From NCBI RefSeq assembly GCF_001661265.1, contig NW_017566999.1:248001-312000 (forward strand): 64,000 bases of DNA, read 5' to 3'. The notes under the pieces were generated by a model that worked only from the letters and a program-made list of their open reading frames with translations, was not told the DNA's origin and made no database searches. A program made the position numbers and the translations under genes. Position 1 is the first letter of the stretch. Each line of letters opens with the position of its first letter. This DNA comes from Saitoella complicata NRRL Y-17804. Its lineage: Eukaryota; Ascomycota; Saitoellomycetes; Saitoellales; Saitoellaceae. This document shows positions 1 to 64,000 of the stretch, piece by piece.

Positions 1-2201
1 TAGGCAGGGTCCTCACGGGAAGGAACGTTAACCAACTCAGAGGCGTCAAGACCGTAGAAGTCGATGAAGTCCTCAACCTCCTTCCTGTCGTTGTGAGCGT
101 GAACACCCAAAGCCTCACCGATCTCGTAGGTCAAACCAGTACCGGTGGTGTCGAACTCGATGTGGAAGATGTTACGGTCGTAGTCAGCAGGAGTAAGACG
201 CTTGTTGGACTTAACCTTGACGATGAAGTTGCGCTCAGGGAGGTCAGGGCGGATGGAAGCCTTGGTCTCGTAAGCCTCTTTGAACAAGAGACCCTTGGCA
301 GCCTCGTGCCACTTGGAGGTCTCACCAACACGCTCCTCGATCTCCTTCTCAGTGTTAGCCTCGGTAGAGTTGGCGCGGATGGTGGTGGGGAGCTCCTGTG
401 CAACCTCGGCCTCAGCCCAGGTAGCGGGGACCTCGACCTTGTTGAGACCCTTGGCAAGATTCTCAACGATCTTGGAGACAGCGGGAAGAATGGACTTGGC
501 GTCCTCAGAGTTGAGGGCGGCAACCTTCTCAGCAGCACCAGCAAGGTCAAGCTCAGGGCGCGCAACCTTCAAGAAAGCAAGCTGAAGAGCAACAGCGTCG
601 GTCTCAGCGGAAGCCTCAGACTTCTCACCGAGCTCGGCAACGTTGAGGACGTAAAGCTCAGCCTTCTTGGCGGCAACAGCACGACGGAAACCAGCAGGGA
701 GCTTCTTCTCGTAGTCAGCATCCTTGATAGAGGTGCGCAACAGGACCTTAGCACCCTCCTTGGCAGCACCGAGAACATCATAGGAGTTCAAGATCTTAGC
801 GTCCTGAACAACAACGACATCGGCGTTCTCGATCGCGAAAGGAGCCTCAACAACAGACTTGGTAGAGCGGATCTCAGTCTGGATGATACCAGCCTGGGAC
901 AAGTTGTCGAAGACGGCGTTGAAGGAGACGTTCTTGCCAGAGACCTCAGACAAAAGCTTAGCAACCTTGGCGGGAGCAGCAGCGGTGGCAGTGGCGTCAA
1001 CATCCCAGTGGACGTACTGAACGGCCTCTTCGCCAGCGAAGAAGTCGAAGGAGGGGGCACCGAGGTAGTCGGCGATGTCACCAATGGTGAAGACCTTCTC
1101 GGTAGAGTACTTGATATCCTTAACGGAGGCGTTGACGGAGGAAGTGGCCAAAGCAGCAACAACGTCAGCGTAGAGAGCGGACTGTGTGTAAGCCTGGGCG
1201 ACAGCGTCCTTGTCGGCAACCTGACCAAGGACGGAGACCTTCTTCACGGAAGCGGGGAGGGCCTCGAGGAAGTGCTTGTCGGAGAAGGGACGGTAGACAC
1301 GGACGACGACAACACCGAGCTTCTGACCAGCCTTGGACAACTCGGCGGCGGCGCGGCGGGCAATGCGAGCCTCGGTGGAACCGAAGACAACCAAAACCTG
1401 CTCAGCCTCAGCGTGACCCTCGTACTCGAACAAACCGTAGTTGGTACCGAGCTCAGAGTTGAGGTTGTTCAAGATCTTAGAGATGCGCTCAGCGGCATCC
1501 ACCTTCTTGCCGACAGCATCCTGGGCCTGGATGAGCTGGGTGTAGGTGCGCTTGACGGCAGCGGCGTCAAGAACATCAACAACCTGGCAAGACTCGCGCG
1601 CAAGGCGGACACCGTCGTAGACATGGATGGCGGGAGTGACGGAGGAGATCAACGAGGCAAAGAGAGCCATGTGCTGGATCTCGTGAGCGGAAGAAGAGGA
1701 GATCAAAGAGACACCGGTCTCCTGGGCGGCGTAGAGAGCGCTGGCGTAGTTGGCAACCAAGGCAGCGTTGGCGGCGGAGTAGTCGGATGCAGAGACGTGG
1801 GCAACGAAAGGTGTGGCAGCCGAGTAGAGGAGCGCAAGCTGGGTAAGAATGGGCTGCATGGTAGCGAGAGTCTGGGTGGACGCGATGACAGCGTGGGGAG
1901 CAGGGTACTTCTGCTTGAAGTCCTCAATGGAGAAGAAGTCACCGAGAACCATCGCACCAGCACCAGAGCGGGACTGCATCTTAGCGAGGACGGGGAGACG
2001 TCCATAGCCGTTCAAGACACCCTCCTTGTTCCATTGCGCGACAGCGGTGTCGAGGTCATCACCCTCAGAGCTGTAAGAGTAAATCTTGGAAGCAAGGGCA
2101 TAGCCAACCTGCTGGACGAGCTGCTGAGCGGTCAAGTAAGTAGGACCGGACAGAGAGTCGTAGGCGGGGACACCCCAAGGAAAGGCAGCGGTGGTAGACA
2201 T
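1..2201 (-). CDS. MET10: Sulfite reductase [NADPH] flavoprotein subunit, MET10-like (3' end cut off by window edge)
   Basis: Assimilatory sulfite reductase alpha subunit; it passes electrons from NADPH through FAD/FMN to the haem subunit, which reduces sulfite to sulfide in the cytosol for cysteine and methionine synthesis. The frame reads without a stop from ATG at 2201 (MSTTAAFPWGVPAYDSLSG) to the left edge, about 733 residues. Residues up to about 600 resemble the pyruvate:ferredoxin-oxidoreductase-like N-terminal part of Met10. From about residue 655 the FAD-binding reductase module begins, with RRLTP-type SNKRLTPADYDRNIFHIEF and IGEALGVHAHND. The NADPH-binding C-terminus lies outside the window. 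No intron is needed. Codons are strongly biased to C-ending forms, as in highly expressed fungal genes. It diverges from ADE13 across 398 bp; a TATATAAAG stretch at about 2249-2257 lies roughly 50 bp upstream of the start. Confidence 0.9.
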   Translation of the reverse strand, partial: MSTTAAFPWGVPAYDSLSGPTYLTAQQLVQQVGYALASKIYSYSSEGDDLDTAVAQWNKEGVLNGYGRLPVLAKMQSRSGAGAMVLGDFFSIEDFKQKYPAPHAVIASTQTLATMQPILTQLALLYSAATPFVAHVSASDYSAANAALVANYASALYAAQETGVSLISSSSAHEIQHMALFASLISSVTPAIHVYDGVRLARESCQVVDVLDAAAVKRTYTQLIQAQDAVGKKVDAAERISKILNNLNSELGTNYGLFEYEGHAEAEQVLVVFGSTEARIARRAAAELSKAGQKLGVVVVRVYRPFSDKHFLEALPASVKKVSVLGQVADKDAVAQAYTQSALYADVVAALATSSVNASVKDIKYSTEKVFTIGDIADYLGAPSFDFFAGEEAVQYVHWDVDATATAAAPAKVAKLLSEVSGKNVSFNAVFDNLSQAGIIQTEIRSTKSVVEAPFAIENADVVVVQDAKILNSYDVLGAAKEGAKVLLRTSIKDADYEKKLPAGFRRAVAAKKAELYVLNVAELGEKSEASAETDAVALQLAFLKVARPELDLAGAAEKVAALNSEDAKSILPAVSKIVENLAKGLNKVEVPATWAEAEVAQELPTTIRANSTEANTEKEIEERVGETSKWHEAAKGLLFKEAYETKASIRPDLPERNFIVKVKSNKRLTPADYDRNIFHIEFDTTGTGLTYEIGEALGVHAHNDRKEVEDFIDFYGLDASELVNVPSREDPA

Positions 2202-2599
2202 GTCTGGATTCACGCACAGCAAACCTCAATTGGGTCCCTTCTGGGGGGTATATAAAGAGAGGGTAAGTGGGGAGGCGATGTGGCGCGAAGTCACTTTTTT
2301 TAGAAGCGGCCCAGCTGCGACCGACTGAGCACGCAATTCGGATCGAGAATCCCCACACCGGCAACTTCATGAGAGCGAGATAGAGGGTGATCCGCCGAGG
2401 AATACAGTCCTATAACCTTCTAGATTACTTCTATCCAACAGATCGATCCATCCTCCCTACCTTTCCATGGGATCACGTTGGACGTGGGCTCAAGCACACC
2501 CCGAGCACTAAAGATTTCGTACGAGTCAATCCGCGATAAAGTTGAGCCGGTCGATAGAGCTGAGCTTAAAGTCCGCGCAAACCTTTACAAAACGCGAAG
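2202..2599. promoter_or_regulatory. Shared divergent promoter region of MET10-like and ADE13
   Basis: A 398-bp gap between two divergent start codons. It holds a TATATAAAG sequence at about 2249-2257, placed correctly for the minus-strand gene. I see no CACGTG (Cbf1-type) site, which might have been expected for a sulfur gene. No other gene or repeat is visible. Confidence 0.5.
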
Positions 2600-4111
2600 A
2601 TGTCTACCAACGATAAGTACCAGAGTCCCTTGACCTCCCGCTATGCCTCCAAGGAGATGTCCGGTTCGTCTCCACCTTTTTTCCCACACTGATCCGCCCA
2701 GGATCTGACATTTTTGACTTTATCAGAGTTGTTCTCGAACGCGACTCGTTTCGGTACTTGGCGTAAGCTCTGGCTTAACCTTGCCACTGCTGAGAAGCAG
2801 TTGGGTTTGAGCCAGATCACCGATGAAGCCCTCGAGCAGATGAAGGCCAACTTGGTGTTGAACGAGGAGGACTTCAAGGTTGCTGCTGCTGAGGAGAAGC
2901 GTGTTCGTCACGATGTCATGGCCCACGTTCACGCCTTCGGAAAGAACGCCCCCGCCGCCGCCGGTATCATTCACCTCGGTGCCACCTCTTGCTACGTTAC
3001 CGACAACGCCGACCTTATCTTCCTCCGTGACGGTTGCGACATTTTGATCGAAAAGCTCGTCAACGTCATTGACCGTCTTTCCAAGTTCGCCCTCGAGCAG
3101 AAGGACGTCCCCACTCTTGGATGGACTCACTTCCAGCCCGCTCAGCTCACCACCGTTGGTAAGCGTGCTACCTTGTGGTTGCAGGAGCTCCTCTGGGACT
3201 TGCGTAACATCGCCCGTGCCCGTGACGACCTTGGTTTCCGTGGTGTCAAGGGTACCACCGGTACCCAGGCCTCTTTCTTGGCCCTCTTCGACGGTGACCA
3301 CGACAAGGTCGAGGAGCTCGACCAACTCGTCACCGAGCTCTCCGGCTTCAAGCACGCCTACCCTGTCACCGGTCAGACCTACTCCCGCAAGATCGACATC
3401 GACGTCGTCGCTCCCCTCGCTTCCCTCGGTGCCACCGCCCACAAGATCGCTACTGACATCCGTCTCCTTGCTAACTTGAAGGAGGTCGAGGAGCCCTTTG
3501 AGAAGGACCAGATTGGTTCCTCCGCTATGGCTTACAAGCGTAACCCCATGCGTTCCGAGCGTGTCTGCTCCCTCGCCCGTCACTTGATGACCCTCGTCAA
3601 CAACACCACCATGACCGCCTCCGTCCAGTGGTTCGAGCGTACCCTCGATGACTCCGCTAACCGTCGTGTCACCATCCCCGAGGCTTTCCTTACTGCCGAC
3701 ATTATCCTCTCTACCCTCCTGAACATCACCTCCGGTATGGTCGTATACCCTGCTATCGTCGCGAAGCACGTCGCCGCCGAGCTCCCCTTCATGGCCACCG
3801 AGAACATCATCATGGCTATGGTCCGTCACGGAGGTGACCGTCAGGTCTGCCACGAGAAGATCCGTGTCCTCTCCCATCAGGCCGCCGCTGTCGTCAAGCA
3901 GGAGGGAGGTGACAACGACCTCATCGAGCGTGTTAAGAACGACGAGTACTTTGCCCCGATTCACGCCGAGCTCGACACATTGTTGGATGCCCGTACTTTC
4001 GTCGGTCGTGCGCCCGAGCAGGCCCAGAAGTTTGTTGAGAAGGATGTTGCGAACGCCTTGGCTCCTTACAAGGCCTTGATCACCTCGGAGAATACTGAGT
4101 TGTCTGTGTAA
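2600..4111 (+). CDS. ADE13: Adenylosuccinate lyase
   Basis: Homotetrameric cytosolic enzyme of purine synthesis, cleaving SAICAR to AICAR and adenylosuccinate to AMP, with fumarate released in each case. Exons 2600-2663 and 2727-4111 are joined through a 63-nt intron (GTTCGT...TATCAG, phase 1), giving 482 residues, the size I recall for the yeast enzyme. The junction restores [19 protein letters not shown], typical of the family N-terminus, which an ORF-only start inside the intron would lose. The fumarase/lyase-superfamily signature [15 protein letters not shown] is at about residues 284-298. Codon use is strongly biased, so expression is probably high. It diverges from the MET10-like gene and converges with MED7. 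Confidence 0.96.
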
Positions 4112-4236
4112 AAAGGATGCTGGCCTGGACTACATATAGCCGCAGTTGTGTATTAGCCTATCCTATATTTGAAATCAAAAAAATTCCATAGACTCCAAAA
4201 ATCCAATGTCCCAAACGCCGTCCGTTGATGCCCATT

Positions 4237-5033
4237 TTAAATGCCTTCGATTGCGGACCACTTGGCTGCATCACTGCTCGCCTCCTCCGCACGAGATGCA
4301 CCCACTGTTTTCTCTTCCATGTCATGGTCTTCTTCCGTGACTCCATTCCGAGCAAACTGCGCTATCAGCCTCTCGGTCTCCCTGCACTTATCTCTGATCT
4401 TCTCCATCTCCTCCTTCTTACGTCGTATCTGCTCCTCCATCATCATGCACAGCGTCTCTCTCGCCTGGTGCGGCCGATATCCGTTCAGCAGATAGTGAAC
4501 ATTATGCACAATTCTCTTGAGATCCAACAGCTTCGGGAACCACTGTATGAAGACAGCCATTAAAATCGCGCGGAAGGGAATGCAGGCGTGATTTTCATAC
4601 CTCATTAGGATTGTCCCCCATAATCGTCACGATCTCCAGGTAGTTCAGCAACATGCTTTTTGTCAATTTCCGCAGCTCCGTGACTCTATCCACCTCTCCC
4701 TCCGGGAACAACTGTAGACCATCAGGCCATAGGATTCTCCCCGTCATTGGGTTCACCACCTCAACCAACGGCGGCAGTTCCTGATGCTCGATCTGTGGGA
4801 AAGGATCAGCACTGCAGTCTGCTGCTTCGACTTGCATCACCCACACTTCTGTCCACCCCAAAAACTGTGATATACCCCTCCTCCGGCGGCTCAGGCGGTT
4901 TCAAGAACTGCAACACCGTTCCTTCCGTCGCTCCTTCCGGCACATCCTGTGCAGCCGCAACATTCTCCGCAGTAAAGATTTTGTAGAATGGAGGCGGATC
5001 TGGGAACGCTGAGCCTTGCCCTTGCTCTGCCAT
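4237..5033 (-). CDS. MED7: Mediator complex subunit 7
   Basis: Subunit of the Mediator middle module, which bridges activators and RNA polymerase II in the nucleus. Exons 4857-5033, 4601-4792 and 4237-4542 join through phase-0 introns of 64 nt (GTGGAC...CCACAG) and 58 nt (GTATGA...ATACAG), giving 224 residues. Family landmarks are visible in order: FPDPPPFYKIFT near residues 10-21, the LKPPEPP stretch, YITVFG, then LRKLTKSMLLNYLEIV, and after the second junction WFPKLLDLKRIVHNVHYLL followed by NGYRPHQARETL and MMEEQIRRKKEE. The C-terminal part is helical and charged, as in the coiled coil that pairs with MED21. The ECM31-like gene lies 280 bp upstream on the same strand. Confidence 0.93.
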
Positions 5034-5313
5034 GGTGAGTGCCGGGGTGTGTATGCGGAGTTGGGGTGTACGACGCAGTTGCATGGGCATGCAGGGGCCA
5101 GAAATCTCGCGGTTTTGTATGATGATTTCAGGTTTGATAACTGCTGTTATACCTATGCTATGAGAATATCGCCAGTTCTCCAATCCTCCTCTTTTCTCCA
5201 GCTGGCAGTGACTGTTATAGGTTCTCACTGCACTGCCAACATTCACATATATCGTACTGTATCGCCTGATTGACCTTGCCATTGAGTTATACTTCGCAAG
5301 CAAACCGCTCCAT

Positions 5314-6321
5314 TCAATCGCTTCCAACCTTTACCTTGAACTTCTCCAACTCCTCCGGCTTTATTGGGTATGTATGCTGCACAGCCGGAAAGCTCCTAGC
5401 CTTCACTTCCTCGACATACTTGCCGATTGCTTGTCTCGTCTTCACTCCTATTGACTCATACTGCTTCACAAACTTTGGTACGAAACGCTCGAATGCGCCG
5501 AGCATGTCCAGTTGTACAAGAACCTGCCCTGAACATGCTGATCCGGCACCAATACCGATTGTGGGGACAGTGATGCGTTTTGTGATGATCTCGGCTATCT
5601 CAGCTGGCATAGCTTCCAGGACAATGGCGAAGCAGCCAGCTTTCTCAAGTGCCACTGCATCCTCCAATAGTTGCGCCGCACTCGCTGCCGTCTTTCCTTG
5701 TACTCTGAATCCACCCAAAGCCGCTTGTCTCTGTGGCAGCAATCCAATATGTCCCATCACTGGAATCCCCACCCTCGTCAACCTCTCAATCGTCACCGCC
5801 ATCTCCTTTCCTCCCTCCAACTTGACAGCCTCCACACCCCCCTCCCTAATCAACTTCGCAGCATTCCGAACAGCATCTTCTGGTGAAGCTTCATATGTCC
5901 CAAACGGTAAATCCGCAACGACATACGCCGACTTTGTTCCCCTCACCACAGCCTTTGAATGATGAATCATATCCTCCATTGTCACCTGATTTGTCGAGGT
6001 ATACCCCAATGCGACCATCGCTAGGGAGTCACCAATGAGGATCAAGTCCGTTCCAGCTTGATCCGCAGCGAGTGCTGATGGAAAATCATGTGCCGTAATC
6101 GTTGCAATCGGGATTTGCTTTTTGTAGAGTTGACGGAGGGTATGGAGTGTTGCTTTTGGTCGAGGGATATCTGCAATTGCGGTGGGTGTGGTGCTAGAGG
6201 AAGCGGGAGCACCGGCTGGATCTGGGGATGGGTGGAAGCTGTAGAATCTTATTGAGTGTTGGGTGCATGGTCTGTGTCGGAGACGGCCTAGTGAGAGCAG
6301 TGGTCGACGTAGGGAAGCCAT
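5314..6321 (-). CDS. ECM31: 3-methyl-2-oxobutanoate hydroxymethyltransferase (ketopantoate hydroxymethyltransferase)
   Basis: First committed step of pantothenate and CoA synthesis: transfers a hydroxymethyl group from 5,10-methylenetetrahydrofolate to 2-oxoisovalerate. It is a single exon of 335 residues. The first 45 residues are rich in Arg and Ser (MASLRRPLLSLGRLRHRP), consistent with a mitochondrial targeting peptide. The PanB core follows: ITAHDFPSALAADQAG, the metal/substrate segment LIGDSLAMVALGY, DLPFGTYEASPEDA, KLEGGKEM, MGHIGLLPQ and the C-terminal IGIGAGSACSGQVLV. Bacterial enzymes usually read GDSLGMV, so the Ala in GDSLAMV is a mild variant. It diverges from UBC8 across 349 bp. 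Confidence 0.95.
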   Translation of the reverse strand: MASLRRPLLSLGRLRHRPCTQHSIRFYSFHPSPDPAGAPASSSTTPTAIADIPRPKATLHTLRQLYKKQIPIATITAHDFPSALAADQAGTDLILIGDSLAMVALGYTSTNQVTMEDMIHHSKAVVRGTKSAYVVADLPFGTYEASPEDAVRNAAKLIREGGVEAVKLEGGKEMAVTIERLTRVGIPVMGHIGLLPQRQAALGGFRVQGKTAASAAQLLEDAVALEKAGCFAIVLEAMPAEIAEIITKRITVPTIGIGAGSACSGQVLVQLDMLGAFERFVPKFVKQYESIGVKTRQAIGKYVEEVKARSFPAVQHTYPIKPEELEKFKVKVGSD

Positions 6322-6670
6322 TGTTTTGTGATGGAGTCTTCGTTACATACACGGTCAACTTTTTGGACATCTACAACTCGGCCGCTCCGCGGCCGGCGCC
6401 CCGCTTTCGGAAATGTAATAGCCGACAGGTGACCCGCAAATTGTAGCACAGACGACGGGGTTAGTTGACCTCAATTTTCAAGATAAAATACACTCTTCTA
6501 CGTGCTCTCTACCCCTCAACATGACTTCGTAATGCAGCTGGGGTATCACGTTACAGCACCCGCACTTTGGGCTGCAGCACCAGCGTACGGGGGCGCGCTC
6601 TCCTCGTATCTCGCCGTCCTGGAAGTGCTACTCCACCCGACCTCCTTCACGACAGTTCGCTACTACCATC
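6322..6670. other. Divergent promoter gap ECM31-UBC8
   Basis: A 349-bp gap between divergent starts. It contains a GC-rich patch with overlapping GCGGCCGGCGCC near 6381-6400. No ORF, repeat or convincing binding site is visible beyond that. Confidence 0.4.
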
Positions 6671-7399
6671 ATGAGGTATTGCAAGCTAGAATGCCTTCCT
6701 TACGCATACGCTGACGACACGATACAGTTCTCCCAAACGCAGGATCGAGACAGACGTCATGAAGCTGTGAGTGACCCTCGTTCCGCCTTCTCCTCCCTTA
6801 TAGCCCTCTAACTCCTTCCACCAGTCTCATGTCCGACTACGAAGTAACCCTCGTCAACGACAACATGCAAGAATTCTACGTCCGCTTCCACGGCCCCGCA
6901 GAAACCCCCTTCGCCGGCGGCATCTGGAAAATCCACGTCGAACTCCCAGACCAATACCCTTACAAGTCTCCCTCCATCGGATTCATGAACAGAATTTTCC
7001 ACCCAAACATCGACGAGTTGAGTGGAAGTGTGTGTTTGGACGTGATTAATCAGACGTGGAGTCCGATGTTTGATATGATTAATATCTTCGAGGTGTTCTT
7101 GCCGCAGTTGTTGAGGTATCCTAACCCGACGGATCCATTGAACGGGGAGGCTGCGGCGCTGTTGATGAGGGATCCGAAGAGTTATGATACGAAGGTTAAA
7201 GGTTCGATCATTCAAGTACCGGATTTCTTGCTGTTCACGGTGGCTAACGTGGGTTTGTCGAACAGAATACGTCCAGAGATACGCAACACGGGAAGCTGCG
7301 GACGACGCCACAGGCGAGTCATCGTCCGACGAAGAAATGAGCTCCGTCGGCTCATTCGATTCTGACGACGAAGACGTCGCTGGTCAAATGGAGGTGTAA
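6671..7399 (+). CDS. UBC8: Ubiquitin-conjugating enzyme E2, UBC8/UBE2H type
   Basis: E2 of the GID/CTLH pathway, which in yeast ubiquitylates gluconeogenic enzymes. Four exons, 6671-6675, 6728-6766, 6825-7201 and 7266-7399, give 184 residues. Exon 1 is only five nucleotides (ATGAG), yet the junctions restore [20 protein letters not shown], the characteristic N-terminus of this E2 class. The catalytic cysteine is C85 in [13 protein letters not shown], preceded by [10 protein letters not shown] (HPN motif). The acidic tail [19 protein letters not shown] is also typical of UBE2H proteins. Introns are 52, 58 and 64 nt. A tool ignoring tiny exons would wrongly start at 6829 and lose helix 1. Confidence 0.95.
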
Positions 7400-8166
7400 A
7401 CCACACTCACACCCTCTCGTGAATGGGCGTTTGGCGAGTTGAACGACAGCAGCATGCATATGCAAGCATTGATTGTATGATATGAGTGTATGTACTTTTA
7501 TTCTTTTGGCGGGTGTTGCTTTTCTTGGACGGATCTCTTTGGCGGTGTTGCGTTAGGTACCTTCTGATCTGCTGTTTGAGCCGGAGTTCTTTAGGTTTTT
7601 GTCATTATGGGGCTTTTGGTCGTCATTTACGTTGTTTTCCTTGGTTCCTTTGCAATTCATAATGTTGTCATACTTGCCTGAACGTACCGTCACTTGTGCT
7701 CTACGGGGTGTGGGGATCGATGAGAGGTGATCAGAGGAGAATCTACAAAGGACAACCAGATGAATTTAACAAACTTCGGATTGATAGCCATACTCTCGAT
7801 CTCTAGGTCCCACCGAGATTCCAAAGAAGAACAACCAAAAATACCAACGAACAGGAGGCACAGACGAATGGGGGTCCATGCCAAAGCCCGTCTAACTCCA
7901 TTTTTTTGAAAATCAAATCGCAGAAAAGCAACGCAGGAGCACCACAAAAAATCTTAAAGTCCCATCAGCAAGAAGTCATCCTGTCCAAAACGCTATAAAA
8001 ACATCGTTAAGCCGTCCTTTTTCGTGCGTCTCATCCATCAAGTTCATTAAGATTAGACCTCGTCATTCTCAAGAATCCATCACAAAAATCATATCGTGGT
8101 CACTCACTCCTCGTCGTCGTCAATATCGTACACTCGTAACTTCTGGGGGTGCGTAAAGCACGGGGT
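7400..8166. other. Convergent intergenic region
   Basis: A 767-bp gap between the 3' ends of UBC8 and the acidic hypothetical gene. It is AT-richer than its neighbours and contains short open frames without bias or family resemblance. I see no RNA gene or repeat in it. Confidence 0.5.
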
Positions 8167-9603
8167 CTAGGTGTTGAGGATCTCGGGGAGGAGCATAGGG
8201 AAGCCGACTTTGAGCATTGCGTTCGCGAACTCGAAGTCTCCCAACTCCTCCTCCTCCTCCTCCTCCTCCTCCTCCTTCTCAGAGACCTCGACGTCGCTTA
8301 TGGACTCAGGCTCTGATAAGAGTAACTCAAGATCAGATAAACCCTCCTCATCACTCCCCTCATCCTCCGTCAACGTAGGCGTACACTCCTCAGACCCCGG
8401 AGAGTTCCCACCCCTTAAGCTCCTCACAAAAGACCTGTAAAACGGCCACCCCTTGAACTTCCACTGCCACTCCAAGCCCTCGAGAAGACTTAGACTTTGA
8501 TTCGTGTACCACCTTTTGTCAAGGTCCACACAGGGGAGGGCGAAAGAGGGGACGAGGCCATCGACGATAGTGTTGTGTCCGTCGGAGAGGAGGAAGGAAG
8601 GGAGGCGGAAGATGTGGGAGGTGTCAGGGGCTTCATATTCCCGGGATGCGGAGCGGGGAGTGATTGTGCTATCCCTGCGAGCGGGCCTTGGGTTGGCGGA
8701 CTGGGTGGGGGTGGAAGAACCAGAGCCAGCGACCGAGTTCTCGCGGCTGGTACCGATGGGGGCGTGGGAGACGGCGACGACGGCCAACTCCTCCTCGGTG
8801 AGCAAACCACCGTTGAGAGCAGCAGAGCCACAAAGGGCGACTTCACTTTCAGGAGCAGGAGCGGCAGTGACAGTCTCCTCACCTTCACCTTCTTCGGAGT
8901 CGGAGTCGCTGTCAGACTCTGACAACTCCTCCAAGTATCCCGCACGAAATTCGTCAAAGACAGAATAAAGGGCGTACTCGTCGTTCTTGAGATCATAGTT
9001 GTACTCCTGGTGGTTGTAATCAAGCGAGTAACTATAGACCATGTATGCGCCTGGAGGGTAGCGCCCGATTGTGGTTTGCTGGCTAAGAAGCCCGCGACGG
9101 ACCAGAGATGCGTGGAGGTCCGAGAAACTCTCGCGCCAGTTGGGATCACCACGCTGATACACCCACGACTCTTGGGGTTTACCACGGTATGAATGATCAA
9201 GAGGGGTAGGGTCTCCACAATCTGTGATGGGTTTCGCAAGGTCGCTGACCTGAAGGTGGGGCATACAGCCCCTAACACCGTCGCAATCCTTCACATGACG
9301 GTTAACAGCGGTGCGGGAGAGGTTCGTCTTCGAGTGATCCGGCACATCGCCCTGAGGACGGTACCCAGGCCACTGAAAATCGGCAGCCTCGGGGTTGAAG
9401 TTGAATTTGCGTATTCCGGGGACAGGGGTGCTGGTGGGACTGAGACCGGTACCGGAGTCGTGACGAGTATAACCGGGACGAATGCTACGGAAACCGGCAC
9501 TGGGGTCGCTCGAAGGTTGGTGGGGAAACCTGTGAACGAAATGACTAGCATTCAACCCCTGATCACCCCGGCGGGAAGTCCCCGGTGGTGCGAAGTGGGA
9601 CAT
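8167..9603 (-). CDS. Hypothetical acidic, low-complexity protein
   Basis: Single exon of 478 residues that I do not recognise. Visible features: a Ser/Pro/Arg-rich N-terminus (MSHFAPPGTSRRGDQGLNAS); a tyrosine-rich segment near residues 190-225 (PPGAYMVYSYSLDYNHQEY); an acidic Asp/Ser run (SESDSDSDSEEGEGEE, about 237-252); a Ser/Thr/Pro-rich linker; an aromatic stretch WQWKFKGWPFYRSF (about 375-390); and a near-continuous Glu tract (about 443-456) encoded by a CTC-type trinucleotide repeat at 8245-8275. No signal peptide or membrane span is seen. Codon bias over the whole length supports a real gene. A nuclear or scaffold role would be guesswork. Confidence 0.7.
   Translation of the reverse strand: MSHFAPPGTSRRGDQGLNASHFVHRFPHQPSSDPSAGFRSIRPGYTRHDSGTGLSPTSTPVPGIRKFNFNPEAADFQWPGYRPQGDVPDHSKTNLSRTAVNRHVKDCDGVRGCMPHLQVSDLAKPITDCGDPTPLDHSYRGKPQESWVYQRGDPNWRESFSDLHASLVRRGLLSQQTTIGRYPPGAYMVYSYSLDYNHQEYNYDLKNDEYALYSVFDEFRAGYLEELSESDSDSDSEEGEGEETVTAAPAPESEVALCGSAALNGGLLTEEELAVVAVSHAPIGTSRENSVAGSGSSTPTQSANPRPARRDSTITPRSASREYEAPDTSHIFRLPSFLLSDGHNTIVDGLVPSFALPCVDLDKRWYTNQSLSLLEGLEWQWKFKGWPFYRSFVRSLRGGNSPGSEECTPTLTEDEGSDEEGLSDLELLLSEPESISDVEVSEKEEEEEEEEEELGDFEFANAMLKVGFPMLLPEILNT
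8245..8279. repeat. CTC/GAG trinucleotide microsatellite (poly-Glu tract)
   Basis: About eleven consecutive CTC-type triplets within the hypothetical gene, read on the minus strand as GAG and giving a run of glutamates. Likely length-variable between strains. Confidence 0.85.
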
Positions 9604-10187
9604 ATGCGCGAAACGAAAGTCGTGGGAACGAAGGGTAAGGCTGTGTAGTTGGTGTTGAAGATGGGTACAGCTCGATAGAGATACGGTTGTATGCTTGGTT
9701 CCTCTGGGGGTTTACTTTCGACTGAAGGAGGAGGAGCAGACAGGAAGGAGGGCCGAATAAATAGCGGAGGGAGAGGAGGGGACGGGGGGAGACGCGACCG
9801 GGGGCACTCACGTGCGGGCAGACGCGCCTTGTGAAATGTTTGCCTTGCCCTTCCCAATGCGGCACGCTGAACAGCCGCCGTCATCCTGCAGCACCGCACA
9901 GATCACGGCTGCGTGCGAGTCGAGTGGTCAGTGCGAGGGCTAGCGTGGGATCCCCCGCATCCGCATCGGGCGTGACAGCTTCGACGCGCGCACCACCGCC
10001 GTCCCGGTGCACCCGCGCTAGGCCAAGACAGGAAACAAAGGACCGAAGACACGGGAGAGCAGGCAAACAACAAAAGAAGCTTCGGGCCGACGTGTGCGAT
10101 GTACCTCCATGGTCGGTGTATGCTGCCTTATTACCCTGGGATTTCGCACTTTGTTGCCGAGGACCTGTTGGTAAATCACGCTGAGCT
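9604..10187. promoter_or_regulatory. Divergent promoter region, acidic hypothetical / YANK kinase
   Basis: A 584-bp gap between divergent starts. It contains a CACGTG E-box-type hexamer at 9809-9814. The 9840-10180 part is GC-rich with only chance open frames. Confidence 0.4.
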
Positions 10188-10831
10188 ATGGGAAACGCAA
10201 ATGGGAAGGGTCCGGTAGTGTTCACAGATGCTGGTATGTCGCGGGTGTCGCACGTTTGTGAGCGCTCTGAGCTGATTTGCTTGCGCAGTGAATTTGGACC
10301 ATTTCAAGCTGTTGCGCGTTGTTGGGAAGGGTGCGTTTGGGAAGGTATGCATTGATCTGTCTTCCGTGTCGCGTCGTGGGATTGGAGCTGACCGGCGAAT
10401 GTGTAGGTCCGCATCGTGGAGCGACGAGATACCAAGCAGAGCTATGCGCTCAAGTACATCCGCAAAGACGACTGCGTGAAGGCAAGCGCAGTGCGCAACC
10501 TCATACGCGAAAGACGTGAGTTGTCTTGCAAAGATCGAGCACGAGCGTCGGCTGATTGGTTTCTCCGGCTGTAGAGATGCTGGAGGAGTTGGAGCATCCT
10601 ATGATCTGCAACCTACGATATGCATTTCAGGACGATGAGTACATGTATGCCGCACCTCGTCCTTCTCCCTTTCATGCGTTTCTGATGTGAAGTTACAGCT
10701 ACATGATCCTTGACCTGATGCTCGGCGGCGACCTCCGCTTCCACATCCAACGCAAAACCTTCACCGAACCCGCCATCCACTTCTGGCACGCCGAAATCGC
10801 TCTCGCCCTAAAATACCTCCACTCCCACGGT

Positions 10832-10866
<35 letters not shown>

Positions 10867-11940
10867 CCTAGACGCTGATGGCCATGCGTGCCTGACCGAT
10901 TTCAATGTTGCGGCGTATGTTCCGAAGGAGGGCAAGTTGAGTTCGAGGAGTGGAACGGCGATGTATATGGCGCCGGAGGTGTTCGAGAGGAGGGGGTATG
11001 GGGTTGGGGTTGATTGGTGGAGTTTGGGGGTTTGTTTGTATGAGTGTGTTTACGGGAAGGTTTGTCTCCTCTCATTCCTACTCGTGTTGAAGTCTTGTGC
11101 TGATGAAGGTGGATGCAGCGCCCGTTTACCGCGAAGACTGAGGAAGAACTATCACACCAGATCCGCTGCGAGGACCCAGAATTCCCGCGAACAACGCCAA
11201 CAGTATCCGACGCCTGTACTTCCGCCATCTCTGCCCTCCTCACAAAGGATCCAGCGAAACGTCTCGGCGCATCATCCTTCTCCGCATTCACCTCCCACCC
11301 TTTCTTCAAAGATCTCGACTTTGCTTTGTTGGAGAAGAAGGATGTGGAACCTATCTACCAACCGCCTCGAGAGAAACAAAACTTTGACGGCGCCTATGAC
11401 CTGGAAGAACTACTACTGGAGGATAATCCACTAGACTCCGGCAGCCGACGAAGAACGCGGAAGAAGAAGGGGAGAGAAGGCGCGACCGACGCCGAGGTAC
11501 GCGAAATCGAGATGTACGAGATGATGGAGCAATACTTCGAGGTCTTCGATTCCTCTGCTATGGAGGCTCTGAGCCCGGGAACTACCGTTGCTTGTGCAGC
11601 GAGGTTGGATATGCCAGCACCTCCATCACGACTGCGACCAGACTACGCAAACTCATCCTACTCCTCAAGTCCCGGCTCCCACTCAACACGAGATCGATCG
11701 GGTGAGTCGCCTATGCCCTCCTTACAATCGAACAGCATGATTGCCGGTCATGGGCATAGTGGTAGTATATCCACCGTCACGCAAAGTCCTAAATTGGGAT
11801 TCTTGGTACGGAAGAAAGCCGGGAAAGCGAGTCAGGAGGCGTTGGGGGAGAGGTATAGGGAAAAGGGAGGGAATGGACAGGGGCAGGAGAGGGGTGTGTT
11901 GGGGAGGGAGGGGGCGAGGGTTGCTGTGAAGTTGAGGTGA
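10188..11940 (+). CDS. Serine/threonine protein kinase of the YANK (STK32) family
   Basis: AGC-related kinase. Six exons: 10188-10233, 10289-10344, 10407-10515, 10575-10644, 10699-11059 and 11119-11940, giving 487 residues. Exon 1 supplies MGNANGKG, a good N-myristoylation signal, so the kinase probably sits on membranes. The kinase domain runs from about residue 20: GKGAFGKV glycine loop, YALKYIRK lysine, VHRDIKPDN catalytic loop, then TDFNVAA, which has DFN instead of DFG exactly as in animal STK32 kinases. TAMYMAPE and DVDWWSLG-like VGVDWWSLGV follow. After the kinase, DLEELLLEDNPL matches the conserved YANK tail, then a basic and Ser-rich extension. Substrates in fungi are not known to me. 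All five introns obey GT..AG and keep frame. Confidence 0.9.
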
Positions 11941-12520
11941 ATTTAAGATGCGGTATGAGTTAGCATAGGATGATGGTCTAGGGTGGATGTACGTTGCGCT
12001 GAGCAAGGGATAGTAATGTCATGATATCAACGTTAGTGAGAAAGAAAGCAGACACATGTAGCACAATCCTTGACGGGCTGGTTGACCATTGTGCTTGCGC
12101 AAAATTATTCCCACGGGTGGATCCCGCGTACGTTCAGCTGCCGGCCCCGTCAACAGATGAGCTCGGTTCCCTTATACATTCTTTCTACTGATTTAAGTTG
12201 GCGATTGATATTATTGCCGCCGCGACTTCCGTATCTATCGCCATTTAAGTTATCAGGGTAGTGCGCCCCCTTTATCAGCGGCGCGCCCGCCAAAGTTACG
12301 CGGGGCTGACCTTTAGTAAGATTAAGCTTACAAGCAAATCCCAGTTCGGAATCCTCTCCCGACTTCGACGTTGCACTGCCCCCTCCGAACCAGCTCCTTC
12401 GTTGCTGAGTCTCGTCGTTCGCTCCTGCTACTAACTTACAGCCAGTGCCTTTCACGGCAAAATCGTTCGTTATCTTCCGACATTCAGTATCTTTAGCGAC
12501 ATCTACGCGTAGCAATTCCA
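11941..12520. other. Intergenic region, YANK kinase to glucanase
   Basis: A 580-bp gap upstream of the glucanase start. No ORF with family resemblance, RNA gene or repeat is visible. Confidence 0.4.
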
Positions 12521-14364
12521 ATGGCCATCTTTGGCTCAAATAAACAAAACGCCGTTTCCGCGCAGCCAGCGGCCTCGACGTCGGATTTGGCACTCAATCA
12601 GCATATTGATGGAATTGAGAAGGAAGAGACAGCTGGACGAAGCAACGGGAGGTCTTGGAAGAAGTGGTTGATTATCGGGGTGGTCGCGCTTGTTGTGATT
12701 CTGGCAGCGGTCTTGATTCCGGTATGTATGCTCGAGCAACTGTCTTCATTGGCAGCATATATCCGGTCAATTGGCTTTGAAAAACATCCTAACGCGTTCA
12801 ACAGGTCGGACTTGTCGTTATTCGACCGCATACATCCTCATCATCATCTTCCTCAAACTCGTCTTCGGGATCCTCTTCGGGCGACACCGCCGCAACCGTC
12901 GCCTCGGCCTCGAGCAAAGTCCCATCCTATGCAAAAGGTACCTATCTCGACTTTGCTACCTGGACCGACGTCAAAGACTTCAACCTTACTTTCACAAATG
13001 CGACCGTTGGAGGCCTGAGCGTCGAGGGCCTGAACACAACTTGGGATGACTCGGCTCAGTGCAATGAGAATGTTCCCGCACTGAACGAGGAGTTCCCCTA
13101 CGGAAAGCAGCCAATTCGTGGAGTCAATATTGGTGGATGGTTGGTTCTCGAGCCTTTCATCGTTCCTTCCCTCTTCGAGAACTATTCGTTGTCCCAGGGT
13201 ATCGTTGACGAGTACACTCTTAGCGCTCACCTGGGTCCCAACAAGTCCGCAGAGGTGCTACAGGAGCACTACTCGACTTTCGTCACCGAGGACACTTTCA
13301 AGGAAATTGCGGCGGCTGGCTTGGATCACGTCAGAATTCCCTACCCGTACTGGGCCTTGTACACACTGTCCGGGGACCCGTATGTGCCCCACATTGCATG
13401 GAGGTACTTGTTGCGTGGTATTGAATGGGCGCGTCGCCACGGTCTCCGAGTGAACCTCGACTTGCACGCCGTGCCTGGTTCCCAGAACGGCTGGAACCAC
13501 TCCGGTCGGCAAGGAACTATCGGATGGCTTAATACTACTAACCCCAACGGCACTTACTACGGCGATGTTACGCTCGAGATGCACAAGCAGCTCGCTACTT
13601 TCTTCGCACAGGAGCGTTACCATAATGTGGTTACCCTGTACGGTCTCGTCAACGAACCCAACTTGATGAGCTTGGAGCCCCCGGTCGTGATCAACTGGAC
13701 CGCCAACGCTTACGATGTCATCCGCAACGCAAGCTTCAAGAACTACATCGTGTACGGTGATGGTTTCCTTGGTCTTAACAACTGGCAAGGGAAATTCCTT
13801 AACTCTTCTTACCCCAAGATGATCCTTGACGCACACAACTATGTTATTTTCAACACTGGTCAGTTGCAAATGACACACTCTGGGAAGCTCGGTTACGCTT
13901 GCTCCAGCTGGAGTGCCATGATCAACTCGTCTATGGACACTTCCACCGGTTTTGGTCCTACCATCACCGGTGAATGGTCCTTGGCGGATACTGACTGCTC
14001 CGAGTACCTCAACAACGTCAACCAGGGTACCCGTTGGGAAGGCACGTATGCCACAAACGGAGTGAACGTAACCGAGTCTTGCGCTGCCGGTGTCAACTGC
14101 ACGTGTACCCCAGCCAACGCTGATCCCTCGGACTACTCCGACATGTACAGCCAGTTCCTGAGCCAGTTCGCTCAAGCTCAGATGATCGCTTTCGAGGACG
14201 GTTGGGGATGGTTCTACTGGACCTGGGACACCGAGAAGTCCACGCAATGGAGTTACAAGAAGAGTTTGGCTGCGGGTATCATCCCGGAGTATCCGTATGC
14301 TAGGAACTATAACTGTTCTTATGTCGCCGATTTCGTGACCGATGGGTTGTCGGACTTGTATTAG
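12521..14364 (+). CDS. Type II membrane exo-1,3-beta-glucanase, glycoside hydrolase family 5
   Basis: Cell-wall glucan hydrolase or transferase anchored by its N-terminus. Exons 12521-12721 and 12805-14364 (phase-0 intron, GTATGT...AACAG) give 586 residues. Residues 1-43 are cytosolic, followed by one hydrophobic span of about 25 residues (about 47-72: WLIIGVVALVVILAAVLIPV continuing across the junction), then a Ser-rich stalk. The GH5 domain starts near QPIRGVNIGGWLVLEPF. The acid/base is the Glu of LVNEPN (about residue 350) and the nucleophile the Glu of ITGEWS (about 455). Several Asn-X-Ser/Thr sites fit an outside location. The single-pass plan resembles fungal glucan 1,3-beta-glucosidase D rather than secreted Exg1. 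Confidence 0.93.
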
Positions 14365-14633
14365 ATGATGAACATTGGGGAAGGGCTAAGACTGTAGAAA
14401 AGTGTATGATACAGTGGTGATGGACTATGAAAGGACTAAACATTGAGGTGATTATTAAGGGCATTACAGTATGCCGGCAGTTATTGGGTTTAATGCAGAG
14501 ATTCGGGGTTACAAAGTGGGCTTATTGGTTATAATTCATATTTTTATTTGGCAGTCCTTGACTTGCAATGTGCCTTCTCACGGCCGCAGCCAAAGTATAG
14601 CGTACAGTGCTGTCGTCTAACATTAGGGCCCCT

Positions 14634-15449
14634 TTATGGGCAAACTTCTTGCTCATCCCACTCGTTGCTGCCCATCTTTTTCCACCTCCACCTACCGCCC
14701 GGGGGAGGGGAGAGCAGGACGCGGTCGACTTCGTCGATCTCTAAGACCACGATGCAGAATCTCTTCAACGCCTCCTCGACGTCCTCTTTGGTTCCAGTGT
14801 ACTCCTCCGTTTCCTTGCCGTCGTCGTCCTTCGCTGTGACCCTGCCCTTTGCGTCTTCAGGCATTACGGGAAGCATCGGCATGGCATGCAACTGCTCCGA
14901 CTTCTCCTTCGTCATGGGCGATCCGGGATGCGGTGAGCAGAATGTACGACGCATCATAGGTTTCTGTCCTTCCCAAATACGTTGTCTCTCTACTTGCCAT
15001 GCGTCCTCGACGTTACCCGAGATACCGTGCGTATAAGTCTTCAGCAGCCTCTCCGCCTGCTCGTTGAACACACCCTGCTGCGGGAAGGATTTGGTACCAA
15101 GAACCCACGCTCGCCCAGCAAACCTGAACTGATCCCCACTATCCGCAAACCAAAAGCACGCCTCAAAAGTGTTATTCAACTCTCCCTTCTCATCCCTCCC
15201 CATCAACTCCTCCGCCTTCTTCATCGTACTATCCGTTGTGAACGTCAACAAGCTACTCCCTTTTGCTCCGTTGTTCTCTCCATGAGGCTCGAATGCGAAG
15301 CCACGAAAGACACAGGTGCGGACGCGAGGGTAGATTGAGCCGGGGGCGGGGAGGGTCGCGAAGGAGAAGTTGAGGGCGTCTTTGTAGCCTGCGTCGAGGT
15401 TCTTTTGGAGGAGGGTTGAGAAGAGGTCTTTCCAGTGGGGTGAGGACAT
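14634..15449 (-). CDS. FMN-binding protein, pyridoxamine 5'-phosphate oxidase Alr4036 family
   Basis: Probable flavin-binding protein of the split-barrel PNPOx fold; fungal members have no settled substrate. The open frame extends up to 15770, but that would overlap the divergent peptidase gene's start. I chose the ATG at 15449 (MSSPHWKDLFSTLLQKNL), whose sequence matches the usual family N-terminus (271 residues). An in-frame ATG 15 codons upstream is possible. Family features: PRVRTCVFRGF for FMN phosphate contact, LLTFTTDSTMKKAEEL, EACFWFADSGDQFRFAGRAWVLG, and the C-terminal tryptophan-containing end WRWKKMGSNEWDEQEVCP. It lacks a signal peptide from this start. Confidence 0.82.
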   Translation of the reverse strand: MSSPHWKDLFSTLLQKNLDAGYKDALNFSFATLPAPGSIYPRVRTCVFRGFAFEPHGENNGAKGSSLLTFTTDSTMKKAEELMGRDEKGELNNTFEACFWFADSGDQFRFAGRAWVLGTKSFPQQGVFNEQAERLLKTYTHGISGNVEDAWQVERQRIWEGQKPMMRRTFCSPHPGSPMTKEKSEQLHAMPMLPVMPEDAKGRVTAKDDDGKETEEYTGTKEDVEEALKRFCIVVLEIDEVDRVLLSPPPGGRWRWKKMGSNEWDEQEVCP

Positions 15450-15769
15450 TTTGGTTATTTTTTGGAGGTAACGGGCTGGAGTTGGGGACATACACAGGGA
15501 GCCGTACGTCGTTTGGGAGACTTTTGAGTTCGGGCCAGCGTACCGATGTACATCTCGAATCTCGCGATCTATGACATCAAGACCAAACAAGAGATCGATG
15601 AAGGGTCCGACTATGACGATAAGCTCTAGGAATCGTCTGAATAGAATCGCAAACCACATTTTTGTACATGGGAAGAAGCTCGGTTCACTCGGGACCTGCT
15701 CAGGACCTCTGGAGTGCAGCCCGTATATTGGGGTTGGAGGCAGAACAAACCGACGCCCATCAACCAACA
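15450..15769. promoter_or_regulatory. Divergent promoter gap, FMN protein / proline iminopeptidase
   Basis: A 320-bp gap between the chosen starts. Both genes keep open frames into it, but those extensions lack family resemblance. No clear site is seen. Confidence 0.35.
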
Positions 15770-16723
15770 ATGCTTGGATTATACCCTGAAATTGAGCCCT
15801 TTGACGAAGGCACGTTGCTAGTCAGCGACATTCATACGCTCTACTACGAGCAATCCGGCAAGCCTGACGGAAAGCCCGTGGTGTATTTGCACGGCGGCCC
15901 CGGTGGTGGAACCTCGGCATTAGACCGTCGCTATTTTGACCCGGAGGTGTATCGTATCGTTCTCTTCGACCAGCGTGGATCTGGAAAGTCGGAGCCTTCT
16001 GCGGAATTGAGGGAGAATACGACATGGGATATCGTTGAAGACATCGAGAAGCTTCGGAAACATTTTGGGATTGACAAGTGGGTGGTCTTCGGAGGATCAT
16101 GGGGATCGACGTTGGCGTTGAGCTACGCCCAGACTCATCCCGATCGTGTGAAGGCACTAATTCTGAGAGGAATCTTCACGCTGCGCAAGAAGGAGCTGGA
16201 CTTCTTCTACCAATTCGGTACCTCCATGCTCTTCCCCGAAGCGTGGGACGCGTACACATCCGTCATCCCAGAATCTGAAAGAGATGATTTCGTATCCGCA
16301 TACTACAAGAGATTGACCTCAGACGACGAAGAAGAGAGGTCGAAGGCTGCTTGTGCGTGGTCAACCTGGGAAGTTTCGACATCACGTCTCCAACCCGACC
16401 CAGACCTCATCGCCAAAGCCTCCAACGATAAATGGGCTCTAGCCTTTGCGCGTATTGAGGCGCACTACTTCAAACATGCAGGATTCTTTCCTCGGGACGG
16501 GTACCTTCTCGAAGATGAGCAGATTGCGAAGATGAAGGGTATCCCGGCTGTGATCGTACAGGGGAGGTACGATGTCGTTTGCCCAGCTTCGACGGCCTGG
16601 ACGTTACATAAGAAGTGGGAGGGTAGTGAGATTTACTTTGTGGGAGATGCTGGGCATTCTGCGAAGGAGGAAGGAATTGCGAGTAAGTTGGTGGAGGCTG
16701 CGGATAAGTTCAAGGAGCTTTAG
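15770..16723 (+). CDS. Proline iminopeptidase (alpha/beta hydrolase, peptidase family S33)
   Basis: Removes N-terminal proline from peptides. Single exon. The ATG at 15770 (MLGLYPEIEPFDEGTLLV) is taken because it begins exactly where family members begin; the upstream in-frame ATG at 15662 adds 36 unrelated residues. Length 317, as usual for the family. HGGPGGGTS forms the oxyanion region (about residues 41-49). The nucleophile is Ser in GGSWGS (about 110). The acid is Asp in QGRYDVVCP and the base His in GDAGHSA near the end. Together with WSTWE in the cap domain this is diagnostic. No signal peptide, so cytosolic. Confidence 0.94.
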   Translation: MLGLYPEIEPFDEGTLLVSDIHTLYYEQSGKPDGKPVVYLHGGPGGGTSALDRRYFDPEVYRIVLFDQRGSGKSEPSAELRENTTWDIVEDIEKLRKHFGIDKWVVFGGSWGSTLALSYAQTHPDRVKALILRGIFTLRKKELDFFYQFGTSMLFPEAWDAYTSVIPESERDDFVSAYYKRLTSDDEEERSKAACAWSTWEVSTSRLQPDPDLIAKASNDKWALAFARIEAHYFKHAGFFPRDGYLLEDEQIAKMKGIPAVIVQGRYDVVCPASTAWTLHKKWEGSEIYFVGDAGHSAKEEGIASKLVEAADKFKEL

Positions 16724-16923
16724 ACGGAGTTCTCGGAGGGTTAAGGGCCTCTCTTTTATTTACTCGTTATGATCCGCTTTCCCCATGCCTGGGGCTCTCG
16801 ACGGGTCGCACCGCCACGGGGCCCATGGGGCGCATGCTGCCCGCCTGTGCCCGAAACTGCACCTTCGGAAATTCAGTAGTTGTACGTTACGTGCAAAACA
16901 TAGTAACCATAAACCCAACAATA

Positions 16924-17523
16924 ATGGCGTCAAAAGGATTGCCTAAGATTCCGTACGTCTCCTTGTGTGGCACTGACGGCCCGTGTCCTTCATGCTAACG
17001 CGCGTCGTCCAGCTTCCGTCTTGGAGATAAGAAGATCCACTTCCCCCAACATGTCTTCACCCTCATCCGCTCCCCAAAAATTCGCCCAGACCAAGCCGCC
17101 TTCAGAGTCCCACTAAACGTCAACAAGTTCGACGTACGAGATTACTTGTGGAACATCTACGGCCTGAGGACCTACGCCGTCAAATCCATGATCTATGTCG
17201 GAAAGATTTACAGAGCCAAGGCTTTCAACCCAATCAAGGGCCAATGGCAGGCACTGGACTGGAGAAGACGCTCAAGTCAGAAGAAGGTTATCGTGGATAT
17301 GGACAGACCGTTCGTTTACCCAGCAGCACCGGAGAATTTGTCGCCATACAACAAGTACCTGCACGACATGATCAGTAAGATCAGAAGGACGCCGGGTGCA
17401 TTGAAAAAGGGAGTTATTAAGCATCCAAAGCTAAGGGAGCAGTTCAAGGAGGCCAGGGCAAAGCACCTTGCCGACCAGAAAGCATTGAAGGACGAGGACA
17501 CTGCAGCGGTGACAGCAGAGTAG
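16924..17523 (+). CDS. MRP20: Mitochondrial large ribosomal subunit protein uL23m
   Basis: uL23 family protein near the peptide exit tunnel of the mitoribosome. Exons 16924-16952 and 17013-17523 (60-nt intron, GTACGT...TCCAG, phase 2) give 179 residues. The joined N-terminus reads MASKGLPKIPFRLGDKKIHF, followed by HVFTLIRSPKIRPDQAAFRV and KFDVRDYLWNIYGL, the conserved uL23m strand-helix core. WRRRSSQKKVIVDM follows. The C-terminal extension is long, charged and helical. It converges with TSC1 (141 bp between stop codons). Confidence 0.9.
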
Positions 17524-17665
17524 GATGCACAGGATCAAACTCGCGATTAATGAAGAAGAATACGACGACATTTCCAACAAATCCTAGACCAAACGCAAAA
17601 CACGCTGAACTCCACATCCAAATTTCCCAACCACAGCCAAACCTTACCTAACCCGCAATAGCTTC

Positions 17666-20600
17666 CTACTCATAGTCAAAGAACGACCCGACAGGGGTCT
17701 TGATACCCTTCTGCTTAGTTTGCTCCGGTTTCTTCGGTTTCGTAAACCCACCAGCACCACCACGACCTCTCGGCCTAAAAGTAGGCTGCTTGTTCTTCGA
17801 GCCACCGTCCTCGGATATCAAGCCTTGCGGCAAAAGGGCCTTCAGTCCTGTTTTCTGCGAGCCGCCAGCTGAGCGGATGGTACTTGCTGCACCGCTGCTG
17901 ACCGAACTCATGGTAGACCTACTCAGGCGACGGTCGAGATCGCTAGGATGCGTGTGACCTGACGAGTGCGTTGAACCAGTAGCGACGGACATAGACCTCT
18001 CAGGCGGAGCCAGGCCAGTCTCTAGCGAAGGTCGACGAGACGCCTCGCGAGAATCACCGAGCAATGGCGCAGCACCCGTTGTTCTGCTGAAATCATCAAC
18101 GGGGAGCTTAGACCTCTTGCCATTTTTGACGCGTTCTTGCTCGTACAAGCCCGTGATCCACGCATTCCTGGCTTGCAGGTCAGAACACTTCGCCTGAAGC
18201 TCTTCCTGTGCGTTCCGAAGCTTGTCGAGTTCTGCACTGTAAGCCTGTTGCGCATTCTCAATGAGATCTGTAATCTTAGCTGGCGGCGTGACCGGTGGAC
18301 TAGGACCCCCTTGAGCAGCGAGAAGCTTCGCCTCGAGATCACGGACCTTGTCGTCCTGCTCGCGGAGAGCGCGCTCGAGGTATTGTTCCATGGACCTCAG
18401 TTGTCCCTTGAGCTTCCACTTCTCGGCTTCCTCTCTGTTGAGCTTGTTCTGAACTTCAGTGAGATCATTCCGGCGGTCTTCCCAATCCTGGCGATGGCGA
18501 TCAATCGACTCGACCTGTTCCTTCAACTGGTTGAACTCCTTCACATCAGGCTCAACCGTCTTCAGCTTCATCGCCAACGCCGTAGCATCCCGCTCAGCAT
18601 CCTCGACAATCCTCCTCAACCTCTCAGCCTCCTTCGTCCTCGCCTCAAGCTCAGACCTCAGGCTCTCTTCCTCAGCCTTCCAGGACTTGCGGTCCTCACG
18701 TATAGTCTTGATTTTACTACCAAGCTCACCTTCCCACTTAACCCTCGCGGTCTTCGTAGCCATGGCCTCACTCCTCTGCCTGTTCAAGCTCGAGGTCAAC
18801 TCAACCACCTTGGACTTCAAAGCACGGGTAGTATTATAGAGGTTCTGCCTCTCCATCTCGACACTGGAATCCAGAATGTGCTCGCGTTGGAGACGACCGA
18901 TGTGCTGCAAGTGCTGTGACTTCAAGTGCCTCTCAAAATTAAGCTCATTCCTCAACAAGAGCAGTTCACGCTGGAGATGAGCGATAGTCTGTTGATCAGA
19001 TGTACCAGCATGGCTAAGATCAGGAGATCCAACATGTCCAGAAACAGCATCACTCAACGCACCTTCCAAGTCCGGCTTTGCGGAGCGATCAACGCTGACG
19101 GCACGGCTCCTGGGGATCAAGCTCTTGAGCGTCTTATCAATATGCACGAAATCACGGACGTGCTTCGGGGACGTAGCGAGGAAACTCGACTGCTCCGGCG
19201 GCGACATAGCAAAGAACCCTTGTTGGAATACAGGAGACGCGAGATGATGCGCCGTCTCCTCCATCAAATTCTGCGATGCATTCGGGATCGAGATACTCAG
19301 CCCCTGTCCATGACCCTGACCTTGCAGAGACTGCGCAATCGACGGCCTACGCGCGGCCACGTCCTCCGTATCTGCCTCACTCTCCAAAGGACTAAGCAAC
19401 GACCCCGACCCAGGCCCCTTCCCGAACCCAAGCACCGGCGAATCCATCTCATTAGCCGCCAGACCAGCTACTGTGTCATTCAAAGCCGGCATATAAGGCA
19501 GTGCCCCACCCGCCAAATTCCACGTATCGAGCCCCACGCACTCTGCAACAATCCCCCCAACCTCATTCCTCATCCACCTCTGCACATCAGCCCTCTCCTG
19601 CTCCGGCGTGAACATCAGGAAATTGGTATGAAGGAGATGCCTGCGGACGTATGCCGCGCTTCGGGAGCGGAGCATGTCTTCGTCGAGTTCCTTGATGGCG
19701 CGGGTGGAGCGGGAGAGGGGGGATGAGGTGGGGAGAGCGGAGTCGGGGTAGGAGGCGAGGTAGGTGGCGGGATCGCGGAAGAATTTGAAGAGGTTGACGG
19801 GGAAGAGGCCGTACAAGAACGTGAACAGCGCCGCTGCTGGAGGGGGCATAGCCGAAGCCGCATCCGCCTCCAGCTTCTTCCACTCATACTCATCCTTGTT
19901 GCTCGGCGACGCATTCACCAACTCGACGCTCTCCGAATGCGAGTTATCATCTCCACTCTCGATCCCACTATCCAAAGACCCCCTTCTCACAACCCGATCC
20001 CAACAAAGCAACCGATAATAAATCCCATAAAGCCTCGGCAAGAAATCCGCCAGCGAATTTGCAACATGCGGTAGGCTCATACACAACACCCCAACGCCAA
20101 GCTGTACCGCCGCCTCACTATCATCCCTCTCCAAACTCTCCAACAACAAATTCCAGAGGTTTGTTGCGAACATGTGATGCAACCCGCTTCCGTTGTTGCG
20201 CTGGATGTATGCGGTAAGAAGCGTCAACGTCCGCGTCCTCGTCTGCGCACGTGTGAAATGGGGACCGAGAGCGTTGAAGAACGCTTTCGGATGAAGCTTG
20301 GCGTACGCCAATATCAATTTCTCCAACGAGATCGGTGGGTTGAGTGACGGAAAGTAGAGATCCAAGATCCTCTTCCTCAGCGCCCTCGTAGTCTGCGTCG
20401 ACTCATCCCCATCCGTCCCATTCTCCATGGCCGTAAACAAGATATCGTGCGTGATATCAAGTACGACACGACTTTGCGCATCATCCACGCTCTTCTCATA
20501 GATCGGCCTGAACAGCAGTTCCCACCACTTCAACATCGCTTCCGGCGCCAAGCTTGGTTGCATCGTCTTCAGCAGGGTGAGGAAGGCGGGGGAGGGTTGG

Positions 20601-20854
20601 GTGGAGGGAAATTTGGCGTGGAGTTGAATGAGCTCGTCTTGTAGTTTGGGGGATTCGTCGGAGGTTGGAGTGGGGTGCCTGCTGAGGTAGGCTTCCATGG
20701 TTGCGTGTAGATCATCGGAGAGGGGGAGGGAGGGAGGTGTTGGTAAGAAAACGCCGTTGAGCGCCTTCGAAAGGTCCTTCAATGATCTACACGACATGTT
20801 AGCTATTGATCCATGCGCATACAGTAGGGATGAAGGTACTTACGCTCCAGACAT
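17666..20854 (-). CDS. TSC1: Hamartin homologue, TSC complex subunit 1
   Basis: Scaffold of the TSC1-TSC2 complex, a GTPase-activating complex for Rheb that restrains TORC1. Exons 20844-20854 (11 nt) and 17666-20786 join through a 57-nt intron (GTAAGT...TGTAG), giving 1043 residues beginning MSGASLKDLSKALNGVFLP. An unspliced start at 20797 would be the same length but has a poorer N-terminus. Residues 1 to about 480 form the helical hamartin core, with YAKLHPKAFFNALGPHF and LLHTNFLMF. A Ser/Pro linker follows, then a long coiled coil at about 600-830 (HLQRELLLLRNELNFERHLK onward). The tail is Ser- and Gly-rich and ends GSFFDYE. The TSC2 partner is not in this window. Confidence 0.9.
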
Positions 20855-22661
20855 TTTGATCAGTACGCGCCGATGGTTGTAAGGGTCGCGACTCTTCGGC
20901 AGTTATATCCTTCACGCACTGTCAAAACGGCTTCGAGCCTCAATGAGTACGTCTGACAGATAACGATCCTTCCGGCTTTTCGGGCTGCCACGAGAGACGG
21001 TTCACCGCACGCGGATGGCCAGAATATATAGACGAGTTCGAGCCCTTCGCAAACGCACAGACCCTTGTCGTTTTGCGCGTGTGCTCCCTTGATGAACTAC
21101 TGACACGGTTCAGAAAGTCTTAGGATGGTGGAGATTCGTGGGCTTGGTTTGTCGGTCTCTGTCGGTTGTCTCAGATCGCCTGTCGTATTTCTGTTCCCTA
21201 TCGCCGGCGCTGCCCTTCCAGAACGCTTCGCTGGGTGGAAGATCTAGAGTCCCTGCAGCTGGGTGAGCCTGGTGTTTCTGGCAGTGCCGGGTTTTCCTCC
21301 GCGGCCGGCGCAGACAAAGCTCGTGGACTGTTGGACAGTGTCTCGAATCTCCACAGAAACCGAAGGCTTCCTGCCTTTTCCGATGTGCCTTAATACGTCG
21401 GGTAACAGTCAAGAGCAAGCTCGGATCGCAGACGGCTGGAGTTTGATCAGCCCGTGATCGTCGCAGCCGTCGAACGAACAAAAAGGATGGGCCGTCTGGA
21501 GTTTCTTGTGGTTGCAGGCGACGTAACAGGGAACGTTTTGCGTGTTTGGCGGTGATTACGACATGCTCACGAATGCTCGCAGTACGGCGCGGTCGGAGCT
21601 TCCGAGCGCCACAGATACGAAGGTCACAAAGCCCAGAGATAAGATACATAGCCAAGTGCACAATTCTTGACGCGAAATGATTTATATTTAAGAGGACAGG
21701 GGTGTCTATTGGTGAACAGACCGCTTTCGAATGTTAATCAGAGTCGGAGCTGCCGTTTGCGGACAGTTACTTTGCCACCTCTTGGCCGTTATCTTCCGCC
21801 TCGCTCCACTCATTTCCACCGCTATATGTCCGTCTTCGTCCATTTGCACACTCCTCTATTCTTAATCAAAGACCAATATACTTCTGTCATGCATGTTTGG
21901 ACATGAGTACGTGGCCGTGTAGTGGTACTCTATCCCTGACATCCCCACTCGTGCGCGGAAGTCTCACGCTGTCACTCACCACAGTGATCATGCGATTCCT
22001 GATGCTCTTTGATCGTGCAGACTATCTACATCGGCACTCTGCTCCGGAGAAGGCTGGCTTATTTTGGCAAGTAAAAAGCGCAAGACGTCCACGGATACCC
22101 TTACAGTCGCTCAGATCGACGCTCAGTCCCACCGTCGTGCGACCAGGCTACTACATATGCTCATTGGGGGTACGCTCTTGAGGAAACCGATCTCGGAGCT
22201 GCAGTCGATACGATGTGCCAAAATCACTCGCGTATATGAATGTCCAACCTCTTACTATATCCACAACCCCGGCTCCAGATCTCACGCCATGGCTGTGCTC
22301 GAGCTGCAAAACAACCTCGAAAGGTACTCTCCTAAGCTCAAGGGAAATGACTCCGAACCGATGGAAGCATAGCAGACTGAATCTATGAGGTGCCCCGCAT
22401 GGCTCTGGGATCCAAATGCCGAGCACAACTGAGAAGATCACGTTGTCAGCTGGGCAGAAAACCGTGGGAACGAGCGAAGCTAGCGCCGGCCACATCCCGA
22501 ACGATTTAGATAGTGTACGATAGGACGTGATAGCGCAAATGGAACGTAACTTTGATTGGTAACGAGGGTAATGTCAAGCTGAATTCAGACCACTTCATAT
22601 GCAACCTCAAATCTATGCCAAAAACACTTCCAATACCGGTACCCAACAGAAATACGCCCGC
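20855..22661. other. Gene-poor stretch, 1.8 kb
   Basis: No recognisable gene. Open frames here (for example 21110-21661 minus, 21897-22181 plus and 22064-22372 plus) lack family resemblance, and the last begins at TTG. Codon use is unlike the neighbours. I see no terminal repeats, RNA gene or tandem array. It may hold the 5' region of TSC1, the 3' region of SEC1 and an unrecognised non-coding or young gene. Confidence 0.4.
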
Positions 22662-24914
22662 CTAAAACAACCCAAACTTCTTCTTTTTCTTCTCTTTCCC
22701 GTCTTTGCAATTACTCACGCTACTCACACTCGGACTCGCTTTATGTCCCTTCACAAGCCCACCCGCACCCGGAGGCGCCATCATCGGCTTCTGTGCGGGC
22801 ACCTGAGGAGGTGGCATATTCGCCGGCGGATCAGGTTCCAACAGATGTCGTGGACACTGCTTCGGCGGCTGATCCTCCTCGAGTCCGCACCGCTCCCGAG
22901 GGAGTCTTCCACACGATAACTGGTTAAGCCATTGTGCGGGCGACAACATCTCTGTGGAGCCTAGGATAACGTCTCTGTTATGTTTGGCGCTCAGCTCATA
23001 TACGCTGCGTGCTTCCGAGTATGTTGCTCCACCTGCGATGAAGACCAAGACGCGTTGTCTTGGTTCGACATAACCACCTGCTTGACTCTTCGCCTTTGCC
23101 CACGTTGGCCGCGCAGAACGGAGAGATCCTTGAGCTTGTTGTGCAACAGCAACAGCACCAGCACCAGCACCAGCACCAGCAGGCGCCGCCGTCATCGCCT
23201 CCGGACCAGGAATATTGTTGATATACGGGAACGCAACAGGATCAAGCGTCCCCTTGATATGCTCATCTAAGACACTTTTCAACACCGGTACAAACCGCGA
23301 CAACTCATACGGCTCCTCCTCATCCGCCGGTCTCTTCTTATTCGGTTTTGGCCGTGACGGTTTATCGTTCAACGTCCTATTCACCCGAATACCGAGCAAG
23401 ACCAGGTTCTCGAGAGCCTCGCGGTCACGTTTACCCAGACCAGCGTGCTGTATCAGTTTCGCCCGATCCGACACAAACAATCCATCCTTGAAAATGAGAT
23501 AGAGCATGATCAGCCTCAATCGGTCCGCTGCTCCAACCGCGGGGTCATCCAATATTGGCACCAACGCCTCCGCAATCTCCTTGGGTACCTTCCCCTCCGA
23601 ATTCAACCCCGTACTCGCCGCCTGCTCCAACAACCCAACCTCCGGCAACTTATTTTTCTGAAACAAATTCATGCATTCCTCCGCCATACTCAAATGCAAC
23701 GAGAACCTATCCCTCATCTCCTGGAACTCCGGGAGACTTGCCAGCATATCCCTCATATCGTTCAAACTTGTGGCTTTTTCGGAGTCTGTGAAGTTGGTGT
23801 TTTCGGTGACGAATTTGTTGAAGGAGGACATGAGATTGTCGATTGCTTCGCGCATGTGCATATGTCGGACACTCGTCCACACTGTATCTTCCTCGGAGAA
23901 CTCCGCTTCCTTCTCCTCCATTTCACCCGTTGTTCCTTTGATTTCGTACACGTACTTCTTTCCCTCTTGGATTGGTAGGAGATCCTGAGCCATTGCTTGG
24001 TATGTGAACTCGTGGAGGAGTGGGGCGTAGGGGTCTAGTGAGCGGTCGAAAACGAAGAAGACACCCCGTGGTCTCGGCGATGGTGGAGGGAAATCTGAAT
24101 TCGTTCGTGCGTAGCCGTCGAGTTGCTGCTGAAGAGATTTTGCAAGCCGTTCTGATAAGGTCTGTGCTGGATGCGTTGGGTTTTGGTGCTTCTGGTAACG
24201 AATAACGGGGAACTCGCCCATGGTGGCACAGACTGCAACAAGCTGTTGAATTCTTTCTTAGCACAATGCGTCGGAAATCAGGAAGGTAACCAACCTTGCC
24301 AGCCAATCTCTGCAGCTCACGGTCGACCAGCGACTTACACTCCGGATTGTAAAGCTTCAAGAACGACCTCGGATCTCTCAGAGTGAACGTCTGTGCTTCT
24401 GAGGGGTAAAAGTCGACGAACAGCTCTTTAACAGTCTTCAACCGTGGTCCAGCTGGCGATTGCGTGAGTTTGTCCAGAAGGCGATCGTCAAGTGCTGTAC
24501 GTAAAGTCAATCAGAGACGGCTCTTAAGGTTGCCCATGACTGTACATACCTGATGTGAAGAACAGATGAGCCGCAGCATACTTCGGCTGCGCTCTAGCGA
24601 AATCTGAGATGACAGCATCAATTACCCACGGCTCCGGACTTAGGAGGTAAACCGCCTCGAATGTCTGTGACGCATTCCGGCGGTTCTCGATGTGTTCCAC
24701 CACCGTTACGTTCTCCTCCAGAAGGTCATACAACTTAGTGACATTGTTGATCAAGGCCGCTGTTGGCGCATCGACGATAAGGACTTTCCATTTATTTGGG
24801 GGTTGTACATCGCGGATTGCGTCGATGAAACCTGTGGAACGGCGTCAGTACAGGCAGTGGATACGGAGAGGGATACGTACGCTTCTTTACTATAGATATC
24901 AGGTTCAAATCCAT
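22662..24914 (-). CDS. SEC1: Sec1/Munc18-family protein of exocytosis
   Basis: SM protein that binds assembled SNAREs and promotes fusion of secretory vesicles at the plasma membrane. Exons 24881-24914, 24550-24831, 24295-24494 and 22662-24242 give 698 residues; yeast Sec1 is of similar length. Joined N-terminus: MDLNLISIVKKRFIDAIRDV, then WKVLIVDAPTAALINNV. Domain 2 carries LVAVCATMGEFPVIRY and FVFDRSLDPYAPLLHEFTYQ. Domain 3 has RLIMLYLIFKDGL, and VLVFIAGGATYSEARSVYEL is near the end of the fold. A low-complexity Ala/Gly run (about residues 510-525, GAGAGAGAVAVAQQAQ) interrupts the last domain. A proline-rich and lysine-rich tail follows, ending KKKKKFGLF. Introns are 49, 55 and 52 nt. Confidence 0.94.
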
Positions 24915-25270
24915 CAGTGAATGGGTGTGCAGAAGTCAGTCGACTCAGCTGTGTCGGACGGGGATTAGGTAAGGGCCCCCAGGGAACCGACCGTCATAGG
25001 AGACAAATGGTATTATGACTTCGCAACATGGTTGGCTGATAGACTTTTAGAGATATCAAACTAGATGTGAGGAAAGTACGGCTCGGACTCGAGCTGGACC
25101 TCTTGCTGGCGAGCTGGTCCCGCCTCGACGTCACGGCGCCGGCGCCGATAACGTTAACGCACAATAATACGAACGACAGAGTCTCGTCGTCGTTGTAAAG
25201 ATCCAATCGAAGCTTCGCCTGCTGTTCTCCCATCTTTATATAATCAGAAGTCAATCGTCAGCAACTGAAG
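24915..25270. promoter_or_regulatory. Divergent promoter region SEC1-VMA8
   Basis: A 356-bp gap between divergent starts. It contains a GC-rich inverted sequence GGCGCCGGCGCC at 25135-25146, a perfect 12-bp palindrome, and a TATATAA-type element at 25238-25243. No ORF is visible. Confidence 0.45.
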
Positions 25271-26108
25271 ATGTCCGGAACAGGTGCCAGGGAGAATGTA
25301 TTCGCAACACGACTGTATGCCCGCTTCCTCCTCCCTCCCCCCTGCCCCCTCAAACACTAACAATCTTTACAGTGCCCTTACAAACATGAAATCCAAACTC
25401 AAAGGCGCCCAAACCGGCCATTCCCTCCTCAAACGCAAATCCGAAGCCCTCACCAAGCGTTTCCGCGAAATCACCCGCCGCATCGACGAAGCCAAACGCA
25501 AGATGGGCCGCGTAATGCAAATCGCGGCATTCTCCCTCGCGGAAGTCACGTATGCTGCTGGAAACGACGTGGGTTATCAGGTGCAGGAGAGCGTGAAGAG
25601 TGCGAGGTTTAGGGTGAGGACGAAGCAGGAGAATGTATCTGGTGTTTTCTTGCCAACGTTTGAGAGTTATGTGGAGGAGGGGAGTTCAGATTTTGCCCTC
25701 ACTGGTCTTGGGCGGGGTGGACAACAAGTCCAGAAGGCCCGTGAAGTCTATGCTCGTGCGGTAGAGACACTCGTCGAGTTGGCTTCGTTGCAGACAGCGT
25801 TCGTCATCCTCGACGAAGTCATCAAAATCACCAATCGCCGTGTTAACGCAATCGAGCACGTCATCATCCCCAGAACCGAAAACACGATCAAGTATATCAA
25901 CTCCGAACTCGACGAAATGGATCGAGAAGAATTCTACCGCCTAAAGAAGGTGCAAGGAAAGAAGCAAAAGGACGCCGACGAGGCCGAGCGCGAGAACGAG
26001 TTGAAGGTCAGCGGTACCGGCGCGCAGGCAACAAGGGGCCCTGGCAACGATGAGGATGGACCAGCGGATATTCTGGAGGGAGACAAGGATGAGGATGTTA
26101 TTTTCTAG
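25271..26108 (+). CDS. VMA8: V-type proton ATPase subunit D
   Basis: Central rotor-stalk subunit of the V1 sector, coupling ATP hydrolysis to proton pumping into the vacuole. Exons 25271-25314 and 25373-26108 (58-nt intron, phase 2) give 259 residues, close to yeast Vma8. N-terminus [20 protein letters not shown], then [19 protein letters not shown], the family hallmark. The protein is two long helices with a short central region; the second carries [20 protein letters not shown]. The acidic C-terminus ends DEDVIF. It diverges from SEC1. The dispersed repeat copy A lies 163 bp past its stop. Confidence 0.96.
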
Positions 26109-26270
26109 GCTGGACCAAGGAAATCGTTTTCTGAATTCCTCTTGGCGTATCACGTTTTGTAGCGCGTTATCTTTCACTCAATATACCTCTGTGTCCGCTC
26201 TTACAAATGTTATTCAATCGGAGAGTACCTATATTTTATTTGTATCTCGTCCTGTTCCAGTGATATTCAG

Positions 26271-26429
26271 ATGACCCCGACGTACCCGCTGGACATGGAC
26301 ACCATCAGCTCGAGCTCTCCAGCAGGTCTCCAGCAGCTCGAGCTCAGATCTCCATCAGCTCGACGACGATCTTCAGCAGCTCGAGCTCGACTCCATCAGG
26401 TCTCCATCAGCTCGACGTCGCTCTCCATT
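26271..26429 (+). repeat. Dispersed 11/21-bp repeat family, copy A
   Basis: Intergenic element between the convergent 3' ends of VMA8 and RPAP1. It opens with a 47-bp leader (26271-26317) that matches copy B with a single mismatch. It continues with degenerate units of two kinds: a 21-bp type built on CAGCAGCTCGA, and an 11-bp type, CTCCATCAGGT. The sequence upstream of 26271 has no similarity to that upstream of copy B, so the boundary is sharp. It is open in the plus frame as chance consequence of unit composition. No known transposon family is recognised. Confidence 0.85.
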
Positions 26430-26557
26430 CCCCCCCGCCCTTCCCCACCTCTCCATCCATAACCATCTCCTTCACAGTCCAACTCATGTCAGAAGCTCCT
26501 TATGTAATACACTTGATGTTCTGACACCATTTTGCAACCCCTCCTCACCCCAGACTC

Positions 26558-28093
26558 CTACCGCGACAAATTCCTCCCATATCTCTCTCTCCCCCCGCTA
26601 TTCGTCCACATCCACGCCGCCTCAACAGCAACCGCCTTCACCGTCAAATGTCCACCCTCCTTCGCCGCTTCTGCATCAATAATCTCCGTCGCTTTGGCAA
26701 TCTCCGCGATTTCCCATACCATCCCTCCGATTTCGTCACCATACACTCCGGAGCCGATTTTCCATAAAATGCGTCCCAAAGTTTGGATCGCGAATGCTTT
26801 TTGGGAGGGGAAGGTCGAGCGGGCGAGGTGGGCTAGTTCGGGGACGGTGTAGCCTGCTGCGGTGGGTGCGTCGCCGTGGTGGTGTAATCCGATGTTCACC
26901 GGGATTTCTCGACTTTGACGCGGGCTGAGGAGGTTTCCGTTGAAATCGAACCTCATCTCAGCCGGCAGAACGCTGTCTTGCGAGGGGTGGTACTGCCCTT
27001 CATCTTCTTCCTTTGAGGCAGGGAGTGTCCAGGAGAGTTTCGTGGGATCGTGGGGGAGATTGGGAAAGTACTTTGCGTGGAGTTCCTCGGTGAAGTTTGG
27101 GTCGTTGGGGTCGAGGAGGGCGGATTCAGGAATTGGGGCGGTCGTTGAGGGGGGAGGTTGGGGGAAGTGCGCCTTTATGGATTCCGGCAGGTCGCTTTCG
27201 GAGGATAGTTGGGGTGGTGGGGGATTGAGAGCTGGGTCGGCGGCGGCGATGTCGCCCGGGAATGCCACCTCATCGAAGGTCACTGGCTTCGCCGCTCTCT
27301 CTTCTTCCTCGGGCAACTTCACCTCCAACCCCGGCACATCCCCACCCGTCTCCACAATCCTCGCCTTCTTCCTGTTCTTCAACTTTTCCAGCAGCCCCTG
27401 TCCGAAACGTTCCATTAGTTCCTTTTGCTCTGCCATGATCTCGTCTGTTGACATCTCGGCTAGCTTCAATCGATTCTCGGCATCCATTTCTTCGCGGATT
27501 AGGGCGTCGGCGCCGAGTTGCGTCCCGACGCGGGGTCCGAGTCCGCCGAGGGTCGTTGGACCGACGGCACCAATACCGCTCTGATTCTCTTTCGTAGCGG
27601 ATGCAGCTGGAGGAGTAGCGGTCTCGCCCACGACCGCCGCTGCCTTCGCCTTCGCTTCCTGCCGATGCTTCCACAACGACGTCTTCTTCTTGCTCGGTTC
27701 CGGAAAACCCGACGGACTCTGACTCGCATCAGGCGCACGGACATCCTTACTTGTCGGACGCTCCACGATCTCCTTGATGAGCGAGAAGCCACCGCCGGGT
27801 GCAGAGGGGATCACGGGGACTGGAACGGGTTGGTCGACAGGATTGAAGCGGAAGCGCTCGATTTTGGGTTCGGAGTTTTGGGTGGGCTCGAACGTAACAT
27901 TGCGTTTAGGTGCCTCGGAGGGTGGTGGTTCGGATGTTGCTGGTTTTATGATGGGTGGTGATCTTGAGGAGCTCGATCGCAGGACCTTCGCAGCTGGCTT
28001 GCTCAGTGCAGCTTCCCTCTGGAACTGTTCTTGCAAAGCAAGGAGATCATCATCATATCCCTCCGTAAAATCCTTCAGTCGTGGGTGTTCCAT
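26558..28093 (-). CDS. RBA50: RNA polymerase II-associated protein 1 homologue (RPAP1/Rba50)
   Basis: Assembly factor for RNA polymerase II, needed for joining or nuclear import of its subunits. Single exon of 511 residues. The N-terminal RPAP1 motif is the amphipathic segment EMDAENRLKLAEMSTDEIMAE (about residues 204-224), then EQKELMERFGQGLLEKLKNR. The C-terminal RPAP1 motif has MRFDFNGNLLSP (about 400) and LHHHGDAPTAAGYTVPELAH, then LARSTFPSQKAFAIQTLGRI. Between them are Pro/Ser-rich linkers. The protein ends soon after the C motif, like the short yeast form and unlike the much longer animal proteins. It diverges from the RRM gene across only 156 bp. Confidence 0.92.
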   Translation of the reverse strand: MEHPRLKDFTEGYDDDLLALQEQFQREAALSKPAAKVLRSSSSRSPPIIKPATSEPPPSEAPKRNVTFEPTQNSEPKIERFRFNPVDQPVPVPVIPSAPGGGFSLIKEIVERPTSKDVRAPDASQSPSGFPEPSKKKTSLWKHRQEAKAKAAAVVGETATPPAASATKENQSGIGAVGPTTLGGLGPRVGTQLGADALIREEMDAENRLKLAEMSTDEIMAEQKELMERFGQGLLEKLKNRKKARIVETGGDVPGLEVKLPEEEERAAKPVTFDEVAFPGDIAAADPALNPPPPQLSSESDLPESIKAHFPQPPPSTTAPIPESALLDPNDPNFTEELHAKYFPNLPHDPTKLSWTLPASKEEDEGQYHPSQDSVLPAEMRFDFNGNLLSPRQSREIPVNIGLHHHGDAPTAAGYTVPELAHLARSTFPSQKAFAIQTLGRILWKIGSGVYGDEIGGMVWEIAEIAKATEIIDAEAAKEGGHLTVKAVAVEAAWMWTNSGGRERYGRNLSR

Positions 28094-28249
28094 TTTTGCG
28101 TTTGCCGCACTGTTCTCCGAGCGGTCATACCGTACCGTACGTATATCATCTGAGCCACCTGCGCCTCAGGGGCCGGGGTCGCAAGCGGCCTTACGCCGAA
28201 CATCGAGATCGAGAAGCATTGAAGCAATTGAAAGAGATATCATTTCGAG
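28094..28249. promoter_or_regulatory. Compact divergent promoter RPAP1 / U1A-U2B''
   Basis: Only 156 bp separate two divergent ATGs of transcription and splicing genes. No TATA element is seen; the centre is GC-rich. Confidence 0.5.
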
Positions 28250-29023
28250 ATGTCAGACGAATCAACACAAGTCGCACAAGTATCAACAGAGGCCGCGCCA
28301 GTCGTGGCCGACGAGATGCCTCCATCGTGCACCGTGTACGTGCGCAACCTCTCCGAGGACGTCAAAATAGATGTATTGAAGACGTCGCTGGATACAATCT
28401 TCTCAACCTACGGCACAATTCTTTCAGTAGTAGCGCATAAGAACATTCGTATGCGCGGTCAGGCATTCGTCGTGTTCGACTCTATCGATGCGGCGCAGTC
28501 AGCAATCGAGGACGTACAGGGGTTTCCGTTATTCGATAAACCCATGGTTTTACAATTCGCGAAGAAGAAGAGCGACGCGACGATTAAGCGGGAGGCAGGC
28601 GAAGACAGCGAGGAGTTCCAATCACATAAAAAGGCGCGGTTAGAAGCCAAAGAAAGAAGAAACGCCGAAGACGAGGCGAAACGGAAGGCAGCACCACCCA
28701 CCGCACCAAAGCCCAAAGCCCAGAACGCACCTAGAACCAAACCAACTCCCTCAACAATCCCCGATACCACGCTTCCGCCCCACCGCATCCTCTTCCTCCA
28801 AAACCTCCCGCCCTCAGACGAAACTACGAATCGCCTGGAGGTCCTTACGGCATTGTTTGGAAGATTTCCTGGGTTTAAGGAAGTACGAATGGTTCCCGGA
28901 CGGAAAGGACTGGCGTTCGTGGAGTATGAGACGGATGGGCAGGCTGCTGTTGCGAAGGAGGGGAACAACGGGGTGGTGTTGGAGGATAAGGAGGTTGTGG
29001 TGAGTTTCGGAAAGAAAACGTGA
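28250..29023 (+). CDS. U1A/U2B''-type spliceosomal RRM protein
   Basis: Small nuclear ribonucleoprotein of the SNF/U1A/U2B'' class, binding U1 or U2 snRNA stem-loops. Single exon of 257 residues. RRM1 at about 26-105: TVYVRNLSEDVKIDVLKTSL, the RNP1 segment MRGQAFVVFDS and QGFPLFDKPMVLQFAKKKSD, all typical. A charged Lys/Glu/Ala linker at about 120-165. RRM2 at about 175-257: RILFLQNLPP, FPGFKEVRMVPGRKGLAFVE, ending VVVSFGKKT. A single gene may serve both U1 and U2 particles in fungi; which one cannot be told from sequence alone. Confidence 0.92.
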   Translation: MSDESTQVAQVSTEAAPVVADEMPPSCTVYVRNLSEDVKIDVLKTSLDTIFSTYGTILSVVAHKNIRMRGQAFVVFDSIDAAQSAIEDVQGFPLFDKPMVLQFAKKKSDATIKREAGEDSEEFQSHKKARLEAKERRNAEDEAKRKAAPPTAPKPKAQNAPRTKPTPSTIPDTTLPPHRILFLQNLPPSDETTNRLEVLTALFGRFPGFKEVRMVPGRKGLAFVEYETDGQAAVAKEGNNGVVLEDKEVVVSFGKKT

Positions 29024-29279
29024 GGAGGGGAAGGGAATAGGACGACATGTATGAGGGTGATTACGTCAAATGGGTGCGTCAGCGCCAAATTGGACATCCC
29101 TGTGCAGGGAGCTAGAAAGATCAATTATACCCTCCGATTGGAATTTGAAACCTCGTCGAAACAAACGAACAGTCTCAAAAGCATCTCGTATTATCAGTTA
29201 AACAGGGGGCTTCCTATGTACGAAGCAAGAAAAACAAGTAACGCCCAGCACACTCCAATCCAATACCATAAACAAATCG

Positions 29280-32276
29280 CTAAACAAAAGCCTCCCTAAT
29301 ACTCGCCTCCACCGACCCCGGAATAATGGAGACAGGTCTAGCATCAGCCGTCATCGCATCCTTCACCATCTCATGCATAGCACTCTCAACCATCGCCAAG
29401 CACCTGACCGCAGTCGTCTTCCCCTCCTTCCATGCATCTCGTGCTTGTAATAGAGCATCACATATGACATCATCCGCGAATGTCATGAGCGCTTCATCGA
29501 CTCGTTCTTCCTCATCTTCTTCATACACGTCTTCTCCGTTCTCCTCATTGATCGTATCGCCCCAATGCTGTGGCCCAGCGGGTAACTTAATCCGCCTCCT
29601 CTCGAGCCTGATCTTCCTAACCCGCCATTCCCGTCGTTCGGCGAGGACGACAGTTCCAACTTCCCTCCACTGGTATCTCGGGTCCTCAGAGTCATTCGCA
29701 TAGACACGTTGTAACAACCCGGCTGCATCCTCTTCAATCCCGACCTCACCAAGCGCATCCAATATCTGCACCTCCAACTCCGCTGAAGGAGGGACGGCCT
29801 GAACCATATAATCAGGATGAAACTCGTCCATGTAGTTGATGATCGCAGTTCCCGTCCCAGTCGCACACCCCGGCGTTGTCTTCTTCGGAAGTCCCTCTGC
29901 CCAGCGCACAGGCATCTTCCCGTCATCTTCCACAACCTTGGCGGGTTCAGTCTCAAACAATCCTTTCGTAGCCGGCATCTCGACCTCTACCACACCCTCA
30001 TCTTCAAGCAACACCGCATCAATCTTCCCATCCTCAATTTGCTCAACCTCCGCAACCTCCTCACTCGTATCAAGCACGAGCTCATCGACATCATTGGACA
30101 AGGCGCTAACTTCTCTCTCAGAGATACTCTCCTGACTCCTCGTCCGAGCTTGACTAGCCAACGTTGGATGAATCCCCTGACCCGAACTCCAACTCGTTCC
30201 GCCACTAACGCTCGTCTGGCTCGTTCGACGACTGATCGTCGTCCCGGTACCCCAACTCATCAAACTCCCCAGCCAACTACCGGCTTTGAAGGAACCAGGA
30301 GCGACACCGCCGCCGACACCGGCACTTTCGGGTCTACGGAGTGTATCGCGGAGCGACATACTCGCCGAATTCGAACTCACAGATCCACTCGAATGGGGCC
30401 TCGCACTACTAAACGTCCTCGAATACATCGGTGTCGCACGCGGGATATCCCAGCCTCCTCTATGATGCTTCCCTGAGCCATCACACCTCCTTGACACCGG
30501 ACTCGTCGGACTAGTCGGACTAGGACTCATAAGTGGACTCGCACTCGTACTCAACTCCGGCGTAGCACTCGCCGGCGTCGCCAAACTCGTCGTATTCACC
30601 ATCAACGGCGATGGCCGGTGGCCTTTTCTTCTCCCTCCCATCACGCCCGTCCCTGTAAGATTAGGACCCGACATGAGCGAGTTCGTAGGCCAGGGCCACT
30701 CACCCCCCGTCCCAAACATCTCTTCGAGCGCGGGAAACGCTCCAAATGCGGAACTCCTGCCCAACCTTACAAACATCGTCAACAAATGCAACACTTTTCT
30801 CGCCTTGATCGGATCATCCCACACCACCACCGTTCGACTGACAGCCCTGAACGTACCCTCCTTTCGTCGAATATGCGGGTCGACGGTCTCGGCCCATTCG
30901 AGATGTGTCCCAAGCACAGATGTAACGAGCGTCGAGAACCAGAATTTCGTAGACCGCGTATCAAGTGCCTCGAGAGCCCACGTCAACTCCTCCATCCACA
31001 TTCTCGCGATCCGCTCCGAGAAGGGATCACGCCATACCTCGACAACAGCCCTCACACACAACCCATCCCTCACTCTCCTCCGAAAAACATCGGAAGCATG
31101 TTTGATGCGCTCATCCTGCGTGAACACACCAGGCGGTAAGCCCGGATTCTTCTTCCGTCCGTGTCCACATGCACTGGGTGTCCTCCCTCCCTGCGCCGCG
31201 ACCGCACTGGCTGCCATAACTAAGCCGAGCCACTCCTCACTCCCCGGCCCAGCGTTGAGGACCTGCAATACTCTGTCGTAGACGACGCGTTGGAAGGCAT
31301 GTACGGCGCGTCTGAGAACCCGCCAATGATCCGTAACGATATGAAACCCAGTCTCGGCCGGGAAAGAAATTATGAATCCAACCGCGAACATCGCACTTTT
31401 CGTCGTCCGTTTCTGGTGCGGAAAGAGTCCAGCCGTCGGCGTCGGCGGCGCAGGGCCTGCACCAGCAGCTGCACCGAGTCCATTGAGTGAAGTCTCCGTC
31501 GATGTCCGGCGGAGGTATTTATTGCACAACACAGGCCCAGGCGTTGGCGCCCAGGATGGAAACGCCATATCCTCCACCGCAGCCTCTTTCATATTCGCCC
31601 TCCAACTCGACGCCAAACTCACACTCGACCCGTCTCGACTCTGCCTCCTCGAACACTCCCTCGTCCTCGTATGTTCCGGATTCAACGGCGTCATCCTCGG
31701 AAATGGAAATCCATCCCCCTGGGTATGACTTCCAAAACTACTTCCCAAGCTCGTATGTGGTCCGCTCATTCCGCTTCCACCTGGGGTCGAGGTCGTTGAT
31801 TGGATAGAGGTTACGGTAAAGAGTTTGGTTATCATGACTTGTCGCATACCCGGGTTCGAGGAGGAGGGGGGGAGGGAGTGAAGTTTTGTAGTGGTGCCTT
31901 TGAAGGAGAGGGGGATTGCGCCGAACATGAGCTCGGACAGAAGTTGAGTGTTGGAGGTGTTTTTTGAGCGGTGGCCGTGGCCGAAGGCGCGGGGGGTGGA
32001 GTGCGTGTTCGTGTGGGAGTTTTCGGGTCGAAGCGGTGAGGATGGGGATGTATCTTTTTGTTGTGAGTCGAATAAAATGATCTTGTCCGTTGTTGTCCCG
32101 GTATCCTGCGCAACGATAATCCTAATTGCGTTGTCGGAGTCGAAGTCGAGGTTCGCGTGGAGGGGTGAATGGGGTTGTAGTAGGGAATCATGTCGCCGTT
32201 TTTCGCGTTCGCGGTCGTGCGGGGAGGAGAGATGTAATGGTGATGGTTTCGTCGAAGCAAACAGTCGGCCGAGCAT
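29280..32276 (-). CDS. LST4: Folliculin-interacting protein homologue (FNIP/Lst4)
   Basis: Partner of folliculin/Lst7; the complex is a GAP for Rag GTPases and so tunes TORC1 in response to amino acids at the vacuole. Single exon of 998 residues. FNIP N-terminal motif: IRIIVAQDTGTTTDKIILFD (about residues 51-70), then LLSELMFGAIPLSFKGTTTK (about 111-130) and VMITKLFTVTS. The middle domain begins AVGFIISFPAE (about 300). A DENN-like central part follows with VEVWRDPFSERIARMW and WDDPIKARKVLHLL. Long Ser/Thr/Pro-rich insertions at about 540-720 are expected of this family. The C-terminal helical segment has DDVICDALLQARDAW. The symbol follows the yeast name; similarity to yeast Lst4 is weaker than to animal FNIP. 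Confidence 0.87.
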   Translation of the reverse strand: MLGRLFASTKPSPLHLSSPHDREREKRRHDSLLQPHSPLHANLDFDSDNAIRIIVAQDTGTTTDKIILFDSQQKDTSPSSPLRPENSHTNTHSTPRAFGHGHRSKNTSNTQLLSELMFGAIPLSFKGTTTKLHSLPPSSSNPGMRQVMITKLFTVTSIQSTTSTPGGSGMSGPHTSLGSSFGSHTQGDGFPFPRMTPLNPEHTRTRECSRRQSRDGSSVSLASSWRANMKEAAVEDMAFPSWAPTPGPVLCNKYLRRTSTETSLNGLGAAAGAGPAPPTPTAGLFPHQKRTTKSAMFAVGFIISFPAETGFHIVTDHWRVLRRAVHAFQRVVYDRVLQVLNAGPGSEEWLGLVMAASAVAAQGGRTPSACGHGRKKNPGLPPGVFTQDERIKHASDVFRRRVRDGLCVRAVVEVWRDPFSERIARMWMEELTWALEALDTRSTKFWFSTLVTSVLGTHLEWAETVDPHIRRKEGTFRAVSRTVVVWDDPIKARKVLHLLTMFVRLGRSSAFGAFPALEEMFGTGGEWPWPTNSLMSGPNLTGTGVMGGRRKGHRPSPLMVNTTSLATPASATPELSTSASPLMSPSPTSPTSPVSRRCDGSGKHHRGGWDIPRATPMYSRTFSSARPHSSGSVSSNSASMSLRDTLRRPESAGVGGGVAPGSFKAGSWLGSLMSWGTGTTISRRTSQTSVSGGTSWSSGQGIHPTLASQARTRSQESISEREVSALSNDVDELVLDTSEEVAEVEQIEDGKIDAVLLEDEGVVEVEMPATKGLFETEPAKVVEDDGKMPVRWAEGLPKKTTPGCATGTGTAIINYMDEFHPDYMVQAVPPSAELEVQILDALGEVGIEEDAAGLLQRVYANDSEDPRYQWREVGTVVLAERREWRVRKIRLERRRIKLPAGPQHWGDTINEENGEDVYEEDEEERVDEALMTFADDVICDALLQARDAWKEGKTTAVRCLAMVESAMHEMVKDAMTADARPVSIIPGSVEASIREAFV

Positions 32277-35818
<3,542 letters not shown>

Positions 35819-36056
35819 GTGTAGAGGAGACAACATTTCGAGAGTGAAGGCGGTAGCATAGGGATTTTCCTGGGTAGGTTTGTGATTAGATACCCAATTG
35901 CAATTACAAGGGAAATAAAGGGTAATTGTCTGAAGCATGTTCTCACCCTCTCAACGCTTGATCGGTTGAGTCGGGGCAATCGCGGGGCTGAGCCGCCGCA
36001 AGCCGGCGTACGTCACACCAGAACTCCAAAGGCAACAGTACAGATCGCAAACCAAC

Positions 36057-38124
36057 ATGTTTCGGGCTCAAGTAAACCCATTCGATGAGGGCGTAACAAA
36101 GGCGACTGACGAGAACCTCACCTCGGAGAACTGGGAGCATATCCTCAATGTATGCGACAAGGTCGATGCGAATCCGGAGAATGGATCGAGGGATGCGCTG
36201 GGGGCTATTCAGAAGAGGTTGGTGCATAGGAGTGCGAATGTGCAGTTGTATGCTTTGACGGTATGCTGCGTTGACCTGGTGGTATGGGGTCTATTGATTA
36301 CTGACGGACGGTAAATAGCTTGCGGAGGCGTTGTCGAAGAACTGCGGGACGAAGGTGCATAGGGAAATGGCGTCTAGGGCTTTCACGCAAACGCTTCAGA
36401 GGCTTGTGAATGATAGGGTGCGGTAGCTGCGGCAGTTCATGCTGGCAGGCGTGCTGACATTCACCGTACAGGCTACGCATTCAACAGTCAAATCCAGAAT
36501 CTACGAGCTCATGGAGCAGTGGGCAAACGAGTTCAAATCAGATCCATCACTCGGTATTATGCAAGAAGCTTTCGATACAATCAAGCAGGCACCTGGTGTT
36601 CAAGCACCTGCGAAGCCGCAGAAACGAGAGATTACGGATGCGGATCGACGGAAGGAGGAGGAGGAGTTGCAGATGGCGTTGGCTTTGTCGTTGAGTGACA
36701 CTTCGATATCTGGGCCGAGTCAGCCAATTTCGCAGCAGCAGGGTCAGCAACAACAAGAAGTATCGTCGCCTCAAGAATCAGCGCAGTCAGCTCCTCATAC
36801 GACCGCTGCCACCGTGTCCCGGGTGAAAGCACTCTATGACTTTACCCCGACTGAAGCAGGTGAACTCGCCTTCCGAAAGGGAGACGTTATCTCCGTTCTT
36901 GACTCTGTTTTCAAGGACTGGTGGCGTGGTTCTCTCCGTGGTGAGACCGGTATCTTCCCTGTAAACTACGTGGAGATCTTGCCTGATCCAACACCGGCTG
37001 AACTCCAACGCGAATCAGAGGAGGAAGCTAAGGTCTTTGCCGAGTCGAAGAATATCGAGTTGCTGTTGTCAATGCTGAGCAGTAATGACCCGGCGAGGAA
37101 TGGTGCGGTTGCGGAAGACGAGCAGTTACAGAATTTGTACCATACGACTCTTGCGATCAGGCCCAAGTTGGTTCGCCTGATTGAGAAGTACTCTCAGAAG
37201 AAAGATGATCTCATTGCGCTTAATGAGAAGTTCATCAAGGCAAGGCGCGACTACGATCAACTCATGGAAGCGTCTATGAATCACTACAGTCATGCTCGCC
37301 CACCCGTGGGAGGAATGGGTTACCCTGGACATGCGTCTCCACCACCCACGGGTCCTTATGGTGCGGTTAATGTGTCACCACCGCCGGCACAGGGAGGTTA
37401 TGCTCCTCAAGGTCATCCGGCAGCACTTGCCCAGCCTGCTTACCAGCGCCAGTCGTCGTACCCGGTGCCACAAGGTGCTCCAGCAGGTTATCCTCCTGCT
37501 CAGGCTCCTGCGCGTCGTCCGTCTTATGACCGCGTTCCGTCTGCTCCACAAGGACATGCCCCTCCAGTGGCAGTGGGCAGCCCCTATGGCATTGCACCGG
37601 TTGCATCGCCGCCTGCCGTGGACGAGACTGGGTATGTTGACGATAGTTCTCCCTATACGCAAGAGCCACAAGCCACCGAGCCTGCACATGGTTACTACGG
37701 AGGATCTACAGCGGCGCCCCAGGCCGCTCAGGCACACCGGGCAAGTTACTATGGAGCGCTTGGAGCTCAAGAGCAGCAACCACAACAACCGGCGGCATAC
37801 CAGGCCGGCCCGTACGCGGGCACTGAGCAGCACCGTTCGCAGGAAAACTTGCGGCAGCCGGCTCATGTTTCCGCTCAACACTCATACTACGGCGCGCCCG
37901 CTCAGCAAGCTCAAGCTGAAGTGCAACCGGTGGCTTCTCCATCAGCGGAGGTACCGTCATACTATGGGGCTCAACAGCACGCGCCTGCACCTCAAGGAGG
38001 CTATTATGCCAGTGAAGGATATGAACAAGAGCAGGAACAGGCTCAGGCTCCTCCGCACTACCAACCCCCTGGTCCTCCAACCGACGGCTCCGCTCCTGCA
38101 CCCGGAGATTACTACCGTCACTAG
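36057..38124 (+). CDS. HSE1: Class E vacuolar sorting protein Hse1 (STAM homologue), ESCRT-0
   Basis: With Vps27 forms ESCRT-0, which gathers ubiquitylated cargo on endosomes. Exons 36057-36260, 36319-36417 and 36472-38124 (introns 58 and 54 nt, both phase 0) give 651 residues. VHS domain about 5-140: MFRAQVNPFDEGVTKATDEN, then QKRLVHRSANVQLYALTLAE. Ubiquitin-interacting motif about 161-180 (EEELQMALALSLSD). SH3 about 218-271: KALYDFTPTEAGELAFRKGD, WWRGSLRGETGIFPVNYVE. A coiled GAT-like segment follows at about 285-375. The C-terminal 270 residues are Pro/Gln/Ala/Tyr-rich with repeated SYYGA motifs, the usual disordered Hse1 tail. Confidence 0.95.
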
Positions 38125-38378
38125 AGTTTAGTCGCTCAATTTAATGGAAAAGAAGTTTCATTCCACCCGTGATCTATTCTGTTGTTGATTCCCCATGCCT
38201 AAGACGCGATTATCGACGTCATGATATGCGTGTTCGATTTCCCCAGACAAAGTGCCGACATGCACGAAATTCTGAACCAACGATCAAAACACCAGACAGC
38301 AACTGCGCAACAAGGATGGTAGAGTTAGCGAATGGGCATGGCTCGAATGGGGTCAGTAACCCTGCATGCCTGTAGACC

Positions 38379-39492
38379 ATGGAATACAGTGGTGCTTACG
38401 GTTATTCTCAGGTTCAGCATACCGCGAAGGCTGAGAGCATTATCTTCCTCGGTACAGGCACCAGCTCAGCCGTCCCCGTCATTGGTTGCTTGACCCAGGA
38501 GAACCCGGCATGCGAAGTTTGCATTTCTGCAATGGACCCGAAGAGCAAGAACAGGAGGCTTAATACCGGTGCTGTCATCACGATTGATGTTGGTGAGCCA
38601 ACGCGCAAGTACGGTTTGTAAAGACTATATGCCGAGCATTTGCTGAAGACTGCGCAGGAACCTTGTGATTGATTGCGGAAAGACGTTCTACCATGCTGCG
38701 CTTGCTCAGTTCCCAAGACATAAGCTGCGCAGAGTGGACGCGGTGCTATTGACACATGCGCATGCGGATGCGTTCTTCGGGTTGGATGATTTGAGAGGTT
38801 CGTACGATGGGGACTTGACACGACCGTCAATACTGACCTGCGAACAGGCTGGACTCTCGGTGGACTTGTGCAAGATACCATTGACGTTTACGTCTCCAAG
38901 GAGACCATGGACACCATCGCCCTTACTTTCCCATACATGGTATCGAAAGATGCGGGTACGGGAGGTGGTGACCTGCCTCAATTCAACTGGCATGTATTTG
39001 ATCCTACCAAATCATTCCGCATTCCAAGCTGCGGTAACATTGAAGTTACTCCTCTACTCGTCGAGCACGGCAGATACTTCTCTGGAGTACCTCGGCCGTT
39101 CATGTCATTAGGGTTCAGAGTGGATGGCCTCAGTTACATCTCGGATGTAAGCGCTGTGCCGCCAACTACCGCACAGTTACTGCACGGAACGAAGGTGTTT
39201 GTGCTTGACGGGTTGAAGGATGCTCCACATGCTTCTCATTTCAGTATTGGACAAGCGGTAGACTTTGTAAGAACGTTGCCAGAGATGCCGTCCAAGACCT
39301 TCCTTGTGGTGAGTACATGAGCATGATCAGAAGACACGAGGATATCGTTAACACAATTACAACTAGGGATTTACCCACGAATCAACTCATGAGGCATTAG
39401 AGAGGAGATTAGAGGGAGTCCAGGACTTCTATGTCAGACCAGCGTTCGACGGAAAGAGGATAAAGCTCATTGGAGGTTATGAAGAGTCATAA
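38379..39492 (+). CDS. Metallo-beta-lactamase-fold hydrolase, PhnP/tRNase Z-like
   Basis: Predicted cytosolic metal-dependent phosphodiesterase of unknown substrate, conserved in fungi. Exons 38379-38608, 38658-38797, 38848-39308 and 39367-39492 give 318 residues. Features: [20 protein letters not shown] (glycine turn), [23 protein letters not shown], and the metal motif [19 protein letters not shown]. This is HxHxDA rather than the usual HxHxDH; the same variant is, as I recall, typical of this fungal subgroup. Later metal ligands are in [20 protein letters not shown] and [10 protein letters not shown]. Introns are 49, 50 and 58 nt with matching phases. Confidence 0.87.
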
Positions 39493-39866
39493 ATAAAGTA
39501 ATATAGTCATAATATACCTTGCAATTTCCCAACTGCCCTATGAACACGACTTGCCGTAAGATGCGGGATAAACCGCGAAACCCCCGAAACGCCCGATCTT
39601 GATAAGGGTTTTTCGTGGCATTCCTTTCAAGCCTAAACAACACGGGCACATCTTCAGGCTTTTCTTGAAATCCCCGAGAAGTTGTTCACCGGGCTGTCTT
39701 TTCATCATCCTCCGGTCTTTAGGGCTCGCGCGCGTTCAGCCCTTCCCGCCCCTTGGAAATGTGCTGCGCCGCCTGCGCCACGACGGTCTGAATTTGCTTG
39801 GTGGACCATCGGTGTAGGAAAGTGCTCCTTGGAAATCCTTTCTCCTCAGCACGACAACCAGCAAAA
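39493..39866. promoter_or_regulatory. Promoter region of RPS14
   Basis: A 374-bp gap containing the 3' end of the hydrolase gene and the promoter of RPS14. A GC-rich GCTCGCGCGCG patch lies at 39724-39734. No gene is visible. Confidence 0.35.
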
Positions 39867-40449
39867 ATGGCTCCGAAAGCTAGGTACGTTGATGTTGCAA
39901 TTGCGTTCTCTTGTCCTTCCTTTCTAACCAACGTTTTTCCTACAGGAAGACCGCCACTACCGCCGATGGTGCCGCTACCTTGGGACCCCAGGCCCTCCGT
40001 GAGGGAGAGCTGTAAGTGCACTTCATACTTCGCGAGATCCGGGCGGATCGCTGACCGTATATGTATGTAGTGTCTTCGGTGTCTGCCACGTTTACGCTTC
40101 CTTCAACGACACCTTCGTCCACGTTACCGATCTCTCCGGCCGTGAGACCATTGTCCGTGTCACTGGTGGAATGAAGGTCAAGGCTGACCGTGACGAGTCC
40201 TCCCCCTACGCTGCCATGTTGGCTGCTCAGGACGTTGCTCAGCGCTGCAAGGAGATCGGTATCACCGCTCTCCACGTCAAGATCCGTGCCACTGGTGGTA
40301 CCGGAACCAAGACCCCTGGTCCTGGTGCCCAGTCCGCCCTCCGTGCCTTGGCCCGTGCTGGTATGCGCATTGGTCGCATTGAGGACGTTACCCCCGTCCC
40401 CACCGACTCTACCCGTCGCAAGGGTGGTCGTCGTGGTCGTCGTCTCTAG
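39867..40449 (+). CDS. RPS14: 40S ribosomal protein S14 (uS11)
   Basis: Small-subunit protein of the platform near the mRNA exit. Exons 39867-39883 (17 nt), 39946-40011 and 40071-40449, introns 62 and 59 nt, give 153 residues. The spliced N-terminus reads [20 protein letters not shown], then [20 protein letters not shown] (about residues 28-47), [20 protein letters not shown], and the near-invariant C-terminus [19 protein letters not shown]. Heavy C-ending codon bias marks a highly expressed gene. It converges with the gamma-glutamyltransferase gene. Confidence 0.98.
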
Positions 40450-40770
40450 ATGTCTTCGCGTACTTGGTGTCTTCCTTTCTTCATCGTTGCTTTTTTGGGA
40501 CTATTTGGTTGGAAGGTTAAAAATGTGCGAGTGCGTTCGGAGATTAGCACGCTGCGCTACGGCGTAGACTACTTAATCGACTGAGCTGAACCAAACTGTT
40601 GAACAGTCCAATTCTGGCTCTTCATTGTCAAGAACTCTATGCTCCTATCATTTACTGTGCACCGTGACTTTATTGCATTGCCATTTCCCATTGCTATCAT
40701 GTAAGCCTCAAATATGTCCATGTGAAGTGTTCCCAAAGCTCGTCATTCATATCTTCCACATTTGTCCTCT
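40450..40770. other. Convergent intergenic gap RPS14 / gamma-glutamyltransferase
   Basis: A 321-bp AT-richer 3'-3' gap. No gene, repeat or RNA is visible. Confidence 0.4.
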
Positions 40771-42534
40771 TCACCACGTCGCACCACCAGAATCCAGCCT
40801 TCTCGGGTCGGCCGCAGCTTCAAACATTCCATTCGTGTACCTCACCGCCTGTGCAATACTCTGTCCCGGCGCAACCCACGTCACATTGTGTCCCGCACTC
40901 GCCAAATAGGCGACCGTCGCGTTATCGTAGCTATACTCGAACGTCGTAGCATTCGGACTGATCTGATCATGAAGTCTCGGCTCAGCGAGAGCTTTACTGG
41001 CGCTCATGCCCTGATCAAGAACATGCCACAAGTTCTGAATATTGGAGGTAATGATACGGCTTCCACCGGCGGCTCCGAGCGCGACGTAGAACGTCCCATT
41101 TTTGAATTGTGCGATCGTGGGAGAAATGGAGGACAAGGGACGCTTGCCTGGACGGATGAAGTTCGCCTCTGTAGGGACGTATCCGAATGCATTTGAGGAA
41201 CCTGGAGAGAAAAAGTCGTTCATTTCGTCGTTCATGACAACACCGGTTTCGGGGACCATGACTTGGGAGCCGAAGTAAAGGTTGACGGTCGTAGTCAAGG
41301 AAACGACGAGACCGCTGTTATCGGCGGTCACCATATGACTGGTACCGTGATCCCAGAGGATTTCGTAGCTAAAAGGGTCGTAGGCTGTGCTGTTCAGAGT
41401 ATGTGTATTCGAGATCATCGCACGTAGTCCAGCAGCGGTGCTCTCCTGCAAGATCTCGGTCTCGAAGGAGGACACGTTGTACACGAAGTTAGGATCACCC
41501 AACTCAGTACGCTGACCATAGGCGAACTTCATCGCCTCCACGAGACGCTGAGTGGTGACGTTGATATTGTCGATGCCCGACATGTTATACCCCTCCAGGA
41601 TCTTGCGAGCGAAGAGTGCAATGCCACCCGAGGATGGAGCGGAAGTGGAGTAGAGGTCGTAATCGCGGTAGGTGATGTGGAGAGGATCTCTGTGGACAGC
41701 GGTGTAATTCGCTAGGTCGGCTGCAGTCATGATACCGCCGGCATCCTGAATAGCCTTCGCGGTCACGTTGGCCATGGGCCCGTTGTAGAAGGCGTCGGCG
41801 CCATACTGTAATATCGATCAGCAACCACACAGTGCAGTGGCGAAGTCACCTATTACCTTTCCAATCGTCTCTAAAGTGTCCGCGTACCTCTTCCTTGTCA
41901 TCGTATCGTTTAAGCCGAGCAACGTGCCGTTAGGAGCAAAGTCAATGGCCCAAGTAGGCTGCTCGTACAGGAACTCGTATCCAGAGGAGTGCATAATACT
42001 CGCCAAGGTGTCCTGGATGATGAAACCCTCTCTACCGGGCTTCACAGCCGGGGCAAAGATATCCTTCCAGGGTAGTTGCCCATACTTCTTGTGCAGCGCT
42101 TCAAAGCCGCGGAGTTCACCGGGTACACCGCTCGCCAATCCACCATACAAAGAAGTTGAAATGTCTGCGACATACATCGTCTCATTCAATGCGGCAGGTG
42201 CCGACTCCCTGAAATCAATCATATCATAGGTCCCATTCGGACTCCTCACAAGCATGAACCCGCCTCCTCCGATCCCTAAGTGGTATGAAGCAATGGTGCC
42301 CACACACAGACAACTCGCAATCATTGCGTCCGCGGCATTACCGCCTTGCTTCATAATGTCCCCTCCGATGTCGGAGCAAGTCTTGATATCGGTTGCGACG
42401 GCGCCGTAGGCGGCATGGGTGGATTGCTGAAGGGTGTTGAAGCGCTCGTCGCCGCGGATATGTACTGGAGATCCATCCGCTCTCCAAGCGAGGAATGCGC
42501 TGGCCAAGAGGAATGCGGATCGAATACCGGGCAT
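40771..42534 (-). CDS. Gamma-glutamyltransferase, secreted/vacuolar
   Basis: N-terminal-nucleophile hydrolase that cleaves glutathione and gamma-glutamyl bonds. Exons 41857-42534 and 40771-41805 (51-nt intron, phase 0) give 570 residues. A signal peptide covers about residues 1-22 (MPGIRSAFLLASAFLAWRADG). Large-subunit motifs: AYGAVATDIKTCSDIGGDIM, LGIGGGGFMLVR, and FRESAPAALNETMY. Self-cleavage is expected before the Thr of HGTSHMV (about residue 378), followed by LTTTVNLYFGSQV and GVVMNDEMNDFFSP, which hold the family's substrate residues. GAAGGSRIIT gives the glycine-rich loop. Many N-glycosylation sites support export. Its promoter abuts repeat copy B. Confidence 0.95.
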
Positions 42535-42577
42535 GTTGGATGGTGTCGTCGAGGATTGAGCAAGCGCCGGATCAGGC

Positions 42578-42590
42578 GCTTTATATAGAG
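42578..42590 (-). promoter_or_regulatory. TATA-type element of the gamma-glutamyltransferase gene
   Basis: CTATATAAA on the minus strand lies about 50 bp upstream of the ATG, immediately next to repeat copy B. The repeat is therefore in the position of upstream promoter DNA. Confidence 0.5.
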
Positions 42591-42599
42591 GGCCGCAGG

Positions 42600-42902
42600 C
42601 TGATGGAGACCTGATGGAGGCGAGCTCGAGCTGCTGAAGACCAGCGAGCTCGAGCTGCTGGAGATCGAGGTCGAGCTGCTGGAGAGCGAGGTCGAGCTGC
42701 TGAAGATCGTCGTCGAGCTACTGAAGATCGTCATCGAGCTGCTGAAGACCTGATGGAGAGCGAAGTCGAGCTGCTGGAGAGCGAAGTCGAGCTGCTGGAG
42801 AGCGAGCTTGAGCTGCTGAAGATCGTCGTCGAGCTGATGGAGACCTGATGGAGGCGAGCTCGAGCTGATGGTGTCCATGTCCAGCGGGTACGTCAGGGTC
42901 AT
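42600..42902 (-). repeat. Dispersed 11/21-bp repeat family, copy B
   Basis: A 303-bp element upstream of the gamma-glutamyltransferase gene. Read on the minus strand it begins at 42902 with the same 47-bp leader as copy A (one mismatch). The body is tandem 21-bp units of the form CTCCAGCAGCTCGACNTCG.. with interspersed 11-bp units (CTCCATCAGGT). A 34-bp sequence is repeated directly and exactly at 42600-42633 and 42834-42867, bounding the array. On the plus strand the 21-bp units read as heptads such as ELLKIVV/ELLESEV, but the frame is broken by the 11-bp units. No coding role is supported. Confidence 0.88.
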
Positions 42903-43376
42903 ATGTTATTCCTTCTTACCATTGCCATGTAAACCTTGATCAACGCAGCTGATCCGAGATCAAGTCGGCTCAATGATATCGGCGGAGCACGTTGACGTTG
43001 TCGGGTGTAGCTTCCCGCGCGCGCCATCTCTGCAGCCAGCGCAGATCAGATCGCCAGCCTGCGAGTAGAGACCGGAGTTGTAAGTTGTTGCAAGGAAGTT
43101 TCTGGGGAACCTTCTCCTCGGTATTTAAGCCAAGTTGGCCCAAAGGTTCATTGCACACTCGCGTTACCTGGTGCTTAGCTATGCCCTAGATTGGTCGACC
43201 AGCGTGCGTGGGAATTCTGCATTGGGTTCTGACAGCCGGCGCTTGTATATACGGACGCCATATTACACCTTCCTACAAAACATCTGCCTTTATAGCGGCA
43301 GGATAATGGGAGATCCATAGCACGGAATCGAACAGCTGCTGCAGCATATTGCTGAAGTGCCATTGACAAAGTCTCC
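42903..43376. other. Intergenic stretch beside repeat copy B
   Basis: A 474-bp stretch with no gene. Short open frames overlap on both strands without resemblance to known families. It separates repeat copy B from the F-box relics. Confidence 0.35.
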
Positions 43377-44185
43377 TTGGACATGCCCTCTCTGGTGTCG
43401 CTGCCGCTGGAGGTCATCGGCCAAATCATCTCCAAACTATGCACATGGGATTCTAATATCGATCGGCTACGCTTGTTTGATATCTCAAAAGGCATGCGCG
43501 AGATGGTTGCTCCCTATCTCTTCAGGCACTTTGATACCAGCAAGTCACGCAACAATCAGCGTTTGGCTGGATATGTTACAGAATATTAATACGGTTGTCT
43601 TGTCAAGAAGTTGGAGCATCGTGACTCTTGCAATGTGTAGATGACGGTTGCTGTATGGCGACTCTTGTCTTTCAACCGCCCAAATTCGCTATCGATCGAT
43701 CTTGACTTTGTAGATCTCACGGAAAGTTGAGTAAACGAGCGAAACCCTTGGCGCAGGCCCGAGCCTGCGCCTCTTCTTCGCGGACTATTGACATATCAAC
43801 ACCTGAATGGGCTGCCAGTTGATCAGCCCCTTCCTTCTAGTATTAAAACGCTTGATATCAGAAGTCCCCATTACAACGATCATTCTTACAAGGTCTGGGA
43901 ACTTGTCAAAGAACTTCCGAATCTGAAAAGTTTCTCTGGGACACCGGGGATGAGTCCATGGTCTCGGGAAGAATTCCTGTGAGAGACGAGCTAGCAATCA
44001 CAGGAGCACTTCGCGAGTACTGCTTGGATATGGAAGAGATCAGAATGTTCGCCATCGGGGACCCGATTGAAGCTTGGCGTCGCGATTTATGCAACCTTCG
44101 TAAGTTGCGCTCGTTGGAGTTGCCTATCAGTAACTTTAAATCTTCGTCTTGTTTGCGCATCACTACAACAATCAGTATAACTTAG
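43377..44185 (+). pseudogene. Decayed F-box gene, copy 1
   Basis: A relic of an F-box protein gene of the host. ATG at 43383 begins MPSLVSLPLEVIGQIISKL, an F-box helix pattern, and continues to GMREMVAPYLFRHFDTSKS before a stop at 43587-43589. Further down in the same frame (43788-43982) comes SSIKTLDIRSPHYNDHSYKV with WELVKELPNLKSFSG, which looks like a leucine-rich C-terminal part. From about 43990 the similarity passes to another frame (REYCLDMEEIRMFAIGDPIE, then LCNLRKLRSLELPISNF). So at least one stop and one frameshift break the gene. It might instead have unseen introns, but no splice sites bridge the pieces convincingly. Confidence 0.5.
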
Positions 44186-44562
44186 AGAATGCATGACCTT
44201 GCAATCGATTTGGTTCAGGATAACAGGAAGATCTGCTAAGGCTCACCGGTCAATGTTAACGTTCTTTTCATCATTCTCACATGTTGTACAGCATCATTAA
44301 AGCATTGGAAGTTCCCATAAATCCAATCGAATATAGCTTAGTTACTCGATGAGAACATCTAAGTGACATATCAGAGCACCACAAATCAGGTATCCTGGCT
44401 GCGGCCGGTGAAGGTTTTCCCACGATGCATCGCATGCCCATTTTTATATGGGCAACGACAGCAGCTGCTATTAGAATTCCTTGATCTACCCTGCAATTGC
44501 AACTGACGGCACAAGCATTAAGTGATCCGTAAGGCATTGGTGATGAGGTTAGCCAGCCGGAG

Positions 44563-44720
44563 ATGTCTGATCTGTTATCCCTGCCACTGGAGGTCCTTCG
44601 CCTCATCATCTCCGAACTACAGGAACTTGACCAGATGAGCTTGTTCGATGGTTAAGAGGCATGCGTGAGGCAGTTGCTCCGATTATGTTTGAGCATAACA
44701 GAAAACTGCGGCAGTTCGGA
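44563..44720 (+). pseudogene. Decayed F-box gene, copy 2 (5' fragment)
   Basis: Starts with ATG at 44563: MSDLLSLPLEVLRLIISELQ, closely parallel to relic copy 1 (LPLEV..IIS.L). It reaches a stop after about 31 residues (ending LFDG). Beyond the stop, in another frame, the DNA keeps the GMRE.VAP-type pattern seen in copy 1, at about 44650-44690. The two copies look like tandem duplicates that have both decayed. Confidence 0.45.
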
Positions 44721-45108
44721 GAGGTTGCCATTGAGGTTGCACCCATGTCCGGCCCCTTGAACGTGATCTATAGGAGACATGTATCGTCGGAAATCGTCCA
44801 CGGCGCGCGGCCAGGATACTTCAAAGGTGTTACCTAGGCCAATGCGTGCTCGGATTACATATTATTTACCTTATGTCAATTGCAGGAGTCTAAAGGCACC
44901 GAACATTTGCAATCGAGCAAATCCAATCAAGGTGAAAAAGATCAATTAAGTAATATAGTAAGCGTAAGTATATGTGGTATACCAGAAAACAGCAAGCGCC
45001 CAAGAACCAAAACCTCACATCAGCTGTCCAAAAAATCCCACGGGTATCGGGAATCCCACGACCAAAACCAAAAAACCAGGCCCCAATTTCCAAATAAATA
45101 CACGTGGC
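44721..45108. other. AT-rich gap after F-box relics
   Basis: A 388-bp stretch, AT-richer than the genic parts, with no recognisable feature. It includes the 3' region of the following minus-strand gene. Confidence 0.35.
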
Positions 45109-46377
45109 TTATTCTTCCCTCTGACGACTCGCCATAAGGATAGCCCTACTACTCGTATACCCAACCGACCCCATTGGTGGTGCCTTGGGGCTGACCTCAA
45201 CCCATATGAACTGTCCCGGGGGCATCCTCCTCCTCCTCTTCGGTGTCTGGCAGCCTTGAGGTTCCGCAGAGTCGAGCGTTCCATCTCTCCAGACAGGCCC
45301 AGTCAACAACTCCCTCGTTTTTTCATCCTCCTCGTGTTCTGACTCGGTTTCCTCGTCCAATGCGGCAGAGGAGCGCGTGCGTTTACTCGTGAATTGAGCG
45401 GGTGAGAGGAGGGCCTTCGACGCCGAAAGCGACAAACTCGGCGTCTGCTTATGCGGTGTCAAGGCAGACAAATCAACATCCTCAACCTCCCCCTCCTCCG
45501 GCGTCCTCGCCCTCTCCAATACCTGACTCGCCAACAACCCCAACGCATCCAACCCGCTCGTCTGACTCCCATTACTACACTGACTTGCCTGATCTCCAAC
45601 ACCCCTTCTATGCATCGTAGGCACCCGCGACCGTAGACGGCGGATTGCGTCGTCTTTTTCGGTGAGGAGTTGTTTTGCTGCACGGAGGCGTTTCTTGGTT
45701 TTCAGGTAGCGGCCGCGGTAGGTTTGGGTGCGGGTGCTAGGGGCTTCTTCCATGAAGGGGGGTTCGAGGCCGGCGAAGCCTGCGAGGGGGGGTTGGGATG
45801 CATTTGCGGGGGCGGAAGTTGATACTTCGCAGACAGAAGCAATTGACATGGGTGCCGGCTGTGCTGCTGCTGGGGCGGGTGCAGGACGCTTGGATAGAGC
45901 GTCAATCTCTTTCTGGGTGAGTTCTGATTGCACGGTGTGACGCTTTGTCTGTTCGGCAGCGTCGTAGGCAAGCAGTTGAAACTGGAGCACATGGTGTGCG
46001 GCAACTGTCCGCGCCCTCTTCAGCTCTTCAGCCATGCTACCAAGTCTTGATAGTGCTTCCTGCAACTTGTCGTGTAGCATGTCATTGTCATCATTGGGTG
46101 TAGGGCGAAGGTCGTCAATGTTCAAGTCGTCGTGGGATACTGGGAGGACAGGTGCCGGCACAGGTTGCCCAAGCATAGAATAGATCTGTCGTTGCTGTTC
46201 TCCATCTCCACCTTCAGCCTTCACACTCGGTGATCTCCTCTTCGCAATTGGAGCAGCACAAAGAAACACCGGCGAGTCATCGTTGTCAGCACCCCCGCTC
46301 GTCTCCTCGTACAGCGGCGACGACAGCGGGGGTGTATGCAGCGTCGAAGCAGGCGATACAGCCCTCTGCTTCGTCAT
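45109..46377 (-). CDS. Unrecognised nuclear-looking fungal protein with coiled coil
   Basis: Single exon of 422 residues that I cannot name. Features: a Ser/Thr-Pro-rich N-terminus (SPASTLHTPPLSSPLYEET), typical of CDK-phosphorylated regulators; a basic patch AKRRSPSVKAE (about 49-59); a helical coiled segment at about 100-160 (MLHDKLQEALSRLGSMAEEL, then RARTVAAHHVLQFQLLAYDA); a second basic helical segment RYLKTKKRLRAAKQLLTEKD (about 227-246); and a C-terminal basic-to-hydrophobic end KRRRRMPPGQFIWVEV. The combination suggests a nuclear regulator. It diverges from nothing close; AAR2 lies upstream on the same strand. Confidence 0.75.
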   Translation of the reverse strand: MTKQRAVSPASTLHTPPLSSPLYEETSGGADNDDSPVFLCAAPIAKRRSPSVKAEGGDGEQQRQIYSMLGQPVPAPVLPVSHDDLNIDDLRPTPNDDNDMLHDKLQEALSRLGSMAEELKRARTVAAHHVLQFQLLAYDAAEQTKRHTVQSELTQKEIDALSKRPAPAPAAAQPAPMSIASVCEVSTSAPANASQPPLAGFAGLEPPFMEEAPSTRTQTYRGRYLKTKKRLRAAKQLLTEKDDAIRRLRSRVPTMHRRGVGDQASQCSNGSQTSGLDALGLLASQVLERARTPEEGEVEDVDLSALTPHKQTPSLSLSASKALLSPAQFTSKRTRSSAALDEETESEHEEDEKTRELLTGPVWRDGTLDSAEPQGCQTPKRRRRMPPGQFIWVEVSPKAPPMGSVGYTSSRAILMASRQREE

Positions 46378-46603
46378 GGTTCTCGATAGTGATTGATTTG
46401 TGAAGCTAGGTAAGGAGGTGTTTTGTTGATGATGATATAATGGTGATTGTCAAAGGAAGGGTCGGTAAGGGTCTACGGCATACGGTGGCAAGGTGCAGTG
46501 CAGCGCAGATTTGAGAGGGGGCTGGTGTTGAGCCGTGAATGCACGCGCGGTTAGGCAAAACCCAGGGCAGGGAGGGTCCATTCTAACGAATCATCTTGTA
46601 GGA

Positions 46604-47809
46604 TTACATCTCGACGATTACTGGAGCATACTCTCCTGTTTCTTCTTCCATTTCGTCTTCCGCGCCTTCTCCGATCACGATGACCTCTCCGCCGTTCTCC
46701 AGATCCACGAACCCACGGCCCGCATGGGGACCACCCACAAGCTCAATTTCGTAATCAAATGCTTCTTTCAATGCTTTTAGTAGATCATCCAACCGTGCCG
46801 ATAGCACAGAAGACGGTACAACCCCCGGTGTTGCCGTAGATGCCTCCCCATCCGTGATATTCCGTCGCAAATGTCGCAATTGAGTTGCCAAAAACAAACT
46901 ATCCTCCACAATATCCCTGAACGTCGCTTCTGGAGTGCAAACAAGCTGTGCTTCAATAACATCCATGAACTCCACGAAGAACGCCTGCCAGCTCTCCGTC
47001 GCAATGGCTTCCTGCGCATCACAAACCATCTCCACAATGGTCTTCCAGGCCTCCCATCCAGCAAAGTTGGACACAGCCAAAAGACACAGATAAGCCAATT
47101 GCAACTCTCCCAACAATGCTGTCCGATCACCGGAGTGGTATGTCTGGATTGTCGAGTTGAGCACCCACGACTTATCCAATGACCACCGCGTAATATCCGC
47201 TCCAACCGAACCCGGAGGCCACGACCTCTTCAAATCAATGACAGAAAACCTCAGAACGTGTTCATCCGGCGTCGATGCCGCTCCAGTCTTCAACTCTTTC
47301 TCATCCGATATCGAAGCCGTAGTCGATCCCACACCCCACCCCGTGGGCAATATCCGATCTAGTAGCTCCTTCGTGATCCGTGTTGATAGTCTCTTGAAGT
47401 CGTCCGTGCTTGGCTGTCGTTCCTCTCCCTCAATTCCAGGCTCCCGATACGGATATGGCGCCAACCCACGTTCATCCACCGTTGTTGATGTAAGTGCTTC
47501 CGCCACCCTCAATTCATCACTCTCAGCATCCCACTCCCTCACAATAACCTCCCCACCACCCCTCGCCTCAACCCAGAACCCATCCCTCAACCCCATCCCT
47601 CCACTCACATCCGGCGACACCTGACCCTGTGCTCCCAACCCCCCTGGTACCCCAGGACTCCGGGCATAGTATACGAAATGCAACCCAGGCGGAACGTACT
47701 TGATTCCCCGAAAGTTCGGACCAGTGGTGTATGTGTGGAGGTCGATGCCGAAGGTGGAGTTGGGTGGGAGGGACGAGATGAGGAGGGTTGTTGTGTGGGG
47801 GTTTGACAT
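46604..47809 (-). CDS. AAR2: AAR2 splicing factor, U5 snRNP assembly protein
   Basis: Chaperone that holds Prp8 in the cytoplasmic U5 particle before Brr2 replaces it. Single exon of 401 residues. N-terminal domain: TLLISSLPPNSTFGIDLHTY, then FRGIKYVPPGLHFVYYA, followed by GFWVEARGGGEVIVREWD, the classical Aar2 opening. C-terminal helical domain: STIQTYHSGDRTALLGELQL, AYLCLLAVSNFAGWEAWKTI, and EFMDVIEAQLVCTPEATFRD. Length is near that of other fungal Aar2 proteins. The tail is acidic. Confidence 0.92.
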   Translation of the reverse strand: MSNPHTTTLLISSLPPNSTFGIDLHTYTTGPNFRGIKYVPPGLHFVYYARSPGVPGGLGAQGQVSPDVSGGMGLRDGFWVEARGGGEVIVREWDAESDELRVAEALTSTTVDERGLAPYPYREPGIEGEERQPSTDDFKRLSTRITKELLDRILPTGWGVGSTTASISDEKELKTGAASTPDEHVLRFSVIDLKRSWPPGSVGADITRWSLDKSWVLNSTIQTYHSGDRTALLGELQLAYLCLLAVSNFAGWEAWKTIVEMVCDAQEAIATESWQAFFVEFMDVIEAQLVCTPEATFRDIVEDSLFLATQLRHLRRNITDGEASTATPGVVPSSVLSARLDDLLKALKEAFDYEIELVGGPHAGRGFVDLENGGEVIVIGEGAEDEMEEETGEYAPVIVEM

Positions 47810-48223
47810 GTTGATCAGCTGGTGGTGTAAGGGAGGTAGAGGTGGTAAGGTGTTTGGTGAATAAAGTTGGGTCTACGTTACATTCACGTGCATTGGCGGG
47901 CGTGGTTGCCGAAGCTCAATTGGGCAAGCAAATGAAGGAGAATCAGAATGTGTTACAGATACAGATGGCAATTGTGCGTGCAGCGTGACGGCAGATGGAA
48001 TGACAGAAGGTGCAAAACGGGGGCAATGGTCAGATGCAAGGCGAATGAACAGGTATGAAAGGCAAACAGGTGCAATTTCTTGCTTTTGATATATCCCATA
48101 GATGCAAATAAACCAGAAAAAACGCCTGTTGCCCAATGATTTTTGTCTGCTTTCTCCTTCCCGAATACCGTCCAACCAAGTTCCGAAGATCGAAGTCTTG
48201 GTTGACCGCAAAGCGCATACGCT
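47810..48223. other. Intergenic gap AAR2 to RPS16
   Basis: A 414-bp gap holding the AAR2 promoter and the RPS16 3' region. I see no gene; short frames here are without bias. Confidence 0.35.
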
Positions 48224-48766
48224 TTAACGGTAAGACTTCTGGAACTTGGAGCGGGCACCCTTTCCTCCGAACTTCTTGGGCTCGGCGCGACGGGGGTCGG
48301 CGACCAAGAGGGTACGGTCGTACTGGACGAGGGCAGCCTTGATCTCGTTCTTGGACTGCTCGTCAACGAACTTCTGGTAGTAAGCGACGATAGCCTTGGC
48401 AATAGCCTGACGGATGGCGTAGCTGACAATGAGTATTAGCGAAATTCACTTGCAATGAAACTCGGAAGACTTACACCTGGGAAGTGTGACCACCACCGGA
48501 GACGCGGACACGGATGTCAACGTTGGCGAACTTGTCGACACCAGCGATGAGGATGGGCTCGTAGACCTTCAAGCGAAGGATCTCGGGCTGAACGAGCTCG
48601 ATGGGCGACCCGTTGATCTATCCAATTCAAAAGTCAACATCTTGACCTATTGGAGTCGCGGATTCTAACGGGGCTGTCGGACCTTCAAGAGACCACGGCC
48701 GGCCTTGCAGTGGGCGACGGCGGTAGCGGTCTTCTTCTTTCCGAAGCACTGGACGGAGGCAGACAT
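48224..48766 (-). CDS. RPS16: 40S ribosomal protein S16 (uS9)
   Basis: Small-subunit head protein whose C-terminal tail reaches the P-site tRNA. Exons 48683-48766, 48475-48617 and 48224-48422, introns 65 and 52 nt, give 141 residues. The spliced protein reads [60 protein letters not shown] and ends [16 protein letters not shown], an almost invariant C-terminus. It diverges from RPL13 across 345 bp. Confidence 0.97.
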
Positions 48767-49111
48767 TATTGCTGGGTGAGGACGAAGATTCGGGTGGGTC
48801 GGACGGTTCGAAGAGGGCGGTCGAGGTGGAGGTTGGAGGAGATAAATTTCTGATCCGGGGAGGGTTACGAGCGCGCTGAGCCCTAGCAGGGAGGAGGAGG
48901 GAGGCCCTGCGGCGGTGCGCTCACTCGCCACTCCTCCCAGCAGCGCACCCAGGCTGGGAAATCGAGGCAGCCGCGCTAGAGGAAATTCTCAGCTTGTGCT
49001 CGACCTTCGCCAACTCCGTCCACCAAACTTCACATAATCAGGTATGCATTGATCCCTTGTCGTCGTGCTGTTTCCACTCAGAACGCTCACCGTCGTTTTC
49101 TTGCGTTAGTC
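48767..49111. promoter_or_regulatory. Divergent ribosomal-protein promoter RPS16-RPL13, with a likely 5'-UTR intron of RPL13
   Basis: 345 bp between two ribosomal-protein starts, suggesting joint control. On the RPL13 side, 49042-49109 looks like a 68-nt intron (GTATGC donor, pyrimidine-rich TTCTTGCGTTAG acceptor) ending two bases before the ATG at 49112, so the first exon would be entirely untranslated. Confidence 0.55.
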
Positions 49112-49960
49112 ATGGGTTTCCGCGGTAACAGGGTCCTCCCCAACAACCATTTCCGCAAGGACTGGCAGACTCGCGTCAAGACTTGGTTCGACCAGCCCGG
49201 ACGCAAGCTCCGTCGCCGTCAGGCCCGTGTCACCAAGGCTGCTGCCGTCGCTCCTCGCCCCACCGAGGCTCTCCGCCCTGCCGTCCGTTGCCAGACTGTC
49301 AAGTACAACATGAAGCTCCGTGCTGGTCGTGGTTTCACCCTTGAGGAGTTGAAGGTCAGTAAGATTCGGTTTCGACCATTTGTGCGGGAAGAAGTGGTTT
49401 TGCAGGAATTGGTGTGTGGATTGGGACGGACGTCGAATAGGGGACTGGGAGAAAATTGAGATGGACGACAAGCCTGGGTTGGAAGGACTGCAATGGAGTG
49501 GAGAATGCCCTTGGAGAACGCACAAATGGCGAACAAGCCACATTTCGAGACAGAATACTGACTTTTTCGTGTCCAGGCTGCTGGTATCCCCCGCAAGCTC
49601 GCTTCCACCATCGGTATCTCCGTCGACCACCGTCGCCGCAACAAGTCCCAGGAGTCCCTTGACCTCAACGTTCAGCGTCTCAAGGCCTACCAGGCTAAGT
49701 TGATCGTCTTCCCCCGCAAGGCCGGTAAGCCCAAGAACGGTGACTCCGCCGACCTCTCTGGTGCCGAGCAGGTTAAGGGTGCTGTTCTCCCCATTGAGCA
49801 GCCCTCCAAGGAGGTTCAGACCCGTGCCATCACTGAGGAGGAGAAGGGCTTCAAGGCATACCAGACTCTCCGTTTGGCTCGCTCTGACGCCAGGTTGAAG
49901 GGTAAGAGGGAGGCTAGGGCCAAGGCCGCTGCTGAGGCCGAGGCTGAGAAGAAGAAGTAA
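49112..49960 (+). CDS. RPL13: 60S ribosomal protein L13 (eL13)
   Basis: Large-subunit protein. Exons 49112-49354 and 49577-49960, phase-0 intron of 222 nt (GTCAGT...GTCCAG), give 208 residues. N-terminus [20 protein letters not shown], then [35 protein letters not shown] across the junction, and [14 protein letters not shown]. The C-terminus is Lys/Ala-rich. The intron is long for this window; I searched it for C/D-box motifs and found none convincing. A 5'-UTR intron is likely just upstream. Confidence 0.97.
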
Positions 49961-50377
49961 ACGCATCCTAAATAAATGTGTTGTTTCTTTGGTTTGGACG
50001 GTTGGTGCAAAATGGTGTATTCTCAGGCGTTGCCGGAACTTCTTTGATTATATAAAGGGGATAACTTTCACTACATGAGGGTTGGGGGTTCTGCGCATGC
50101 CTGGAATATATCTCGTTTTGGGTTCACATTGCAATTCGTTCCGTCCGTAATCCCATATTCGACCTCGGCTCTCCCCATGACTCGGCCAATCGAGTCTCCG
50201 GCTCTCTTTCATCAAACTGCAGGCCGATGCAGTTTCCTAATCCGGTAGAGCCACATCGGTAATGGCGACTTGCAGCTTCTGAACTAAATTTAGATTTCAA
50301 CGGCAATAAGCAACGAACCGTCGGCTGCCTTCTGGCGATTGATCCCTGGTTCAACAACCGGATCTCCTGCTTCTACC
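49961..50377. other. Intergenic gap RPL13 to tafazzin
   Basis: A 417-bp gap with no gene or repeat visible. It should contain the RPL13 terminator and the TAZ1 promoter. Confidence 0.35.
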
Positions 50378-51640
50378 ATGTCGAATCCAGGGCCCATGTC
50401 GCCGGTGAACCAACCCTTCGAGGTCCGCCTTCTCGAGTTCTCCAGACGGTATCCGCGGTTCTGGAGTTTTGCGTCTGGGACAGTATGCGTTGGTATGACA
50501 CTAATCGCGAAGGGTTGGTTGAAGACGCAGAGGTCTGTTGAGGTGGGAGGGATGGAGAGGTTTGAGAAGATCCTGGCGAGCCGGGAGGCTGAAGGTCGAG
50601 GGGTGATTACAGGTTCGTTGATTTTTGTCCTATGACCTCATCGCATATGGCTAACATCCTTTTGGCAGTATCAAATCATATTTCAACGTAAGCTGAACAT
50701 GTTCGCGAATCATGAATGGCTGTTAATGTTGCTTGAAGCGTCGATGATCCTCTACTGTGGGGTACCCTACCACTTCGCACGGTCTTCAAGGGACCATCAT
50801 ACAGCAGATACTCTCTAGGCTCAGCGGATATCTGTTACACAAACTCGTATGTGAATATACTCAGTGGTGGTTGGTCTGCATGGACACTAACCTGATGTCA
50901 TTCACAGTACCCTCTCCACCTTCTTCTCCCTCGGTCAAACACTCCCAACCTACCGCTTCGGCCAGTACGGTCCCTTTCAACCCTCAATATCACGAGCGAT
51001 TCACCTCCTCTCACCTGAATACCCCACATCATCCTCAAAACCAAAGATCAAGCGAATACCATCCCTCGTTCATGTCTTCCCAGAAGGCAAGATCCGACAA
51101 CACCCAGACAGAGAAATGCGATACTTCAAATGGGGTATATCACGCATGATCCTCGAATCATGTATACCACCAGACGTCAGTCCGGACAAACCGCTTCCGC
51201 CACCGCCAATTGTGGTACCGATCTTCTTTACGGGGTTGGATGATGTCATGCACGAGAATCGAAAACGGCCTAGGTTTCTGCCGAGGATGAGGAAGGATAT
51301 CAAGTTTACGTTTGGAGAGCCATTGCCGGATGAGATGTGGACGGGGTATAGGCAGAGGTGGGCGGAGATGTGTGCGGCGCATAACTATCGGTCAACGTTT
51401 GGGAAGGAGAAGTTGGTTGATTTCTCGGACAAAGAGATTCCGGAAGAACTGAAGAATGGAGAGGAGGCGAAGGCGATGAGAAGTGAGATTGCTGCGGTGA
51501 TCAGAGAAGAGGTGGTGAAACTACGCAGGGGGATGGGATTGCCGGAGGAGGACCCAAATGCAAAGGTGGTTGGTGCGAAGCTGACGAACGGATGGGGTGA
51601 CGAGTCCGATATCATTGAGAAAGAGCCACCAGTCGTATGA
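50378..51640 (+). CDS. TAZ1: Tafazzin, cardiolipin-remodelling transacylase
   Basis: Mitochondrial membrane acyltransferase that remodels cardiolipin. Exons 50378-50612, 50669-50687 (19 nt), 50739-50846 and 50908-51640 give 364 residues. The acyltransferase motif NHISTVDDP (HX4D, His82-Asp87) is assembled across two introns, with the 19-nt exon coding SNHIST. Further matches: WGTLPLRTVFKGPSYSRYSL, GSADICYTNS, VHVFPEGKIRQHPDREMRYF and KWGISRMILES. A hydrophobic stretch near residues 30-45 (FWSFASGTVCVGMTLIAKG) fits membrane association. An upstream TTG-initiated extension is not needed. Confidence 0.94.
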
Positions 51641-51892
51641 ATGTACCATCAGCATTGTAATGGTCATGGTGGATATCTGGGATATAGGGCATAGATCAGG
51701 ATTATGACAGACAGTAGATTTAGCAACTGAAAGAGGAATGGGCGCCAATTCACTCAAGAGAAATTTATAGAAGGTATGATATGTCCTATTATTCTAACTA
51801 CTACAATGCCAAAATGTACTCCCTAACGCCAAAGTTGTATTCAAAATCCCTGCTTCTGTGAAAAGATCCTCCGACCACTACTCAGCACCAGC

Positions 51893-54800
51893 TCATCCCA
51901 TGAAGCTAAAGATGCTGTTTAGATCCACGTATCGCCTACCACACCTCTCCAAGTATTTCGCAATGACGGCTCTCTGCTTGTCAAACCTCTCACGGTTCTG
52001 CTCAGCCAAAGCGAAGACGATTGCAGCATCATCACCCTTCGCCTTTGCCCTCGCCTTATCCACATCGAACAAGCTGTCGAAGTACAACATTTGGTTGTAC
52101 ATCATCTTATCAGAGTACTCATACCTCATCTGACCTCGTGCTCCACGGGACAAGCAGGCCAGGCATCGCTTTCCATACACGCTCATTTGACGAGTACGGT
52201 TACCGCAGGCAGTGTCTTCACAGACGAGCCAGCCTTCGTAGTACATAGAAGTCTGCTGACGAATCTGGCAGTCGAGCTGGGCAGAGAGGGAAAGCGGCAA
52301 CACAAGAACACCACACTGGCATTGGATGCCGTTGGCGGTCACACGCTCCTGGGACTGGACAAGACCTTCGAAGTCAAAGGACTCCTTGCAAGCATGACAC
52401 TTGATCAGTAGCTTAGCCGCATCTTTGAAACGCTCTTCATCAGCAATCTGAGTCTCAAGGGGCTGGATGTCCTTATCCGCCGATCCCATCATAGCTTTCT
52501 GACCGATGTTGTACTTGCGGGTATCAAGACCAAGACACTCTGCAAGACGAGAAGAGTCCGTTCCCTCGATAGGCTGACAGAGACGATCCAACGGGGGGAA
52601 TATTTGCTTGACAAGGTAATGCTCAAAGTCGATCTTCAGATCCGAGCCTGTCTTCATATCCTGCGGAGGGTATGCACGAGCAGCGACATCCTCCGGGTTC
52701 TGAGTAGCACCTTCTTCTCCGGTGATGACATACGCAATGACGTCTCCAACACGAACAGCCTCACCCTTTGCCTTCTTCTTGAGAGCAACCTGAACTTGGG
52801 CCATGTGCTTCGCGTTCGGGTACTCCTCTGGGTTCTTACCGAGCTTGTTGTAGATGATATACTTGTTGACAGGGAAGTCGCCATTTCGCATCTTGGCAGA
52901 GAGCTCGCGAAGGTACTCGTGGATCTTCTCGATGACGGTCTCGGTTTGCTCACCCGACAAGATCTGGTTGAGAACGTACTGAGACGCATCCTTCGACAGC
53001 TGACAGAACTCACGACGCTTCATGTCGAGACCCTTAACCTCCATCTTGGACTCGAGCTTGCCATTAACCTCGATCAGGTTCAACGCAGCATACTTCTTCT
53101 TCATGTGCAACAACAACCTTTGGAAGACATTGTCGATGTCAATCTCAAGCAAGCGATAACGTCCGTTGACAGCAGCTTTGAACTCATTACCGATACGGAG
53201 AGCCTCCTGGTAGTTGTCAATGTTGGTGTTGATCATGACGGAGTCAGTATCACCATAGATGACCTGAAGCGCCATGCTCTCGGCCAACTCCTTCGTACTG
53301 GTGAGAGCTTCACGACCCTTATAGGTAACCAGAGCTGCCAATGGACGAGCGTAGAAACGAGACTTGGTGAAACCAAGACAACCGTACATAGAGTTAGCCG
53401 TCAACTTCAACGCAGTCTGCTTGGTATCCCACTGCGCGAGCTGCACAGGCGTGGCCTTCTTGTCCTTCATAAGATTCTTCACCTGCCTACGTCTCGCAAC
53501 GAGGTTAGCAAGAAGCTTTGGCAGGATACCCTGCGGCGTCTCGGCGTCCGGCAAGTCAGGCATCTTCTCGTCCTCGTTGGTCTCATCGATCTCTGAGCGA
53601 TCGACCGTCGTGAAACAGATATTGTACTCCTGGATAATAGACGGATATAGCGAGTTGAAATCCATGACCAAGACGAATTTGTCGTACAAACCCTTGATAG
53701 GATCAAGGACACGTCCACCAGCAAACTTGTTCTTCTTCTTGGACGTACCAGCCGTCGCATCATCGTCATCATCTTCCGGATTCGGTTCCGCAATAGGCTT
53801 CTTCGAGATCGGCTTATCAGGGCAAATGTACTTCGCCTTATTGAACTCATGCAAAAGAATGTACTCGTTCCGCTCGGCACGCGTACCCGTCAACGTCCTC
53901 GCCCACGAATTACCAGCAAGATTCGTCAATTGTTTCGTCAACGGCAACAACTGCGTCTTCAGCGCAATCGCCGCAATGAAATACGTGTCAACCTCGCAAT
54001 GCATCACAAACTCCGTCAACCCACGAGCGGTATCAGTCCACTGCTGAAGCGCCTTCTCAATATCCATCTCCTCCCTCTTCTTCCCGAGCTGAGTCTGGAC
54101 CATTTCAGTCAACGACCACGAAGTACCCTTGATTGTCGACTTGCCGAGATCGTTGGCCAAATCGCACATCAAACGCCCCGCAACGATCTTCTTCTCCTCA
54201 AACGAGTTTCCAGCAGCCCTGTTCATGAAGATTTTGGGCCATTCCCTCCTCCTCATCCTTCCCAGCCTATGCCAGTTCATCGTCTTTTTCTCCCTCATCC
54301 TGTGCAACAGCACACCATAATCAACTCCCTCGAGTCCGTGTCCAATATACACGTCCGGATCAACGCCCTGGATTTTAGTAACGAAGCAATTCAGGAGCGC
54401 ACTCTCCGTCTTCTCACACCTAATCTGCCCACGATGCTTCCTAACTTCGGTCTCAAATCCAGCGGGGAAGACACCCTTCAAAGGCCTGACAACCGTGAAC
54501 GTCGAACAAGGCAACTTCTCCGCAGGGGTAGGATCATCCATATTGACATTCTCGTAAATCCTCGCACTCGCAACCACGATCTCCTGCTTGTTCTCCGCGT
54601 GGTTCATCATGGTCCTGAACGCGAGAGACATGACCGTCAAAGGCGGAGTCTCCAGCGTACCATCAGGCAAAGTCGTGATCAGCTCAGGATCAGAAACCGC
54701 GAGTTCGAGTTTACACCACGAAGCATTCGTAACCGCATTGAAATCCGCTTCCTTGATTTCCAACCAGCAGGGACCCATGACACGCCTATAGAGCACGAAT

Positions 54801-56248
54801 TGCTCAAACAAGGGCGTATTGGTACCGAAGACGCGGGAGAACGTGTCACCATTCAACTCCTGCGGAAGCTGCGCCTTCGAGTACTCGTACAACACCTTGA
54901 GGTAATCGCCCTCGGCGGGCACACCGCCCTCCTCGAACGCATACTTCCGCTTCGAAACCTTCGACTTAAAACCCACAATACCAGCCTTGGAAAGTAGTCC
55001 AGATACCTCCTCCCAGACTTGTCCCATCCCGACCTCTTCTCCTGATCTGTGGTTCGTATCACGGGGAAGGAAGTACAGGTTCCGAAGGATCCCGTCGACA
55101 CGGACGAAAGCCGAGACGTGCGTCTGCGTTTTCTTGTTGAAAACCTTTCCAAAAAGGTAGAGCGATCCACCGAGTTCGATGTAGTCAATCCAGAAGAATC
55201 GTAAGGTACCGTTCTCCTCACACGCATCCTCGGGACTAATTTTCGAGCCTGATGACGGGAATTGCGGAGACGAGGTGATGTTCAGCGACGCATCGACATC
55301 CATCCACGCACTTGCGTCAACAGCCGCAGTAACCGGCGACGTGGGAATAGCTCCGTTCGGATGCGTCTGAATCGGCTTCAACCTATTCGGCTGCTCAGCC
55401 ATCCTTGGCACAGACCTCGTAGCTGAAACATTAACCCCTGTCGTCCGTAGCCCACGATGCGCAGTCAACGGCTTGACCACGAAATCATCCTCATCCTCCT
55501 CCTCATCCTCCGCGACGACCAACTTCTTCGCTGCAGGCGTGGGTGACGAAGGCGGGATAATTGGTTCGCCCATGTCGTAGTCGTTGTCGTCGGTCATGGG
55601 GTGGTCGGCGTCGTTGAGTTGGATGCTGGGTGGGGAGGAGGGCATGGGTGGGTCCATTTTGCGAGAGGCTGCGCGTGGGGGTGGGGATGGTGCACGCTTC
55701 TTGCGGGCTGCGCCAAGTGGGGAGGATTCGGCTGCTCGCTTGTTTGCTCGACGAGATGCGGAGGCGTATGCGGTTGAATCGTCCTCCACGTCGAAGTCAC
55801 CTAGGATGCCTGCCATGAATTCTGCGTCTTCGACTGTAGGCGCTACTGCGGTTTGGTTGGTTGTCGTTGGTACAGTCACTTTCGCAAGGTATTTGTTAAT
55901 CGACTCGTTCTTCTTCTCCTTCTGTGCCGCCTCCTCCTTCTTCTGTTTCGCAGTCTTCTTTGGTCTCTGATCGTCCTCCTCATCGCTGTACCTCTCCCTT
56001 TCAAACTCATCCTGTCCATAATCGACGTATCCCTCTCCATTATCATCAACAATGAAGTCATCCTCATCTAGTATCTCGCGTTGACGCTTAGTGTACTCTT
56101 CCTCATCGAGTTCATCGTAGATATCCTCCTCGGCTTCATCCTCGTAGGTTGCAGCACGCGTCTTTCCCGCCGCTTTGAGGGCGCGGAGTTCGGCGAACTT
56201 GTCGCGAGGATTCTTCTTTGTGTTTATTCTTCGTGATGGGCGGTCCAT
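51893..56248 (-). CDS. POL1: DNA polymerase alpha catalytic subunit
   Basis: Catalytic subunit of polymerase alpha-primase, which starts Okazaki fragments. Single exon of 1451 residues. The N-terminus carries the Ctf4-type region and acidic stretches (DELDEEEYTKRQREILDEDD). An inactive exonuclease-like domain occupies the middle. Polymerase motifs: DFNSLYPSIIQEYNICFTTV (motif A, about 863-882), LTANSMYGCLGFTKSRFYAR (motif B) and YGDTDSV (motif C, about 998). The C-terminal cysteine modules start at CHACKESF (about 1284) and include CEDTACGNRTRQM with CLAC (about 1345-1370). The absence of introns over 4.3 kb is notable here. Confidence 0.98.
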   Translation of the reverse strand: MDRPSRRINTKKNPRDKFAELRALKAAGKTRAATYEDEAEEDIYDELDEEEYTKRQREILDEDDFIVDDNGEGYVDYGQDEFERERYSDEEDDQRPKKTAKQKKEEAAQKEKKNESINKYLAKVTVPTTTNQTAVAPTVEDAEFMAGILGDFDVEDDSTAYASASRRANKRAAESSPLGAARKKRAPSPPPRAASRKMDPPMPSSPPSIQLNDADHPMTDDNDYDMGEPIIPPSSPTPAAKKLVVAEDEEEDEDDFVVKPLTAHRGLRTTGVNVSATRSVPRMAEQPNRLKPIQTHPNGAIPTSPVTAAVDASAWMDVDASLNITSSPQFPSSGSKISPEDACEENGTLRFFWIDYIELGGSLYLFGKVFNKKTQTHVSAFVRVDGILRNLYFLPRDTNHRSGEEVGMGQVWEEVSGLLSKAGIVGFKSKVSKRKYAFEEGGVPAEGDYLKVLYEYSKAQLPQELNGDTFSRVFGTNTPLFEQFVLYRRVMGPCWLEIKEADFNAVTNASWCKLELAVSDPELITTLPDGTLETPPLTVMSLAFRTMMNHAENKQEIVVASARIYENVNMDDPTPAEKLPCSTFTVVRPLKGVFPAGFETEVRKHRGQIRCEKTESALLNCFVTKIQGVDPDVYIGHGLEGVDYGVLLHRMREKKTMNWHRLGRMRRREWPKIFMNRAAGNSFEEKKIVAGRLMCDLANDLGKSTIKGTSWSLTEMVQTQLGKKREEMDIEKALQQWTDTARGLTEFVMHCEVDTYFIAAIALKTQLLPLTKQLTNLAGNSWARTLTGTRAERNEYILLHEFNKAKYICPDKPISKKPIAEPNPEDDDDDATAGTSKKKNKFAGGRVLDPIKGLYDKFVLVMDFNSLYPSIIQEYNICFTTVDRSEIDETNEDEKMPDLPDAETPQGILPKLLANLVARRRQVKNLMKDKKATPVQLAQWDTKQTALKLTANSMYGCLGFTKSRFYARPLAALVTYKGREALTSTKELAESMALQVIYGDTDSVMINTNIDNYQEALRIGNEFKAAVNGRYRLLEIDIDNVFQRLLLHMKKKYAALNLIEVNGKLESKMEVKGLDMKRREFCQLSKDASQYVLNQILSGEQTETVIEKIHEYLRELSAKMRNGDFPVNKYIIYNKLGKNPEEYPNAKHMAQVQVALKKKAKGEAVRVGDVIAYVITGEEGATQNPEDVAARAYPPQDMKTGSDLKIDFEHYLVKQIFPPLDRLCQPIEGTDSSRLAECLGLDTRKYNIGQKAMMGSADKDIQPLETQIADEERFKDAAKLLIKCHACKESFDFEGLVQSQERVTANGIQCQCGVLVLPLSLSAQLDCQIRQQTSMYYEGWLVCEDTACGNRTRQMSVYGKRCLACLSRGARGQMRYEYSDKMMYNQMLYFDSLFDVDKARAKAKGDDAAIVFALAEQNRERFDKQRAVIAKYLERCGRRYVDLNSIFSFMG

Positions 56249-56642
56249 CTTTATCTTATAATTGAGGGATACGGAGGAGGGGGTCGAGGGAGGAGTATGG
56301 AGGTGAGTTTCGCGTCTGAACTTGGCCCTCGAGACGCGTTGAACTCAATAACCCAGATTGGGAAGTACAAGTGGGTCACGTGCAGTCAAAGCAGAAAGAT
56401 GATCAATACCAATTGAAAACAGTCTGGCTCTTCAGTGCTCCTCATTCAATTACCCTTGGAGCTCGAGGCCTCTCCAGCAACTGGCCGTTGCGCGCGCACA
56501 AACCCTGAACCCACCCAAGAAGCACCGCCCCCTGGAAATCTGAGGTGTGGCTGGAATTCCGCCCGCACAAAAGTATCTCGAGGGTCCATCTGCAGAATCC
56601 TCGTCTTCGCCCACCGTTCACCGAGAAACCAGCAAAATCCCA
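56249..56642. promoter_or_regulatory. Divergent promoter region POL1-RPL7 with MluI boxes
   Basis: A 394-bp gap. A perfect MluI cell-cycle box ACGCGT lies at 56334-56339, 86 bp upstream of POL1, and TTTCGCGT at 56308-56315 is a second MBF/E2F-like site. CACGTG at 56377-56382 is an E-box that could serve RPL7. G1/S control of POL1 is inferred from these motifs. Confidence 0.6.
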
Positions 56643-58219
56643 ATGGCCGGAACGTAAGTCGCTCTTTCTCTCCTGTCCTCCAGGAGTTGAATCAAGCTGT
56701 CTTTACTTCACTCGTGAAATCGTTCAGGAGCTTATGCTTCTGGCACACCCAATCCCTGATCTGCCTTACTTCTCATGTCGAGAGGGGAGATTGGGGAAAG
56801 AGTTCTTCCCGTTACGGGAGTTCTCGAACTTTTGTCCTGTGCTTCGGCACGGGGTGTTGAGGGCTAAGGCGATTTGGATGTTCATATGTGAACTGAAAAC
56901 CTTTCCTTTTAAATCTATTTCTTGGTCACAACATAACCGAGATGGGACTATTGATCTTGTCGATCACCCAATCTCTTCAGTTGTGCCTTGATCCTGGCTC
57001 TCTTCCTTACCGAACGAGCCGGGGAATTGTTGCGTGCGGATCACCGATCTGCTCCAATGAATATTATTCAAACCACGTCGAGCCCTTCGAGCGGGTCGGA
57101 CTTTTTGTCTGTGCCACGTATATGCTCTGACGTTTCTGTTTGTTGCAAAGCCCCTTTTTTCAATTCCCTTATTGGATTTGCGGGGTTTTATTTATGCCGT
57201 GGTTTGAATCCTAACGTTTTGCGTCCTCTAGTACTGTCCCCACCACCGAGCAGATTCTCGTCCCCGAGACCCTCTTGAAGAAGAGGAAGGCTCAGGAGAA
57301 GACCGCCGAGGAGCGCAAGGCCGCCCAGGTTGAGAAGAAGAAGGTTAGTTCGAACTTCTGCGTCCATGGTGTGCGTGCAGGGAAGAAGAGAATGTGATTG
57401 TCTCGAGACTGCGATGAAGAAATTGCATTACCAGCATTTTTTGACAGCTAGCCACGGCGATGTTGCTACAGTTAACCATCTTTCGGGACTGAGTTCGTCT
57501 CGAGATATTCTGATCTCTTCTTTGTCTTGCGCATATACTTGAGGCGCAACCCTGCAACCCCCGAACATCATGACTAACATGTCATCATACAGGCTGCCAA
57601 GGCCAAGCGTGAGGTCATCTTCAAGCGTGCTGAGAAGTACGTCAAGGAGTACCGTGACGCCGAGCGTGAGCAGATCCGTCTTGCCCGCCTCGCCAAGAAG
57701 GACGGTGACTTCTACGTCCCTGCCCAGTCCAAGGTCGTCTTCGTTGTCCGTATCAAGGGTATCAACAAGATCGCCCCCAAGCCCCGCAAGGTCCTTCAGC
57801 TCCTCCGTCTCCTCCAGATCAACAACGGTGTCTTTGTTAAGTTGACCAAGGCTACCTCCGAGATGCTCCAGATCGTCCAGCCTTACATCACCTACGGTGA
57901 CGTCAACTTGAAGTCCGTCCGTGAGCTCGTCTACAAGCGTGGATACGGTAAGATCAACAAGCAGCGCATTCCTCTTTCCGACAACGCCTTGATCGAGGCT
58001 AACCTCGGCTCTTTCGGTATCATCTCCATTGAGGATTTGATCCACGAGATCTACACTGTTGGTCCCAACTTCAAGCAGGCCTCCAACTTCATGTGGCCCT
58101 TCAAGTTGTCCAACCCCAACGGTGGCTGGAAGTCCCGCAAGTTCCTTCACTTCATTGAGGGTGGTGACTGCGGTTACCGTGGTGACGCCATCAACGCTCT
58201 TATCCGCCAGATGAACTAA
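56643..58219 (+). CDS. RPL7: 60S ribosomal protein L7 (uL30)
   Basis: Large-subunit protein of the uL30 family. Exons 56643-56653 (11 nt), 57232-57343 and 57593-58219 give 249 residues. The spliced N-terminus is [20 protein letters not shown], a lysine-rich helix follows, then [34 protein letters not shown], and the end [18 protein letters not shown]. Intron 1 is 578 nt, by far the longest in the window. Intron 2 is 249 nt and carries a C/D snoRNA. Yeast RPL7 paralogues also host C/D snoRNAs in their introns, so the arrangement appears ancient. Confidence 0.97.
56654..57231 (+). other. Long first intron of RPL7
   Basis: A 578-nt intron (GTAAGT donor, TCCTCTAG acceptor with CTAAC branch-like sequence at 57211-57215). 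No canonical TGATGA box C was found, so I do not call a second snoRNA, though its length is unusual for this genome. Confidence 0.6.
57401..57505 (+). ncRNA. Intronic C/D-box snoRNA in RPL7, snR39B-like (predicted 25S rRNA 2'-O-methylation guide)
   Basis: Lies within the second intron of RPL7. A 9-bp perfect terminal stem pairs TCTCGAGAC (57401-57409) with GTCTCGAGA (57497-57505). Box C is GCGATGA (57411-57417; one change from RTGATGA) and box D is CTGA (57489-57492). Weaker inner boxes are D' TTGA (57441-57444) and C' GCGATGT (57457-57463). The 14 nt directly before box D (57475-57488) are complementary to TCCCGAAAGATGGT, which I recall as a conserved 25S/28S segment (TCCCGAAAGATGGTGAACTA). 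Counting five bases from box D predicts methylation of the G in CCCG. This is, from memory, the yeast Gm805 site guided by snR39B, next to Am807 (snR39/snR59). Confidence 0.78.
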
Positions 58220-58546
58220 GCGTTCGTCTTGTTTGGTTGAGCGAACGGTGATCTAAAATGGGATTTTTTCTTGGCGTTTCGTGTTTTTTGGGTTTAACTT
58301 AGAATCCAAGGGTCGTTTCTCCGGCGTTGTTTGCTTTCTTCACAATCACTTGTCTACGTTTGCCATTTGTCCATGTCCATTATCATATCATTCGTCCTGT
58401 GCTTCTCTCGGTCATTGTAGCGTTTCGAGACGGCGTCGTACTGGAGCTTCTCATGCTCATGCACCCCAGAATTCATACGACAGCTGGCTCGGGAGTCATA
58501 CGAACTTTCTCTACGTCAACACTCCCCTCAATACCAACCAGCATTT
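58220..58546. other. Intergenic gap RPL7 to unknown gene
   Basis: A 327-bp gap with the RPL7 3' region and the promoter of the next gene. No feature is visible. Confidence 0.35.
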
Positions 58547-59881
58547 ATGCCCAAAAAATACTCCGCAAAAGCCCAATCAAGATCTCTATCAAAGATATAC
58601 ACATCTCCAGCCCCAACACGCCCCGAAAGCGCACGCACCACCTCCTCCTCCCCCCTCACCACGGATGTCACCGCCCGCCTCACCCAACTCCGTATCGAAG
58701 CCCAGCGCCATGAACGAAACCTAAACGGTAGAGTCCGGCAGGAAATAGCACTCAACACGAACGTTCGGACAGTCCATCCCGATGTCGAGGGCGTATTGGC
58801 GTATCGAGCCCCAGTTGTGAGGCCGAAGGCGAGGGGGTATGCGGCGGTTAGGATGAGGCGGTTACAGCCGGGTCCGGCAGCGCCGCCGAGTTGGCTAAAA
58901 TGCGCTGATTCGGAGCATAGTACCGATTTACTGCGTGCGCTCAATGCTAGTGAGAGGCATTCGTCCCGGTATGGAGATAGGATAACCTATCGTACGCTGT
59001 CGGGTTTGATCTTGCCAAGGGCTGGGAGTTTGGTGGATCTTGCGTTGAGGAAGTTGGCGGAAGAGTGGGATTTGTATGTGGAGTATTACAAGTATCATCT
59101 TCCGATGCTTTCGTCGAGGCAGAAGGAGTGGGTTATGACTTATGTTGGACGGCATACGAATCCGGAGTGGAATAGGATCAACATCCTGGAGGTGTTATGG
59201 TCAACGAAGAGGGATGAGGACGAATATGAGCAAGATGGCGTGGAGGGCGGTGAGGATGTTGTTCACCTGGATCTTACGCATGCTATGGGCCGGAGTGTGA
59301 TGTGGTCTGATCTGGACAAGTACTTCCAGCATTACGGCGACACAACATCATCCGACGATAAAGACATTGACAACGACGAGGTCTCAACCGACGACTGGAC
59401 GTCAGCTCTCCCCACCTCCCCCTTCTACTCCCCTACCCACGCAACCCTCGCCCACCCCTCTCCCACAACCTCCCCCCAAACCCACTGGCGCCGCCTCATC
59501 TCCTGCTCCATCCCCTCAACCCTCACGCACCTCTCCCTTGCTGGCTGGCCCGCACCACCGTCGAGCGATATCTTGTTCTCGGTGAGCCGGAAGTATATCT
59601 GTTTGGTGGAGTTGGATTTGAGGGAGTGTGGGTGGATTGGAACGGAAACGGGAGTGGAGATGGTTGTTGGGGCTGATTGGGGTGGAGGGTGGAGGGGGGT
59701 TAGGAGAGTGCTGGTTGATGCCGCAATTAGTGAGGATGCGGGTGGGGAAGCGAGTGGAGGAAGGCGTGAGCTGGCGAGGCGCATTAATGGGAAGAGGCGG
59801 AAGGGGGAGTGGATTGACATTATCGAGGATGGCTCTGTCAATGTTCTAGACAATTGGCTGGCGGTCGCCGGTGGTCGATGA
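58547..59881 (+). CDS. Conserved-looking fungal protein of unknown function, leucine-rich C-terminus
   Basis: Single exon of 444 residues; I do not recognise a named family. Residues 1-90 are basic, with TARLTQLRIEAQRHERNLNG. The central core at about 110-200 is ordered (LKCADSEHSTDLLRALNASE, ITYRTLSGLILPRAGSLVDL, WDLYVEYYKYHLPMLSSRQK, EWVMTYVGRHTNPEWNRINI). An acidic, disordered loop (about 225-285) follows. The end contains LTHLSLAGWPAPPSSDILFS and YICLVELDLRECGWIG, which resemble two leucine-rich repeats as in F-box/LRR proteins, but no F-box is seen. The last part is Gly/Arg-rich. Repeat copy C begins 45 bp after the stop. Confidence 0.78.
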   Translation: MPKKYSAKAQSRSLSKIYTSPAPTRPESARTTSSSPLTTDVTARLTQLRIEAQRHERNLNGRVRQEIALNTNVRTVHPDVEGVLAYRAPVVRPKARGYAAVRMRRLQPGPAAPPSWLKCADSEHSTDLLRALNASERHSSRYGDRITYRTLSGLILPRAGSLVDLALRKLAEEWDLYVEYYKYHLPMLSSRQKEWVMTYVGRHTNPEWNRINILEVLWSTKRDEDEYEQDGVEGGEDVVHLDLTHAMGRSVMWSDLDKYFQHYGDTTSSDDKDIDNDEVSTDDWTSALPTSPFYSPTHATLAHPSPTTSPQTHWRRLISCSIPSTLTHLSLAGWPAPPSSDILFSVSRKYICLVELDLRECGWIGTETGVEMVVGADWGGGWRGVRRVLVDAAISEDAGGEASGGRRELARRINGKRRKGEWIDIIEDGSVNVLDNWLAVAGGR

Positions 59882-59925
59882 ACCCGCCGCCTCCGTGACC
59901 GTGGTTTACCATATCAACCGACGAT

Positions 59926-60196
59926 CTCCATCAGGTCTCCATCAGGTCTCCATCAGGTCTCCATCAGGTCTCCATCAGGTCTCCATCAGGTCTCCATCAG
60001 GTCTTCATCAGGTCTCCATCAGGTCTCCATCAGCTCGTCCATCAGGTCTCCATCAGCTCGTCCATCAGGTCTCCATCAGGTCTCCATCAGGTCTTCATCA
60101 GGTCTTCATCAGCTCGTGGTTCCATCAGCTCGTCCATCAGGTCTCCATCAGCTCGTCCATCAGGTCTCCATCAGCTCGTGGTTCCATCAGGTCTAC
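59926..60196 (+). repeat. Dispersed 11/21-bp repeat family, copy C (11-bp minisatellite)
   Basis: A minisatellite of CTCCATCAGGT units between two convergent gene ends. The first seven units are exact tandem copies, the next carry CTT for CTC, and later units alternate with CTCCATCAGCTCGT and CTCCATCAGCTCGTGGTT variants. The core CATCAG occurs about two dozen times. It uses the same words as copies A and B (CATCAGGTCTCC, CATCAGCTCG) but lacks the 47-bp leader. The 11-bp period makes every frame open over 33 bp cycles, so the open frame here is not evidence of a gene. Confidence 0.92.
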
Positions 60197-60534
60197 ATCA
60201 CCATCCGATGTGTTGACCGGCGTGCACCCTGCCGTCGTGGTGTACCGTCCGATAGTCTGATGGAGTTTATCCTAACAGTGAGGTGTTATCAATGCAAGCT
60301 GTTGCCACACTGTCCACAAATCAACCCGTCGGTCGGCGTAACCTCGCTTACGTATCAGATCGTTTCCAGGTTATCGTACCGAAACGTTGTGTGATACTAA
60401 GCTGGAAACGCACGAGTAGACGTGTCATACGCATCACAGAGTTGAATGTGATACAGTAGGATGGCTCTAACGGTTGATTGACTCGGTGGTAATGGATACG
60501 ATTCGAAATTATATCTCTAGACCTAGTGCAACTC
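60197..60534. other. Intergenic remainder after repeat copy C
   Basis: A 338-bp stretch before the DBP10 3' end. No gene or RNA is seen. Confidence 0.35.
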
Positions 60535-63270
60535 CTATTTCCTGAACTTGTGCTGCGGCCTTGCGTTCTTCTCCCTCCTGTTCTGCTGACCTTGCCTGTC
60601 CTTTCTGATATCGGACACGCTCTTGAGATCGGTCTTAGGCTTCTTCGCACCCCTACCCAATCCCTTCTCCGCAGCTTCCTTGACCCTCTTCTTCCGTACC
60701 TCGTAGTCGTCCCGACCCTTAACGGCAGCTTTGGGTGCTTGCACCTTAGTGTGCTTGAAACGACCTCTAGGTCCACCGATGAACCTGGATTCACCTTGAC
60801 CGGCGAGATGAGAGGAATCGACACCAGGCATGTTGGTCTTCGTCTTATTCTGCCAAGCCTCGAAACGACCGGACTTGAAGGTTGCGGGGATCTTCACACC
60901 GGACTCACCACGGATCATCTTCACGCCCTTCGAACCGTCATCGTCGTTCATGCGGTTCACGTAGTTCTTCTTCTTTGGGTCCCAACGGAGGCCACGATTA
61001 TTCCGCTCTCCGACACCAGTCTCGTCGTTGACGAGGTCCATGGCGACATCTCGTGCTTGCTCAGCAAAGTTGGTACCCTTGGAGTTAATGTCATATCCAC
61101 GCTCCTGCATAGCGGCCATAGGCTGGAAGTGAGAGATGTAATGCTCACTATCCTTGAATGACGTGGGCTTGTCCTTCTTCGCCTTGTTCTTGCGTTCAGT
61201 AGCCTTCGCGATATCCTTTGACGACGTGAACGCATCCTCCACGTCCGACTCCGCAGCATCCGAGAGATCTGCCCATGCGTCACCACGGTCCTCCTCAAGA
61301 GCCTGGACCTCCTCCATGTCATCATCGTTGCCACCTTCCTCCTCGCCTTGAGTGGTCCTGGGTCCAATGATGATCTTAGCTCTCCTCTTCCTCATAACGT
61401 CTGCAGCCGCATTCCTAGAAACACCCCTCTTACCAATCTCGAAGATAGTCTCCGCAGGTCTGATGTTGGCCAACCTCTTCAACATATCCTCACGCTCCTT
61501 CGAAGCGTTGTCAGGTGCAGCTGCTAGAAGCGGGTGCACCAACGACCATCCACGGCCAGCAACAACCTCCTTCGCACGCTTCACAGACTCAGCAGAAGCT
61601 GACGTCCTGGTCTTCAAGTAAAGACGCTCACCGCGCTGCGAGACACCCTTCTGAGCGGCCAGATCAGCGCTCCTGCTCAAGCTAGAAGCGACAAACTCCG
61701 TAGTGCTCTCAACACCGTCACGAGGCAGTCCACCAAGCACGATTTCACCAGAATAATCCGGAGTCTCATGCTTGTTCTCGGCAGGAACGACCAACTTGCG
61801 TCCCAAGAAGAGCTGCAGGTCAAGAAGGTAAGGCGCATCCTCGGCACGAACCAAAGAGTACGCCCAACCCTTGCGACCAGCACGAGCGGTACGTCCGACA
61901 CGATGCACAAACACCTTCGGCTCACTAGGGAAGTCGTAGTTGATGACATTCGACAAAATAGGAATATCGATACCACGAGCAGCAACATCCGTGACGACCA
62001 ACAAAGACGTACGTCCAGCACGGAAATCGGCAATTTGGTTCTTACGCGCAGTTTGGTCGAGGGAACCGTAGATGTAAGAAACTGCGTATCCGGCAAGGAT
62101 AAGGAGGTTGGAGATGTACTCGACGTGGTGCTTAGTCGAGACGAAAATGATCGTGGCGTGAGGCGAGACGGCTGCGTTACCCTCGGGAATGTAGTCACGC
62201 TTGCGTTTCTTGCCTACCTCCTCAGCAAGAGGCGCACCAGGTGGGACCTTGATGACTTCCTGCAAGATATAGAGCAAACCACCCTCCTTCTCAGCAGTCT
62301 TAACACTGAAAAACGCGGACTCGAGTTCAGTAGAGATCTTGGAGTCGACATCCAAACGAACAAGAACAGGGTCCTGCAAACCAGCCTTCGCAAACTCCAC
62401 CAAGCTCTTCGGAAGAGTAGCAGAGAAAAGCAGGGTCTGACGCATAGACGGCAGCGCATGCAAAATCTCAGTCAACTGCGAACTGAAACCCATCTCGAAA
62501 AGGCGATCGGCCTCATCAAAGACAACATACTCCACTGAACTCAACTGCAACGCCATCTCGACCTTCAAATGCATGAAACGACCAGGCGTAGCAATGATAA
62601 TGTCGGGGTTCGCAGACATCATAGCAAACTGCTCCTCCAAACTATCACCACCAACAACCAACACCGTCTTCAAATCCGTACCCTTTCCAAATTCCTTGAC
62701 AACCCTGAGCGTTTGCAACGCCAACTCACGAGACGGTGACATGATGATCGCACGTGCTCCAGTCTGCGCACGATGACTCTTGATCTTCTCCAACATCGGC
62801 AGCACGAACGCAGCAGTCTTTCCGGATCCAGTACGTGCCATACCGACAACATCCCGTCCCTCAATCACGAGCGGGATGGTCTTTCTCTGAATGGGCGTAG
62901 GTACTTTGAACCCCTTCGCTACGATCGCCTTCAGGATGTTCGCAGACAACCCCATCGACTGGAATCCTCCACTCTTCGCCTTCTTTCCCTTGACTCCGAC
63001 CGTGCTTTTGCGGTTAATCGCAGTCTGATGTGCCGCAATGAATGCCTCATCATCATCCTCATCCTCACCCCCCTCAAAGTCTCCAACCAACTCCAACGCA
63101 TCCGCAGCCGTAGCCTTCTTCTCCACCTTCTTCGCTTTCTTCTCTACCGGCTTCCCAGCCTCGCTAAAATCGAAGTCGAAACCATCGTCACCCCCGCCTC
63201 CCGCAATGGCATCCGCAATATCAAACTCGTACTCGCTTTCCGCGGGTGATGCTTCCCGTGCTCGAACCAT
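60535..63270 (-). CDS. DBP10: ATP-dependent RNA helicase Dbp10 (DDX54)
   Basis: Nucleolar DEAD-box helicase of 60S ribosome assembly. Single exon of 911 residues. Q motif GFKVPTPIQRKTIPLVIEG (about 118-136), motif I ARTGSGKT (about 145), PSRELALQT (Ia), motif II VFDEADRLFEMGF (about 248; DEAD), SAT in LFSATLP (about 281), and motif VI HRVGRTARAGRKG (about 457). The C-terminal DBP10CT region has IIGPRTTQGEEEG-type sequence further on, SEHYISHFQPMAAMQERGYD and GLRWDPKKKNYVN. The tail is basic (RKDRQGQQNRREKNARPQHK). N-terminal acidic/Lys regions are normal for the family. Confidence 0.96.
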   Translation of the reverse strand: MVRAREASPAESEYEFDIADAIAGGGGDDGFDFDFSEAGKPVEKKAKKVEKKATAADALELVGDFEGGEDEDDDEAFIAAHQTAINRKSTVGVKGKKAKSGGFQSMGLSANILKAIVAKGFKVPTPIQRKTIPLVIEGRDVVGMARTGSGKTAAFVLPMLEKIKSHRAQTGARAIIMSPSRELALQTLRVVKEFGKGTDLKTVLVVGGDSLEEQFAMMSANPDIIIATPGRFMHLKVEMALQLSSVEYVVFDEADRLFEMGFSSQLTEILHALPSMRQTLLFSATLPKSLVEFAKAGLQDPVLVRLDVDSKISTELESAFFSVKTAEKEGGLLYILQEVIKVPPGAPLAEEVGKKRKRDYIPEGNAAVSPHATIIFVSTKHHVEYISNLLILAGYAVSYIYGSLDQTARKNQIADFRAGRTSLLVVTDVAARGIDIPILSNVINYDFPSEPKVFVHRVGRTARAGRKGWAYSLVRAEDAPYLLDLQLFLGRKLVVPAENKHETPDYSGEIVLGGLPRDGVESTTEFVASSLSRSADLAAQKGVSQRGERLYLKTRTSASAESVKRAKEVVAGRGWSLVHPLLAAAPDNASKEREDMLKRLANIRPAETIFEIGKRGVSRNAAADVMRKRRAKIIIGPRTTQGEEEGGNDDDMEEVQALEEDRGDAWADLSDAAESDVEDAFTSSKDIAKATERKNKAKKDKPTSFKDSEHYISHFQPMAAMQERGYDINSKGTNFAEQARDVAMDLVNDETGVGERNNRGLRWDPKKKNYVNRMNDDDGSKGVKMIRGESGVKIPATFKSGRFEAWQNKTKTNMPGVDSSHLAGQGESRFIGGPRGRFKHTKVQAPKAAVKGRDDYEVRKKRVKEAAEKGLGRGAKKPKTDLKSVSDIRKDRQGQQNRREKNARPQHKFRK

Positions 63271-63381
63271 TGCAATTGTATCGAATATCGATCAAGCTCC
63301 GATCGGCGGCGAAATTGGGATTTTCTGGAGTGGCTGGTGGGGGGAATCGATAAGCTTCGCACAGCCACACATCCATAAGTT

Positions 63382-63456
63382 TGATGTCCAAAATGATTCA
63401 AGTTCAGTCTCCAAAATGATTTGAAGTTTAATGTCCAGAATGATTGAATTTCAATG
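63382..63456. repeat. Three imperfect tandem 24-bp repeats
   Basis: Three degenerate head-to-tail copies sharing TCCARAATGATT about every 24 bp, located 110-190 bp upstream of the DBP10 start. They are AT-rich against a GC-richer background. Function unknown; possibly regulatory. Confidence 0.7.
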
Positions 63457-63589
63457 CAAAAGTCATGAGCCATTCCTCAGATCACGTGAAGCTCAAATTC
63501 TTTTCGCGCTCCCACCCTAACTCCACTCAGGACCCCAGCTCTCTTATAAAGCCGCACCCCCCGCGCGTTCTGTTACACCTCATACTTAC

Positions 63590-63850
63590 CTGATTACTCC
63601 GTCTCCAGCTCAAGAATTGGAAATGGACGGTCTCGTCGACCATTGCATTGCACAGCGCTTTGGTTGGGGACTGCGACGCGTCTTCGGGCGTGCTCGGTGA
63701 TTTAGTTTTTGGTGGTCGGCCTTTCGGGGCCTTTACGATCTGTGTCTTCCTCTTGATGAATGCAATGGTATGAAAGTACCAGTGTGTGTGGCAAGATGAT
63801 GAAGCAGAGCAATCTTTTCTCCTGTGCAGTAAACTTATTCGTAGCCTGCG
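63590..63850 (-). CDS. Possible exon of an unrecognised gene with an AT-hook-like motif (uncertain)
   Basis: The minus strand is open and codes VKAPKGRPPKTKSPSTPED, followed by SQSPTKALCNAMVDETVHFQ and FLSWRRSNQ. It ends at a consensus donor (CAG|GTAAGTATG at 63581-63592). KGRPPKTK resembles an AT hook. I found no acceptor and coding continuation between here and DBP10, nor a convincing start, so it may be a 5' portion of a non-coding transcript or chance. Extent is approximate. Confidence 0.25.
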
Positions 63851-64000
63851 ATGTCTGGATAGAAGACTCAATTGCAGTGCGATGACTCGCGTATTCACGG
63901 CTCTTTCGGTCACTGCTGGGTGCTGCCGTAGTAGTAGTAGTAGTTCACAGACCTGTCAGCGAGCATCGATAACGCTTGCTAACCGTAAGAGTGTCCTGCC

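Follow-up and report, generated by a model that had tools for sequence, protein, structure and literature searches.

A predicted snR39/snR39b-type box C/D snoRNA in the second intron of RPL7, with a guide facing the equivalent of yeast 25S G805

The second intron of the ribosomal protein gene RPL7 (uL30) in the window analyzed here, i.e., the whole stretch of 64,000 nucleotides, encodes with high probability a fungal box C/D snoRNA related in type to snR39/snR39b, which would guide 2′-O-methylation of the equivalent of yeast 25S G805. Judged from its sequence, the guide RNA is very likely responsible for a conserved methylation of the large-subunit (LSU) rRNA, and we infer its expression, its processing, the methylation and a common ancestry with yeast snR39/snR59. 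An initial annotation had placed a box C/D snoRNA at 57401-57505 in this intron; its coordinates proved right, and the boxes, stem and guide lie where it had put them. The features of the locus are as follows.

56643-58219, plus strand: host gene RPL7 (uL30), with an open spliced translation and profile and PDB matches
56643-56653, 57232-57343 and 57593-58219, plus strand: the three exons of RPL7
57344-57592, plus strand: intron 2, 249 nt, phase 0, GTTAGT...CTAAC (A 57577)...CAG
57344-57400, plus strand: 5′ intron flank, whose predicted pairing with the downstream flank would lengthen the terminal stem
57401-57505, plus strand: predicted box C/D snoRNA, snR39/snR39b-like, 105 nt with a 9-bp terminal stem
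57401-57409, plus strand: 5′ arm of the terminal stem, TCTCGAGAC, pairing with 57497-57505
57411-57417, plus strand: box C, GCGATGA, one mismatch to RTGATGA
57414-57420, plus strand: alternative box C, ATGAAGA, one mismatch to RTGATGA
57470-57487, plus strand: guide, complementary at 17 of 18 nt to the conserved LSU segment CCCGAAAGATGGTGAACT (rRNA letters assumed)
57489-57492, plus strand: box D, exact CTGA
57497-57505, plus strand: 3′ arm of the terminal stem, GTCTCGAGA, pairing with 57401-57409
57506-57592, plus strand: 3′ intron flank, containing the branch point and predicted to form the other half of the flank duplex

The spliced frame of the host gene is a complete uL30 protein of 249 amino acids, which scores 338.3 bits against the TIGR01310 profile (uL30_euk, cut-off 254) and finds its top PDB matches in 7olc_LF (E 1.8e-121) and 7r81_I1 (E 2.3e-119), which we take to be the Chaetomium and Neurospora ribosomes, respectively. 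Judged by yeast exon lengths, intron 2 may stand in the same column as the yeast RPL7 intron. According to one study, the position of an RPL7 intron is kept in 82% of the fungal species examined and is conserved in eight intron-poor fungi, in which this intron reportedly harbors a C/D snoRNA (PMC8476143).

Within intron 2, the element is preceded by 57 nt and followed by 87 nt of intron sequence, and the first of these distances, measured from the 5′ splice site, falls inside the main range of 41-60 nt in Neurospora. The terminal stem consists of nine perfect base pairs, separated from box C by 1 nt and from box D by 4 nt, and both this stem and box D are of the form expected of a C/D snoRNA. 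Box C is a weak match to RUGAUGA, and its position is ambiguous because GCGATGA and the overlapping ATGAAGA are equally good. The Rfam alignments of snoR116 and snR39 also place box C differently.

The guide was read against LSU letters and a yeast numbering around Gm805/Am807 that we assume to be correct; by string match, 45 open-access texts contain one or more of four variants of the segment. On these letters, the guide core ACCATCTTTCGGG(A) at 57475-57487(88) forms 13 contiguous pairs (57475-57487), which exceeds the at least 10 bp of complementarity directly upstream of box D or D′ that defines a guide, and AGTT at 57470-57473 adds four 5′ pairs beyond one A/G mismatch, by which the duplex may extend in the 5′ direction. 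The duplex of guide and assumed rRNA has a computed energy of -27.9 kcal/mol, equalled by none of 1000 shuffled guides. The fifth nucleotide before box D, C57484, faces the equivalent of yeast 25S G805 in the assumed letters and numbering, which is the pairing of a snR39b-type guide and bears out the earlier assignment of the target to this G and not to A807. A second guide, before a box D′, was not identified.

The same annotation had counted a guide of 14 nt. Its perfect 9-bp stem, its box D and the position of the guide before box D all stand, and its box C stands with one mismatch and the ambiguity described above; the length of the guide is probably to be reduced. A 14th pair, at A57488, requires a U before CCCG in the rRNA, and the base before CCCGAAAGATGG is A in 40 of the 40 matches listed, out of 49 published texts that contain the 13-mer and one further base, and T, C or G in none of those 40. 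These texts were matched by string, so that not every one need quote rRNA, and their titles mostly concern animals, with one on mushroom-forming fungi. The 14th pair thus probably does not form, leaving a contiguous duplex of 13 bp, and we expect the LSU rRNA of this species to read ACCCGAAAGATGGTGAACT at the equivalent of yeast positions 801-819. Four strings joining the guide to box D, written as DNA and as RNA with either A or G ahead of CTGA, gave no match in the open-access texts searched; the string CATCTTTCGGGG occurs in two open-access texts that, by title, concern the vertebrate retina. ACCATCTTTCGGG appears three times in a Zymoseptoria small-RNA paper (PMC6620828), which is neither one of the 40 listed matches above nor a match to the joined strings.

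Such a combination of features is rare by chance. When both strands were scanned for a box C with at most one mismatch, an exact CTGA 35-110 nt further on and a stem of at least 7 bp, the sole match in the window was the element at 57401-57505 (counted twice, once per box C), and 20 second-order Markov sequences of 64 kb contained a mean of 0.35 matches with stems of at least 7 bp and none with stems of at least 9 bp. The 14-mer of the guide, allowing one mismatch, occurs once in the 64 kb against 0.02 expected, and 2 of 100 shuffles contained an occurrence.

Over the 64 kb, no Rfam family was matched at its gathering score (0 matches). A permissive scan of 1611 bases yielded nine matches up to E 10. 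Among these, RF01197 (snR39) was matched over its whole model with 19.0 bits, below its gathering score of 40 and not significant (E 3.1), and RF01299 (SNORD2/snR39B) with 17.4 bits, below its gathering score of 37 (E 5.3). The best permissive match, snoR116 (25.1 bits vs. 47, E 0.044), was set aside; its alignment covers chiefly the 5′ part and leaves 33 model positions undisplayed. The minus-strand matches to sR48, SNORD39, SAM-SAH and TCL6_1, as well as those to CRISPR and S6-S18, were judged to be chance. In the guide region, the consensus of RF01197 reads CAUCUUUCGGG-G-CUGA (as CAUCUUUCGGGGCUGA), its guide lying as many nucleotides from box D as that of the present element, and the CAUCUUUCGGGACUGA guide together with box D is identical to the consensus of SNORD2 (RF01299). 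The interior of the element (CTAGC...GCGATGTTG) was set aside as proof of homology with snR39, its similarity to RF01197 outside guide and boxes being equalled in 479 of 5000 shuffled sequences and in 223 of 4989 segments of the window. Since this similarity is not significant, common descent with snR39 rests on the host, the intron and the guide, and the function as a G805-type guide is a firmer claim than descent from an ancestor of snR39.

By analogy with the snoRNA family, from which the following steps are taken, the spliced intron lariat would be debranched, a step supported by a Fusarium debranching mutant in which intronic SnR39 reportedly falls and snoRNA-bearing lariats rise (PMC9606315). 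An exonuclease would then trim the debranched intron to the snoRNP, the guide upstream of box D would pair with LSU rRNA, and Nop1/fibrillarin would 2′-O-methylate the counterpart of G805 in yeast 25S rRNA. The flanks of the element could contribute to its maturation. Their predicted duplex (-45.1 kcal/mol, z -4.0) was matched by 1 of 1000 shuffles, and the whole intron folds with z -3.84, as well as which none of 200 shuffles folded; the element alone folds only modestly better than its shuffled versions, 6 of 200 of which equal it (z -2.09). In the folding model the paired flanks form one long stem by which the 5′ splice site would be brought close to the branch region, and an extended external stem of this kind may aid the processing of an intronic snoRNA.

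The same folding can be put to another use. If the complementarity and the stem belonged to an intron fold that acts in the splicing or autoregulation of RPL7, with no snoRNA involved, then z-values of -3.84 for the intron and -4.0 for its flanks would be in keeping with it, and a separate “rpl7 motif” of about 30 nt has been described in fungal RPL7 introns, with RT-PCR of its host pre-mRNA in A. nidulans (PMC5640933). Such a fold leaves unexplained, however, why the sequence directly before CTGA should be exactly complementary to a conserved region of rRNA methylation, and we regard it as most improbable. Somewhat less improbable, though still unlikely, is that the element is an orthologue of snR39/snR59 that marks the A807 equivalent through a non-canonical spacing or an unseen alternative box. 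It shares its host gene and intron number with yeast snR39/snR59, which are assigned to A807 (PMC2806949; PMC5295604), and the spacing of RF01197 is as here, yet snR39/59 are tabulated at the A (PMC3511168); the spacing thus points to G and the table to A, an inconsistency within the yeast family as represented by this consensus. Against this, the D+5 rule gives G in the present element, the listed predictions for intronic RNAs of N. crassa and T. rubrum name the G site (PMC2780460; PMC3890542), and a mark on A807 would need box D two bases nearer the guide, where no CTGA is present.

With the G805 equivalent thus preferred as the target, the register of the guide can be considered. It had been proposed that the guide kept its host and shifted by two nucleotides in this genome. 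That proposal finds no support, as the RF01197 consensus has an identical distance from guide to box D and the intronic RNAs of T. rubrum and N. crassa have been given the G site. A wider version we consider less likely than not: across fungi, the RPL7-hosted guide would have moved by two nucleotides within the same intron, the change lying in the nucleotides that separate guide and box D. Filamentous species, the present one included, would have kept G805, and snR39/snR59 of the Saccharomyces lineage would have been redirected to A807 once a distinct snR39b had assumed the G805 role. Provided that snR39 of S. cerevisiae is reflected in the RF01197 consensus, the D+5 rule gives G805 for this RNA too, against the tabulated A807; either the sequence of snR39 differs from the consensus or the A807 assignment rests on something other than D+5.

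The surroundings of the element offered several further observations. RPL7 lies near genes for the DNA polymerase alpha catalytic subunit (51893-56248) and a DBP10-type DEAD-box helicase (60535-63270), and DBP10, like RPL7, serves 60S biogenesis. MCM6 is also encoded in the window, and three of the six ORFs submitted had no Pfam match. Together with RPL7, this gene content marks the window as fungal nuclear DNA, probably from a filamentous ascomycete. Intron 1 of RPL7 (56654-57231, 578 nt) is predicted to fold very strongly, with -198.6 kcal/mol (z -6.46, 0 of 100 shuffles equally stable) and contains a perfect 12-bp inverted repeat (57066-57077/57198-57209); the modeled structure may be an autoregulatory or splicing element or may hold an unrecognized RNA, and the published “rpl7” and “rpl7-l8-s3” intron motifs could be related to it (PMC5640933). 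A search of genome contigs with the RPL7 protein found one relative among 94 stretches, 44% identical. This is a eukaryotic-type uL30 gene (5001-5816 of its stretch) with a frame broken as if by introns, on a contig titled as a Verrucomicrobiaceae MAG (JAIYDP010000142.1), and is likely contamination; of three 11-mers taken from the guide or from its complement, none occurs in that stretch. No relative of RPL7 was found among 12 stretches of viral contigs, in which the guide-plus-box and rRNA patterns likewise gave 0 and 0 matches. RF01197 and the rRNA pattern gave 0 and 0 in G001, and since RF01197 matched none of 14 controls, that search says nothing of absence.

C/D snoRNAs in RPL7 introns are known from many fungi, and the present one is therefore an ordinary though real find, which adds one more RPL7-hosted guide. 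It illustrates that a convincing snoRNA from a filamentous fungus can score below the gathering thresholds of all Rfam families, and it exposes a small puzzle, in that the spacing of the Rfam snR39 family predicts G805 and the yeast RNAs are listed for A807. A Plasmodium guide for Gm805 listed downstream of “RPL7a” was left out of the comparison, as that name presumably denotes a protein other than RPL7. G805-type guides in introns of filamentous fungi have already been described. Trichophyton rubrum TRnc_2265 is an intronic RNA of 87 nt classified under RF01197 with a predicted 25S Gm808 site (PMC3890542), and Neurospora CD47 is an intronic RNA of 75 nt assigned to 26S-Gm785 by its box D guide, for which each of four species columns lists a homologue of snR39b type (PMC2780460). 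Guides for the same G are also listed in chicken, yeast, Arabidopsis and human (PMC2653536; PMC3511168). The host and target found here agree with these earlier descriptions of filamentous fungi.

Yeast snR39 and snR59 (RF01197), located in the second introns of RPL7A/B (PMC5295604), resemble the element in host gene, second intron, C/D type, rRNA segment and consensus spacing, and differ in their assignment to Am807, whereas D+5 here falls on the G805 equivalent; this comparison was made with the RF01197 consensus and published descriptions. In its own numbering, one table sets snR39/59 at Am805 and snR39B at Gm803, two bases before, and gives SNORD2 as the family of snR39B and of the guide listed for human Gm1509 (PMC3511168). 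Not all fungi share this arrangement: in three species of the Candida CTG clade, namely Candida parapsilosis, C. orthopsilosis and Lodderomyces elongisporus, snR39 and snR59 were not found (PMC5033589). The snR39b/SNORD2 family (RF01299) shares the identical guide plus box and the same predicted site, and its hosts differ, with (M) in yeast, taken as monocistronic, vs. (I) in human, and an EIF4A2 intron in chicken. TRnc_2265 and CD47, compared by location and assigned site, are like the present element intronic and predicted to address the G805 equivalent, and at 87 and 75 nt they are shorter than its 105 nt measured to the stem ends.
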